A stretch of 64,000 nt of DNA from NCBI RefSeq assembly GCF_019320115.1, contig NC_089584.1, positions 54,742,852-54,806,851 on the forward strand, written 5' to 3'. The notes under the pieces were generated by a model. That model was not told where the DNA came from. It worked only from the letters and a program-made list of their open reading frames with translations, and ran no database searches. The position numbers and the translations under genes were made by a program. This DNA is from Miscanthus floridulus (Eukaryota > Streptophyta > Magnoliopsida > Poales > Poaceae). Below, one piece after another: positions 1 through 64,000 of the stretch (positions are counted from its first letter, which is position 1; the number at the start of each line of letters is the position of its first letter).

Positions 1-736
1 CTAGTGGATAAGGACATGTCATCCGTGTGGCCTTCACGCTCATTGTTAGTCTCCATTGTCACCACCTAGTGCTCCAAATCTCCTCGGTCGGCCCCTAGGC
101 CTGCTCCTGCTGTTCCTCCCCCCCTCCCCATCCCCTGGCCCCACCGTTCCTTGACCCCCAACCCACCCCCTACCCCGCCGTCCTCCCCCTCATCTCCTTG
201 GCACACCGGCAGGCCTCCTCCACGTGCTTCTCCAAGCCTCCTCCACGGCCTAGTAAGCTAGATCTGGTACATATTTGTTTCTCTCATTAATATTATCTTC
301 TTGTATTTACCTAATGGATATAGTTTCCTTGATATAAACTAGTTTATTAATTATCTCATAATATAATATTTCTTGTATAATAATATATGTAGATGCAGAT
401 TTAGAGATTATTTAAATAATAATGGAATTAGGTAATTAAACCAAATTTTAGGAGCTTTCTTTTTATTATTTTGCATAATTCTATAGATATGTTCTTTAAA
501 TTGTTTTAAATGGGTGAATTTGGAGTAACAATATGTGTTACTTTAAATCATTTTTCATAATTAAATGGGTGAATTTATTGCTGCAAACTAGTTCATTAAT
601 TAACCAATGAAGTGAGCACATATGTGTCTCTTTGCTAGTGATGTGTCTCTTGCTACTTATTTTTATATGCAGCTAACAAATAACTTTGAATTTTTCTTTC
701 TAATCTAATCTAATATATTTGATAGCTTAGCAAACT
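1..736. other. Non-coding flank, no gene recognised
   Basis: The first 260 bases are C-rich (runs of cctccccc, ccctccccatcccc) and the rest is AT-rich. I see no open frame with family resemblance. The C-rich block could be the 5' untranslated part of the small gene that follows, since an acceptor-like tagcttag lies just before position 731, but this is only a guess. Confidence 0.4.
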
Positions 737-950
737 ATGCTGTGGTATGTTGTGCATCATGGTCGGACCCCTGGTGTCTACTCCAACTGGCATGATGCAC
801 ATGCTAAAGTGGATAAGTTCAAGGGAGCTTGCACAAAAAATACCAGAAGAAACAAGAGCTTATGCAACCTTCTATGGTCATCAGGATGTTCTCAGACCAC
901 CACCACTTGTGCCTACAACACCACCACTTGAGCCTACAACACCTGATTAG
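737..950 (+). pseudogene. RNase H1 N-terminal (viroplasmin-like) domain fragment
   Basis: The plus strand encodes WYVVHHGRTPGVYSNWHDAH followed by AKVDKFKGA. This matches the layout of the small hybrid-binding domain at the N-terminus of eukaryotic RNase H1 (also called the Cauli_VI fold): W/F-Y-V-V, a G-R-x-P-G-V/I-Y turn, a Trp-containing helix, then V-x-x-F-x-G-A. Known members bind RNA/DNA hybrids. The readable frame moves by one base after about position 830, where the overlapping frame continues to a Pro/Thr-rich tail and stop at 948-950. A one-base indel has therefore probably broken the gene. An acceptor-like sequence lies immediately upstream, so this may be one exon of a longer gene or a transposon-carried fragment. 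No RNase H catalytic domain is seen nearby. Confidence 0.5.
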
Positions 951-1231
951 AAGATGAGGCGAAGTGTATTTGATGTCCTGCATGTCATTATCTTAGCTCA
1001 AGCTTTAGTCATTTCTTTTTTAGTTTGGATAATTTGGAAGTTAATGAAATGTTAGTTATTAGCATTGTTTGTAAGTACAACTCCTGGTACTAGACTTGGT
1101 GGTGCCATGCTAACCACTTCATGCAGGAGGTAACTACAACTATTTGGATGCTGCCAACAAAACAAACTTGCTTGCAGTGTACTAAGTCTAATCTCAGTGT
1201 TAGTCCTTGTACCTAGAGTAATCTCAAAGTT

Positions 1232-1461
1232 ATGTGCTAGTAACGACAAACTCGATAAGGTTGCGGGGCACACCATAGTGCCTTGGGTGGTATTCCTATT
1301 TGTATAAGATCTATAGACACATAAATTGTACACACTAGTGGCAGCGAGTGTCCCTTGGCTCTTGATATTTCATGTGCGAGACATAGGGCTAGCCGGACAA
1401 CACCACCATAGTCTGGCCTTGTCATTTATAAGGTGGCTGGACTGTCCTATCATGGGCATGA
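1232..1461. repeat. Direct repeat copy A (about 230 bp)
   Basis: This block is repeated about 889 bp downstream with only scattered substitutions by eye. It contains a conserved segment around cgataaggttgcggggcac and ends near gactgtcctatcatgggcat. The motif of the type ggccggactgtcct also recurs at 8.3-8.6 kb. The pair may be subterminal transposon sequence or a local duplication. No coding frame is supported. Confidence 0.7.
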
Positions 1462-2120
1462 TGAGTTCGGCAACTATTCGTCGATCGTGGTTGGTTGGTC
1501 TATTGTTAAACTTGTTACTTTGTACTATTAGGACCAAAACCAATACCAACACATCTTTTTCCACGAATGTTTAGTCACCAAACACGCGAAACACAAAACT
1601 CTTGTCGCACCATAATCAATTCAACTCTCGATTTATTAAAATGTCAAATGCTTTGAATTATGAGCAAACATACATGAAAGGTTACTAACATTTATGATAC
1701 GAGGTGGTTACCATCAATTTAATGATATGATATATGTTCATAATATTTTTATTTGGAAACATAAATGTACAAGGTAGTTACCATTAAATGAATCTCATAA
1801 TATATTTTCATAATAATTTGTTGGGAACATAAATGGTTGATCAATCTTGAGAAATATTGGGTAGCATGAATAGTAGCCATGGTTTAGGTAGACATTAATT
1901 ATAGAGAAACAGGGCTAGGGAGATGGAAAGCATTTGACCGTATAGTGGACGTGATTTTGAAGTAGTCATGTGACGGAGAGTATTAGGACGTGTAGTGGGG
2001 AGGGAGTTCGTGCAGGATCATGCTATGGGTGCATAAGACTAAGTTTATAGTCCACAATGCCATAGCAATGTACGTGCTTATACATATCATGCACATAATG
2101 TTCACCTCTAACATGAAGTC

Positions 2121-2350
2121 ATGTGCTAATAACGACAAACTCGATAAGGTTGCGGGGCACACCATAGTGCCTTGGGTGGTATTCCTATCTATATAAGATA
2201 TACAGACACATAAATTATATACTCTAGTGGCAATGAGTGTCCCTTGGCTCTTGATATTTTATGTGCGAGACATAGGGCTGGCTAGACAACACCACCATAG
2301 TCTGGCCTTGTCATTTATTAGGTGGCCGGACTGTCCTATCATGGGCATAA
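2121..2350. repeat. Direct repeat copy B (about 230 bp)
   Basis: Second copy of the block at 1232-1461, same orientation, with small differences such as atctatataag against atttgtataag. The sequence between the copies is not repeated, so this is not a simple tandem array. Confidence 0.7.
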
Positions 2351-2724
2351 GAAGTTAGAGTACTGCTAAGGCATGGTCCGGCCGTCTCAAATTTTTGATG
2401 GTCGGACTATCCAATTATGGCAGAGAAGATTGTTTGGCACATATCACGTTTGGTCACGAAGTGTGAATTGAAAATATAGATTGTTACGAAAACAATGGTG
2501 AAAAGTTCAAATGTGATCATATGTTACTTGCAACAAGCACAACTAGCAAGAACAAAAAGGTGATAGTCAATCCATAAATAGTCATACATAATGGTTCTCA
2601 TAAGTAGAAGCCAAATATCAAGTCTCATAGGCAAAAGCGATATAACAAGTCTTCCTCATCAAAAGTTATCTTAACATCCGTACTTCCATCTCACCCCCTA
2701 ACTCTCGCGTCATCTCCTATCTAT

Positions 2725-5700
2725 CTATGCTGGCTGCGCATCCGAGGGACCATCCGAAGTACCTGCTGCCGATGAAGGAATAGGAGGGTCGGTGATGTTC
2801 TCTTTTACATTGGCATCGATGGGATTGTGAACCTCGTGGGTAGTCTCATCTGAAGGAGCAACAATAGTTTAACATTTATGATACAAAATATTTGCCATTA
2901 AATTAATCAGATAATATATCTTGATAATAAATTCATTTGCAAACATAAATAGTAACAAACTATAAATTTGGTCAATCTTGAGCAATTTTGACTGACATGA
3001 ATCCCATAATTGCATATTTGATACTGAAATAGTCTCACCTATAGCACCTGTTGCCGAAGAAGGCCTAGGAGTGTCGGTGATGTTCTCTATGTGATTGGCA
3101 GTCGCTGGCATCATGAACCTTGTTAGTCATCTCATCTGAAGGAGCAACAATAGTTTAACATTTATGATACAAAATATTTACCATTAAATTAATCAGATAA
3201 TATATCTTGATAATAAATTCATTTGCAAACATAAATAGTAACAAACTATAAATTTGGTCAATCTTGAGCAATTTTGACAGACATGAATCCTATAATTGCA
3301 CATTTGATACTAAATAGTCTCACCTGTAGCACCTGCTGCTGAAGAAGGCCTAGGAGTGTCGGTGATGTTCTCTATGTAAACGGCGTCGCCGGCATCATGA
3401 ACCTTGTCAGTCATCTCATTTGAAGGAGCAACAATAGTTTAACATTTGTGATACAAAATATATTCCATTAAATTAATCAGATAATATATCTTGATAATAA
3501 ATTCATTTGGAAACATAATAGTCCCACTTGAAGGAGGAGATGATGCCAAAAAAGGCATATGAGGGATGATGATGTTCTCTCCAAGATTGGGTTCGACGTC
3601 ATCATGATCCTTGTCGGTCATTTGACCTATAGGGGCAACAATAGTTTAACATTTATGATACAAAATATTTGCCATTAAATTTATTAGATAATATATTTTC
3701 ATAATATATATATTTGAAAACATAAATGGTAACACTATGAACTATAAATTTGGTCTCACCTATTGGAGGAACAATAGTCTCTATAGTGGTAGTGGAAGCA
3801 GAAGCTAGAGCCTCAGGAGCTTCGAGAGTATCTGTACCTAACTCCATGGTTGTCCTCACTGTACTCTGCTCATGCATCATCCTAGGTGATGACTCGGTGT
3901 ATACAGGGGCAGCTAGACTAGGAGCTAGAGCAATTGGCCATGCTAGTAGACTTGTTTGAATGTGAGTACTCGATGGGAACAGTCTAGAGTGGTACAGGCA
4001 GGAAACCACCGATCCCCTGGCGCTGGCAATATAGCCTGAGACTGACCCTAAGGTGGGGCAAGGACTTGAAAATTAGGGGGTGCAATTCCTATGGCACTGT
4101 AAAGCTGATTAAAGCAGCCACTAAACATTGTGTACATATTAGCCACGTGTGCTTGCTGATTTGCTAGGGCTTGAAGAAAGATCCTATGACTATTGCTTTA
4201 TCTGCTCTTGCATCATGATAAGCGTATCTCAATTCTGTCTCGACTTGGCTAGCCTAATCCTGTATGGCCCAGTGCCATACTTTGATTGGACTCAGTCAAC
4301 GCTCTAAGTATCTGAGTAAGCTCTGATGGCTGCTGAACAACTGCTGGAGTCACCTGAGGAGGGGCGGAGGACACTATAACATGTGGCTCGACATCTCTAT
4401 CATCAATGCCAAACACAGACAGTGAGGCCTTGTCATCATGTGCACGGCATGGTGGCGTAGGGAGGTACTCGCTGTCATCTGAGTCTAAATAAGTTGGTTT
4501 ATCTGCACCAATCACCTCTTCTACATTCACCAGCCCTTCTAGTCTAGCCTCATGCTCTGCCTGCTCTAGGGCTGCATCCTCTTCTTTGTGTCTCTCTATT
4601 TCCTTCGTTGAGAACTGCTCCTGAGCAGCTCTGAGGGCATGCTATCCATGACGCCGATCACCACTCAACGCTAGGATGGTAGGTTTGAAGCACATTTTCT
4701 ATCGCCTCGTACTCCTTCTGACACCAATTTGGACAAGTCTCATTAAGCAGGTAGCAAATAATATGAGGGTACACCTACTGTCATCCAACATTAATAGCAT
4801 CAACAATGACATCCTCAATCTCACACAACATGAAGTCCAAGAAGTTGAACTGCTCTCCAATCCAAATGGAGAGAAGCCACTGCTGCAAGCTGGTCAGTGA
4901 CTCCCTGGTTGCCCCCACGAGGGAGGACTGTCTTCCTCATAGCCATGTGTAGAACTTGCACTTCCAGTCATCAGTCAGTCCGGTGTACGTAGAGAGCCAT
5001 TAGCAAACGGCTGCCTAGAGAGCGGATGTATCTGCTAGTTAGTAGGGAAGGTACCTCCAGCTTTCCCACATCGTGGGGGATCCATGTCACCATAAACTAT
5101 CTGGTGTAGCTTCCTATCTGAGGTGGCAACTCCAAGATGCCTTCTCATCTCTCCCAAGTAAATTCATGTTATATGTTCATTGACCATCAACTAGATGAAC
5201 CGACGATGCAGGTCGATGCCACACTATAGCATAAAACTAATGTACCCAACGAGTCCCAACTTGGTCTACCTCGCTAAAAAGGCGAATGAAGCCCTGGAAC
5301 CTCTTAAATAGGGGGAGGATTGGCATACCTGCTGCTCTCTCAAGCTCATCCCAGCCAAGTGCACCTCTGGTCTGCTATTACAATATTTCTCATCATATAG
5401 CTCCTATGGAAGCTCTCCTAAGTAATAGTCTAGAAAGCCCTACTACAATCTTTCTCTCTGACCAGTGAAAACCAGAACGCAACATCATAGAACCTGATGT
5501 CCATTATCTTCTTTGAGCTCAATCTCAAAGGTCATAGAATCTAGGCCCCCTTCCCTACTCACTTCTGCTCCTCTTTCTACCACTTAAACCTCCTCCTCGA
5601 GTTTTAGGGCCCCTAATGACTGCTTGCATGCAGTGCACACGAGTCCGATGCAAGCACAGAAGTTTGATGTTTCCTGTGGAACGCGTCCATCCACTGAATC

Positions 5701-5966
5701 TGCTCCTTAGTATACTCTTCCATCTGTACTCCCTCTGGGATAACCTGATGGGTCTTCTCGCCCCTTCGCGCTAGGTGGGATGATTGTCTAGTCTCCCTCT
5801 CTGTAATCCTCAATGCACCACCACAGCCTCGACCCCGCCTTGCCTCTTGGGCCAACATAGCCCTGGTGGCTTGTTCCTCTCTTTCTCATTGCTTTTCTAT
5901 CCTACTCTTCTTCTTCTTTGGCTCAGGTTCAGGAGCCTTCTCCTTCCCCTTTCGTGGCATCTGCAT
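2725..5966 (-). pseudogene. Unknown multi-exon gene, decayed, with repeated 3' exons
   Basis: I do not recognise this gene. Reading the minus strand from about 5960, a basic start (MPRKGKEKAPEPEP, then KKKKSR) leads in one frame, through a single TGA, into an Arg-rich stretch and a segment ending near 5613. Further down, readable fragments such as FNFLDFMLCEIEDVIVDA (about 4810-4880) and an acidic stretch at 4249-4530 appear between stops and frameshifts. The 3' part consists of near-identical short exons separated by near-identical introns, ending with a TAG at 2725-2727. The basic start and low-copy look suggest either a nuclear protein or a second gene of a large transposon. It is on the same strand as the CACTA transposase upstream. 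No catalytic motif was seen. Confidence 0.5.
2853..3760 (-). repeat. Tandem exon-plus-intron duplication (4 copies)
   Basis: The landmark gaaggagcaacaatagttta recurs near 2852, 3138 and 3422, with diverged versions near 3627 and 3763. This gives periods of about 286, 284, 206 and 136 bp. Read on the minus strand, each unit has a good acceptor (ttgttgctccttcag), a ~95-105-nt exon encoding variants of DEMTxKVHDAxD...ENITDTPRPSSAAGA, and a donor of gtgagac type. The AT-rich introns are as conserved as the exons, so the duplication was of genomic segments. The copy at 3039-3136 carries a one-base frameshift. Confidence 0.7.
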
Positions 5967-6103
5967 GAGTTCAGGTGGGAGAAAGCCATGAGACTAGGTT
6001 AAACAACATAAAAAGCATACAAGCATTTCATTGAACACGTAGCATGCATGATCAGTGGGAGCGAAGGCATCACCTTTCCTTAGCATGAGTTCGGTGGGAG
6101 AAA

Positions 6104-6530
6104 GTTTGGCCCGTGTGGGTTGGAACCCGAGGCTACGGGTAGAGAGAGTAGAGGCTTAACCACTGCGCTAGGATAATGAGTTCGTTAGAATAGCTTTCTT
6201 TTTTGCTTTTAGTCTTTGCTTGCTGTAGTACTAAATAATAAAATTAAAAACAAAAAGTTTGGCCTTGCGTGGGTTCGAACCCAGGGCTGCTGGGGAGAGA
6301 GAGTAGAGGATTAACCACTACGATAGGATGTTCGATAGAATAGCTTCTTTTTCTCCTTTTAATCTTTATTGCTGCAGTATTAATTAAAAAAATAAAAATA
6401 AAAAATTTAGCACGCGTGGGTTTGAAACCAGCGACTGTGTGGATACAGAGTAGAGGCTTAACAGCTGCGCTAGGATAGTATGTTCGATAGAGTAGCTTTT
6501 TTTCCTTGTTTTAGTCTTTAGTTGCTGCGC
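6104..6530 (-). repeat. Three tandem units with tRNA-like Pol III A and B boxes
   Basis: Three units begin near 6104, 6258 and 6407. On the minus strand unit 1 carries CCTAGCGCAGTGGTTAAG (6153-6170), a good match to the Pol III A box (TRGCNNAGYGG). About 25-30 bases later comes the region complementary to gggttggaaccc (6117-6128). Unit 2 has the B-box-like palindrome gggttcgaaccc at 6270-6281, and unit 3 has degraded versions. Each unit is followed by a T/A-rich tail. This looks like tandemly duplicated tRNA-derived SINE heads. The segments between the boxes do not fold into an obvious complete tRNA, so I do not call a tRNA gene. Confidence 0.6.
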
Positions 6531-6940
6531 TAGGATAGTAAGGTAGATATGATTTGTTTTTGTTTCTGGTTTTAAGCTTTCATAAGGTAGTATTAACTAG
6601 AGAATAAAGTATAATCCATAATAATTTATTAGTACAAACAATTATTGAAGTCACTACAAAGCAATTGTTCAAGTACACAACAATGTTCGTGCAAACATAA
6701 GTAAATTACATATTTGGACCACGTCGCATCACGTAGAGGTTGTAGTCCATGTCATTAATTTCATTGGTTAGACCATCAGTGATGTAGAGCAGCGTATTCA
6801 CTAGTGCACTCTCCCTTGCTTCACAAGATCGAGCACAAGGTCTACCAATGACTGTTAGCAAAGTTCATGGAGATGCTGATAAATTTGTCACACGCACACG
6901 TTCCTAGAATCCATGTGTAGTGGCTGTTGGCCTAGCAAAT
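6531..6940. other. Non-coding AT-rich segment
   Basis: AT-rich sequence between the tRNA-like array and the next broken gene. No frame with family resemblance and no repeat structure was seen beyond a leftover ctgcgctaggatagta from the array. Confidence 0.4.
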
Positions 6941-7768
6941 TCCTACTCATAAGGACCCAATTGAGGTATTGCCTGGTTGAGAATTGCTTGCAAAGCTACA
7001 AGCTGCAAAGGTTAAGTCATACTCCTCAACCTGAAAGTGTTGAAAAATAGATATGAGAACCATGCATATAGACATACCAATAAATATAGGTATGAGCTAT
7101 GAGATTCACTTCGAGCTTACCACATCAAATTGGTTATGTTGAGCAACCGTTGTACAAAGACCTGCCACATCATGTCTGACACCCTCATCCAAAGCTCTTA
7201 TCATCATGGAGGAGAATGAAGGAATATTGTACCCAACATTCCCAAGCGCCCTTAAACAGTTGAGCACAACATATTTTCCGCCATGACCTGGTAGGGTTGG
7301 CGTGGGCCCATCTCACTGATATGTACAAGCTCACCTTGGTCATCCCACCTAGATTCGATTAAAAAGGTAATTCGACATTACCAGCCACCCTGTATAGTAG
7401 GGAATCTCTCAACATTGATCTCGTCAACACCAAACTTTGAGAGTGTCTGTTCGAACCATTGGAGCAGGTTGAATTGTCTATAATAAATTTAAGAATCATA
7501 TATATTAGGAAAAAGATATATGCGTAGGTGTCTTTAAAACATATTATTTTACTAAAACCATGTTCCTTACTATGCTTGGATATGGGTGCTCTGCATACGA
7601 CAAGATTGGTTTGAATCCATTGTCATATATGAAGCCGAGATCCGGGGGAGACAGTTGTCCGGCCATCTCTTCTCCTAAATTTATGTCAACACAAAAATAA
7701 TAACCTCCTCTATTATTTTTTAAAAATATAATATATTCTTGTCCTACTCCGGCTATCCCATAATACAA
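6941..7768 (-). pseudogene. Unknown multi-exon gene, broken
   Basis: Function not recognised. On the minus strand an open segment begins at 7768 and reads through FCVDINLGEEMAGQLSPPD to a region with donor-like gtaagg/gtaaaa near 7560. After an AT-rich gap and an acceptor-like ttattatag, a second segment (about 7475-7365) reads NLLQWFEQTLSKFGVDEINV, reaches an in-frame TAA, and continues with IESRWDDQGELVHISEMG. A one-base shift near 7300 then opens CLRALGNVGYNIPSFSSMM. A last fragment near 7000 reads LQLVALQAILNQAIPQLGPY. The composition is that of a real globular protein, and the stop and shift mark it as a pseudogene or transposon passenger. Confidence 0.45.
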
Positions 7769-8169
7769 AACATTTTTTAAAAATATTATTTATTTTGTCT
7801 TAGATTGTGCACGTGCATGATTTGTCTTGTGCTAGTTACACTATCATACCCTATGCACGTGCATGATTTTTTCCAAGATGAATACATGAAATCAGTGAAA
7901 AAATAATACCATTCATGTCTTAACTTGATGGTAATAATCTAGATCAGGAAAGAGCAGTCACTTACCAGATAAAGGAAAGGGAAAGAGGAATCCACGTCGC
8001 CAGTGCTGCCTCCTTAGACTGCCAGCAAAGCATCAGCTCTCGATCTCCATGAGATGACCGGCAAAGTGTCGCTCTTGTCGGAAAGAGTAACCGTGTGCAC
8101 GTAGAGAGTAAAGAAGAGAAGTTACCGAGCATGTGTAATGCATGGGTAACTTCAAGAATACATTAGTGG

Positions 8170-8560
8170 TAGGTTATGTAAAGACAACCAGCCCCTAAAA
8201 ATAGCAACAGAGGCGGTTATTTAAAGGAAACCGCCCCTGAAAATGTTCATGTGCGAATAGGCGGCTAAACATTTTCAGAGGCAGTTTCCTATAACAACCG
8301 CTGCTGAAAATGGATTGTTCGACCAAATAGTATTGTTCGGCCTTTGTGTTTCTGCTCTGGTCGGACTATCCTGCTGCTCCATTTTTAAAATTTAAGTAGC
8401 TGACCACTTTGTTCGGCCAAAAAGTATTATCCGGCCTTTGTGTTTCTGCTCTGGCCGGATTGTCCTTCAACTCCATTTTTAAAATTTACATAACTGACCT
8501 CTTTGTCTGGCATTTGTGTTTATGTGGTGGCCGAACCGTGCTGCGGCTCCTATTTTCTTT
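8170..8560. repeat. CACTA subterminal repeats, left side
   Basis: Repeated gaggcggtt...aaccgcccctgaaaatg units at 8210-8310 resemble those at the right terminus. They are followed by two copies of a unit containing ttcggcctttgtgtttctgc, with tggtcggactatcc or tggccggattgtcc, at 8337-8475, and a partial third near 8510. Such short repeats near CACTA ends are binding sites for the element's DNA-binding protein in characterised members. Confidence 0.6.
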
Positions 8561-8702
8561 ACCCTTCACGTGGCCTACCCCTACCGTAGTAAAATATCGA
8601 TATGAAATTATCAGTTCATCAATGTGGCATGTGGTCTTAGTAATATTACAAATGTTCTAGACATAAATGAATAATTAAGCTATTACAACTCTACCTTCCA
8701 TA

Positions 8703-11700
8703 TCAGTGCACAGGTATGGAATGACATTTGATTTTTCCACCTAGTGCTTCTATAAGCTTGATCTTGTTTGGTAGGTCTGTGAATAGTTGGATTTCATAGT
8801 ACTGATTGTGCTCCTCCAAATCCTCTACGCCGTCTACTCCTAGGATCATCTGTTTCTCAGATATAACAACATGCCTCTTTGGATTCTCAGGATCAGGCAT
8901 AATATAGGACCTGTGCCACACGAGTAGCAGGCACCCACGTGTGATCCTTGTAACCTACATTGTTGAGGTTGACACGTGTGAGTCCAAATTTCTCGATCTA
9001 AATGCCACCCAGCTATTTGACCCATTGGCACCGAAACATGGTGATCTGTATATCTGTTCATAGTCCAATTCCCATATGTCCTCTATGAAACCATAGTGTG
9101 TGTGAACTTCCCCAAATGCATCGACATTTTCAATACGAACCCCGCTGTTTTGAGTCACCGACTTCTAGTCCTTTGCTTTGGTGTAGAATGTGTATCCATT
9201 TACATCATATGCCTACCAAGATGTGACCTGGGATGATGGCCCCTGAGCCAACCTCCGTAAGGTTTCCCCTTCCAATAAGTCTTGTTCCCCAAGCCACTTG
9301 CCAAATAGACGCTTCTACTCACGAATGATCCATTGCTCTGAGCGCCTTGGATTTTTTGCTCTTATGAGTGCAATATGTTTCTCGATAAATGGCTCCATCA
9401 CCGATAGGTATTGCAACACATAGGAGTGTGCTCCTTCCACTTGAGTGTATTCCTTGTCGATGAATGTTTTCCTACCCTTGCTGCCTTTCCCTGCCAACCT
9501 ACCTTTATGACGAGTTACAGGCAAACCAAGTGCACGTTTATCCTCTTCCCGCAAGTAATCTTGACAAGCCTCGATGACTTCTTGAACACAATATCTCTCT
9601 ATCATGGATCCCTTAGGGTGAGCACAATTGTGTACATAGCGGTTTAGAATAGACATGAATCTCTCGTATGGCCACATCTCATTCAAGTACATAGGCCTGA
9701 GCCACCTTACCTGGTCAACCATGTGCATCATGAGGTGCGGCATTATATCAAAAAATGATGGTTGGAAGCACTGCTCAATTTGTCCCATAGTCTCCACCAT
9801 GAAATGCTTTAAGTCACCTAATTCATCCTCATGGATATCCTTCCACGCAATTTGGTTGAAGAAGTAGCACATCCGGGTGATGACCATCCTCACGTATATG
9901 GGCTTTATAGCCCTAATAGCAATAGGAAGGAAACATGTCAACATCATATGGCAATCATGAGCATTGAAACTGGTTAGCATCACATCTTTCATCGAGACTA
10001 GTCTCTTGATGTTGGAGGAGAAACATGTCGGCACTTTTAAGCCCCTTAGGCTCAGGCAGATTGCTTTTTTCTCATCATTTGTTAGGTTGTAGCTGGCTGC
10101 AGGAAGGTAGTGTCTTCCATTCCCTAGGTCTTCTAGGTCAAGCTTCGGTCTAGACTCCAAACATACTAGGTCATTCCATGACTTCAGTCCATCCTTTGTC
10201 TTCACCTTAATGTCCATTAATATCCTAATGACGCTCTCAAACAGATGCTTATTGATGTGCATGTCGTCGATGGAATGGCGCACTGGCCAAGTCCTGCCAG
10301 TAAGGCAGGTACTTGAAGAAGATTGACATCTTCTTGAACGGCACACCATCAATTGAAGGCATATCTCTCTTATTGATCTTTCCATACTTTTTGTTTTTAC
10401 CATAGGTGACTTTGATGTTCTTCACCATGTTATACACGTAATGCCTGTCCCGCCTCTCTAGCGCATGCCCTACCTCAATAGTACTACCAATGATGTATTT
10501 CATCATCCTCTTGCTTCGGTACCTGTGTCCTTCCACTAAGAAGTGTCGGTGATGCATGTACACTACCTTTCAGGATCCCTTCAGGAACTAAGCTGTAGTG
10601 TCAATCAAGCATTTTGTGCATCCCATGAATCCTTTTATCTGTCCTGAAAGGGAAAACTGTCCTGGGTAGTCAGTGATGGTAACAAAAATGATGGCTTTGC
10701 ATGTGAAGGTACTTTTTGCAAGCTCATCCCACATTTTCACTCCATGCTTCCATAGTGTCTCCATTTCTTGCATCAATGGCTCGAGAAAAACATCTATGTT
10801 GATACCTGGTGCTTTGGGCCCTAAAATTATAATGGTCAGCAATAAATACTTCCTCTTCTGACACAACCATGGAGGGAGGTTGTGGATTGACAAGATTATT
10901 GGACATGTGTTGTGTGTGCTGGTCCTATCACCAAAAGGATTCATTCCATCAATGCTCAAAGCGAACCCAACGTTTCTAGGATCTTCATGAAATTCTTAGT
11001 ACTTGGCATCGAAGTCCATCCACTGTTGTGCATCGGATGGGTGACATAGCACTCCATCGTCTTTCTTGCGTTCATCTGAAGCCCACCATCGCATGAGCTC
11101 TAAGTCCCTTGGGTTTGAGAACAAACGCCTCAAGCGATCAATCGGTGATAGATACCACATAACCAATGCAGGAATTCTTCTTTGGTTAGTATCATCTACT
11201 GCTAAGGTGCTGTTTTCCTCTTCAATGTTCTGAGAAGCGTCATTTTTCTTTCTGCCCTTCTTTCTCTTTTTCCAGTGTTAGTACCCTCACTGTAGTCTTC
11301 GTTTACTTTGTATTGACTAGCACCATAGTTTGGACACTTCGTTAAGTATTTGAACACCCCACGATAAAGGATATAATGGTTCGGACACACATGTATGAGT
11401 TCCACACCCATCGTCAGTGGACTAATAAGCTTCTTCACTTGATATGTGTTGGTAGGAACAAAGTTTAGCTTAGGAAGCACAGCAGCCAGCAGAGTCAATA
11501 GGTCATTGAAGGTCCTGTCAGACCAGCCATACTTAGCCTTCAAGATCAGTATGTCTAGCACAAAACGTAGCAACGACCATTTTTTCTCACAACCCTTTTC
11601 CTCTAGGTACAAACGTTCTTCCCTTGCCTTCCGCACTGTCTCCAAGTTATCTAGCTCTTTCAATAGTAATTCTTGTTCTACGTGGCACAACATGTCGTTC

Positions 11701-11995
11701 AGGAAGTCTTCTTCTTTATCTTCTTTGTTGTCTTCACCATCATCCTCCCCACCATAGCCTTCTCCACCACCATAGCCTTTGCCACCACCACTGCCCCCAG
11801 CGTCATCTCCTGGACCATCATGCATCATGACACGGTGGGCATCGTCATACGGTTCTGGCAGTCAACACAGGGACAATATATATCCTTTGTCTGCTTAATT
11901 AAAGCATGCCTTTTAGCTACTTCAATAAAACCATTCACATCTTGTATGTAGGAAGCTTCATATCTTCTTTTCATGTACATCCATGACCTATCCAT
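8703..11995 (-). pseudogene. CACTA (En/Spm) TNP2-type transposase, broken
   Basis: This is the catalytic protein of a CACTA DNA transposon, which cuts at the element ends. From the minus-strand ATG at 11995 the order is as follows. First comes the N-terminal transposase-associated domain (MDRSWMYMKRRYE, with the Cys motif CPCVDCQNRM). A Gly/Asp-rich linker encoded to 11202 follows, with a frameshift near 11830. Then comes the TNP2/Transposase_21 core (about 11170-10590; SIDGMNPFGDR and FVTITDYPGQF). The DUF4218-type region is at 10403-9315 (for example LPAASYNLTNDEKKAICLSL). Last is a DUF4216-type region at 9158-8703 (GFIEDIWELDYEQ, MPDPENPKRHVV). Stops near 10590, between domains and at about 8953, plus the frame changes, show it is inactive. 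Intron positions were not resolved. Confidence 0.88.
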
Positions 11996-11999
11996 ATGT

Positions 12000-12420
12000 G
12001 CCCTTCAAAAATAAAAGGTATATTTGCATGAAGGTATTATTCGCATATAAATGTTGAAGCAATTGATGTCTATTTTTCTATACAAATATAACATTATTCT
12101 AGACCTAAAGCTTAAAAAATGATAAAGTAAATATAGAAATTAACTAGAGGTCATGTGAGCCAAAGTAAGTTGGGCAAAATCAGTCTAAATTGCTAGGAAA
12201 AATTAAAAAATCTAACATCATGCATGTCTCTCTCTAGATCTCTAAGTGAAAGAAATGAACATGAAAAGTTTGAAAAGAGTTTAGGTATGCCACTATCTCA
12301 CCTCTCAAACCCAACTCCTTCGAAGGTTCAAAGGCAAAACCTCCCCCCTCTATTTTTGCTATTTCTCGCCCGCCTAGTCAGTTAATGGTGCTCAGTAGGC
12401 ATACTATTCCGAGGAGGAAG
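12000..12420. other. CACTA 5' leader, non-coding
   Basis: AT-rich sequence between the transposase start codon and the subterminal repeats, where the transposase promoter should lie. No individual promoter element was identified with confidence. Confidence 0.4.
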
Positions 12421-12782
12421 AAGGGGTAATTAGGGGGTCGTTTTTAGGGGCAGTTGACTTAAGAGAACCGCCTCTGCCAATGCATTTGTAGGGGCGGTTC
12501 TCTTAACGAACCATCTTTGAAAATAGATCACTTTTAGAGGCAGTTTTGTAAAGAGGACCGCCTCTGAAGATCCATTTTCAGGGGCGGTTCTCTTAACGTA
12601 ACCGCCCTTGAAAATAGACGTCTATTAGAGGTGGGTTTCTTAATAGAACTGCCCTTGAAGATGTATCTTCAGAGGCGGTCATGGAGCTACAGTGCTCACC
12701 GATGCAGTTAGAGGCGGCGTGCTAGTTGAACCACCTCTGATAGAAAAGGGTGGCGTCGCTAAAAATGATTCCAGTAATAGTG
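12421..12782 (-). repeat. CACTA right terminus with subterminal repeats
   Basis: Inverted and direct copies of aggggcggttctcttaa and its complement (near 12446, 12490, 12580 and diverged copies) lead to the terminal tagtg at 12778-12782, which is CACTA on the minus strand. The three bases outside are aaa. No matching triplet could be checked at the unlocated left end. Confidence 0.75.
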
Positions 12783-13208
12783 AAATGAGGTAATATCTCG
12801 TGTTGATACATGTTTTTTCAAGATAGTCAACAATACTTTAGGTTTAAATATTAACAAAATAGCTTATATGCAAGATACTTCCAACTCATTTATGAGAACT
12901 ACAAGTGACTACATGATTACTGGTGCTTGCCGCGTCAATACCCTTATGATGTTGTTAAGAAAATGTGCTATTATGGTTTGTCAAACGATACACTTAAGAA
13001 AGAACTAATCTCTTAGTTACACCTAGTGGTCTCCCCGCCTCTATGTACAACGCATGTACGATGTATTTGTTTTGTTTGTTGCTAATAAATACCTTATGTG
13101 CATTGTCGAGCTCGTGCAATATTGATATTCCGAACATCATGCTTGCAATATCTTTTTAGGTAACAGTATAATATATATTCATACATATATCTTGGTATTA
13201 ATTTTTTC

Positions 13209-13235
13209 CGTTGCAACGCACGGGCATTTACCTAG
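13209..13235 (+). mobile_element. Helitron-like 3' terminus (plus)
   Basis: The sequence ccgttgcaacgcacgggca, then tttacCTAG followed by T, has the shape of grass Helitron 3' ends: a GC-rich palindromic segment (cgttgcaacg is self-complementary) roughly 10 bases before a terminal CTRR, with insertion between A and T. No matching 5' end was found upstream, so only the terminus is called. Confidence 0.45.
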
Positions 13236-13373
13236 TAATATAAAATTTTTGTAACTGGTTATGAAAAACTAAGATGCTTTAGTCACAATATACGAAGGGT
13301 TTTCTAAGACCATCCCATTAATGGCTCCCTTTAAACGGAGCCTTACGTTCTTAGGCTCCCTCTGTTCAGGACT

Positions 13374-13496
13374 ATGGCCCTATTCGTTTCGCTAAAAAGC
13401 CAGGCTGAAAAGTACTGTTTGTTAATTTGTTGTGAGAGAAAAACACTGTACCATAAGTGATAAACCAGGCTGATAAGTTCAAGTAAATACGGCCTA
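13374..13496. mobile_element. Small MITE-like element
   Basis: The segment starts ggccctattcgtttcgc and ends with aagtaaatacggcct, which are imperfect inverted termini. Inside are the repeats gccaggctgaaaagt and accaggctgataagttc around tttgttgtgagagaaaaacactgt. This is a common non-autonomous DNA transposon type in grasses, probably hAT-related. Family assignment is from memory of its appearance. Confidence 0.55.
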
Positions 13497-13816
13497 TATA
13501 GTTACTGGTTAGCATTCAGATACCCCCTACATTTAAGCCACTATTTTATTTTCTCTCTTGTTTTAATATAATACTAGGTATATGTCTATGCGTTACACCA
13601 GGGCTATGAACATCTGTAATCGGATGCAAACGTGAGCTCTGAGGATTTCTTATTGGACACAGAGACGTGGATCTGATTTTCGTATCGAAACTGCGTAGGA
13701 CACGAACGTATGAGTTCCGAGTAGAGGATGATTTGTATCGCACGCGGAAACGTGAGCAAGGATCGAGATTTGGTATCACCGTATAGCTGATTACGTTATA
13801 GTCTTTTTAGGTGTAA

Positions 13817-13843
13817 CTAGATAAATGCCCGTGCATTACACGG
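13817..13843 (-). mobile_element. Helitron-like 3' terminus (minus)
   Basis: On the minus strand the sequence is ccgtgtaatgcacgggcattt then atCTAG followed by T: a stem CCGTG/CACGG with a 5-base loop, then CTAG. It mirrors the terminus at 13209-13235, and a more decayed relative lies near 13574-13600. The element would extend to the right. No 5' end was found. Confidence 0.4.
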
Positions 13844-14111
13844 AAACATAACAATGATATGGTAATTTAAGTATGAGCGTGTGTTGTATTTATTTTAAAA
13901 ATAGTATGAACATGTTAAAAAAGTAATTTTCTATAGCAATTAGGAGATTGGGAGGAGGGGCACCGGATGTTGTGATGATTCTGTACACCTGTACGTGCCT
14001 TTTGAATAATTAAACTGATGAGCCTAGCCTGTACATCTCTTTGAAATTATAGATAATGTGAGGCTGCCGACCGTCCCAAGATGGCCGCCGTCCAAGACGT
14101 GCAAAGGGGCG

Positions 14112-15132
14112 GCTGTGACAGAACCGTTCAATTTATACAAGCTCAAGCATGGCTGCCCCCGCTTAACACGTTAGCACGCGCACACTTTCTCTTTTATAAA
14201 CCCAGTAGTCCGCCGAGTGTCATGGAGGACCTCGGTATAAACCCAGTAGTCCGCCGAGTGTCATGGAGAACCTCGGTAAATCCACATCACAACCAATACC
14301 ATAATAGATTAAGCAAATGCACATCATATACACGGAGTTGTAGCGGAAATAATGTTTGTAATTAAGTTCACAAATAATAATATGTTGCCAAGTTTACCAA
14401 TATGATAGCTAAAACAACGTAGCTTTAAAATTGTTACAATAAGATGAGTTTTCAAACATACTGCTAGCATGAGTAACATCCTCCAACAATAGCATATAAA
14501 TGAGAAATAAATGTAGAGTCGCCGAGCCCACTCGCGATTAGCCACCATCCTCAGCAGGCTGAGACTTCACCTGCAACATGGTGGGATAAACTCTGAGTAC
14601 TCGAATGTACTAAGCTAGACTTACTCGTCATAAACCAAAAATAAAGTGACACCAAGAATCATGCAAGGCTTTATAAGTGGAGCTGGTTTGACAACATTTT
14701 GCATAAAAAGCAACTAGTTGAGCTATATATTTTATAATTCAATTCCAAGTTAATTGTAGCTATTTGTCTCTAGATTAGCACCTAACCTGTGCCAAACATG
14801 TGATGTATGATTATGTAGCATAACAATAATAACCATAGCCGGTATAACATTCCCATATTCATCATAGCCATCAAATTCCATAGTTCAATTACTATGAATT
14901 TTCAAAGTTTCAGCCGATTAATTGCAATAAACAGAAAAGATAAAAGAAAAACACATTTGCATCGGGAACCATGAACTTCCCACTGACACCAATTCCCGCA
15001 AGCAGGTCCTTTTAGGTACTATTCCCCTAAGTCATGGATGTTCACTTAACCCCCTGTCTTTTCTTCTATTTGAACCCGAGGCCCTTCTTCTTCTACCTTC
15101 AGATCGACAGAATGGACACAGAGCAGGGTCGG
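14112..15132 (-). mobile_element. LTR fragment of a gypsy-type element (truncated)
   Basis: The plus-strand left edge tgtgacagaacc is the complement of a GGTTCTGTCACA LTR end, very like the ends of the two complete gypsy-type elements in this window (GGTTCTGCCACA). Inside, at 14560-14640 on the minus strand, lies the same conserved block as in those LTRs: a short GTAC hairpin, a gagtactcagagttt segment and TTGCAGGTGA. The opposite LTR edge is missing because the copia LTR starts at 15133. A 41-bp tandem duplication lies within it. Confidence 0.6.
14195..14276. repeat. 41-bp tandem duplication
   Basis: Two adjacent copies of a 41-bp unit (14195-14235 and 14236-14276) that begins tataaacccagtagtccgcc. 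They differ by one base (gaggacc against gagaacc). Each contains a tataaa string, but no gene is associated. Confidence 0.85.
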
Positions 15133-16574
15133 TGTAAGGAAAATGGACCCTAGGCCCATTTACTTTGGATTTTGGTGTTTGATGATCAACACAACCAAAT
15201 TGGACTAATAAATTTGCAAGTAATTGTTTTGTAGTTCAATAGGGTGCAAGACGTGACTTGGACGAAGGCGACATGATGATCCTACGATCAACACCATAAG
15301 CAAGACCCTAGAAGCACAAGAGAAGACCCAAGAAATCAAGTATAGTCCAAGCACGAAGATGGGAACCAAGCTGAACGTAAGATCGCAAAGAAACGAGCTC
15401 GGCAGAGGTGACCGGACGTGTATGATCAGTTGCTCAGCAACAGCAAGCGTCGGCAGCTGTGACCGGATGCTGAGCGAAGCAGTGACCGAATGCACCGATG
15501 ACACTATCCTTCATCACGACAATGTCTTTAGCGTGACCGAACGTAGCCGCACTGGACGACCGGACGCACAAAGTACAGCGTCTGATCGAGTCCAGAGAGG
15601 TTCCAAAGTGGCGCCAGCGCGACCGGACGCGTTCGATCGAGTGAGACCGAACTTGGCTCAGAGTCCGATCAACGCGCATGCTCTAAAGGTTGGGACGACC
15701 GGACGCGTCCGGTCAGGACGACAGTAGCGTTCGGTCAGTAGCAGAAAGCTGGGTTTCGTCCCGAACGGCTACTTTCTCAGTGGAGCTTATAAATAGACCC
15801 CCAACCGGCCATTTGACATGTGAAGAGTTGAGAAAACATACCAAGGGTGTTGATATACTATTTTAGTGATCTCCACTTAAATAGTGCTTAGTGATTCATT
15901 AGGTGATTAGCGTAGGTGCTTTGCGAAGTGCTTAGGTTGATTAGACCACCGCTTATGCGCTTGCTCTAGATTTAGGCCTAGTGTTTAGTGAGGTTTGCAC
16001 ACCTTTTATCACTCGGTGCTTGCGCGCACCATTGTTGTACATTGGAGGGGCTTATAGTCTTGCGAGATCACACCAATCGCGTTTATGGTGTGTCCGCCAC
16101 CGTGTACCGAAGGGAACAAGGCCCACGGCGGTTTGGCCAAAAGCTTGATAGTGAAGATGGTGGGGAGCGGTCCAGGAGAGGCTTGCCGGAAGGCACACTA
16201 GAGACACACTTGCGCGTGGGGAAGGTCCAGGGCTATCCACGAAGTTACCTGACCGGGAGCTTGGCCCTTGTGACGGGCTCCAACGAGGACTAGGGGAAGC
16301 TTGCGCACTTCTCGATACCTTGGTAAAAATACCAGAGTCGTCGATGAGAGTTTGCATATCTCTACCTTACTCTTTAGCTTCTGCATTTACATTATTTGCA
16401 TAACTCCGTTTTGCTGTAGAGATAGCAATACACTAGCAAAACCATAGTTGCACATTTAGATAGTTTACCTTTTGCATAGGTTTTTGCTAAGGATAGAAAA
16501 AGAGGCCATAGTTTAGAGTTAGTGTTTTAAGTTGCCTAATTCACCCCCCTATTAGGTGTCATAGTCCCCTTTCA
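15133..16574 (+). repeat. Copia 5' LTR
   Basis: Begins tgtaaggaaaatggaccc and ends cctttca, immediately before the primer site. A TATA box (ttataaatag, 15787-15796) marks the U3/R region. Upstream of it, 15400-15730 holds about nine copies of a gaccggacg-like unit. The partner LTR is not in the window, so age cannot be estimated. Confidence 0.8.
15787..15796 (+). promoter_or_regulatory. TATA box of copia LTR promoter
   Basis: ttataaatag downstream of the gaccggacg repeat cluster and about 790 bp before the end of the LTR. Position and context fit the retrotransposon promoter. Confidence 0.6.
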
Positions 16575-16576
16575 AT

Positions 16577-16588
16577 TGGTATCAGAGC
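16577..16588 (+). promoter_or_regulatory. Primer binding site (initiator Met tRNA), copia
   Basis: tggtatcagagc starts three bases after the LTR end (ca at 16573-16574). It is the standard complement of the 3' end of plant initiator Met tRNA. Confidence 0.9.
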
Positions 16589-16653
16589 AGGTTGGCTCAA
16601 TTTGGACCTTTGGCTTCACCGCTGTTGAGCCGACGCTATTTAAAGTGGTTGGG

Positions 16654-16836
16654 ATGGATACCTCTAGGCCTCCACACTTTGACGGCACTAACTTAACCTA
16701 CTATAAAGCTAGAATGGTTTTTCACCTTGAGGTGGTAGATTTGGGTGTTTGGAGAGTCACTCATGACAGGATGAAACTCATTAAGAATCTCGATAAACCC
16801 ACAAAGAGTGAAGAAAAAAGAAATTCATTTCAACGC
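16654..16836 (+). pseudogene. Copia gag, N-terminal part (split by insertion)
   Basis: Starts at the ATG 80 bases after the LTR with MDTSRPPHFDGTNLTYYKAR. The P-x-F-D/N-G-x-N-Y/L-x-x-Y/W pattern is typical at the N-terminus of SIRE-type copia Gag. It forms the structural core of the virus-like particle in known members. The frame is cut at 16836 by the chromovirus. To continue in the frame used after 29962, a one-base shift is needed in the A-rich run near 16811-16820, so gag was already damaged or was damaged later. Confidence 0.8.
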
Positions 16837-19800
16837 TGTGGCAGAACCTCCTAAGAAATCGGGCCCACATGCACCTATCGTTGTCTTAACAGACCTCGGA
16901 TAGCGTACACGAGTTCCCAACAACTCAACAGGTCTGTCGGGTGTCCTCGGGAAACCCGAATCATCCACAATTCTCTTTTTAAACAGGATCCCAATCACAG
17001 TCATTGCAGATTACAACAGTTTATTCAAATATATACCAGAGTAAAAGATAGCGGAAGTCTTAAGATAACATAATTACAAACCAGTTGTTTTCAAACTTAC
17101 AATACCATAAGTGTTATACAACCATAGTGGCGGGATAATATTACATTAACTTTATTTATCAAACAAACTAGTGCCTTGTCCAAAGGCCATTCATTACTCC
17201 TCATCATCATCGTTGACTTCAAACACTGACATGCAGCAGGGACCAAAACAAGCCTGCGCATGCGACTCGCCTGCAACAAGGGTTAACAAACCCTGAGTAC
17301 AAAGGTACTCAACAAGACTAACCCGACGTAACGGGGTGTAATACTTTAGAGATGCAGGGATTTGGGGCAAGGTAAGGATGTAGCAAGATTCAAAAGTTCT
17401 TTGCCAAAAGCTTACTATCCTTCATTCTATTTTCAAGTTTACCACTAAGTTCTTTTAGTTCATTATCTCAACTAAATATACATTTCCCATATTCCATTCC
17501 TTCCCATTCCATTCTTTTTCTCATATTTTAGTAATTCACCAGTACTACATTGCTTCTGTAATGAATCGAGTCTCCATATCCGCGGAGCACCGGCAATTCG
17601 AATTGATTCAAGTCCCAGCTGGGGATTCCTTATCACACGACATATGTAGAACTAAATCTTGCATATATCAACCTTGCTATCGGATCCTCCTATACTAAGC
17701 CGTCTCCACGCCACCCGAGAGCACAGCACACCTCAAATCCGGCCACATTCCAGCCACGAGGGTACACGCTACTCCCGCCATCTCTCCACTCCCAGTGCGC
17801 GGGCATTCGTCTTAGTATCGGATTAGCCGAAGTAGGCTTACCGGAGTATGTGACCAGTACTACAAAGTGTCTCGTTCAGAAGATCCACAATGAGTGGCCT
17901 TTAAGTGACATAGTCGGTAACATTACCCAACGTTCAAGATAAGTCACCCGGCTAGTCTCTAATTCATTCCACATTCTTTCTTTCTTTGGCCAGTATGCCA
18001 TCTTTGTTTGTATCAAAACTTTTGCTTTGAAAGCCTATCATAAAGCATACTAAGCATTCTACGCCTTTGTAAATAAAAACATCTTCAAGGATGGTAACAA
18101 GTAACAAGGTAGGTAATGCATCAAGTAGGTAACATTTGAAGTAATTGACTTAATGCAGTAAGTAACATAAGTGATAAACTTTTCAAAGTAACAAGGTAAT
18201 GGCTTAATGCATAAACCGGGGCTTGCCTTCGTTGACGATTTCCGGTTCCGGATTAGTACCACAATTATCAAATCCCGTGACAACCGGGGATTCTTCCAGA
18301 ACTTGCTCAACTAGAATAGTTTCGTTCTCGGGTTCTACACGAAATAATAACATATGCTTTAACATGATGATAATGTAAACATGATGCTTTCACGGTACAT
18401 GAAATGTAGAAACACCCGCAACGATTTTATTTCGCGGTACAGTTGCAAGCCAACAAAAGCAACCTGTAAGCCTATCATTAAGAAACACACACTTGACTTG
18501 ACCTAATGGATCTTGGAACCCTACTAGTCACAAAACATGACCAAAACAAGATCCAACACTAATCAACACTTAGGGTTTCGACGAGTTAACTTATTAATGA
18601 CTTTTGTTATCACATGAAATGTCATTAAGATTTACTAATTACAGATTAGATATTAGTTCAAATACTAATTAAAGTTCTAAGGATCATTATAAGTTAATGA
18701 CCCAAGGTCAACAATCAAATCTAAAGTCAAACAAATCTTAATTGATTAAACATTGATTAAATGAATAATTAATTAAATACTTAAGTCTATATTAGGTATA
18801 AAATAAACTTTGTCCAATTAAGCTCAAATTTTTATGTAAGCTTCCTCATGATAAATTAGTGTACCAAAATAAATTTCATAATTTTTTGGAGTTATATAGT
18901 GACCTACAAAAATCATGGAAATTGCATTTTTCAATTAATGGACCAAATATTTGAACATTAAAAATTTATTCAAATTCCAAGTTTCAAATTTTTAAATCAT
19001 ACTAGAACATGTACAGAAGCTACACAAAAATTTTCAGAATTTTTGAATGTGTAAATAAATTCCTACAAAATTGCCAAATCTCTGCACTATTCAAAATCAG
19101 AAAATAATCAAGGCTCACTGTTCTTCTTCCTCAGCATCACTGACAGCCTGACCCCACGCGTCAGCGACAGCGAGCAAGGCACGGCGGCGCGGCCAGCTCC
19201 GGCCAGCAAAACGCGCCGGTGGTGACTCTCCGACGCTACGGATTGCTCCTACATGATCTTCTACTTCCTACGAATCGAACTCGGCTATCAGAACGGAATA
19301 AGGTGCACCGGAGGCACCTCCACACCGGGCATGGCGGGCGGAGCACGTCGGTGAACGGCGTAAACACGGTGATGGTACAGTAGGGACTGAAGCGAAGTGA
19401 TAAACACGTTCAGGAGCTTACTGCGATCACGATGGCGGACTCGGTGCAGCCGGAGATGGTCTGGAGCAGCCTGGCCACGGTGAGGCAGTCGCGGCGGAGC
19501 TCCGACCGGTCACGGGGAAGATGGGTTACGCCGGGCGATTTCGGCCAACACCAGCGACGTGAGTAAGTCGAGGAGGAGCGCAAGACCAATGCGATCACGT
19601 TGACGTAGCTGGGAACGACTGACGCGGCTCGACGAGACCAACGGCGAGCGGCGGAGCTATGCGGTGGCGGAGCAGAGCAGAGGGAAGAAATGGGAGCGAC
19701 GGCGACGACGGTGGCTATTTATAGCCCGGAAGGAGGCGTACGGTGTCGCCAACGCACGGGCGAACTCGCCACGGTGACAACGGCGTGTCACCGCGCGTGA

Positions 19801-20523
19801 AAGCGGCGAAGAAGGGCGGCGGCAAGCTGACTGCGTGTCGACGGCGGTGAGCAGTGAGGTGGAGGTGAAATTTTGAAAAATTTACAAAACTGCCATTGCG
19901 TCCATTTCTCAAATTACTCTCAAATCTTCTAAAGAAGTTGAAAATCTCCAAAAATGAAAGTTGCTCAACTTTTCAAGTACTACAACTTTGATTTAAGAAA
20001 CATTTTCAAATTCTACCTCCATTTTGAATTTCACATTTGGGGTACATTTAAAGATTTGAATCATTTCAAAATTACTCCAAATTTTGTATGTAAACTTGAA
20101 AAACTTTGAATACCAAAGTTGATCCTTATAAAATAATCTCCAACTTTGCTTTTTGCCTCAACCCCAAATTCCTCATGGATTTTGAATTAGTCAAAAGGGG
20201 CAAAAAGGACTTTTATAATTTGAATGTGAATTCAAATTTGATTTGTCTTCCTTTTACTTAGATTTTGATTTTTGACCAGTAACATGGCCCATTAGGGTTA
20301 TTTGAGTCAAATGACACATGGCCTCACATGAACACATGAAATTTGACCCTTGTGGTCATGATCTGTATTTAGGGTTTTTGAAACACATCACATGAAATAA
20401 CAACATTATGAAATAAACCTTATTTAGTGAATGCACTCAAAACTTTATACTATATGAATGCTTTGCAATGCACATGATGACATGTCACATTTTAGTATTA
20501 GGTCAAACACCAGAGGTGTTACA
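16837..20523 (-). repeat. Chromovirus 3' LTR
   Basis: 3' LTR relative to the minus-strand element. Edges are tgtggcagaacc on the left and ggtgttaca on the right (TGTAACACC...GGTTCTGCCACA on the minus strand). Contains a minus-strand TATA box (complement of ctatttatag at 19715-19724) and the hairpin gagtacaaaggtactc at 17295-17310. Confidence 0.93.
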
Positions 20524-20538
20524 ACCCTTCCCCCTTAA
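20524..20538 (-). promoter_or_regulatory. Polypurine tract, chromovirus
   Basis: The minus strand reads TTAAGGGGGAAGGGT directly before TGTAACACC of the 3' LTR. It primes plus-strand DNA synthesis. It is preceded by GGGACGAGATTTC, a block also partly conserved in the non-autonomous element (about 43945-43958). Confidence 0.9.
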
Positions 20539-20692
20539 AGAAATCTCGTCCCGAGATTTAAAACTTAAGGCTAAGTAATGGAAAAGGAAATGTGTCAAGC
20601 TAACACATCATAACTTTATTCAAAAGGCTATTGAGGGGGTTTTCCATTCTGTTAACAGCAGGACAAGTTACAATATAGACAAGGTATTGCAA

Positions 20693-23600
20693 CTAGATAG
20701 TAGCGAAGAAGTCAGGAAAATTCTCTTCTAAGTAATCCTCGGACTCCCAAGTAGCTTCATCTTCAGTGTGTTGATTCCATTGTACTTTGTAGAACTTGAT
20801 CGTACGTCTCCGAGTGACTCGATCTTTCTGATCTAAGACTCTAATGGGGTACTCGGCATAAGTCAAATCAGGTTCTAGTTCTACATTACCAAAGTCGATT
20901 TCTTGGTCAGGTACTTGAAGACACTTCTTTAACTGAGATACATGAAAGATATCATGCACCGCTGACATGTGATCTGGTAGCTTGACGCGATAGGCGACTG
21001 GTCCACATCGTTGTTGGATCTGAAAAGGACCGACATAACGGGGCGCCAACTTTCCCCGAATCCCGAAACGATGAACTCCTTTCATCGGTGATACCTTGAG
21101 GTAGACATAATCTCCCACTTTGAATTCTAGCGGTCGCCTCCTCTTATCAGCATAGCTTTTCTGTCTGGATTGAGCTATCTTCATATTAGTTTGTATGAGT
21201 TTAACTTTCTCTTCAGCTTCCTTGACCACATCCGGTCCAAAGAACCAACGTTCTCCAGCTTCTGACCAGTTTAAAGGCGTTTGGCACCTGCGGCCATACA
21301 GTGCTTCGAACGGTGCCATTTTAATGCTCTCTTGATGGCTGTTGTTATATGAGAATTCAGCTAAGGGAAGGCATTCATCCCATTTAGTACCAAAGGAAAG
21401 AACACATGCTCTCAACATATCTTCAAGAATTTGATTTACTCTTTCAGTCTGTCCGTCTGTTTGCGGATGATAAGCAGAGCTACGGATAAGTTTAGTTCCT
21501 AAAGACTCATGTAAACTTTTCCAAAACTTGGATATGAACAATGACCCTCTATCAGAGACAATGGTCTTGGGTGCCCCATGCAGACTGAAAATTCTATCAA
21601 GGTAAAGCTTTGCATACTGTTCCGCTCGATATTTATCTTTGACTGGCAAGAAATGAGCTATTTTGGTTAATCGATCAACAATAACCCATATTGAATTGTA
21701 GCCTGCAGATGTCCTAGGCAACCCTACTATGAAGTCCATACAAATATCCTCCCACTTCCAAGATGGAACTGGTAAGGAATGTAATGGACCTGCAGTCTTC
21801 ATATGAACCGCTTTGACCCTCTGACAAATATCACACTTGGCTACATATTGAGCTATTTCTATTTTCATTTTGGTCCACCAATATCTCTTCCTCAGATCAT
21901 GATACATTTTGTTGCTACCCGGATGAATGGAGTATCTTGTAGAATGAGCTTCATCAAGAATCTGCTTGCGCAGCTCTGGATTTTTGGGTACTACCAACCT
22001 ATCCTTGAACCATACAACATCTGATTCATCAACCTTGAAACATGTTGGTCTTCCAGATCTGACTTTATCCTTAATATGGGCTATGCCCTTACTTTTCTGT
22101 TGAGCAGCAATGATCTGATCCTTGATAGTGGACTCAACTACAATATTGGACAGGGAACCTTGTTCTATGATTTGTAAATCCAGATGCTCCATCTCTTGAC
22201 ACAATGTTTGCTGCATCGGTTCCACAATTAGGCAATGACAATGACTCTTGCGACTCAGGGCATCGGCAACTACATTAGCCTTACCCGGATGATAATGCAC
22301 TTCTAAGTCATAATCTTTAATAAGTTCTAACCATCTCCTTTGCCTCATATTCAGTTCTGACTGAGTGAAGATGTATTTTAGACTCTTGTGATCCGTATAG
22401 ATATGACATATATTGCCCAATAAATAATGTCGCCAAATCTTGAGTGAATGGACAACAGCAGCTAATTCAAGATCATGGGTGGGGTAATGTTCTTCATGCT
22501 TCTTGAGTTGTCTGGAAGCATATGCTATGACTCTGCCTTCTTGCATAAGAACACAGCCAATACCAATTCCGGATGCATCACAATAGATATCAAATGGTCT
22601 CTCGATATCAGGTTGTGCTAATACTGGTGCAGTTGTCAACAACTTCTTCAATGTCTGAAAGGCCTCTTCACATTCGGTTGACCATACAAACTTTGTTTGA
22701 TTTTTCAACAGTCCAGTAATTGGCTTCGCAATTCTGGAGAAGTCAGGGATAAACCGACGGTAATACCCTGCCAACCCCAGGAAGCTACGAACTTGATGAA
22801 CAGTGGTAGGTGCCTTCCAATTAAGGACTTCTTCTACTTTGCTCGGATCAACAGCTACACCTTCAGCAGATAGCACATGACCCAGAAATTGTACTTCCTC
22901 CAGCCAAAATGCACATTTGCTGAACTTGGCATATAGTTGGTGATCTCTTAATCTTTGTAGAACAATACGGAGATGTTCCGCATGTTCCTCTTTGCTCTTA
23001 GAGTAGATAAGAATGTCATCAATAAACACCACGACAAACTTATCCAACTCCGGCATGAAAACTGAGTTCATCAGGTACATGAAATGAGCCGGGGCATTGG
23101 TCAGCCCAAAAGACATGACTAGATACTCATATAGTCCATATCGAGTAGTAAATGCTGTCTTTGGCACATCTTCACGTCTGATCTTAATCTGGTGGTAGCC
23201 TGATCTTAAGTCTATCTTTGAGAATACCTTAGCTCCCGCAAGTTGATCAAAAAGTAAATCGATTCGGGGTAAGGGATATTTGTTCTTGATGGTGACTTCA
23301 TTTAGTGGCCTATAGTCAACACATAACCTTAAGGTTTGGTCCTTCTTCTTCACGAAAATAGCAGGACATCCCCAAGGTGATGAACTGGGTTGAATGAAAC
23401 CCTTATCTAACAACTCTTGTAGTTGCATTTTTAATTCTGCTAATTCTTTCGGTGGCATCCTATATGCTCTTCTGGACACTGGTGCTGTCCCTAGTTTCAG
23501 ATCAATTCTGAACTCTACGTCTCGGTCTGGTGGCAGACCAGGCAGGTCATTGGGAAAGACATCCGTAAACTCACATACCACTGAGATTCCCTCGGCTCCT

Positions 23601-25186
23601 TCAACAATAGTTGCACAAACTGTCTCCACTGTGCTCTTAGGAAAAGGAAGTTGGATGAGAAGTTGGGTTTTGCTGTCAGGTGCATTTACCCTTATTGTTC
23701 TACGCAGGACATCTATGATAGCCCCGTGGTGAGTTAGCCAGTTCATACCAAGGATCACATCTATATCTTGATCCTTTAATATCAGCATATTGGTAGGGAA
23801 CTCATAACCTCCCAAATCAATAGGTACATGCTGGACTACCTCCCTTGTACAGATTCGTCCCCCAGGCGACTGTATATGATAGGGTTCTTTTGTTTCCCCA
23901 ATTGCTATCCCATGCTTCACAACAAATGTACGATTGATGAATGTATGGGATGCACCAGAATCAAATAAGGTAATTGCAGGATGCTTAGCAATGGGAAACA
24001 TACCCATCATAACTGGTTCTCCTTCTGGAATAGATTCCACTTGCGTATAGAATACCCTTCCAGTTTTCTTCTCAGCCGGACCCTTTTGATGGTTCTGAGC
24101 ACTGCCCTTGTACTGATTTGGAGCTTGATTAACAGGGGCTTTGGTTGCATCAGAATTGTTTTTCCTAGGATACGGACATTCTCGGGAAAAATGCCCGGGT
24201 TTACCACAATTATAGCATGGAAAATTGTGATTCTGAGGAGTAGCATTGCGGTTTGCATTGGCATTGTTCTGCTGCTGTGGTGTTTGATGTGTATAAGGTG
24301 TATTAGTTGCAGGGCGAATAAAGATTTGTTGCCTGCTTTGGCCTTGTTGTGGGCGGAATGGCGTACGGCCATGATTCTGAGGATGGTATACTATCTTCTG
24401 ACGCTTGCCACTTGATGATCCGGAAGCAAATATTTTCCTCTTCTTCGCCTCCTTGTGTCGGCGGTAATTTTCTTCCGAAGCGATAGCAATGTTGATTGTT
24501 TCATGGTAAGTTGCATTACCACAGGCTGCCATCATTGTCTGAAGTTTAGTGTTCAAGCCTCGAAGAAAATGATTCTTTTTCTTCCTGTCCGTATTGACAT
24601 ACTCAATAGCATACTGAGACAGGTGGTTGAAACGCCCAACATACTGCATCACTGGGTGCTCCCCTTGCTTAAGAGCCAAGAACTCTTCTAACTTCATGGT
24701 CATCACACCATCCGGAATATAATGTGCCCTGAAGGCATCCTTGAACTCCCTCCAGTTGATTTGGTGACCAGCGGGCTGTACTGCTACCAAATTTGCCCAC
24801 CAGGCACCAGCAGCTCCTCGGAGTTGCTGTGCCGCAAACCTTGGTTTTTGAACCTCAGTACAGTGGATTAGCTCGAACTTTTGCTCTATTGTCCTAAGCC
24901 AATCATCAGCTTCTAAAGGTTCGTCTGCCTTAGAGAATACAGGCGGACGTGTGTCAGTAAAATCCACATAAGTTGACTCGTCGTTTCCATTATTGCGACG
25001 GCCACGATTAGGGTATGGTGCCTGCTGGTTCTGCGCCAACTCCCTTAGCAGCCTAGCATTCTCTGCCGTTGCGTTGACAAGTGCGGCTATGGCATCTGCC
25101 ATAGTCGAGGGCATAGGTGGAGGATTTGGGCACTCATCATCGTCGTGCGAGCCACTAGCACCAGTTCGGGTGATAGGACGAGGCAT
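20693..25186 (-). CDS. Gag-Pol polyprotein of Tekay/Del-type chromovirus, intact
   Basis: 1497 codons without a stop. Gag (roughly residues 75-260, with WLRTIEQKF and GAAGAWW) is followed by a CCHC knuckle [14 protein letters not shown] near residue 325. An aspartic protease with [10 protein letters not shown] lies near 408. Reverse transcriptase runs about 585-770 with [13 protein letters not shown] near 723. RNase H has [10 protein letters not shown] near 865. Integrase has a zinc-binding H-H-C-C region near 1085-1115, then catalytic DFI near 1150, VSDRG near 1210 and a Glu in QTERVNQ near 1245. The C-terminus (about 1445-1490) is a chromodomain: [21 protein letters not shown]. Such chromodomains direct integration to chromatin, often H3K9-methylated. 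All catalytic residues looked for are present. Gag and Pol are in one frame, as in most chromoviruses. Confidence 0.95.
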
Positions 25187-25345
25187 CTGTTAGAGAAACA
25201 CATTTACTTACATTATTCTTTATTGAAAGCTTTTAAAAGGTTGCATACTACAAAGGGTTCTTATTTAGATTACATGTCTTGCATCCCACAAGACAACCCT
25301 GGTTTTCTAGGAAAGCAGTAAAGGAACTACTTCTACTCCAAGCTT

Positions 25346-25649
25346 TCAGTCTTCGTCATCCGTGCCCGTATCGGACGAAACTTCATCTTCATCTGAGAAG
25401 TACACTAACTCCTCAGGATCCTCCTCCTCTTCTTCATTCTCGACTTCCCCTGGAGCTACAATCATTTCTTCATCGGTAACTTCACCATCCCCATGAGGAG
25501 GATGAAGTTGAGCATACAGCATATGGACATTCTCGTGAAGAATGGCATTGTCCATCTCCAGGTCCTCTACGTAGAACTCCAACTCATTGACGCGTTCATT
25601 GGCCGCATCTTCTCGTGTCCAGGCTTCATTCCGCAGCTCCAATGGTCAT
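25346..25649 (-). CDS. Coiled-coil and acidic segment in overlapping frame
   Basis: Opens in a different minus-strand frame just after a TGA at 25647-25649 and has no ATG of its own before the coding-like part. It therefore depends on the preceding H3-tail-like frame by frameshift, or on a one-base indel having split a single gene. It encodes a heptad-like helix (RVNELEFYVEDLEMDNAILH) and a very acidic C-terminus (NEEEEEDPEELVYFSDEDE), ending near 25346. The combined layout would be a basic H3-like tail, coiled coil and acidic tail. No classic slippery heptamer is visible in the short overlap. Confidence 0.55.
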
Positions 25650-25883
25650 GGTGATGCCCCTTTGCATTTCCGCCAGCTCTTCTCGGTCTTTGGCATGAGC
25701 TCGACGAAGAGTGTTGAGCTCCTTGTTAAGGTTCTCGACGTTGGCGGGGTTGCTCGAAGATCCTTCCTCTCCTAGGTTCTTGGAACTTCCTTCACCAAGC
25801 TCGTGATTTCTTGGTGCCAATTGGTGACGAGGGACTCCATGAGGTCCTGTGGACTTGCGTGCGGTTTTCTTGGTCTTTGCCAT
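25626..25883 (-). CDS. Upstream small ORF with histone H3 tail-like N-terminus
   Basis: 85 codons between the 5' LTR and gag, starting at the first ATG (25883-25881) after the primer site. The start reads MAKTKKTARKSTGPHGVPRH and then QLAPR. Set against the histone H3 tail, the residues at positions 1, 3, 4 and 6-12 are identical, including K4 and the A-R-K-S context of K9. After one extra residue, P-R-x-Q-L-A is also shared. A Ser/Gly-rich linker and a Lys/Glu/Leu heptad-like segment follow, suggesting a coiled coil. The frame ends with TGA at 25626-25628, but the overlapping frame downstream continues in the same style. No known retrotransposon protein of this type comes to mind. It could be a chromatin-mimicking accessory protein or coincidence with a Lys/Arg-rich nuclear signal. 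Confidence 0.7.
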   Translation of the reverse strand: MAKTKKTARKSTGPHGVPRHQLAPRNHELGEGSSKNLGEEGSSSNPANVENLNKELNTLRRAHAKDREELAEMQRGITMTIGAAE

Positions 25884-26256
25884 AGCCTGTACGATTTAAG
25901 GTAGGACTATAAGAATAGCTTGAGGATAATGGAGGTTAGCAAGAATGGGATTGACATTACTTACCCAACCACTATTAAGGGGAATTATTATGCAATGTGC
26001 TCAAGCATGATGCATGAATCGATCTTACGAATCTAAGTACACAAGATTATATAATCATAAGTACTAGATTTTTTTAATACATAGGACAAACCTAAGCATA
26101 TTATCCGCCACAAACTTTTCAAATAAGTTAGGATTGAGTCTAGATCAAAGGTAAGAAGAAAGAAATTGAACTTTCAAAATATCATGTTTACTTTCCTTGA
26201 TCCAAATCATTTTGAAGGTTTTCCAAAGTAACCTACAATGATCTTAGATGGGAACT
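25884..26256 (-). other. Chromovirus leader
   Basis: Non-coding, AT-rich leader between the primer site and the first ATG of the H3-tail-like frame. RNA packaging signals are expected here, but none could be assigned. Confidence 0.5.
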
Positions 26257-26268
26257 GCTCTGATACCA
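26257..26268 (-). promoter_or_regulatory. Primer binding site (initiator Met tRNA), chromovirus
   Basis: Minus-strand TGGTATCAGAGC lies two bases inside the 5' LTR edge, the complement of plant initiator Met tRNA. Confidence 0.93.
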
Positions 26269-26270
26269 GC

Positions 26271-29200
26271 TGTGGCAGAACCTCCTAAGAAATCGGGCCC
26301 ACATGCACCTATCGTTGTCTTAACAGACCTCGGATAGCGTACACGAGTTCCCAACAACTCAACAGGTCTGTCGGGTGTCCTCGGGAAACCCGAATCATCC
26401 ACAATTCTCTTTTAAACAGGATCCCAATCACAGTCATTGCAGATTACAACAGTTTATTCAAATATATACCAGAGTAAAAGATAGCGGAAGTCTTAAGATA
26501 ACATAATTACAAACCAGTTGTTTTCAAACTTACAATACCATAAGTGTTATACAACCATAGTAGGCGGGATAATATTACATTAACTTTATTTATCAAACAA
26601 ACTAGTGCCTTGTCCAAAGGCCATTCATTACTCCTCATCATCATCGTTGACTTCAAACACTGACATGCAGCAGGGACCAAAACAAGCCTGCGCATGCGAC
26701 TCGCCTGCAACAAGGGTTAACAAACCCTGAGTACAAAGGTACTCAACAAGACTAACCCGACGTAACGGGGTGTAATACTTTAGAGATGCAGGGATTTGGG
26801 GCAAGGTAAGGATGTAGCAAGATTCAAAAGTTCTTTGCCAAAAGCTTACTATCCTTCATTCTATTTTCAAGTTTACCACTAAGTTCTTTTAGTTCATTAT
26901 CTCAACTAAATATACATTTCCCATATTCCATTCCTTCCCATTCCATTCTTTTTCTCATATTTTAGTAATTCACCAGTACTACATTGCTTCTGTAATGAAT
27001 CGAGTCTCCATATCCGCGGAGCACCGGCAATTCGAATTGATTCAAGTCCCAGCTGGGGATTCCTTATCACACGACATATGTAGAACTAATCTTGCATATA
27101 TCAACCTTGCTATCGGATCCTCCTATACTAAGCCGTCTCCACGCCACCCGAGAGCACAGCACACCTCAAATCCGGCCACATTCCAGCCACGAGGGTACAC
27201 GCTACTCCCGCCATCTCTCCACTCCCAGTGCGCGGGCATTCGTCTTAGTATCGGATTAGCCGAAGTAGGCTTACCGGAGTATGTGACCAGTACTACAAAG
27301 TGTCTCGTTCAGAAGATCCACAATGAGTGGCCTTTAAGTGACATAGTCGGTAACATTACCCAACGTTCAAGATAAGTCACCCGGCTAGTCTCTAATTCAT
27401 TCCACATTCTTTCTTTCTTTGGCCAGTATGCCATCTTTGTTTGTATCAAAACTTTTGCTTTGAAAGCCTATCATAAAGCATACTAAGCATTCTACGCCTT
27501 TGTAAATAAAAACATCTTCAAGGATGGTAACAAGTAACAAGGTAGGTAATGCATCAAGTAGGTAACATTTGAAGTAATCGACTTAATGCAAGTAAGTAAC
27601 ATAAGTGATAAACTTTTCAAAGTAACAAGGTAATGGCTTAATGCATAAACCGGGGCTTGCCTTCGTTGACGATTTCCGGTTCCGGATTAGTACCACAATT
27701 ATCAAATCCCGTGACAACCGGGGATTCTTCCAGAACTTGCTCAACTAGAATAGTTTCGTTCTCGGGTTCTACACGAAATAATAACATATGCTTTAACATG
27801 ATGATAATGTAAACATGATGCTTTCACGGTACATGAAATGTAGAAACACCCGCAACGATTTTATTTCGCGGTACAGTTGCAAGCCAACAAAAGCAACCTG
27901 TAAGCCTATCATTAAGAAACACACACTTGACTTGACCTAATGGATCTTGGAACCCTACTAGTCACAAAACATGACCAAAACAAGATCCAACACTAATCAA
28001 CACTTAGGGTTTCGACGAGTTAACTTATTAATGACTTTTGTTATCACATGAAATGTCATTAAGATTTACTAATTACAGATTAGATATTAGTTCAAATACT
28101 AATTAAAGTTCTAAGGATCATTATAAGTTAATGACCCAAGGTCAACAATCAAATCTAAAGTCAAACAAATCTTAATTGATTAAACATTGATTAAATGAAT
28201 AATTAATTAAATACTTAAGTCTATATTAGGTATAAAATAAACTTTGTCCAATTAAGCTCAAATTTTTATGTAAGCTTCCTCATGATAAATTAGTGTACCA
28301 AAATAAATTTCATAATTTTTTGGAGTTATATAGTGACCTACAAAAATCATGGAAATTGCATTTTTCAATTAATGGACCAAATATTTGAACATTAAAAATT
28401 TATTCAAATTCCAAGTTTCAAATTTTTAAATCATACTAGAACATGTACAGAAGCTACACAAAAATTTTCAGAATTTTTGAATGTGTAAATAAATTCCTAC
28501 AAAATTGCCAAATCTCTGCACTATTCAAAATCAGAAAATAATCAAGGCTCACTGTTCTTCTTCCTCAGCATCACTGACAGCCTGACCCCACGCGTCAGCG
28601 ACAGCGAGCAAGGCACGGCGGCGCGGCCAGCTCCGGCCAGCAAAACGCGCCGGTGGTGACTCTCCGACGCTACGGATTGCTCCTACATGATCTTCTACTT
28701 CCTACGAATCGAACTCGGCTATCAGAACGGAATAAGGTGCACCGGAGGCACCTCCACACCGGGCATGGCGGGCGGAGCACGTCGGTGAACGGCGTAAACA
28801 CGGTGATGGTACAGTAGGGACTGAAGCGAAGTGATAAACACGTTCAGGAGCTTACTGCGATCACGATGGCGGACTCGGTGCAGCCGGAGATGGTCTGGAG
28901 CAGCCTGGCCACGGTGAGGCAGTCGCGGCGGAGCTCCGACCGGTCACGGGGAAGATGGGTTACGCCGGGCGATTCCGGCCAACACCAGCGACGTGAGTAA
29001 GTCGAGGAGGAGCGCAAGACCAATGCGATCACGTTGACGTAGCTGGGAACGACTGACGCGGCTCGACGAGACCAACGGCGAGCGGCGGAGCTATGCGGTG
29101 GCGGAGCAGAGCAGAGGGAAGAAATGGGAGCGACGGCGACGACGGTGGCTATTTATAGCCCGGAAGGAGGCGTACGGTGTCGCCAACGCACGGGCGAACT

Positions 29201-29957
29201 CGCCACGGTGACAACGGCGTGTCACCGCGCGTGAAAGCGGCGAAGAAGGGCGGCGGCAAGCTGACTGCGTGTCGACGGCGGTGAGCAGTGAGGTGGAGGT
29301 GAAATTTTGAAAAATTTACAAAACTGCCATTGCGTCCATTTCTCAAATTACTCTCAAATCTTCTAAAGAAGTTGAAAATCTCCAAAAATGAAAGTTGCTC
29401 AACTTTTCAAGTACTACAACTTTGATTTAAGAAACATTTTCAAATTCTACCTCCATTTTGAATTTCACATTTGGGGTACATTTAAAGATTTGAATCATTT
29501 CAAAATTACTCCAAATTTTGTATGTAAACTTGAAAAACTTTGAATACCAAAGTTGATCCTTATAAAATAATCTCCAACTTTGCTTTTTGCCTCAACCCCA
29601 AATTCCTCATGGATTTTGAATTAGTCAAAAGGGGCAAAAAGGACTTTTATAATTTGAATGTGAATTCAAATTTGATTTGTCTTCCTTTTACTTAGATTTT
29701 GATTTTTGACCAGTAACATGGCCCATTAGGGTTATTTGAGTCAAATGACACATGGCCTCACATGAACACATGAAATTTGACCCTTGTGGTCATGATCTGT
29801 ATTTAGGGTTTTTGAAACACATCACATGAAATAACAACATTATGAAATAAACCTTATTTAGTGAATGCACTCAAAACTTTATACTATATGAATGCTTTGC
29901 AATGCACATGATGACATGTCACATTTTAGTATTAGGTCAAACACCAGAGGTGTTACA
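26271..29957 (-). repeat. Chromovirus 5' LTR
   Basis: 5' LTR, same length as its partner (3687 bp). The minus-strand promoter TATA box is at 29149-29158, so U3 is about 800-840 bp and R plus U5 about 2.85 kb. The hairpin gagtacaaaggtactc is at 26729-26744. Short open frames inside this LTR are identical in the other LTR and are not supported as genes. Confidence 0.93.
29149..29158 (-). promoter_or_regulatory. TATA box of chromovirus 5' LTR
   Basis: Plus-strand ctatttatag reads CTATAAATAG on the minus strand, a consensus plant TATA box. It would start transcription near 29120, reading toward gag-pol. Confidence 0.65.
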
Positions 29958-29962
29958 AACGC

Positions 29963-31735
29963 TAGAGCTAAAAATTGCATGTTTGAATCTTTTAGCATGG
30001 ATGTGTTTAACCAAGTGTTCACTTTAAATACGGCACATAAAATTTGGTTAAAACTCCAAGAGCTCCATGACGGCACAACTAATGTCCGTGAGCAAAAACA
30101 TTGTCTAGCTAAATAAAATTATGATTCCTTTAAACTGAATGATGATGAGCTTGTTTGTGATATATATTCTCGTTTGAATCTAATTATCAGTGAGCTCTAT
30201 TCAATAGGATTAATGAAGCTAGATGATGCGGACATCGTGAGGAAGATCATCTCTATGCTACCACAAAAGAAATATGCAAGCATCATCACCATGCTTCACA
30301 ACATGGAGGACTTGAGCACCATGACCCCGGCCATAGTTATTGGCAAGATAGTGGCATTTGAAATGTCATGCAAGATAGGTCAAGAAGAAGCCTCTTCATC
30401 AAGCAAAGGCAAAGCTCTCATATGTAGTGAGAAAAAGAAGATGATGGGCAAGCAAGTTGAGACAAGCTCAAGCTCAAGCTCCTCAAGTGAAGATGAAGAA
30501 GAAGATGAGGATGAGGATGATGAAGAATCAAGTGATGATGATCAATCTTCCTCCTCCACCTCCAATCTTGATGAAGAATCTATAAAGCTTATCAACAAGG
30601 TGGAGAAGATGATCCAAAAACTCAATGTCAAGGGTGTGCCCATCCAAATTCAAGATTTCATCTTCACCAATCAAAGAAATGAGCAAAGAAAGAAAGAATG
30701 CTATGGATGCGGCGAGTTGGGGCACTTTGTGGAAGTTTGTCCAAACAAGCCCACACCCAAGACAAAGAAGAAGGCGTGCAAGGACAGAGACCTCACATCA
30801 ATAAGGTCATGGGATGATTCTTCAAGTGAAGAAGAAGGCCATCATAAGAGGTGAGGCCACAAGCACTCATCATCAAGCTCTTCTCGTATGGGCTTTGTGG
30901 CATGAGGTAATGAAAGCTCATCCTCTAGTGAGAGTGAGAGTGATGATGAAATGCCTTCTCTCAATGAACTTGTGCACAAAAATCTTAAATATGTTAAAGC
31001 TTGCACTAGCCAACAAAAGAAGCTAAAAATGTTGCAAGAAAAGCTAGATAGTTCACAAGAATAATATAAAACCTTGCTTGAACAATATGAGACATTTGCT
31101 AATCTTAATATGGAGCTATCTACTAAAATTGAGCAGTTTGAGACTAGTGCAAACACAAATAATTGCACAATCAATGATGAGCAACTTGTAAAGAAAAATG
31201 AAAAATTAAAGGAAAAGTTAGCTAGCTCACAAGTTGCTTATAAAAGTTTGCTCACTAAAATGGAAACCATGTGCAAACATTATGATGAGCTAACTAATAA
31301 AGTTGCAAATCTTGAAGCCATCGGTATAACCCCTACCGAGGCACCTAAAAAGAAAGGTTCAATCTTTGACATGCCTAAAAAGGATGCCTCTACTTCTTGT
31401 AATGATTTATGTTTAGACTCACCCTTGTGCAACCAAGTTTGTGTTGAGAAAGTTGTTGTAGAAACATGCACACAAGAGGTCGTAATGGAAAATGAGTAAC
31501 TCAAGCAAGAAGTGGCTCGCCTCACTAAGGACTTGACTCAAGTGAAAGGCGAGATAGAGCAAGCCCAACTTCATTAAGATAACACCGTCAAGGGAGTGAA
31601 GAAGCTTGATGAAGGACAAACCGTGGTTTGCTACGTATGCGACAAAGAAGGCCCCAAGTCCTATGAGTGCAAGGTGAAGAATGGGGGAGGAGCTCCCCTT
31701 GTTTCTGGTTTCCCTATAAGTACTTCGGTTCACTA
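29963..31735 (+). pseudogene. Copia gag, C-terminal part with zinc knuckles and coiled coil
   Basis: Resumes right after the aacgc duplication with FESFSMDVFNQVFTLNTAHK and then runs, past one TAA near 30114, to 30854. This part holds a Ser/Asp/Glu-rich linker (about 30460-30560) and a CCHC knuckle, CYGCGELGHFVEVC, near 30700. After a frame change, a Lys/Glu/Leu-rich coiled-coil stretch runs to 31499. It continues past further stops to a second, degraded knuckle-like motif, CYVCDKEGPKSYEC, near 31640. Gag packages element RNA. The long C-terminal extension is a feature of the SIRE-type lineage. No pol follows. Confidence 0.8.
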
Positions 31736-31846
31736 TATTCTTCGAGGCAGTTACATATGATGAAATTATTAATGGCTAATTCATTATCGTGTTCAATGCA
31801 GCATTGGAACGGGCATGATACACTGCCTACAACTCTGTATATCTAG

Positions 31847-33423
31847 ATGCAAGCAGAGTTAGTTAGAGGGAATGCGAGGCGCAAGTGCAGGGAGTACACG
31901 GATTGTCTCAATGAGTACCTACAACTCTGTATACCAGGTTACGCTCTCTTTATTATCATACATGTGTCTTGTTCGATGTATACTATATCACAACCTAACT
32001 CAATTACGAAATGTTCAGGTACATTGGTGTCCTTGGGATGCTCCAGAGCTCCAGGACTATCTAAATCTTGTCACTAGGGATGAGTCAGACGAGTATCGCT
32101 ACAACATCCCTCTTATTTTCTTCCACGTGGTTGAGATTCACTTGCCCATCAGGGTTTGTAGGCAGTTTGGAAGAACGATAGGCTACCCACCACCGCTTTA
32201 CTCCACCAACCAAGAATTACATGGGTGCGTTATCGATTAATAACAAAGCTACAATTCAGAGGTGTGTATGGTACAATTAACAATTGTTTTGTTGCAGGTA
32301 TGACGGTAGGAAGAGGTATAAGACCAAGGATTGGTGCATGACACACAATGCATACATCTAGTTGTGGCAGACCAGGGACCAGTAGTCGGTCGATGTGGGT
32401 CCCCCACATGACCAGTACACCTTCGACGAGTACCTGTGATGGCTTCACAGGTCTATGAGGACACATATCAGGCCCCCGTACACTGAGGAGGCATTTGACG
32501 AGGATGACGAGGAAGATGTGATCAAAGATGTGTACGACGTTGACACTAGGGATGACACACAACTATAGAGAGCCCCGCTTCAAAGATACGTGGTAAGATA
32601 CTTGAATGGTACAATTTGTTATCCATTTGGTATTAAGTATGTGTACTAAAACTGTCCAACCGCATTTCTGTACCCAGGCGACACAATTGTCAAGGCTGTC
32701 CAACGAAGCAGCATTTTGGCTTCACGAGTCTAGAGGGCAGGGGCCAAGCGTTCCCGAGGCTTTTGTGGAGGTAAACATAAACTTGTCCATTCCGAAAATG
32801 TTTCTTTAGTGTATATGCATTTGGGAAATGCACTAACTTTAACATCTATTCATGCAGAAGGTGAAGCAGAGCTGCAGGAAGCTAGCTCAGAAGTTGAGCT
32901 GCATGGACACTCCTTGGGTGGAACCCGATTACCCAGCGCGATCGGGTGCCACGTCTTCTGGCTCTTTAAGGACACGAGCGGGCTCTTCTCAGCCGATGAC
33001 AGGTGTCGCTTCCGTTGTGCGTACACCACCGCATTATAGCACTAGGAAGGACCCTGCAAACGAGGATGACGAGGATGACCATGACAGTGACAACGACGAT
33101 GACCCCCTGGGCTTTCGCATATAGCACCACCAGTGGGACCCTTGGCAGCAGGACGAGATCGGCATGTCTTAGCTAGGTGGTGCCCTGCTTGGTACCCAAG
33201 GAGCCTCACAGGTAGTAATAAAGGTAGTTTCTTTAAATACGTAGGCTCCATGAACTAACGATCATAAAGATTATAAGTAATCATGCATATAATATACTTG
33301 CAGGGTACGAGCCATAAGCACCGACAACGCGACCACACTGATGTTGGCTACACTCCCAATGTGTTGCCTACAAATCTAAAGAGACAGAGGCGTTCGAGGG
33401 ATCCTTACACTCCAGGGACTTAG
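31847..33423 (+). pseudogene. Plant mobile domain (PMD, MAIN-like) gene, broken
   Basis: Exons read on the plus strand with good splice sites. About 31847-31940 carries RRKCREYTDCLNEYLQLC. 32019-32220 carries VHWCPWDAPELQDY and HVVEIHLPIRVCRQFG, the latter characteristic of the PMD C-terminal part. 32299-32592 has DGRKRYKTKDW and an acidic stretch. 32678-32769 has SRLSNEAAFWLHESRG. 32859-33213 has Ser/Thr-rich and acidic stretches. About 33303-33423 ends in a basic tail, LKRQRRSRDPYTPGT, with stop TAG. Introns start gtaaga, gtaaac and gtagta and end in cag. At least four in-frame stops in the third exon make it a pseudogene. The PMD occurs in host silencing factors and in many transposons. 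The N-terminal half is missing. Confidence 0.75.
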
Positions 33424-34134
33424 TTGGTTATGTCAAACTTGTGTCGAACGAATATTATTGTCTGAAACTTGCAGACTCATGAACTTGCACATGGACTCCA
33501 TTTATTTGCTTCATATTCATTTCAATGCGTCACGGCAGCACTTGTAGTTGTTTACAGCACCGACAGCATCTCCCGTTCAATTGCAATTGAGGCTGGTTGG
33601 CTTCTGTCTGCATCCAGGTCTTGCTGCGTCGTGGGCCTTAGCGCGTCAGTGCCGCGCTGTGGGCTATGGCGCGCAGTAGAACTTGGGCTTAGGGTTGTGT
33701 GCCAAACGTGACTCATAAAAAAAGAACGTTGGAGTAAGGTGATAACATTATTGTTATTTTACATTGATCTGATGCTAATAATATAAATTACATGCTACTA
33801 TTTTAAAATATATGGGAAACATGCAAGATATATATGCCAGCCAACCGTATTCAAAATAATTTCACTCGATTTTGTTTGTTTTAGAAATTCTCAACGCATT
33901 CGCTATTATTAAAAAAACTTGGATGCATCGAAGAGCGACAAACGGATGGGTCGGAGGGTGACAAACGGATGGGATCACTTAAGATCGACTATGGGTAATC
34001 CGAGTACATGATACATGGGTACAATACATCAATAGTTCAAATGGAAAACAAGACAACACAATAAAAGTTCTAGTACATAGCTACATTGATCATTAATAAA
34101 GCATGGAACTAATAGACGGCACAATAAAAAACCC
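33424..34134. other. Spacer between convergent pseudogenes
   Basis: About 700 bp between the ends of the plus-strand PMD gene and the minus-strand GRF-type gene. It holds short AT-rich stretches and a repeated acaaacggatgg (two copies near 33950-33970). No gene seen. Confidence 0.5.
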
Positions 34135-35939
34135 TCAGTCAGAAACATACTGAGTAAGCAACTCATCGTCCGAGTACCAATCCTCTACCATAACCCTGTT
34201 GCTGTGGCTAGGGTCACCTGCATTGCCCTGATCTGCCTTTCGCCTGTAGTAAGCGGCCTCCACTTCATCTGTGGCCTGAGACAAGAACGTGTTATCTTCG
34301 TCCTCATTCATGTGGCTAGGCTCACCCACATTGCCCTGATTTACCTATCGCCTGTAGTAAGCAGCCTCCGCTTCACCTGCTGCCTCTGCGGCTTGAGAGA
34401 AGAATGCTTCCTCATCCTCCTCCACCTTCAAACCTGCCTCTGCTAGAGCGATGAGCTCACTCAGTCTGCCAGTGTCACCCTCATCCTTCTCCACCTGTAA
34501 GCTCGCCTCCACTAGAGCGATGAGATCGCTCAACCTAGCAATGTCGTCCTCATCCTCATCCCCCTCATTGTCCAACACAATCGAACATAGAACGCTACGA
34601 CCGGCTCGGGTTCTATGCTCATGTAACTTGTTTTCCACATAACTTACATGGGTCACCTCTATGGCATGGTCCCCGCTGCATCCAATCCCTTCATGTATAA
34701 AATGCAACAACTTACCAATGCAATTATAGTACATTTAAAAACGGGTAACAAAAGTAAGAAGGCTTCCAATGACTCACTTGTACACAATGCAACAACATGG
34801 TCATTCAAGACCTACATCTATACTGTTTCATCCTCCATTGCAGCCTTCCTTGCCCTATCCTCCTCTAATGCCCTCCGTCTCTTCGACCCCCATTTGTCAA
34901 GCCTAACATCGATTAGGTTACGAATACCACTCTTTCTAGCAAACTCACGCATGTTCTTCTTTCGTAGTTTAACAAAGTGGTCAACATAGTCACGTCCATA
35001 TCCCCTCTTCCGTGCAATTACTTGCATCCCCTTCAAGTCATCCATGAACTTATCTTGACCATCATAAGATTCTCACTTGCATTTCCTAGTGCTCTGTTCA
35101 AACGAAAAATTATATCATAATTCTTCAAAAAAACCAGAAAAATACAATTTTAGGGTTTCAACACCAATAACCAACCTCATCATAGTCAACCATATGGCCA
35201 CAATAATGGCCTATTCCAAGCTCAGAAGGGACTAGGCCATAGTTGGATTTAACACCACATTCGCACATGACAGGAGGTGCTTTGTAAATTACCCTTTCTT
35301 TCTTCTTTTCCTTAACCTTTGGTGGTTCTTCCGGCCATTGGTTCTTAAGACCATGCAACCACTCCTTAAAATGACACTTTGCCATTGAAAACACCTAAAT
35401 AAGGTGACATTAGTACATGAACGCATATAGCTCAACATTTCAACACATACACTTTGCACTTACTTCATGCTTGTTTGGACACACAAACTCCAACGTATTC
35501 TCAGAGTTTATGATAGCTCGATCTCCGCAATCGCACAGAGGAGGTTCCTCGAGTCGTCTAACTGTGGCTAAGTGCTTCTCCTTAGCCGTCATTGGAGGGG
35601 GGTTAGGGGGAGGTGGAACCCACCGCTCGAAGTGCTCTCATGGATGTCGCCCTCTCCACCAATCATCAAAAAGGAGGTACCTAGGGTCAAACTTGTCTGC
35701 ACCGTCGATCCACTGAAAGAAAAAGCACCTCTCATGGGCCTACACAACAAAATTCCAATAAAATATTAGTAACCTAGTAATACAAATGAAGAAAAAAAAA
35801 CATACGGAAACAATTACTTACATTAAAACGACTGCATGCGTAGAAGCAATGAGCCGCTGTGTCCGGATGTCTTGATTGAAACACGTCGGTCAGACAACCA
35901 CAGTCACAGTTAGGGATAGGGAGGTCAGGAGGGACGGGG
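34135..35939 (-). pseudogene. GRF-type zinc-knuckle gene, broken and split by a 12.7-kb insertion
   Basis: Minus-strand exons: 35939-35822 (CDCG...RHPDTAAHCFYACS), 35739-35464 (CFFFQWIDGADKFDPRYLLF, then CDCGDRAIINSENTLEFVC), 35394-35176 (MAKCHFKEWLHGLKNQWPEE, then CECG...GHYCG), 35085-about 34806 (VIARKRGYGRDYVDHFVKLR) and a final acidic exon ending at 34135. Donors are gtaagt or gttggt and acceptors end in tag. Three C-x-C-G...C/H knuckles match the GRF-type zinc finger pattern, a nucleic-acid-binding fold. The last exon holds internal repeats around EAAYYRR. In-frame stops (near 35640, in the fourth exon and at about 34330) show decay. The 5' end lies beyond the insertion, at 48668 onwards. 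Confidence 0.75.
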
Positions 35940-38900
35940 TGTAACACCCCTGGTGTTACAAGCTCGTTTAGCACCGCGATTTAGGCCTAAGTAAAATTTT
36001 TGAAACAAGTTTCTTAGAATTTTTTATTTAAAATGTACTGGATGCGATAAGCGAATCCTGTGTAACTTAGTTTCGTGGACTCAAATAAATTCTCAAGTTA
36101 AATTACGCAGTGCATAGAAATATTTAGCAAATGTCCGATAATGATTCTAGCAAGTAAATGGTGAATGGCTTGTTCTGTTGGATTGAACATGAATACAATT
36201 TTTATAAACAAAAATACGATATGACTGGTATATAGTACTTAATGAAAATTCAGAGTATGATTTTGGTTGCAATTAAAATATCAAGTAACAAACTTTAGTG
36301 CTTTAGCCGTGTTTGAAAATATAAACAATCCGCTTGGTAAATGAATATTTGAGAGCTGAAATAATAATGATAGCGCCGCTGGCCACTCGCCCCACCTAGC
36401 TCGCCGGTACGACGCGCGTGTTGATGGATGAATTGGCTAGGCTGCTGCTGCCAGGTACTACTCTGCTTGTTTTCCCTCCCTCATTGCTAGTTCCGTCGCT
36501 TCACCCAATGTCTCTTGTCTTGTTGCTTTATCTGCCTTGCTTATCTCTGCTGCCACGGTCTCATCCTTGCCTGTCACTACTGTCTGCCTATGTGCCGAGC
36601 ACCCGATGTGTCCATAGTACCAGCACATGTGCCGCTCAGTCGTGTCACGTCAAGATAGGGCCAGCGCACTTTATAGCACAAGCAGCCGAGCCTTCACAGC
36701 TGCAGCAGACCTTTTCCTCCTCGCCTCTGCTCCTTTTTTTACTCTCCTGGTCTCTGCCTCTGTCTGTTGGCCTTGATTATCTCTAGCTGCCTCTCCTTAC
36801 TTTTGCCTACCCCTGTGCCGAGCCGAGCTACTCCGCTCCATCTCCATTGCTTGGCACCCGAGCTACACTATGCCCCCAGTGCCACTGCCGTAGCTCCCCG
36901 TTGTGGCCACGCTCCTCACGCCCATGTCGCCTAGAGCCGCCCGACCAGCGCCGCTGCACGCCGATGTCGCCGGCTTTCCCCTCGTGAGCACGCGAAGCTC
37001 CCTTGGTCCCATGCTGGAGTCGCAGCCCCAGCTTCGACTCATCCTTTCCGCTCTCTGTTTCTCTGCTGGTCTCCTATGGTGGGACACCGTTGTCGTGCCT
37101 CCCACCGCCATCGCGTGTGCGCATGAGCGTGCATGCCCCATGGTCGTGCCGGACCTCCGACTCCACGGTGTTGCCTCTTAAGAGCACCTCCTCTGCGGTC
37201 CACGAGCTGTGGCCGTGCTGGTGCTCTGCCATCATCCGTGCTGCCTCATTGCCGTTGTTGTGCCCTCTGCGCTGCCCTACCCATGTTGCCGCGCCGCTCC
37301 ACCTCTGCCGTTGGCATGCCTCCTACACTGGGCCACCATAGCCACCCCTTCCCACCACATGCGAGCGCACGCGCTCCTCAATCTACGCTAGAGACACGAC
37401 CCTAGCCCTGCTTTTTCACCAGCTTGCCTCCGCTACTGGCCTTGGCGTTTCGGTGCAAGCCATGCCGCTGCCTTGTGGCACCCATCTGGGCTGCGCTTGT
37501 CGTCGTCCTGCCACCATGGTGAGCGTGCTCGTGCACCCCCCCCCCCCGCTGGACCTGCGTCTCCTTGGTGCGCCCGAGCCACAGCGCCCCGCCGCCGCTC
37601 CCATTCTAGGACGGCCATAGTACCTTGCCTCCACCTGCGCCGCCGTCCCCCAACTCCTCTTGGCCGTGCCTTTCTCTCCGGCCGAGCCTCTCCTATGCAG
37701 CCACCACCGTGCCGTGCCTCTCGTGCAGTCACACCGTGGCCCGCTGCTCCGGGCGCCCTTCAGCCGGACCACGGCCGTTTCCATCGCACAGTCACCGCGT
37801 GTGCGAGCGCGCCCGAGCCTCCTGTTGCCCCGCACCACCACCTCATCGCCGGCGCGTCCTCACCGCGGTGCTGCTCGGCTCCTCTGCCCGATGCTCTGTT
37901 CATGGAAGATGAAGAGAAAGGTGAGGAATGAGAATAAAATTAACACAGGGTTCTGATTGCTAAATACGTGACTCATATGAATAGTACATGCTGGGCTGAT
38001 GGTTAGTTTCAAGAAAGCGCAGGGTCCTTTTTACATAATTACGTGTCCTCTCTAGCTCCTGGCCGTGTGGGCCGACTGTTGGGTCGTGGCCTGCGCACCT
38101 GGCCCCACCGCGCCGCTTGGGCCATGCTCACCGGTCAAGACCGGCCTTGCGTCGCTGGGTCGCGCGCGCCGCACTACCGAGCCTGCCGCGTGACTGTGGG
38201 TCGCTCATGCCAAGCCTGCCTAGATCGGTGCGGTGCCTCCTGCACCTGGGCCGCGCGTTCCCTAGGCCGAATAGGTGGCAACTGGCCCAATTAGTTTTAT
38301 AAAGCAAGTGTTAATTAGTTTCGGAAACAAACTTATAAAATCAATATAAATTTGTGTAATGGACCAAAAATTATGAAACCAATTTTGTTAGCCTTCTAAA
38401 ATCATGATCTACTTGTTAGTATATTTTGTTCACGTAGTTCAATAATATTCTTGGAAGCTATATAATTAATTTAAGGTACTTAATATTGTAAAGATATAAA
38501 CTTGTAGGAATTGTTGTGATAAATTGGTAACAGTGTTGGATCTGATATGTTTATAGTAGGCTCGTAGCAATATTAGGTACTCACTGTAATTTTTGTAGCT
38601 CCAAAATAATTAGTTTGCTAGGTAGACAGTGATGTCCTATTTCGAATAATGCTTAAATCAATAGAATGAAATAAAGAAACAACTTGGGTTTGTTTAACTA
38701 AAACATTTGTTGGGAAGTAACGTCTTATTCGGCAATATGGATACGCATACCAGCGTTAGAGCTATCTCATTAGCTTGTGAGGCGTGATATGATTTCTAGG
38801 CATTTCGGTTGTCATTGATTATTTACATCTATGCATTTGCATCAATGCACATCATATAGATACGATGATAGATCAACGGATCAATTCAAGGATGATTGGG

Positions 38901-40502
38901 AATCCGAGGATGGTGTAATGGTATTCTCTCCAGAAGATGATGCAATGGGCTTTCTATCCAGTTGATGGTGGATAATCTGAAGATGCAAATACTAACTTTT
39001 GGTTATATTTTACCCAGGCAAGCCCCGGTGCATAACCCCTACTTTTCTGTAGTTTAGATTATATTTGTGCATTAAGTTTTAAGGAGTTGAATAAAACTCA
39101 CTTGCATATATATATCTTTATCCTATGAGTCGTACTAGTATGACAGGATCGTCTAGATTGCTATGCTATAGGACTTCGGTAGAAGTCGAGTGATTGCTGT
39201 CACTCGCGAGATATAGGAAATATATTGCTGTATTATTATCACTTGGAAAATATAAATGGTGGAAAGGAAAAATGGTGACCGAGCAAGGAAATGGTTTGGG
39301 TATTGGTGGGTGTAAGAGGTTGTGTCACCGTGGACGCGGGGCATAGCTTGGTTACACTGCTTTCCCTGTCTGTATCGATTAAGGACTTATTATCCCGGGC
39401 ACATACTTGGGTATGGGCGCTTGGAAGACTTGTTGCTCTCTTGTTGTAGATCCGGCTCTTTCCAGACCGACTGTCAGGGTGGTTTTTGGGTTAGGAGGTC
39501 CTTGCACCGCACTGAGTCCGGGACTCAGGGGTGAGGGCTTGGAGTCCTAGTTTGGACGGGAACCTAGACACCCAGGATAGGAGGGTGATGGGTTGGTCCT
39601 GCTTGTGCCTTGGGTACAAGTGGGGCGTGTGTTTTTGGGGTACCCAGCTAGGGGCTTTGACTCGTGAATCGCTGGTGATCCAATACGACTTGTCTTAACT
39701 CTAGCACCGTAGTAAGAACTAGAAGATGAAAGATGGAAAGAAAAGGAAATATGATTGCTTACCACCTGCTTGAAAGTAGTATAGGTGCTTACATAGAATG
39801 GTTAGTTAATGAACTAATGCACTGCTAATAAAAATCGAATATAAGGACGCACATTTAGTAATGCTTCCTACAGATGCAATAAACCCACAAGCCAGATAGC
39901 CTTGCATATCCTTGGAGTCTTTTTTTCCTCCAGTCGGGTAAGTCTTGCTGAGTACAATTGAGTACTCAGGGTTTTATTCCCCTTGTTGCAGGTGACAGGT
40001 GGAGGCTAAAGCTGACCTTTATGTGTGAATTCCTCCTGGTGGGCTCTGAGAGGATTTCCTTTACGCTGCGATCATAGTTTTTATTTATAACTCTCACCAA
40101 ATGTTTTTATAAATAGAAGTTCGATAATCTGTTGTCATAGTTTATTTATCAATGCTTCATCATGCCATGAATAGCTATTTATTTCCACTGTAATCCTAAT
40201 CACATAATTATATTCTGTTGTTAACTAAAATTGTTCATAACCCTGATAATATGATTACATTCCGCTATTATACAATAATTATTATATGCTGATGTTGTAT
40301 TAAAAGTGATGTAAGAAATGGTTAAGAATGATGTAAGCTTTATTCTCTCATTTGTGATCCTGATAGAAAAATGTGGATTTTCGGGTTCTCCCCTAGGGTG
40401 TGCCTGACGGAACTGAGTAATTTAGTGTTCTCCTTTGGGTGCTTAGTGTCTAATGAAAGACAAGCACTCCTGGGAGACATTAGATTAGGCGGTTCTGCCA
40501 CA
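35940..40502 (+). repeat. LARD 5' LTR
   Basis: Begins tgtaacacccctggtgttac and ends ggttctgccaca. A GC-rich block (about 36400-37950 and 38050-38290) sits between AT-rich arms. Long open frames in the GC-rich block are not conserved in the partner LTR and are composition artefacts. The hairpin gagtac-aattga-gtactc is at 39950-39967. Confidence 0.9.
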
Positions 40503-40504
40503 GG

Positions 40505-40516
40505 TGGTATTAGAGC
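40505..40516 (+). promoter_or_regulatory. Primer binding site of LARD
   Basis: tggtattagagc two bases after the LTR end. One mismatch to the initiator Met complement tggtatcagagc, which may reduce but need not abolish priming. Confidence 0.85.
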
Positions 40517-41282
40517 ATAAATGAGGAAATAAAGCTTTGAAAACCTTTTCTAAAATAAAATTTGACAACAAATTCTTTTCAATGCATAGGACGTCATTAT
40601 GCGAAGTTATATAAGTAGCCCTATTACTATGGTTATGTATCTTGGATAGATGGCACTCTGTTAACTTAGGTAGGCTTAATCATTTTTTTTCTGCAGGTAC
40701 CCTGACTCAAGCATAGTCCGATAGTATCGACTAGCTATAGGGAGAGAACGATGTGCCAAAAATCTGAGAACGGGTGCCCAATATGTTGGCAACACTGAAA
40801 GGACATATAGGACGTGCATTCATGCATATGCTATTTGTGCATTGTAGCGCTCGTATTGCTTGTAGATACGCCCTACATAGTTGTCACGCGTGTCGTATTG
40901 TGCACGACTGACTCATTCCTGTTCCAAAGTTAGGTCTGCACTGTGGCTTCGTGCTTCGTGTTCGCCCGTGGTTCACGCCTGTCGTGACCCATGTTTTCCC
41001 CGTACTCTTTTCTACGCTCTTATCAGACACCTGCCCTACAGTCGTACCAGTTAGTAATGGCCTCGGACCTCGCTCGCCTTGAACGCGTGAAAAATTTGGT
41101 GGATTCGGTCATAGTGATCCCGCGCAGGAACTCGGGTGAACCACGTTAGGACACTGACTGCTCTGCCTTTATAAGCAGAGCTTGGCTTAGCCATTGGTAC
41201 CACCACTCGACGCACTTTAGCTAGTCCAGCTTTTCCTTTGAGCAAACTTTTCGCTTAGCCTTCCTCACCACCACCGTTTGAA

Positions 41283-42125
41283 ATGGCAGGAGCCTGGGTT
41301 AGTAGTTACTGCCTGAACGTTGAGGGTTTTCCCAGAATCCTACATGCCATCCTGCAAAAGCTCAGAGTCAGAGATCGTCCTGAGTACGAGGGCCGTAAGT
41401 ATGAGGAGCATGGCACCGAGCGGTATGAGGTTACCGTCTACATCGGGAAGAGTGAAGAGTTCCCCGACCTCAATGAAGCCTGGAGTGTGACCGTAACTGG
41501 GTTTAGCTTCATCGACGCCTACTAGGTTGTGGCCCACAAAGCCTTGCGGTACCTCTGCCAGATCTATGAGGAGCCCATTGCCTGTACCCCCATGAGGTTC
41601 TTACCACCTTTGGACAAGAATCGGTGGGCATGGAGGGCTCGCATGGAGGCCTTGCAAGGGTGGGAGGTGCAAGAAGATAGTCCTACCATAGTGCACTTGA
41701 CCATATACCTGCTTGCTCTAGATGAGCAATATGACTAGCAAGCCTTGGAACTGAGGATCTGCCTCCGGCGGGCCGAGGAAGCCGATATCTTCAACTGGAT
41801 GCTCCAGGTGCAGCTCGCAGAAGCGCATGCCAGTGCTACAGCTGCTGAGAGCTGGGAGACTACCATGTCGAAAGCTCTGAAGGAGGCTGAAGATTGGCAT
41901 GTCCAACAGCTGCGGGACACCTATCTTGTCACCAGGGCCAAGCGGAGGACACTGGCTGCTGAAAGGTAGGATGCCCCGATCTTGGAAGGGATCCCTATCC
42001 ATCCACCAGAAAGAAGGAGAACCAGTGTTGCAGTGCCACCAGCACCTGCACCCTCTAAAGTGTCAGAAGTAGAGCCCTTGGTTTCTCTCACTCAGCCGTT
42101 GCTCCAAGAAGATGCAGATCCGTAG
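41283..42125 (+). pseudogene. Unknown LARD-internal ORF, three in-frame stops
   Basis: One frame from ATG 41283 to a stop near 42125, broken by TAG codons at 41523, 41736 and 41967. About 280 codons remain coherent: YEVTVYIGKSEEFPDLNEAW, then a region with LRYLCQIYEEPIACTPMRF, then a long Ala/Glu-rich helix (about 41745-41969) and a Pro-rich tail. It is neither gag nor pol as I know them: no zinc knuckle, protease or polymerase motif. The stops all look like single-base changes. It is the only coding-like sequence in the element, so it may be an accessory protein or a captured host fragment. Confidence 0.55.
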
Positions 42126-43950
42126 CCAGGGTGGTAGAAGAATCCACCGAGCCTAGGAATGAAGATGCGTGGTTCCAGGGTAGATTAGTTACCTTGGGAT
42201 GCTGTACCTGTAGTAGTAGTGCTTTTCATCATTGTCCTCTGGAATTGTACTCTTGCCATTGTTGTCATCCGTAGTTGTTGAGATCATCCGCCAGTAGGGA
42301 AGGTGAATGATGTGTTGTGAATGGGAGACTGGATGCCTGTATGATGTACCCATATAAGACCGTTGGAACATGCATTTTATTTATTTTGCTGTGTTTATTG
42401 CGTTCATCTACCCTAAGTTTCTTGAGACATGCTTAGAGTTTTCTAGGGCGATATTAAGCGGGTTACAAGAGAAGTTGCCATTCAGATACCAACCGTGATT
42501 GGATAACATAGGACACTGTATCGACTAATTGTGGATGTCCCAGCAGAACACTTGAATCTCTTTAAATCAAATCTGCCATTGGATTTGAATTCCTTGTCCC
42601 TTGTTGTGAAGGGAACCCTGGCTATTTGAATCTTCCTTTGCAATACCCTCTTACTCTGTGGTCTATGACCCCACTGCTATCATGGCGTGTAAGTTGGTAA
42701 TAGTTGCCTGGTTAAAAGCTTATGGTGCTGCGACAAAACTGAGGGCTCCCTGTGGAATAGCTGCCACATGGTGACGTTGCTCGGCACACACTGGTATTGA
42801 GGTTGTTGACCAAGCACCTTTACCAAGTTGCGCTGCCATACCGCTTTTTCTACAAAATATTTTTCTTGGAAATATTCGGGTGTTCAAACGGGAAATCCAC
42901 AATGGGTTGATGAAATAGTGTTCTCTCAAAGTAAATAAGAGGAGGTGGTTTTGGAGGAAGAAAGTATGACATGGTCTCAGTCTACATGAAAGCCGGATGT
43001 GGTCGAGTAAAGGAAAGAAAAAGAAGAGTAGTAAGGAAAGTTAGCCTCGGGTAGTCGGGAGTGGATGTCATGTCCCAAGCCCTGTGTTTAGTTGACCGTG
43101 CTGGGTCATTTCATTGTGTGCCCTGCGAACGCTATCTATATTGGGCCCTTATCTTCCTGTTCTAGCGTGGCCACGGCATTGTGCCGCACTCATCGTCCTT
43201 GTGCACTGTGCGCTTTTCCTTTTCCTGGCATCTGGTTGGTTCTTGACTCTCATGCCTCGTCCCTTGTACCAGACCCCCCTTCCCCTTCTCTTTTCTCCTT
43301 TTGGGAACACGGCTGCCCGCACGCCTGCCTCGTCGAGCGGACCCCCTCTCCTCTCCTTTATTTCCCCCTCTGCCGCTCACGTAGGAAGCGCACCATGTCC
43401 GACCTTATCTCCACAGCATGAACCGTCTATGCATCCCACCCCCACCGCATCCGCTTCCGGTGTGTTGCGCCCCACCTTCGTTCGTATCTATAAGAAACCC
43501 TTGGTCCTTTCTCTTCTTCTTCATCCCCATTCCCCTCGCATTCGGAGCCAAGCTACGAAATCTAGTCACCATTGTGGAGCTAGGTCCGTCAGTCTGAGGT
43601 GATGGTGTAATCTGAGAAGAAGAAAGGATCTAGTTCGTCAAAGAAGTTCAAGTTCCCTTGGGTAGTTGAGCCTTATGATTCACAATGTTTGACTTCTCAA
43701 TCGACTGTTTCTGGATCTATTGGACCTACGCCATGTTTTGGATACACATTATCTTGTGGTTTCTCCATTGTCCTCGCCTATCTCGACTTCTGGATTAAGT
43801 CTCGGTTGTATTAGGTTGCTCTTAACCATGTATCTCTAAATCTCCATGTGGTTTAGTATTCGAAGTTGTGTAATCTTTCGTGTAATCTCTAATCTACATA
43901 ATGTAATCGCGTTTTCCCCTCTTCTTGTTCTTGCTTCGAATATCAGGACG
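42126..43950 (+). other. LARD internal non-coding region
   Basis: Between the decayed ORF and the polypurine tract. AT-rich to 43080, then a C-rich stretch (43090-43600) with no supported gene. The open frame across 43114-43602 follows base composition rather than any family. Confidence 0.5.
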
Positions 43951-43961
43951 AGATTCTTTTT

Positions 43962-43973
43962 AAGGGGGTTGGT
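43962..43973 (+). promoter_or_regulatory. Polypurine tract of LARD
   Basis: aagggggttggt directly before the 3' LTR start, preceded by ggacgagattctttt, a block almost identical to that in the intact chromovirus. The tract is interrupted by tt. Confidence 0.8.
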
Positions 43974-46900
43974 TGTAACACCCCTGGTGTTACGAGCTCG
44001 TTTAGCACTGCGATTTAGGCCTAAGTAAAATTTTTAAAAAGAGTTTCTCAGAATTTTTGATTTAAATGTACTGAATGCGATAAGCGAATCCCGTGTGACT
44101 TAGTTTCGTGGACTCAAACAAATGCTCAAGTCAAATTACGCAGTGCGTAGAAATATTTAGGAATGTCCGATAATGATTCTAGCAAGTAAATGGCGAATGG
44201 CTTGTTCTGTTGGATTGAACATGAAAATAATTTTTATAAACAAAAATACGATATGACTGGTATATAATTCTTAAGTAAAATTTGGAGTATGATTTTGGTT
44301 GCAATTAAAATATCGAGTAACAAACTTTAGTGCTTTAGCCGTGTTAGAAAATATAAATAGTCAACTTGGTAAATGATTTTTTGAGAGCTGAAATAATAAC
44401 GATAGCGCCGCTGGCCACTCGCCCCACCTAGCTCGCCGGTACGACGCGCGCGTTGATGGATGAGTTGGCGGGCTGCTGCTGCCGGGTACTGCTCTGCTTC
44501 TTTTCCCTCCCTCACTGCTAGTTCCGTCGCTTCACCCTGCGTCTCTTGTCTTGTCGCTTTGCCTGCCTTGCTTATCTCTGCTGCCGCAGTCTCATCCTTG
44601 CCTGTCGCTACTGTCTGCCTCTATGCCGAGCACCCGATGTGTCCGCAGTGCCAGCACATGTGCCGCTCAGTCGCGTCGCGTCAAGATAGGGCCAGCGCAC
44701 TTTACAACACAAGCAGCCTAGCCTTCACAGCTGTAGCAGACCTTTTCCTCCTCGCCTCTGCTCCTTTTTTTTACTCTCCCGGTCTCTGCCTCTGTCTGCC
44801 GGCCTTGATTGTCTCTGGCTGCCTCTCCTTACTTTTGTCTGCCCCTGTGCCGAGCCAAGCTACTCTACTCCATCTCCATTACCCGACACCTGAGCTACAC
44901 TGCGCCCCCAGGACCATTGCCACAGCTCCCCGCTGGAGCCGATCGGCCGATGCCACTGCGCGCCGATGTCGCCGGCTTTGCCCTCGTGAGCGCATGAAGC
45001 TCCCTTGGTCCCGTGCTAGAGTCGTAGCCCCAGCTCCAACTCGTCCTTTCTGCTCTCTGTTTCTCTACTGGTCTCCTATGCTGGGACGCCATTGTCGTGC
45101 CTCCCGCCACCATCGCGTGTGCGCGCGAGCGCGCGTGCCCCACGGCCGTGCCGGACCTCTAACTCCACGGCGTTGCCTCTTCCGAGCGCCTCCTCTGCGG
45201 TCCGTGCGCCGCGGCCATGCCGGTGCTCTGCCATCATCCACGCCGCCTCATCGTAGTTGTCGTGCCCTCTATGCTACCCCTCTTGTGTTGCCACGCCACT
45301 CCACCTCCGCCGTCGGCACACCTCCTACGCTAGGCCACCGTAGCCGCCCCTTCCCACCGCGTGCGAGCGCACGCGCTCCTCAGTCCACGCTGGAGCCGCG
45401 ACCCTAGCCCTGCTTTTTATCTAGCTCACCTCTGCTGCTGGCCTCGGCGTTTTGGCGCAAGCCATGCCGCTGCCCTACGGCACCCGTCTAGGCCGCGCCC
45501 GTTGTCGTCCTGCCTCCATGGTGAGCACGCTCGTGCCCCGACCCAATGTTGGACTTGCGTCTCCTTAGCGTGCCCAAGCCGCAGTGTCCCACCGCCGCTC
45601 CCCTTTTGGGATGGCCGTAGCACCTTGCCTCCACCTACGCCGCCGTCCCTCGGCTCCTCACGTGCGTGCGCAAGCCCGCGGTCTCGCGCTGGACCACAGC
45701 CCGCCGTGCTGCCCTTCCGCGCCACCATCGCACCTCGCCGTGGCCGCTTGCCTTGAGCCACGCGCAGCTCCGCCTTGCCGCACCGCCATGTGGAAGACCA
45801 CACCGAGGGTCGCCTCTTGGCCGCGCCTTTCTCTCTGGCCGAGCCTCTCCTGCATAGCCACCGCCATGTCGTGGCCCGCTGCTTCAGGCGCCCTTCAGCC
45901 AGACCGTGGCCATTTCCGTCGCACGGTCACCGCGTGTGCGAGCGCGCCCGAGCCCCCCGTCGCCCCGTACCACCACCTCGCCGCCATCGTGCCCTCACCG
46001 CGGTTCCGTCTGGTTCCTCTGCCCGGTGTTCTGTTCATGGAAGATGAAGAGAAAGGTGAGGAATGAGAATAAAATTAATATAGGGTTCTGATTACTAAAT
46101 ACGTGACTTATATGAATAGTACACACTGGGCTGATGGTTAGTTTTGAGAAAGCGCAGGATCCTTTTTGCATAATTACACGTCCTCTCTGGATCCTGGCCA
46201 CGTGGGCTGGCTGTTGGGCCGCGGCCTGTGCACCTAGCCCGACCGTGCCAGCTACCAGCCTGCCACCGCGCCGCTTGGGCCATGCTCACCGGTCTGGACC
46301 GGCCTTGCGTCGCTGGGCCGCGCGCGCCGCACTGCCGGGCCTGCCGCGTGTCTATGGGCCGCTCACGCCACGCCCGCTTAGGTCGGTATGGTGCCTCTCG
46401 CGCCTGGGCCGAATAGGTGGCTGATGGCCCAATTAGTTTTATAAAGCAAGTGTTAATTAGTTTCGGAAACAAACTTGTAAAATCAATATAAATTTGTGTA
46501 GTGGACCAAAAATTATGAAACCAATTTTGTTAGTCTTCTAAAATCATGATGTACTTGTTAGTATATTTTATTTACGTAGTTTAATAATATTCTTGGAAGC
46601 TATATAATTAATTTATGGTACTCAATATTGTAAAGATATAAATTTGTAGGAATTGTTGTGATAAATTGGTAATCGTGTTTGATCTGAAATTTTTACAGTA
46701 GGCTCCTAGCAATATTAGGTACTCACTTTAATTTGTGTAGCTCCAAAATAATTAGTTTGCTAGATAGACAGTGATGTCCTATTTCAAATAATGCTTAAAT
46801 CGATAGAATGAAATAAAGAAACAACTTGGGTTTGTTTAACTAAAACATTTGTTGGGAAGTAACGTCTTATTCGACAATATGGATACGTAGACCAGCGTTA

Positions 46901-48667
46901 GAGCTATCTCGTTAGTTTGTGAAACGTGATCGGATTTCTAAGTATTTCGGCTGTCGTTGATTATTTACATCTATGCATTTGCATCAATGCACATCATATA
47001 GATACAATGATGGATCAACAGATCAATTGAATGATGATTGGGAATCCGAGAATGGTGTAATGGTATTCTCTCCAGGAGATGATGCAATGGGTTTTCTATC
47101 CAGTTGATGGTGGATGATCTGAAGATGCAAATACTAACTTTTGGTTATATTTTACCCAAGCAAGCCCCGGTGCATAACCTCTACTTTTTTGCAGTTTAAA
47201 TTATATTTGTGCATTAAGTTTTAAGGAGTTGAATGAAACCCACTTGCATATATATATATATCCTTTGAGTCTTACTAGTATGATAGGATCATGTAGATTG
47301 CTATGCTACAGGACTCCGGTAGAAGTCGAGTGATTGCTGTCATTCGCGAGATATAGGAAATATATTACTGTATTATTATCATTTGGAAAATATAAATGAT
47401 GAAAAGGAAAAATGGTGACCGGGCAGGGATATGGTTTGGGTATTGGTGGATGTAAGAGGTTGTGTCACCGTGGACACGGGGCATAGCTTGGTTACACTGC
47501 TTTCCCTGTCTGTGTCGGTTAAGGACCGGCCGTTGCATAAGACGTTAGGCAAGTCACAGACTTATTATCCCAAGCACATACTTGGGTATGGGCGCTTGGA
47601 AGACTTGTTGCTCTCTTGTCGTGGATCTGGCTCTTTCCAGATCGACTATTAGGGTGGTTTTTAGGTTAGGAGGTCCTTGCACCGCACTGAGTTTGAGACT
47701 CAGAGGCGGGGGCTTGGAGTCCCAGTTTAGACGGGGACCTAGACACCCAAGACAGGAGGGTGATGGGTTGGTCCTGATTGTGCCTTGGGTACAAGCGATG
47801 CGTGTGTTTTTGGGGTATCCAACTGGGAGCGTTGAGTCACGATCCGGTACGACTTGTCTTAACTCTAGCACCATAGTAAGAACTGGAAGATGAAAGATAG
47901 AAAGAAAAGGAAATCTGATTGCTTACCACATGCTTGAAAGTAGTACAGGTGCTTACATAGAATGGTTAGTTAATGAACTAATGCACTGCTAATAAAAATC
48001 GAATATAAGGACGCACATTTAGTAATGCTTTCTGCAGATGCAATAAACCCACAAGTCAGATAGCCTTGCATATCCTTGGAGTCTTTTCTTTTCTTCTGTT
48101 GGATAAGTCTTGCTGAGTATAATTGAGTACTCAGAGTTTTATTCCCCTTGTTGCAGGTGACAGGTGGAGGCTAAAGCTGACCTTTGTGTGTGGATTCCTC
48201 CTGATGGGCTCAGAGATGATTTCCTTTACGCTGCGATCATAGTTTTTATTTATAACTCTCACCAAATATTTTTGTAAACAGAAGTTCTATAATCTGTTGT
48301 CATAGTTTATTTATCAATGCTTCATCATGCCATGAATAGCTATTTATTTCCGCTGTAATCCTGATCACATGTTTATATTCCGTTGTTAACTGAAATTGTT
48401 CATAACCTTGATATTATGATTACATTCCGCTGTTATATAATAATTATTGTATGCTGATGTTGTATTAAAAGTGATGTAAGAAATGGTTAAGAATGATGTA
48501 AGCTTTATTCTTTCATTTGTGATCCTGATGAAAAAATATGGATTTTCGGGTTCTCCCCTGGGGTATGCCCGACGGAACCGAGTAATTTAGTGTTCTCCTT
48601 TGGGTGCTTAGTGTCTAATGAAAAACAAGCACTCCTGGGAGGCATTAGATTAGGTGGTTCTGCCACA
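43974..48667 (+). repeat. LARD 3' LTR
   Basis: Partner of the 5' LTR. It contains about 150 bp near 45660-45830 absent from the other copy and an extra ~37 bp near 47525-47560. The hairpin at 48115-48132 has one stem change (gagtat against gtactc) that keeps pairing as U-G. Confidence 0.9.
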
Positions 48668-49440
48668 CGGGGCATCTTTGCTAGACTCGTCGGGGTACAA
48701 TTCTATAGGATGACCCCGTTTTCGTCACAACTGCTCCCGAAACATGTCTTCCATCTAATAAAACGGTTCAAATTAAACATCAATCGAAACAATGCAAATC
48801 AATGTAAAATATAATCATTTGCATTGCAACTCAAATAATATAACCAAGACTTATAGCAACAAAAATATACATAGTAAATATACTTCTAACTAAATAATTA
48901 ACCTTAACATTGATAAAATCAAACTAATATCTTCCTCCAAACCATAGCCCATAGTTTCCAAACATAATTTTCCTCATAACCTTAACTCCCATTCATATTA
49001 TTTCAATCCACCGTTCAAACGAAAATAAAAAGTGCATCATTACCTTAAACGAGGCCGAGGAGGGAGGGAGGTGGCCAGGGAATGGAAGGGAAGGGAGGGA
49101 GGGAAGCGGCAACGGAGGGCCGGGCGCCGACAGCATTTGGGAGTGGCGGGAAGGCGCGGCGCGGAAGGCGTCCTCCGTGTTAAGGCAGACAGAGGGAGGG
49201 CGGCTCGCGGGCGATATTTACTTAGGACTGCCGCGCCGTGAGGGATGGCGCGGCGTGGCAGACCTTGCCATGTCACCGGTCAGTGCCCCGGTCATCGCCA
49301 CGTCATCCCTCTCGCCGCACCACCATGCATGGCACAGCACAGGCGTTTCGCCACGCCAGGGAAATAGGCGCGGGCAAAAGTGTTAATTTTGAAAAAAAAA
49401 CAGTGTTAGATTTAAAAGTAATTTACAAAAAGTGTTACAA
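48668..49440 (-). other. 5' flank of the GRF-type gene, displaced by the LARD
   Basis: The first bases after the insertion repeat cgggg and continue the minus-strand exon of the GRF gene (the reading tgc-ccc joins the P-P-D-L-P segment at 35939). Further right lie an AT-rich stretch, a purine-rich GC block (49040-49290) and near 49375-49445 repeated agtgtta units with A-runs. The last may be the terminus of the host transposon. No inverted partner was found near 31.7 kb. Confidence 0.45.
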
Positions 49441-50000
49441 ATAAAAAAAAATCTCCCCCAGAGCTTTCTCACCTTCATTAACCACCATCTCTTCTCCCTG
49501 ATTTTGCAAGTTAGGAGTCTTCTGCATGCTGAATTTGATTTTGGGTTTCCTCAGCTTGCTCTTGCTGAATCTGGTGCTGAGACTGCTTTGGCCCCCTATG
49601 CTGTTTAGGTTGTCTTCCTCTATTTTCCTGCTGCGCCCCTCTTGGCTGACCCTGTTGGTCACTCTGATTGAATTGAGCATTGAACATTTGAACTGATTCT
49701 GTGGTGGAGGGTGATTCGGAAAAGGAGGTGGTGGAGGAATGGAGGATACATCGAGTGCTGTAGATTGGGGAAAACCGCTGTGGATTTTACTAGTTGGGTA
49801 GCGCAGATAACCTGTTTATTCGGGTCTGGAAGCAGCTTGAGATAGTTTATTGAGCTCCTTAACAGTTCGCAGAAAAATATGTCCTTCTGACTGGTGGTGG
49901 CCCATAAGCGTCCCCAACAAAAACTTGGCTTGGGAAGATGCATCGCTGGGATAAAAGATAGTTCCCCAGGATTTAATGGGAGTTCAACTCAGGATATAAG
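49441..50000 (-). pseudogene. Gln-rich coding fragment of uncertain origin
   Basis: On the minus strand a readable segment from about 49960 gives SSQAKFLLGTLMGHHQSEGH and KELNKLSQAASRPE, then a Pro-rich stretch and, in a shifted frame, QFNQSDQQGQPRGAQQENRG. This looks like the middle of a retroelement Gag or a nuclear Gln-rich protein. No diagnostic motif is present and stops occur. Function not assigned. Confidence 0.3.
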
Positions 50001-50930
50001 AAGTGTTACGCCACCAAACCAAGTCAGCTAAAGACTCTTTTGGTTTTGGCTATATAGTAGTCAATTTAACTTTTTGGACAAATTTTGTTAAAGTTTTCAA
50101 ACACCGACTAAAGTATTTAGTTTGTATATTAACATTAGAATCGTATAGATTCACAAGTTGTACGATTTTATAGCTATAGTTTAATACAAGATAATCAAAT
50201 ATACACAAAAGAGAGTATGCCACGTCAAAAATTCCCATACCTCACGGCCCATAAGAAGTATGTCTCTGCTGTTTGCATCTGTTTCCAAGATTGATCATGA
50301 TGATTATGTGAAGATTGTTTAGGTTAGAATGATTTGATTAGCAACATCATAAATTAGACAAACACAGATACATACTTTATTCCTACAGATCAAGTCAGCT
50401 TCTGATTTGTTGTATCTTAAGGAATCCACACGTCTATGTTAAGAAAATGAGCGATAGTGGCAGGCTGGAGTCGTTGGATCATATGTTTTATTCGAACGTC
50501 AATATTTTAGTTTGACAGCCAGTGGAACGAAACCGTACATTAACAATATTTTGGATCGTCTACTTGAATGATAATAATATAAATGGGCATAGACCAAGTT
50601 TAAATATTTAGGTGCGAACTTAGTGGGAGTGGTTACCTTAACCCTTATCAATGTTGCATAGGCAGCAACCTTTAAATTGTCTGAAAAAGACGGTAAGAAG
50701 TTTGACTTAAAAGAAACATGTTTGTCCATGACCGAACGTAACTAAAAAAACGATTTTAGAAGACTTCTTTTATTTACAGATGGTCCAAAAAAAATTATGT
50801 CTTCAAAAATCCCTAATAGTAAATTTTAGAGGTAGCCAACCATTTTAGGAGATAGCAATATCTCTGGCAATTAATTAAAAAGATGAAAAATCTTAAGAGT
50901 CCGGTATCGAAAATAGACCATATTTTTAGT

Positions 50931-51724
50931 GACGGACCTCTTAGCAGTCCCACCTCTACTAATAAAACCAAGCCCACACCGGCCTAATAACCAAACCGTA
51001 ACCTTTAAGTCTTACATGCACCGCTCCCTCTCTATCACTCCAACATGAGACCCTTAGCATTATTATTCGCTACTCCCTCCTCTCCCTCCATTCCCTTGTG
51101 GTCCTTTTGGATCCATGGATGGTGTCACTAGGGACGTCTACTAGGCCGAGGCGTCACCTGAACAATCAGATAAGGTGGGGGCAGAGTGGATCCTGAAAGC
51201 GATCCACGGCGTGGGGCCATGCTCATCTTCCAACTGCGTGGGGTGGCGGCCGAGCCTCCCCTTCCATAGGCGGCGATGAAGGAGCTTGGCACGTCTTCCG
51301 TGGATGCGGGTGGCGGCATTGGCATACTACTCCCCTTCTGACTCTATCTCAGCATTGGATTGGCACTGATCTCAGTTCTGATCTCACCCTCTCTCTCTCA
51401 CTCACTCTATCTCTCTCTTTCTTTATCTCTAGATGTAATGCATGGATTCGAGGGTCAATTTAGTCTCGTCCTGTCGAGCTAGATTGAACTCAGTAGCGTC
51501 AGGGGTGTCGGCGAGTCTCCATGTTAATTTATACAGAACAGCGTCTTCACCGCAATTTCTACGGAGCAGTAGTGTGTCTCCATGGCGAGTTCTTTGAAGC
51601 AACATCGATGGTGGCATAGGCTTGGTGGGTAGTGTCGGCGGTGACTCGAGCTTGGTGGGCTATCAAGTCTCGGGATGTTTTAAAAAAAAGTATTTCATTT
51701 ATAGAGGTGGGTGTTAGGTCCGTC
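50931..51724. mobile_element. Possible inverted-repeat element (~0.8 kb)
   Basis: The left end gacggacctcttagcagtcc (then cacctct) is inverted, with a gap, at the right end: agaggtgggtgttaggtccgtc (51703-51724). The interior is C/T-rich without genes. Target duplication not determined. Confidence 0.4.
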
Positions 51725-51905
51725 TATGCAAATGTGGATTTACCCACGTGAATTGTCAGACACAGAGGGCAAAACTATATTTGTCTTGCTTTAATAAAGT
51801 CTTTCAAAAAGCAAAAGCCCAGTCATCACGTCACGATTCCTATGTCTCATTGGCTAGTGGATTTCTTGTAAATGTGGCAAACATGACAGTAAAATGACTA
51901 TACTA

Positions 51906-52048
51906 GTACTCTCTCTATTTTAAATTATAAACCATTTTGGTTTTCTTAAGTATAAACTTTTTTGATGTATCTAGATATACAATATATTTAGATATATAGA
52001 AAAAGCAAAAAGCTAAAATGACTTATCATTTTCAACGGATGGAGTACT
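51906..52048. mobile_element. Stowaway-like MITE
   Basis: Left end tactctctctattttaaatt and the inverted right end around cggatggagtacttat carry diverged Tc1/mariner Stowaway termini (ctccctccgt-type). A short internal AT-rich palindromic core lies around tctagatatacaatatattt. The flanking dinucleotide is ta on the left. Confidence 0.6.
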
Positions 52049-52245
52049 TATAATTTAGAAAGAATGGAGTACTTAAATGAAACAAAGTCAAACTGATGCA
52101 CAACAACACCATGGATTTACTGGGAGAAGACATCGAAAAGACGAAAGTTCTTGTTTATCAATTACACTTTCCCCCGCTTTGTTCGTAGCCGTGCATGTAT
52201 GTATCAGTTGAACTGTTAAAGTATAGCCACTGACGCCAACACTAG

Positions 52246-52397
52246 CTAATATAATATAATATAATATAATATAATATAATATAATATAATATAATATAAT
52301 ATAATATAATATAATATAATATAATATAATATAATATAATATAATATAATATAATATAATATAATATAATATAATATAATATAATATAATATAATAT
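52246..52397. repeat. (ATAAT)n microsatellite, ~30 units
   Basis: About 150 bp of uninterrupted ATAAT units, essentially perfect. It lies about 100 bp beyond the GST stop codon, just outside the predicted 3' untranslated region. Length is likely to be polymorphic. Confidence 0.97.
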
Positions 52398-52447
52398 CAA
52401 ATACTCATGGCAAATAATTAAAGGCATGCAATCCAGTTACAACTGAG

Positions 52448-52453
52448 TTTATT
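52448..52453 (-). terminator. GST polyadenylation signal
   Basis: Minus-strand AATAAA about 40 bases after the GST stop codon, in the context ccaataaactcag. Confidence 0.6.
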
Positions 52454-52493
52454 GGAACGAACCAAGCACATGCATACCGTCGCTTATACCATA

Positions 52494-53352
52494 TCAGGCC
52501 CTGAGCACCATACCGTCGCTGATCTTCTTCACCGACGGCCGTGCCATCAGGCGCCCCCACCACGCCTTCACGCTGGGGTACGAGTCGAAGAGAGACGCAT
52601 GAGACGTCGTCATGAAGTAGAAGGTGTATGGGAAGTGGTTGAGGTCCGCGAAGCTGAAGAAGTCTCCGGCGAGATACAGATGCTTGCTCTTGGACAGGTG
52701 CGCCTCGTAGACATCGAGCACCTTCTTGAGCTTCTCCAGGCTCTCCTCCACCACCTTCTGGTTGGGCGAGGTGCCGAGCCTGGCAGGGTACACGACGCAC
52801 TCGTAGAAGATGGGCGCGATGGCGGGCAAGTAGGTGTGCGCCTCAACCTCCGTCCACACGTCCACCATCGCGGCTTCCTCCGGATTGCCTTCTCGCAGCA
52901 GGTCGACTTGAGCTGACTTGGAGTATTTGCGGAGCACGTACTTTGCGATTGCTCGCGACTCTGGAAATTCAAAGAGTTAATAAGCAAGCTAGCGTTTCTG
53001 TGGCAGAATCGAACTGGATTGCGAGCATACCGAAGAGCATCGTGTCCCCATCCTGAAACGCTGGGATTTGGCCGAACGGCTGCAAGTAAACATCAGCATG
53101 TATACCGTATACATAACGACCTCAGATTCCACTGTAGTACGAGTAGTCACAGCATCGACGAAGATTATATGAAATCTTGACAAGAGACCCTGTATTACGT
53201 ACGTTTTTGGAGAGGTGTTGGGGCCCCTTGTGTTCCTTGGCCGTGTAGTCGACCTCGACGACCTCATACTCGACGCCAACTTCCTCCAGGCACACCATGA
53301 CCCTCGCCGCGTTGGCGAACACCGCCGATCCGAACACCTTCACCGGCGCCAT
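52494..53352 (-). CDS. Phi-class glutathione S-transferase, 3 exons, intact
   Basis: Exons 53352-53203, 53079-53031 and 52960-52494 (150, 49 and 467 nt; introns 123 and 70 nt; gt/ag borders) give 221 residues, the usual size for plant GSTF. The soluble enzyme conjugates glutathione to electrophiles such as herbicides. The N-terminal thioredoxin-like domain has MAPVKVFG, the cis-Pro motif PFGQIPAF and the glutathione-binding ESRAI. The C-terminal helical domain includes EVEAHTYLPAIAP and FADLNHFPY. The 49-nt second exon is typical of the class. Oddity: the position normally holding the catalytic Ser (four residues after the FG/YG) is Phe, in SAVFANAARV, and no Thr replaces it beside it. The protein may therefore be a ligand-binding or altered-activity member. 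The promoter and poly(A) signal look complete. Confidence 0.93.
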
Positions 53353-53445
53353 CTTTGCTTGCTCAGCTCAGCTTCCCCCGTGGCAGCGATCGAGGAGATC
53401 AGGTCAACGCTCTGCTATGCCTGTACGTGGTGGTGGTGATCAAGG

Positions 53446-53453
53446 ATATATAT
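53446..53453 (-). promoter_or_regulatory. GST TATA box
   Basis: atatatat (minus-strand context gttgcatatatatcc) about 94 bases upstream of the ATG. It leaves a plausible ~60-base 5' untranslated region. Only about 30 bases separate it from the LINE poly(A) end. Confidence 0.65.
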
Positions 53454-53688
53454 GCAACACAAAACGAGCTGAGTTTGGCCAATTTTTTTTTCGAAATCGT
53501 GCATAGCACGTGCTTCATTAAGGGGAGATAGATGTTTTAGTACATCTCGACCCAACGACGGCGAGGTGCCGCGTTTTGTACGAGGAACACACAACACAAA
53601 TCACCGGCTTGAACGGTGCTGTCACTACTTTGTACTAACTAAGTAAACTTTCTTTTGCGACAAGCAGATATATAGCGAGGTTAAACCC

Positions 53689-56600
53689 CTATGGCGTGAA
53701 CAGCGGTGCAAGCGAACGGAATCCCGCGCTGACCCACTCGGCTCCCTCCTGTTGTATCCCTTGCAGCACCTGTGCAACTGATGAAGGAGCTCCACCGAAA
53801 GTCCTCCGATTCCGCTCCTTCCAAGTCTCCCATGAGGCAAGCAGCACCAAAGAATCAAATCCCTTTCTGAACCCTGATGATATCTCCCTCCTCGATGCCA
53901 GCCACCAGTTCACCAAATCAGCATCACCGTTTGGGCAGAGGAACTGGAACCCAACCCTTTGGAGCAGTCGATGCCACAGCTCTCTGGTGAACACACAAGC
54001 AGCGAACAGATGATCAGCCGTTTCGGGCTCCTGTGAACACAGCACGCAGTCGTCGTTTGCTTGCAGCCCATGGCGTCGTCTCCTCGCCGCTGTCCAGAGT
54101 CGCCTGTGGAGAGCGAGCCAAAAGAAAATTTTGACCTTTGGTGGCGCGGCCGTCGCCCAGAGCTCGGCTACCCCAAGCATTTGGACACGTCCATGGAAGC
54201 AGGCGCGATACGCTAAAGAACTGGAGTATACGCCATCAGTCGTCAGGTTCCAGACCAACTTGTCGGGGACGTCCTGCTGTAGCTGGGTGCCATCCACCAT
54301 TTCCCACACCCGTAGGAATTGGGTGATGAATGTGGCCGACATCGCACCGGAGACATCTCTCGTCCACTGCCTGTTGGCTAGAGCGTCGCGGACGCAGCGG
54401 CGACGTCGTCGGCTGGGCACAGACGCGAACACAACCGGTGCCCAGTGACATATTGGACCAGCAGGGAGCTAGTCATCGGTCCAGAATCTTGCGGTTGCTC
54501 CGTCGCCCAGGATGATTGAGGTGGCGGCGTTGAACATGTGGGCGACGCAGTGCTCCGCCGTCGCCAGCAACAACGCCCAAGCCGAGTCTGGGCGCGTGTG
54601 TCGTAGCAACTCCCATATCAATCTGAGAGCGTAGCCGAGTATCCTGAGGTCCGGCTGTCCGAGGCCACCAAGGTCCCTGGGAGCACATACCACAGTCCAG
54701 GCGACTTTACATTTCCCACCGGCGACCATAGTGCTCCCTGCCCATATGAAAGCTCGCCTGCACTTGTCAATGGCAACGATTGCCCATGCTGACAAGGTGC
54801 AGCAAATAGCGACATGGACCGGGATTGCCGATAGCGTCGTCTTTGTCAGCGTAGCCCTGCCTGCCACATTGAGCAGCCCTGCCTTCCATGTGGGGATGTG
54901 CGCCGCGACGCCGTCAACGACGGCCTGCTCGTCCTGACGCTTTAGCCTGGAAAGTGATAGAGGTGTTCCAAGGTATTTAGTCAGGAAATCCTGCAGCCTT
55001 CCCGGGAAGCATTGCTGCACCACTTGGATCTCCTCCGTCGAGCAGCAGATCGGCGTGTTGGTACACTTGGCCACGTTGGTCGCCAGCCCGGAGGCACCTG
55101 CAAACAGGTCGAGAAGCTGTCTAATGCAGGCACAATCCAGCGCCGTCGGCGCCAGGAAGAGCACAAGGTCATCTGCATAGATAGATGCCCTGTGCTTGAT
55201 GGCGTTTCCAGGCAGCGGCGTTAGCTGACCCTGCCTGTCCGCCTCTATGATCAGGGCGTTCAATACTTCCATGACAATGACGAACAGAAACGGCGATAGG
55301 GGGTCGCCCTGTCTGAGACCACGGGCGTGGTAAATGCGCTGTCCAGTTCTGCCGTTCACCAACACTTTCGTGCTCGTCGAGCGAAGCATTGTCGATATCC
55401 AATCTCTCCAGCGCCATGGGAATCCCACGCGCTCCAGGACCTCGAGTAGGAAAGGCCAGGCCACCGTATCGAACGCTTTGGCAAGATCGATCTTGATCAG
55501 CACCGTGGGGCACTTCCTGGCACGCAGCCAACGGCAGGCAAGCTGGACCGACCTGAAGTTTTCGTGTATAAACCGTCCACGAATGAAGGCCGACTGGTTG
55601 GCCTTTACGATCTAGGGCATATGCAGTGCAAGTCTCATTGCCAGGCCCTTAGCAAACAACTTGCCGATGGAGTGTATTAGGCTTATGGGCCGGTAGTCCT
55701 TGAGCCTCTCCGGTTGCTGGTTCTTGTGCAGGAGGACCATGACCGCCTCATTGACGTGATGGAAGCTTCGAAAGTCCATGTCCCATAGCGCCCCGAACAT
55801 CCTGACAACATCAGGGCCAACGACCTCCCATGCCTTCTTGTAGAACGCCCCAGAAAACCCGTCTAGCCTAGGAGCGCGATCGGACGGCGTTTCGTGGACG
55901 ATCCGTGCCACCTCCGCTGCGGTGAAGGGGGCGGCCAGATGGTCGAGATCCAATGTCGATAGGTCCAGTCCGCCCAGATCAATCCAAGGCAGTCGTCGAA
56001 ACGGCTTCCCGATGATGTCGTTGTAGTAGTTGAACACAATGCCCGCCTTTCCTTGCTCTTCCGTGAACGTGTTTCCTTTGTGCACGATGGCGAACATGTA
56101 GTTCTTGCGACGTCGGTGACATGCCTGAAGATGGAAGAATTTTGTGCACGCATCACCTTCGCGCAGCCAGCGTGACCGCGCACGTTGTCTCGCCATGGTC
56201 CGTAGCATCGATGCCAGCCCAAGGACTCCGGCCTTGAGCTCGCGGTGCCATTCTTGTTCACTAGGAGAGAGCGCCCTGGATTCCTGGGCGGTATCCAGCT
56301 CATAGATGATGACCCTAGACGCCGCAAGTTGCAAACGCACGTCTCCCACCTTAGTCGCACGCCAGCTTTTGAGCGCATGTGCCAGGTGACGAAGCTTGAG
56401 GTCCAGTGCGCGACATGGGTCGATGTTCGGGTTCCAGGGTCCCCAAGACGCGCGGACCACATCAATGAAGCCATGTAATTTCGTCCAGAACTGCTCGAAC
56501 CTAAATCTGGGCACCGCCCAAGGCTTAGAGGAGAGCACGAGGAGTAGCGGCGCATGGTCTGAAGCATAAGAAGAAAGGCACCGTAAGTGATGGCTGTGGT

Positions 56601-57312
56601 ATTGCTCGGTCCATTGAACGGATGCAAACGCCCGGTCTAGGTGTTCCAGAGTTGGTCGTTCCCGGCCGCTAGACCAGGTGTAGAGGCGGCCATTTAGATG
56701 TAGCTCGTCGAGGTGTAGGTCGTCAATCACAGTCCGGAAACGGCGCATGAGGCCGTGATGCAGCCTGCCGTTGTTCTTGTTAGTGGCCTTGTATATGAGG
56801 TTGAAGTCGCCGACAACAAGCCACGGCCCCTGACACGCGCTCGCCATGGCCCGCAGCTCCATCAGGAATTCTGGCTTGTCCTCCCTGTTCGCCGGCCCAT
56901 AGACAGTGGTGAGCCACCACGGTTCACCCATACTGTGCAACGGCTTGAGATGGATCGTGACCGAGAATCGCCGGACGCCTATATCAAATGCATCCCAAAG
57001 ATCACGACGCCACGCAACAACAGCGCCACCGGCCACGCCAGTAGCAAGGAGAAAGGAGTAGTCGAAGCCTTGGCCTACAGTTTCATTGTTCAAGCTTGCA
57101 TCATACGCCGCAATCTTGGATTCTTGCAGGCAAACAACAGAAGCACGCTGTTGTGCTACTACATCACATACAGCAGTGTGACACGCCCTGGAGTTCAGGC
57201 CCCGCATGTTCCACACAAGAAGATGGTTGTTACTCATATCGTTACTAGTTTGGCGACCTGCGTGCCGGCGAACATTACTGCGTCGGTGGTGAGTACTCCC
57301 CGGGGTTGCCAT
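53689..57312 (-). pseudogene. LINE ORF2: endonuclease-reverse transcriptase, two stops
   Basis: A single minus-strand frame from ATG 57312 to stop 53689, about 1207 codons, broken only by stops at 55612-55614 and 54469-54471. The N-terminal apurinic-like endonuclease has WNMRGLNS, CLQESK, VVGDFNLI and SDHAPLLL. Reverse transcriptase has RPISLIHSIGKLFAK before the first stop, then IKIDLAKAFDTVAW, GLRQGDPLSPFLF and the catalytic YADDLVLF. After the second stop come the zf-RVT region (PPKVKIFFWLALHRRLWTA) and Cys/His motif CVLCSQEPETADHLFAACVF. This enzyme nicks target DNA and primes reverse transcription. With only two stops and no frameshift it is a fairly young inactive copy. Confidence 0.92.
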
Positions 57313-57462
57313 GTAGCGGGAACAGCACCCTCATCGCGCTCCTTCTCACGGACGGGCAAGTTCCATGAACGCTTGATGGAAGGCGGCGTCGACAGTCGCA
57401 TCCGACGTCGTGTTGGCTGGCATCGGGCGGCCATTCCATTTATTTAGCAGCACCCGCTTTGC

Positions 57463-57990
57463 CTATCTCTCAGGGTTTGGGTCGCAGAAGGCATGTTTGG
57501 CCACGAGACGAGTGCTCCGCCACAGGAGCCAGTCATCGTCGTGTCGTCTTGGCACGTAGGCGCGCGGAGTGTCCTGGATGATCGGTTCCAGCATAGGCAG
57601 ATGGAGAGAGTCGACGAAGGCCGTCACGGATGCCACCGTAGGCGCCGCCACTTGTGTAAGTGCCATGACTTCCTCTGTAGTGGCTGGCTGGGCAGCCGGC
57701 CCATCATTGGCACCAGTCATTGTGCGGAGCGGAGGTGTATCATCACCGTGCACAGGCATGCATGCGTGGGACTGGTCATCGTCGGCGTTCATCTCATCGA
57801 GCCAAGGCACCGCGACGTCGTACACCGGTTCGTGCAAGGCCAGAGTGACCTAGGCCATGTTACTGCTGTCTGCCCATATGGCCGGCCTAGCCAGCTCTGT
57901 ATCGATTAGAGCAGCCCACCAATCTAGAGTAGCTTGGCCCGCTGATGCACACACGCCTATGCAACGCGTGTAGCAAGTTTTGTGGCCCGA
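57463..57990 (-). pseudogene. LINE ORF1 (gag-like), C-terminal part
   Basis: Same minus-strand frame as ORF2 and about 150 bp upstream of it. Segments ATLDWWAALIDTELARP and HEPVYDVAVPWLDEMNADDD are separated by a TAG at 57850-57852. It ends with a stop at 57463-57465. Position directly before ORF2 and the Asp/Pro-rich C-terminus fit plant LINE ORF1, an RNA-binding protein. The N-terminal part is missing: sequence upstream of about 57990 reads as LTR-like DNA. Confidence 0.6.
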
Positions 57991-58651
57991 TCTTCTCGTA
58001 GGATCCGCGAACTTGATAACTTGTCGCTGCGTGACCTGGTGAAGAGGCAGTGCACCGCGAGGCTGTCCACGCGACGAACTACCGAGACAATCACCCTTCC
58101 ACGTACCGACGAAACAGCCCACACAATCACGCCCTATAGACGTGAAGGCACAAACTGGGTGAACCGCAGTTCGGCGTTCTACAACTCCCTCAGGAATCGA
58201 AAGAACAAGTGTTGCAAGCCTCTCAAGACTCACGCATAAACAAAACTCCACGAGTTTGTGTATTCTGAATTCAGCTAATCAAGATCTGACCTTTCATTGT
58301 CTAGTACAAGATATATATAGGGATAGGGACATTCAGCTTGGAGTAAATGGCAGCATGCGCATGCACTAGTGGATTTCGTGGCTGGTTCGCGCGTCTTTCA
58401 GCTTCTGATAGCAGTTACTAAAATGAGCATAACTCTTTATTGGGAAGTCCAAATAATGAGCCGTTTGATGGGCTGGAAAGTAGACCTGAAGACGCTTCCA
58501 TCCACATATAGAACACCATCTAACTCCTTGTATTCTGTCCGCGGTGATGCTTGGAATTCGTACCATGTATCAGTCATCTAGCTTCTGGTTGCATTTCCAT
58601 GCAAAGGTGATGAACCACCATTTTATTCTTGCACACCATAGGCTTCTTGGT
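57990..58651 (-). repeat. Probable 3' LTR remnant of the CRM-like element
   Basis: Lies directly after the end of the CRM-type pol (stop near 58652). It holds a minus-strand TATA-like tatatatag near 58310-58320 followed by a leader-like segment with gagtcttgagaggcttgcaac. LTR edges could not be fixed because no second LTR is in the window and the LINE joins on the left. Confidence 0.4.
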
Positions 58652-61146
58652 TCAAATGTCCATAGGCTTGAATCCATCTTCATCCCATGCTGGTTCATAC
58701 ACTCCATCATTCCTAAGGACATTGGAACAAGAACTCAAAAGCATAGGCTCATTCAACATAAACTGATTATTAAACATAAGGTTAGCGTTCACCTGAGAAT
58801 GAATTTCCTTCTCCAGTTGTTTAGCTCTACTTCTTGTAATTGGACCAGCTTTATCAAGTGGAGTTTCATTTGAAGATGAGTGAATGCTAGGAATGTCCTC
58901 ATTAGCCTCCCCCTCTTGAGAAGGAGTCGTCCTCGACTCAGGCTCACCAACAAATGAGAAGGTGGCAGCTCAATTTTGTAAGCATTATCATTTATCTTGT
59001 GTAAAACCTTGAACGGACCATCACCCCTAGGAGATAACTTACTCTTACGCTGTTGGGGAAATCGATCCTTGCGTAGATGCAACCACACGAGGTCTTCGGG
59101 CTGGAATGTAACCTTCTTCTTACCTTTGTTCGCTTGCTTTGCATATTGTGCTGATTTCTTCTCGATATTCCTTCTTGTCTCATCATGTAGCTTCTTGAGA
59201 AAATCCAATCTCTTTGCTGCATCCAAGTTAACTTGTTCCTGTAATGGTAAAGGCAAAAGATCCATGGGAGTATGCGGTTTAAACCCATAAACAATTTCAA
59301 ATGGACAAAAGTTTGTTGTGGAATGGACTGCCCTGTTATAAGCAAATTCAACATGTGGAAGGCATTCTTCCCACTGCTTCAAATTCTTTTTCAACACAGC
59401 ACGCAACATGGTGGACAAGGTACGGTTGACAACTTCAGTTTGCCCATCGGTTTGCGGATGACAAGTGGTGGAAAATAACAACTTTGTACCAAGTTTAGCC
59501 CATAATGTCTTCCAAAAATAGCTTATAAATTTTGTATCCCGGTCTGAAACAATAGTCCTTGGTACTCCATGTAAACGAACGATCTCCCTGAAAAACAAAT
59601 CAGCAACGTGTGAAGCATCGTCGTTCTTATGACATGGAATAAAATGTGCCATTTTAGAGAATCGGTCAACAATGTTATCTTTCCCACGCTTATGTTTTAT
59701 AACATAGGGAAATGTTTCAATGAACTCAATCCATTTAGCATGTCTACGGTTCAGTTTGCCTTGACTTTTTAGATATTTCAAAGCTTCATGATCAGAATGG
59801 ATGACAAATTCTTTAGGTAACAAATAATGGTGCCAAACTTCCAAAACGCGAACTAAGGCATAAAGCTCTTTGTCATAAACCGAGTAATTCAGATGTGGAC
59901 CATTTAGCTTTTCAGAAAAGTAGGCAATAGGTTTACCTTCTTGCAGCAGTACACCTCCTATGCCAATACCACTTGCATCACATTCGATCTCAAATGTCTT
60001 ACCAAAATCAGGAAGTTGTAGCAGCGGTGCTTCACAAAGCTGTGTTTTCAGTGTGTGAAATGCTTGGTCTTCGTCATGGCCCCACGTGAATGGAACATCC
60101 TTCTTTGTGAGATTGTTAAGGGGTGCAGCGAGGGTGCTGAAATTTTTGACAAAACGCCTATAGAAACTTGCAAGACCATGAAAGCTTCAAACTTGGCTCA
60201 CATTTACTGGTGTAGGCCAATCCTGTATTGCTTTAACCTTCTCTTCATCAACCTGAATACCATCTGCGGAAACAACAAAGCCAAGGAAAACAACATGGTC
60301 TGTGCAAAAGGTGCACTTAGCAATGTTGCCATACAATTTCTCTTCCCTCAAAACAGCAAGTACTTGACGGATATGATCAAGATGTTCATCAAATGATTTG
60401 CTATAGATCAGAATATCATAAAAATAAACAACTACAAACTTGCCAATGAAAGCTCATAAAACATGGTTCATTAAGCGCATAAAAGTTGAAGGAGCATTTG
60501 TCAAGCCAAATGGCATCACAAGCCATTCATAGAGACCAATTTTAGTTTTAAACGCTGTTTTCCATTCATCACCAAGTTTCATGCGGATTTGATGATAGCC
60601 ACTACGCAAATCAATCTTGGTGAAAATGATGGAACCACTCAATTCATCTAACATGTCATCAAGTCGTGGAATGGGATGGCGATATCGAACAGTTATAGCA
60701 TTGATAGCACGACAATCAACACACATGTGCCAAGAGCCGTCTTTCTTTGGAACTAAAAGAACGGGAACAGCACATGGTGATAAGGATTCACGAACATACC
60801 CTTTGTCCAAAAGCTCTTTTACCTGTCGCTAAATTTCCTTTGTCTCTGTGGGATTGGTGCGGTAGGCTGGACGATTTGGAAGAGAAGCACCTGGTACCAA
60901 ATCAATTTGATGCTCAATTCCATGGAGTGGAGGAAGTCCAACTAGTATCTCATCGGGAAAAACATCTTCGAAGTCCTGTAAGAGATCAAGAACAACAGTA
61001 GGCAGTGATGAAGGTAAATCGTTAGTTGAAAGTAGGACCTCCTTGTGCAAGAGCACAAAGAATGAGGCTGTGGTGTTTCTCACTTCTCTCATATCACTCT
61101 TGCTCACAAAGAGACTCAGTGTGGCGTGGCTGTTTAGGATTGGCAT
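58652..61146 (-). pseudogene. CRM-like chromovirus pol (RT, RNase H, integrase), defective
   Basis: Minus strand, with frame changes and stops. The RT region (60810-about 60400) has [20 protein letters not shown] and [18 protein letters not shown]. At the active site the frame reads VVVYFYDILIYS, so the first Asp of the usual YxDD is Tyr. RNase H follows ([18 protein letters not shown] near 59950). Near 59675 the text jumps from RNase H (RGKDNIV) straight to integrase ([12 protein letters not shown]). The linker, the integrase zinc domain and the start of its core are thus deleted. The integrase end has [16 protein letters not shown] and [11 protein letters not shown], typical of the CRM lineage, then a further gap and a frame containing [12 protein letters not shown]. 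It cannot be functional. Confidence 0.85.
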
Positions 61147-63139
61147 GAGTCTTTATGTGGCTGGATGGGTTAGAACTCTCTCCCTTACTTGTGTTGGGGA
61201 TCTCACTCAATTTTCTTTTGTCAGATTCCTCTCTTTTCTTGTGAGCCATATCTAAAGCATGTATCTCCTCTGGAGATAATGGAATAAGAACCACCTTCTT
61301 GTCATTATGAATGAAAGTGTGTTTGTTAGACCGTCCAAAATGCACCGAGTCCACATCAAATTGCCAGGGCCGACCAAGCAGCAAATGGCATGCTTGCATG
61401 GGGACAATATCACAATCCACCTCTCCATGATAATCACCAATGGAAAATGACAAACGAATCATGGCTAAAACCTTAACTGTAATAGAATTATTCAACCATT
61501 GTATATGGTATGGATGTGGATGGCGACGTGGCTGCAAGCCAAGCTTCTCAACAAGCAAAGCACTAACAATATTATTGCAGCTCCCACCATCTATGATGAA
61601 ACGGCACACTTGTCCTTTCACTTTGCATCTGGATTGAAACAAATTATGGCATTATCCTTGTTCAGCAGCAACAAATTGAGTGGAAAGAACTCGCCTCACC
61701 ACCAAAGAAGGAGATGGTGTGTTCATTATAGAACGCGTCAAATCAGGAAAATCAGCAAGCAACTCATCAAAATCATCACTAGTAATCTCGTTGAAAGATG
61801 GAGAAACAACATCTTGTAATAGGTCATTGTGAGCAAAAGTTGGAATAGGTTGAATGGCTAAACAATTTAGACCTAGCTCAAATGTACCATCCTCAGCTGA
61901 ATACTCACAAGTATCAAGATTTAGGTCTACAAATACATTGTTAAACTCTTCATCCTCTTCACTTTGAGAATCACAAGAACCATTAGCAAGTGCAATAATG
62001 GTACGCCGATTGGGACATTCAGCTTGCTTATGTCCATGACCACCACACTTAAAACACTCAATCTTGCTTGTCTTCCGTTGGGCTGTTGTAACAGAGGAGC
62101 TGGACTGATTGGAATTTACAGCTTTGCCTCTTGAATCAAAATGTTTGGCAGACATTGAAATTGAACGAGAAGTTGCACGAGATGAAGGTGTGTGCACCTC
62201 TGACCCTTGCTGCTGTGAATGGTGCCATGGAGTAGAACTATGAGGAGCTGAAAATGAAGCACGGTTCTTATAAGATTCAGCAAGCTGCCGTTCTGCCCTT
62301 TTTGCAAAATGAAGCAATTCATCCATAGTGTTGTAATTAGTCATGTCCACCTTGTCTGCGATTGGTTTATTAAGACCAACCAGAAATCGAGCCATCATTG
62401 ATTCCTCATCTTCAGTGATACCGGTACGAAGTAGACACATTTCCATTTCCTGAAAATATTCATCCACACTATGATGACCTTGGACAAGACATTTCAGCCT
62501 CAAATGTAGCTCATGAGAATAATGGGCAGGAACAAATCTCCGCCTCATTTCTCGTTTCATGTCATCCCAAGTAATACGATCATGTCCAACACGGTGGAAA
62601 TCAGCACACACTTGATTCCACCAAGTGATTGCATAACCTGTGAACTCAATTGCAGCAAGCTTTGCTTTCTTGACAAGAGGGTAAGTATAGAAATCAAAGA
62701 TCTGATCAACCTTGGTCTCCCACTCAAAATAATCATCAGCATTTTCCTTTCTGTTAAATTTTGGAATAGACACTTTCACTTTGCTTAAACCATCATCATC
62801 ACGACGACGATGGCGGTCACGATAACCATGATGGACACCATGCCGATGATCATCCATGTCGGACAACATATCATCATCACCATCATAATCTCTACCTCCA
62901 ACCAGAACGCGCCGAGCACGACCAAAACCATGGCCAAACCCACCACGTCCATGTCCATGACCAGCGGCACGACGTGGTGCCTCGTTATCCTCATTGTCAT
63001 CATCCTCATTTGGTGGTGGTTCTCTATGAGGCATGTTCAATTGGAGAGTTTGTAGTTGTTGCATCAAATCATTCATTTGTGTACGCAGTTCCTGGAATTC
63101 CTCCACCGAAACAGCGGCACCATCTCCACGTCCTGTCAT
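61147..63139 (-). pseudogene. CRM-like chromovirus gag and protease
   Basis: ATG at 63139 gives MTGRGDGAAVSVEEFQELRT, then an Arg/Gly/Asp/His-rich stretch, the Gag core (SIPKFNRKENADDYFEWETK; EFTGYAITWWNQ) and a CCHC knuckle CFKCGGHGHKQAEC near 62050. An in-frame TAA lies at about 61652, after which the same frame continues with the protease, FIIDGGSCNNIV near 61590, ending in a basic tail near 61094. The D-G-G-S-C-N-N form of the protease motif is characteristic of CRM-type elements. Gag/protease is in a different frame from RT, through an indel near 61100. Confidence 0.85.
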
Positions 63140-63166
63140 ATTAGTAGAGGGGGGAAAATAGGACAA

Positions 63167-64000
63167 TATATATGTGGAATATATGTGGAATCACTCCCTC
63201 ACCACTTGCTGAACAAGTTCTTTCTCTTCCTGGAAAGGGCAAGAACCAGGGCTGCAATCTGTAGTGGAAGAGTGAAGAGACTACGGTGCAACAGCTCACG
63301 GTGCTTTTAAGTGGAGCTTGGTGGGGTAATATGTAAATGGAATGCGCTGAAATGTAGTAATGCAAAACCGAATAATAATCCAAGAACTCAAGTCTAAGTT
63401 GCTGAATATAAAGGAAAAGATGCTCAAAGAAAGGAACAAGATGTAGGAAGTGGATAGATGAACACCAATTGCACCAAACAAAACTTGTTGCTGCCCAAAC
63501 CCCTTTGTGGTGTGCTGAACACAATTCTCTTTTATTTCTTTTCTTTCCTTTTTTTTGAACAAGAACTCGTTGTTTTCAGTCCTTCTTTTGACCCATATAC
63601 ATCTTTTCTTTTAACCTTTGTGAGAAACGCAGCACAACTTTCAACTAAAGGGGCACATAAGGATCAACTAAGATGGACGGCGCAGCACAAAAATAAGAAA
63701 CTCAGGTGGGGAATTTGTGGCGGGTAGAAAACAAGGGTGGAACGGGTGGTTTTTTTAGTTATATATATGCAGCAAGCAATGACGATTAGAACAAGGGTGG
63801 GATGGGTGGGTACATGCAGCAAGCGATTTGATGATTAGAACAATGATAACAACTAGAATGATGTGGAAAAGAAAAATTCAACAACTAGACAAATCTTAAA
63901 GGATTAAAACTCGATAAAGCAAACTACAAAATCAGTAGCACGTATGAATTTGGGCTGTAGGTTTTCTTTTTTGGCTATTAGTGGATAGTAGGTATATAAA
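63167..64000. other. Upstream of CRM-like gag, no LTR or primer site found
   Basis: A 5' LTR and primer site would be expected on the minus strand here, but no gctctgatacca (plus-strand form of the usual primer site) was seen. Nor was there similarity to the LTR-like remnant at 58.0-58.6 kb. A tandem-like repeat of gattagaacaagggtgg/gatgattagaacaa occurs at 63720-63845. Confidence 0.4.

Follow-up and report, generated by a model that had tools for sequence, protein, structure and literature searches.

A survey by Steinbauerova et al. 2011 (Genetica) reportedly found that part of the extra open reading frames (ORFs) of Poaceae chromoviruses are partially similar to histone H3. These ORFs reportedly lie upstream of gag and are in part H3-like, as is the frame analyzed here, which we call ORF0 and which lies in a window of 64,000 nucleotides (the whole stretch of DNA analyzed). 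Both the 5' extra ORFs of grass elements and their partial similarity to H3 are already known, and our ORF0 is a member of this known kind. The H3 statement of the 2011 survey was not found in the passages of the literature citing it that we searched, nor in the accessible parts of a review.

An ORF0 has also been described in Retrosat2, RIRE3 and RIRE8 and in their maize and sorghum homologues (Gao et al. 2012, PMC3485330). Judged by the description in the available passages of that paper, these grass elements resemble the one in the window in that ORF0 precedes gag-pol and the LTRs are at least 3 kb long, and their ORF0 is likewise much less conserved than gag-pol. Unlike the H3-like reading given here, the authors suggest in these passages that ORF0 encodes hydrolytic enzymes, and the word "histone" was not found in the text of PMC3485330. 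According to the accessible parts of PMC11728184, the 5' aORF of Tekay elements in sunflower and Poaceae encodes a long helix together with extended disordered regions, as is predicted for ORF0 here. The sunflower aORF is about 400 aa long and does not resemble its Poaceae counterparts; histones were not found to be mentioned in these parts. Extra ORFs are described as well in the available excerpts of PMC6317226 and PMC7264820.

ORF0 belongs to a young Tekay-type chromovirus

ORF0 lies in a complete element on the minus strand, with 3.7-kb LTRs, a target-site duplication and an open gag-pol (Table 1). The LTR pair shows 2 mismatches and 4 gap bases over the 3692 columns of an alignment that overshoots the LTR ends by a few bases. 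With a substitution rate of 1.3e-8 per site and year, these mismatches date the insertion to about 20,000 years ago, in agreement with the initial annotation, which had called the element young. The primer binding site, TGGTATCAGAGC, is of the initiator-Met type. The gag-pol frame encodes gag, protease, RT, RNase H and integrase domains, and a Ty3/gypsy gag-pol with a chromodomain after the integrase is the arrangement of the Tekay/Del clade; likewise, a sense ORF between the 5' LTR and gag that is kept among copies is what characterizes the ORF0 of grass chromoviruses, and the frame here is such an ORF. It represents the extra ORF found 5' of gag-pol in a grass chromovirus of the Tekay/Del type. 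Adjoining the insertion, a 226-aa ORF at 30174-30854 (+) resembles the gag of a different retroelement, as it contains runs of acidic residues and Ser (Ser/Asp/Glu) and a stretch like a CCHC zinc knuckle.

Table 1. Positions in the window of the chromovirus, its ORF0 and the associated sites
Feature	Position	Strand	Basis
5' LTR	26271..29957	-	LTR-LTR alignment
3' LTR	16837..20523	-	LTR-LTR alignment
Target-site duplication, 5 bases	copy 1 29958..29962, copy 2 16832-16836	.	element ends
Primer binding site TGGTATCAGAGC	26257..26268	-	follows the LTR
Donor-like site GG/GTAAGTAA in leader	25963..25964	-	30/31 copies
Acceptor-like AG, three bases before ORF0 start	25887..25888	-	AG/GCTATGG in 31/31 copies
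ORF0 frame, 85 aa + stop, truncated copy	25626..25883	-	comparison with 69 copies
H3-like block, residues 1-25	25809..25883	-	H3 alignment, PDB searches, conservation
Lys-10 codon, matches H3 K9	25854..25856	-	Lys in 105/108 relatives reaching far enough
ORF0 remainder (helix end, acidic end), open in other frame	25346..25642	-	ORF list; tblastn
Acceptor-like AG (TTTCTCTAACAG) directly before gag start	25187..25188	-	TTTCTCTAACAG/ATG in 21/31 copies
gag-pol, single open frame, 1497 aa	20693..25186	-	ORF list + Pfam domains
Chromodomain, end of integrase, type II Tekay-like	20708..20821	-	Pfam Chromo

A search of the 2.68-Gb assembly returned 5893 candidates, 150 of which were scored, and all 150 matched. 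We compared 70 same-genome ORF0 loci (L001-L070, where L001 is the window's own), 69 of which have a recognizable start. On the 60-kb contig G000:C2259, the ORF0 copies L005-L007 lie at 43858, 49922 and 55986, exactly 6064 bases apart, and a fourth copy, L008, lies at 57124 in the opposite direction; the spacing reflects either tandem repetition or an error of assembly.

The initial annotation placed the frame between the 5' LTR and gag, and its coordinates are right; the frame reads on the minus strand from 25883 to 25626 and starts MAKTKKTARKSTGPHGVPRHQLAPR. The length of ORF0 is 175-192 aa in 54 of the 69 same-genome copies and shorter in the other 15. The copy in the window carries a frameshift and diverges from the others after residue 80, and tblastn with relatives switches frame within its later half, which is open in another frame. 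The long ORF0 in those 54 copies rules out that the 85-residue frame is a complete small gene. This truncated copy may not yield a working protein; intact copies are present among the same-genome loci. In 7 of the 15 short copies, we found a single-base stop change at Trp-88 (5 copies) or Arg-90 (2 copies), common to the independent-looking loci L010, L028, L029, L030, L051 and L068, L069, and due to either recurrent deamination or inheritance.

Splice-like sites recur in the leader and before both frames, as counted in 31 copies from 30 loci (Table 1). There are 8 ATGs between the LTR end and ORF0, and another 26 between the ORF0 and gag starts; therefore, simple scanning to gag is unlikely. 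This arrangement suggests that both frames may be expressed by alternative splicing, a model that leaves unaccounted for the 7 ATGs located upstream of the donor.

The start of ORF0 resembles the histone H3 tail

As the initial annotation had claimed, ten of twelve residues are identical to the H3 tail, namely over ORF0 residues 2-13, and the P-R-x-Q-L-A stretch matches as well, with a small offset after the first block. The alignment score of ORF0 against H3 1-25 is 74, compared with 29 for the best other ORF among the 128 ATG-started ORFs of 60 or more aa in the window (ORF0 included), and with a maximum of 54 when its residues were shuffled 20,000 times. When the window's ORF0 was searched against the PDB using phmmer, 87 matches were returned at E-values up to 10, with a best E-value of 0.036; the best 60 of these 87 are all H3-type histones or H3 peptides, including one Cse4 and a few H3/CENP-A chimeras. 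A profile built from 22 relatives reached a best E-value of 0.0003, and the best 60 of its 147 PDB matches at E-values up to 1 were again H3-type, with one Cse4. The resemblance to H3 exceeds chance. A coincidental likeness in a meaningless frame is scarcely credible: the match is short, its single-sequence E-value is modest and the window copy is frameshifted, but no shuffle came near the real score, most copies have the long ORF0, relatives appear in three overlapping searches, and the block is retained between subfamilies (see below). We rejected a chance match on the basis of the shuffle test, the long copies and this retention. The resemblance is confined to the tail, in that H3 continues with a histone fold and ORF0 is predicted to continue with a long helix instead; no histone match was found in a Pfam scan of the ORF0 relatives and the window.

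The block around lysine 9 is retained between subfamilies

The three overlapping searches gave 174, 1390 and 67 ORF0 relatives. The latter two were run without the tail, using as queries residues 40-134 of P0066 (search 1; the best 120 of its 1390 relatives were used) and residues 80-147 of P0013 (search 2; 67 relatives). Related elements carry the frame. An exact TARKSTG is present within 60 residues in 42 of the 118 proteins that are new among the best 120 of search 1, and absent in 76, most of which differ from it at one or two residues or start later. We scored individual residues by anchoring on the downstream H-Q-L-A, for which 90 of the 118 proteins from search 1 and 18 of 60 from search 2 are long enough. 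The equivalent of K9 is Lys in 105 of these 108 relatives (87/90 and 18/18), and that of S10 is Ser in equally many (87/90 and 18/18). The equivalent of A7 is Ala in 70/90 and 17/18, and that of R8 is Arg in 68/90 and 17/18, with Cys or His as the usual replacement; since the R8 codon is CGC in the window, this loss fits the decay of a methylated CpG codon. The initial annotation had both K4 and the K9 context kept. The K9 context is indeed kept, and K4 only in part: its equivalent is Lys in 18/18 relatives of the window's subfamily, but Arg in 15/16 and Ser in 1/16 distant rows, which rules out K4 mimicry as a trait of all subfamilies. In the viral_contigs and genome_contigs collections the patterns matched, but a relative of ORF0 was not confirmed, and in the plasmids collection no ORF0 match was found.

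In an alignment of 40 hand-picked proteins (34 of the distant type, 2 intermediate and 4 of the window type), TARKSTG is 0.82 identical between the window and distant types and the 12 residues that follow it are 0.80 identical, compared with 0.18 for residues 2-6, 0.22 for the linker, and 0.30 and 0.34 for the helix. Hence the block TARKSTG...PRHQLAPR is about 80% identical between subfamilies, and the other segments 18-34%. Within the distant type alone the block does not exceed the rest of the protein in conservation (0.84 in TARKSTG, 0.85-0.92 in later segments), which we read as dead copies decaying. A second alignment comprised 23 rows, 17 of the window type and 6 others, the latter picked by hand and mostly with an undecayed tail; in it, residues 7-13 score 0.94 and residues 14-25 score 0.84, against 0.15-0.42 for the other segments; the top 19-residue stretch begins at residue 7 (0.88), and the best one outside the block at residue 115 (0.63). 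Residues 115-133, around LHENVHxLYAQLHP at the predicted helix end, thus form another conserved patch, though a weaker one. Within the block, the mean in this alignment is 0.95 for the 12 positions identical to H3 and 0.76 for the other 7, the non-H3 residues G16, V17, H20 and R25 being kept nearly as well as the H3-like ones. On the other hand, residues 2, 3, 5 and 6 differ between the types, with Lys and Arg swapping freely at residues 3 and 5, and R2, K4 and Q5 are not common to them.

Among 18 full-length relatives of the window type, pairwise identity is 0.88-0.90 in residues 2-25, compared with 0.79-0.80 in residues 26-79. We also counted variants in the 70 same-genome loci, which were selected as the best protein matches, a bias against amino-acid changes. 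Of the variants present in at least two copies, 3 change the amino acid and 8 are silent over residues 2-25; over residues 26-81 the corresponding counts are 8 and 16, and the per-site ratios are about 0.13 and 0.15, respectively. Those seen once number 5 and 9, and 10 and 10, with ratios of about 0.19 and 0.29. Within the window's subfamily the whole ORF0 looks constrained, to a similar degree inside and outside the block, so that the tail is not set apart at this depth. These counts bear on the idea that it is the RNA (start-codon context, splicing or packaging) rather than the protein for which the block has been conserved. The block does lie at the 5' end of the internal region and adjoins the splice-like sites, but 8 silent against 3 amino-acid-changing variants in residues 2-25, even if selection by protein score lowers the latter number, are the pattern of a kept protein, and we therefore consider the RNA explanation highly improbable.

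Since the K9 equivalent is Lys in nearly all tail-free relatives and the block far exceeds the other segments in identity between subfamilies, it looks selected, apparently as protein. According to the initial annotation, the match would be due to chance if related elements lacked the frame or if the H3-like residues varied freely and the flanking ones did not. For the K9 part neither is the case, because the relatives carry the frame, the K9 context is kept and the flanks change between subfamilies.

Predicted anatomy of the ORF0 protein and the chromodomain of the element

Structure models of a distant-type protein (P0193) and a window-type protein (P0246) both consist of one helix (residues 36-135 and 46-126, respectively), for most of which pLDDT exceeds 90, flanked by a tail and an end of low confidence, with pTM values of 0.40 and 0.34. 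The N-terminal tail is basic and the C-terminal end acidic by sequence. The ORF0 product is thus predicted to combine a disordered H3-like tail, a long helix and a disordered end, and the helix of 80-100 residues is probably a coiled coil. No known fold was found for the distant-type model, its one PDB match having an E-value of 8. In Pfam, ATG16 is hit by 36 of the 40 aligned relatives, and other helical families by a smaller number; we took these as generic coiled-coil matches, and the one with a known cut-off falls below it.

A basic tail might simply be a nuclear-import or nucleic-acid-binding signal, its H3 likeness having arisen incidentally, through descent from the end of an H3 gene or through convergence. 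The tail is indeed basic and predicted to be disordered, and the extra-ORF proteins of other Tekay elements have a predicted nuclear localization (PMC11728184, accessible parts). However, between subfamilies the K9 context is retained residue for residue, including its Ser, Thr and Gly, alongside the Lys/Arg exchange at residues 3 and 5, and a plain basic signal would not need such retention, which speaks against this explanation and makes it somewhat unlikely in our view.

The C-terminal chromodomain named in the initial annotation was found by Pfam (Chromo, E-value 5.2e-5), at 23.5 bits just below the curated cut-off of 25.1. Of the Tekay chromodomain motifs (K/R)-X-(L/T)-R-X-(K/R) and EEXTWEXE (PMC3350952, available parts), the former is present as RVTRRR, and the latter appears by eye as DEATWESE, deviating at its first position. 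In the aromatic cage the Trp is kept, the third aromatic is replaced by His, and position 1 is ambiguous, as a Tyr can be aligned with HP1 given a gap. Readers of H3K9 methylation of the HP1/MAGGY type have three aromatic cage residues, unlike the chromodomain in the window; type II chromodomains lack the first and usually the third, and their partners are unknown (PMC3350952, available parts). The initial statement that chromodomains of this kind read H3K9 methylation is therefore not supported, at least one of the three cage aromatics being missing, and the step from the chromodomain to H3K9me reading is weak. For the same reason, binding of the tail to the element's own chromodomain via K9 methylation is unsupported. 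Such binding would link ORF0 to the integration complex; tail and chromodomain are encoded in one element, and a type II domain with partners yet to be named would leave room for it, but with His as the third cage residue methyl-lysine reading in the manner of HP1 is unlikely, and we regard this explanation as improbable.

Possible role of the H3-like tail

The reading that we favor, tentatively and at somewhat short of an even chance, is that a disordered tail imitating H3 around lysine 9, carried on a multimerizing helix, engages a host factor recognizing the H3 K9 site. Candidate partners would be a SUVH-type methyltransferase, a CMT3- or ADCP1-type reader, or a demethylase. The helix would multimerize the tail, and the multimerized tail could either counter silencing as a decoy or serve as a chromatin tether. 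This reading builds on the sequence, the anatomy and the retention of the block between subfamilies; from these we infer the nuclear action, the binding partner and the direction of effect. A more specific proposal, that a grass retrotransposon lineage has kept an H3 K9-site mimic on a multimerizing helix, across subfamilies with little else in common in the protein, as an anti-silencing factor serving as decoy or tether against the silencing loop of H3K9 methylation and CMT3, seems rather doubtful.

If the tail does engage writers or readers of H3K9, abundant plant elements would carry their own means of disturbing heterochromatin or docking to it, and ORF0 would provide a natural peptide probe for the H3K9 machinery. 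Should the tail be a mere relic, it would nonetheless record how a retrotransposon acquired the end of an H3-like sequence. In addition, the roles of the ORF0 protein and of type II chromodomains become testable.

Comparison with known histone mimics

In a literature search conducted mostly on titles, we found no work that names a mimic of the K9 site in a plant element or tests for one. The closest parallels are the histone mimics of animal viruses, including H3K9 mimicry, to judge by the titles of PMC10208167 and PMC10611923; these mimics share with ORF0 a short H3-like stretch in a non-histone protein. ORF0 differs from them in that it belongs to a plant retrotransposon and the evidence for it comes from sequence; moreover, unlike in these animal-virus mimics, its H3-like stretch is located at the very N-terminus of the protein and is extended by P-R-x-Q-L-A.
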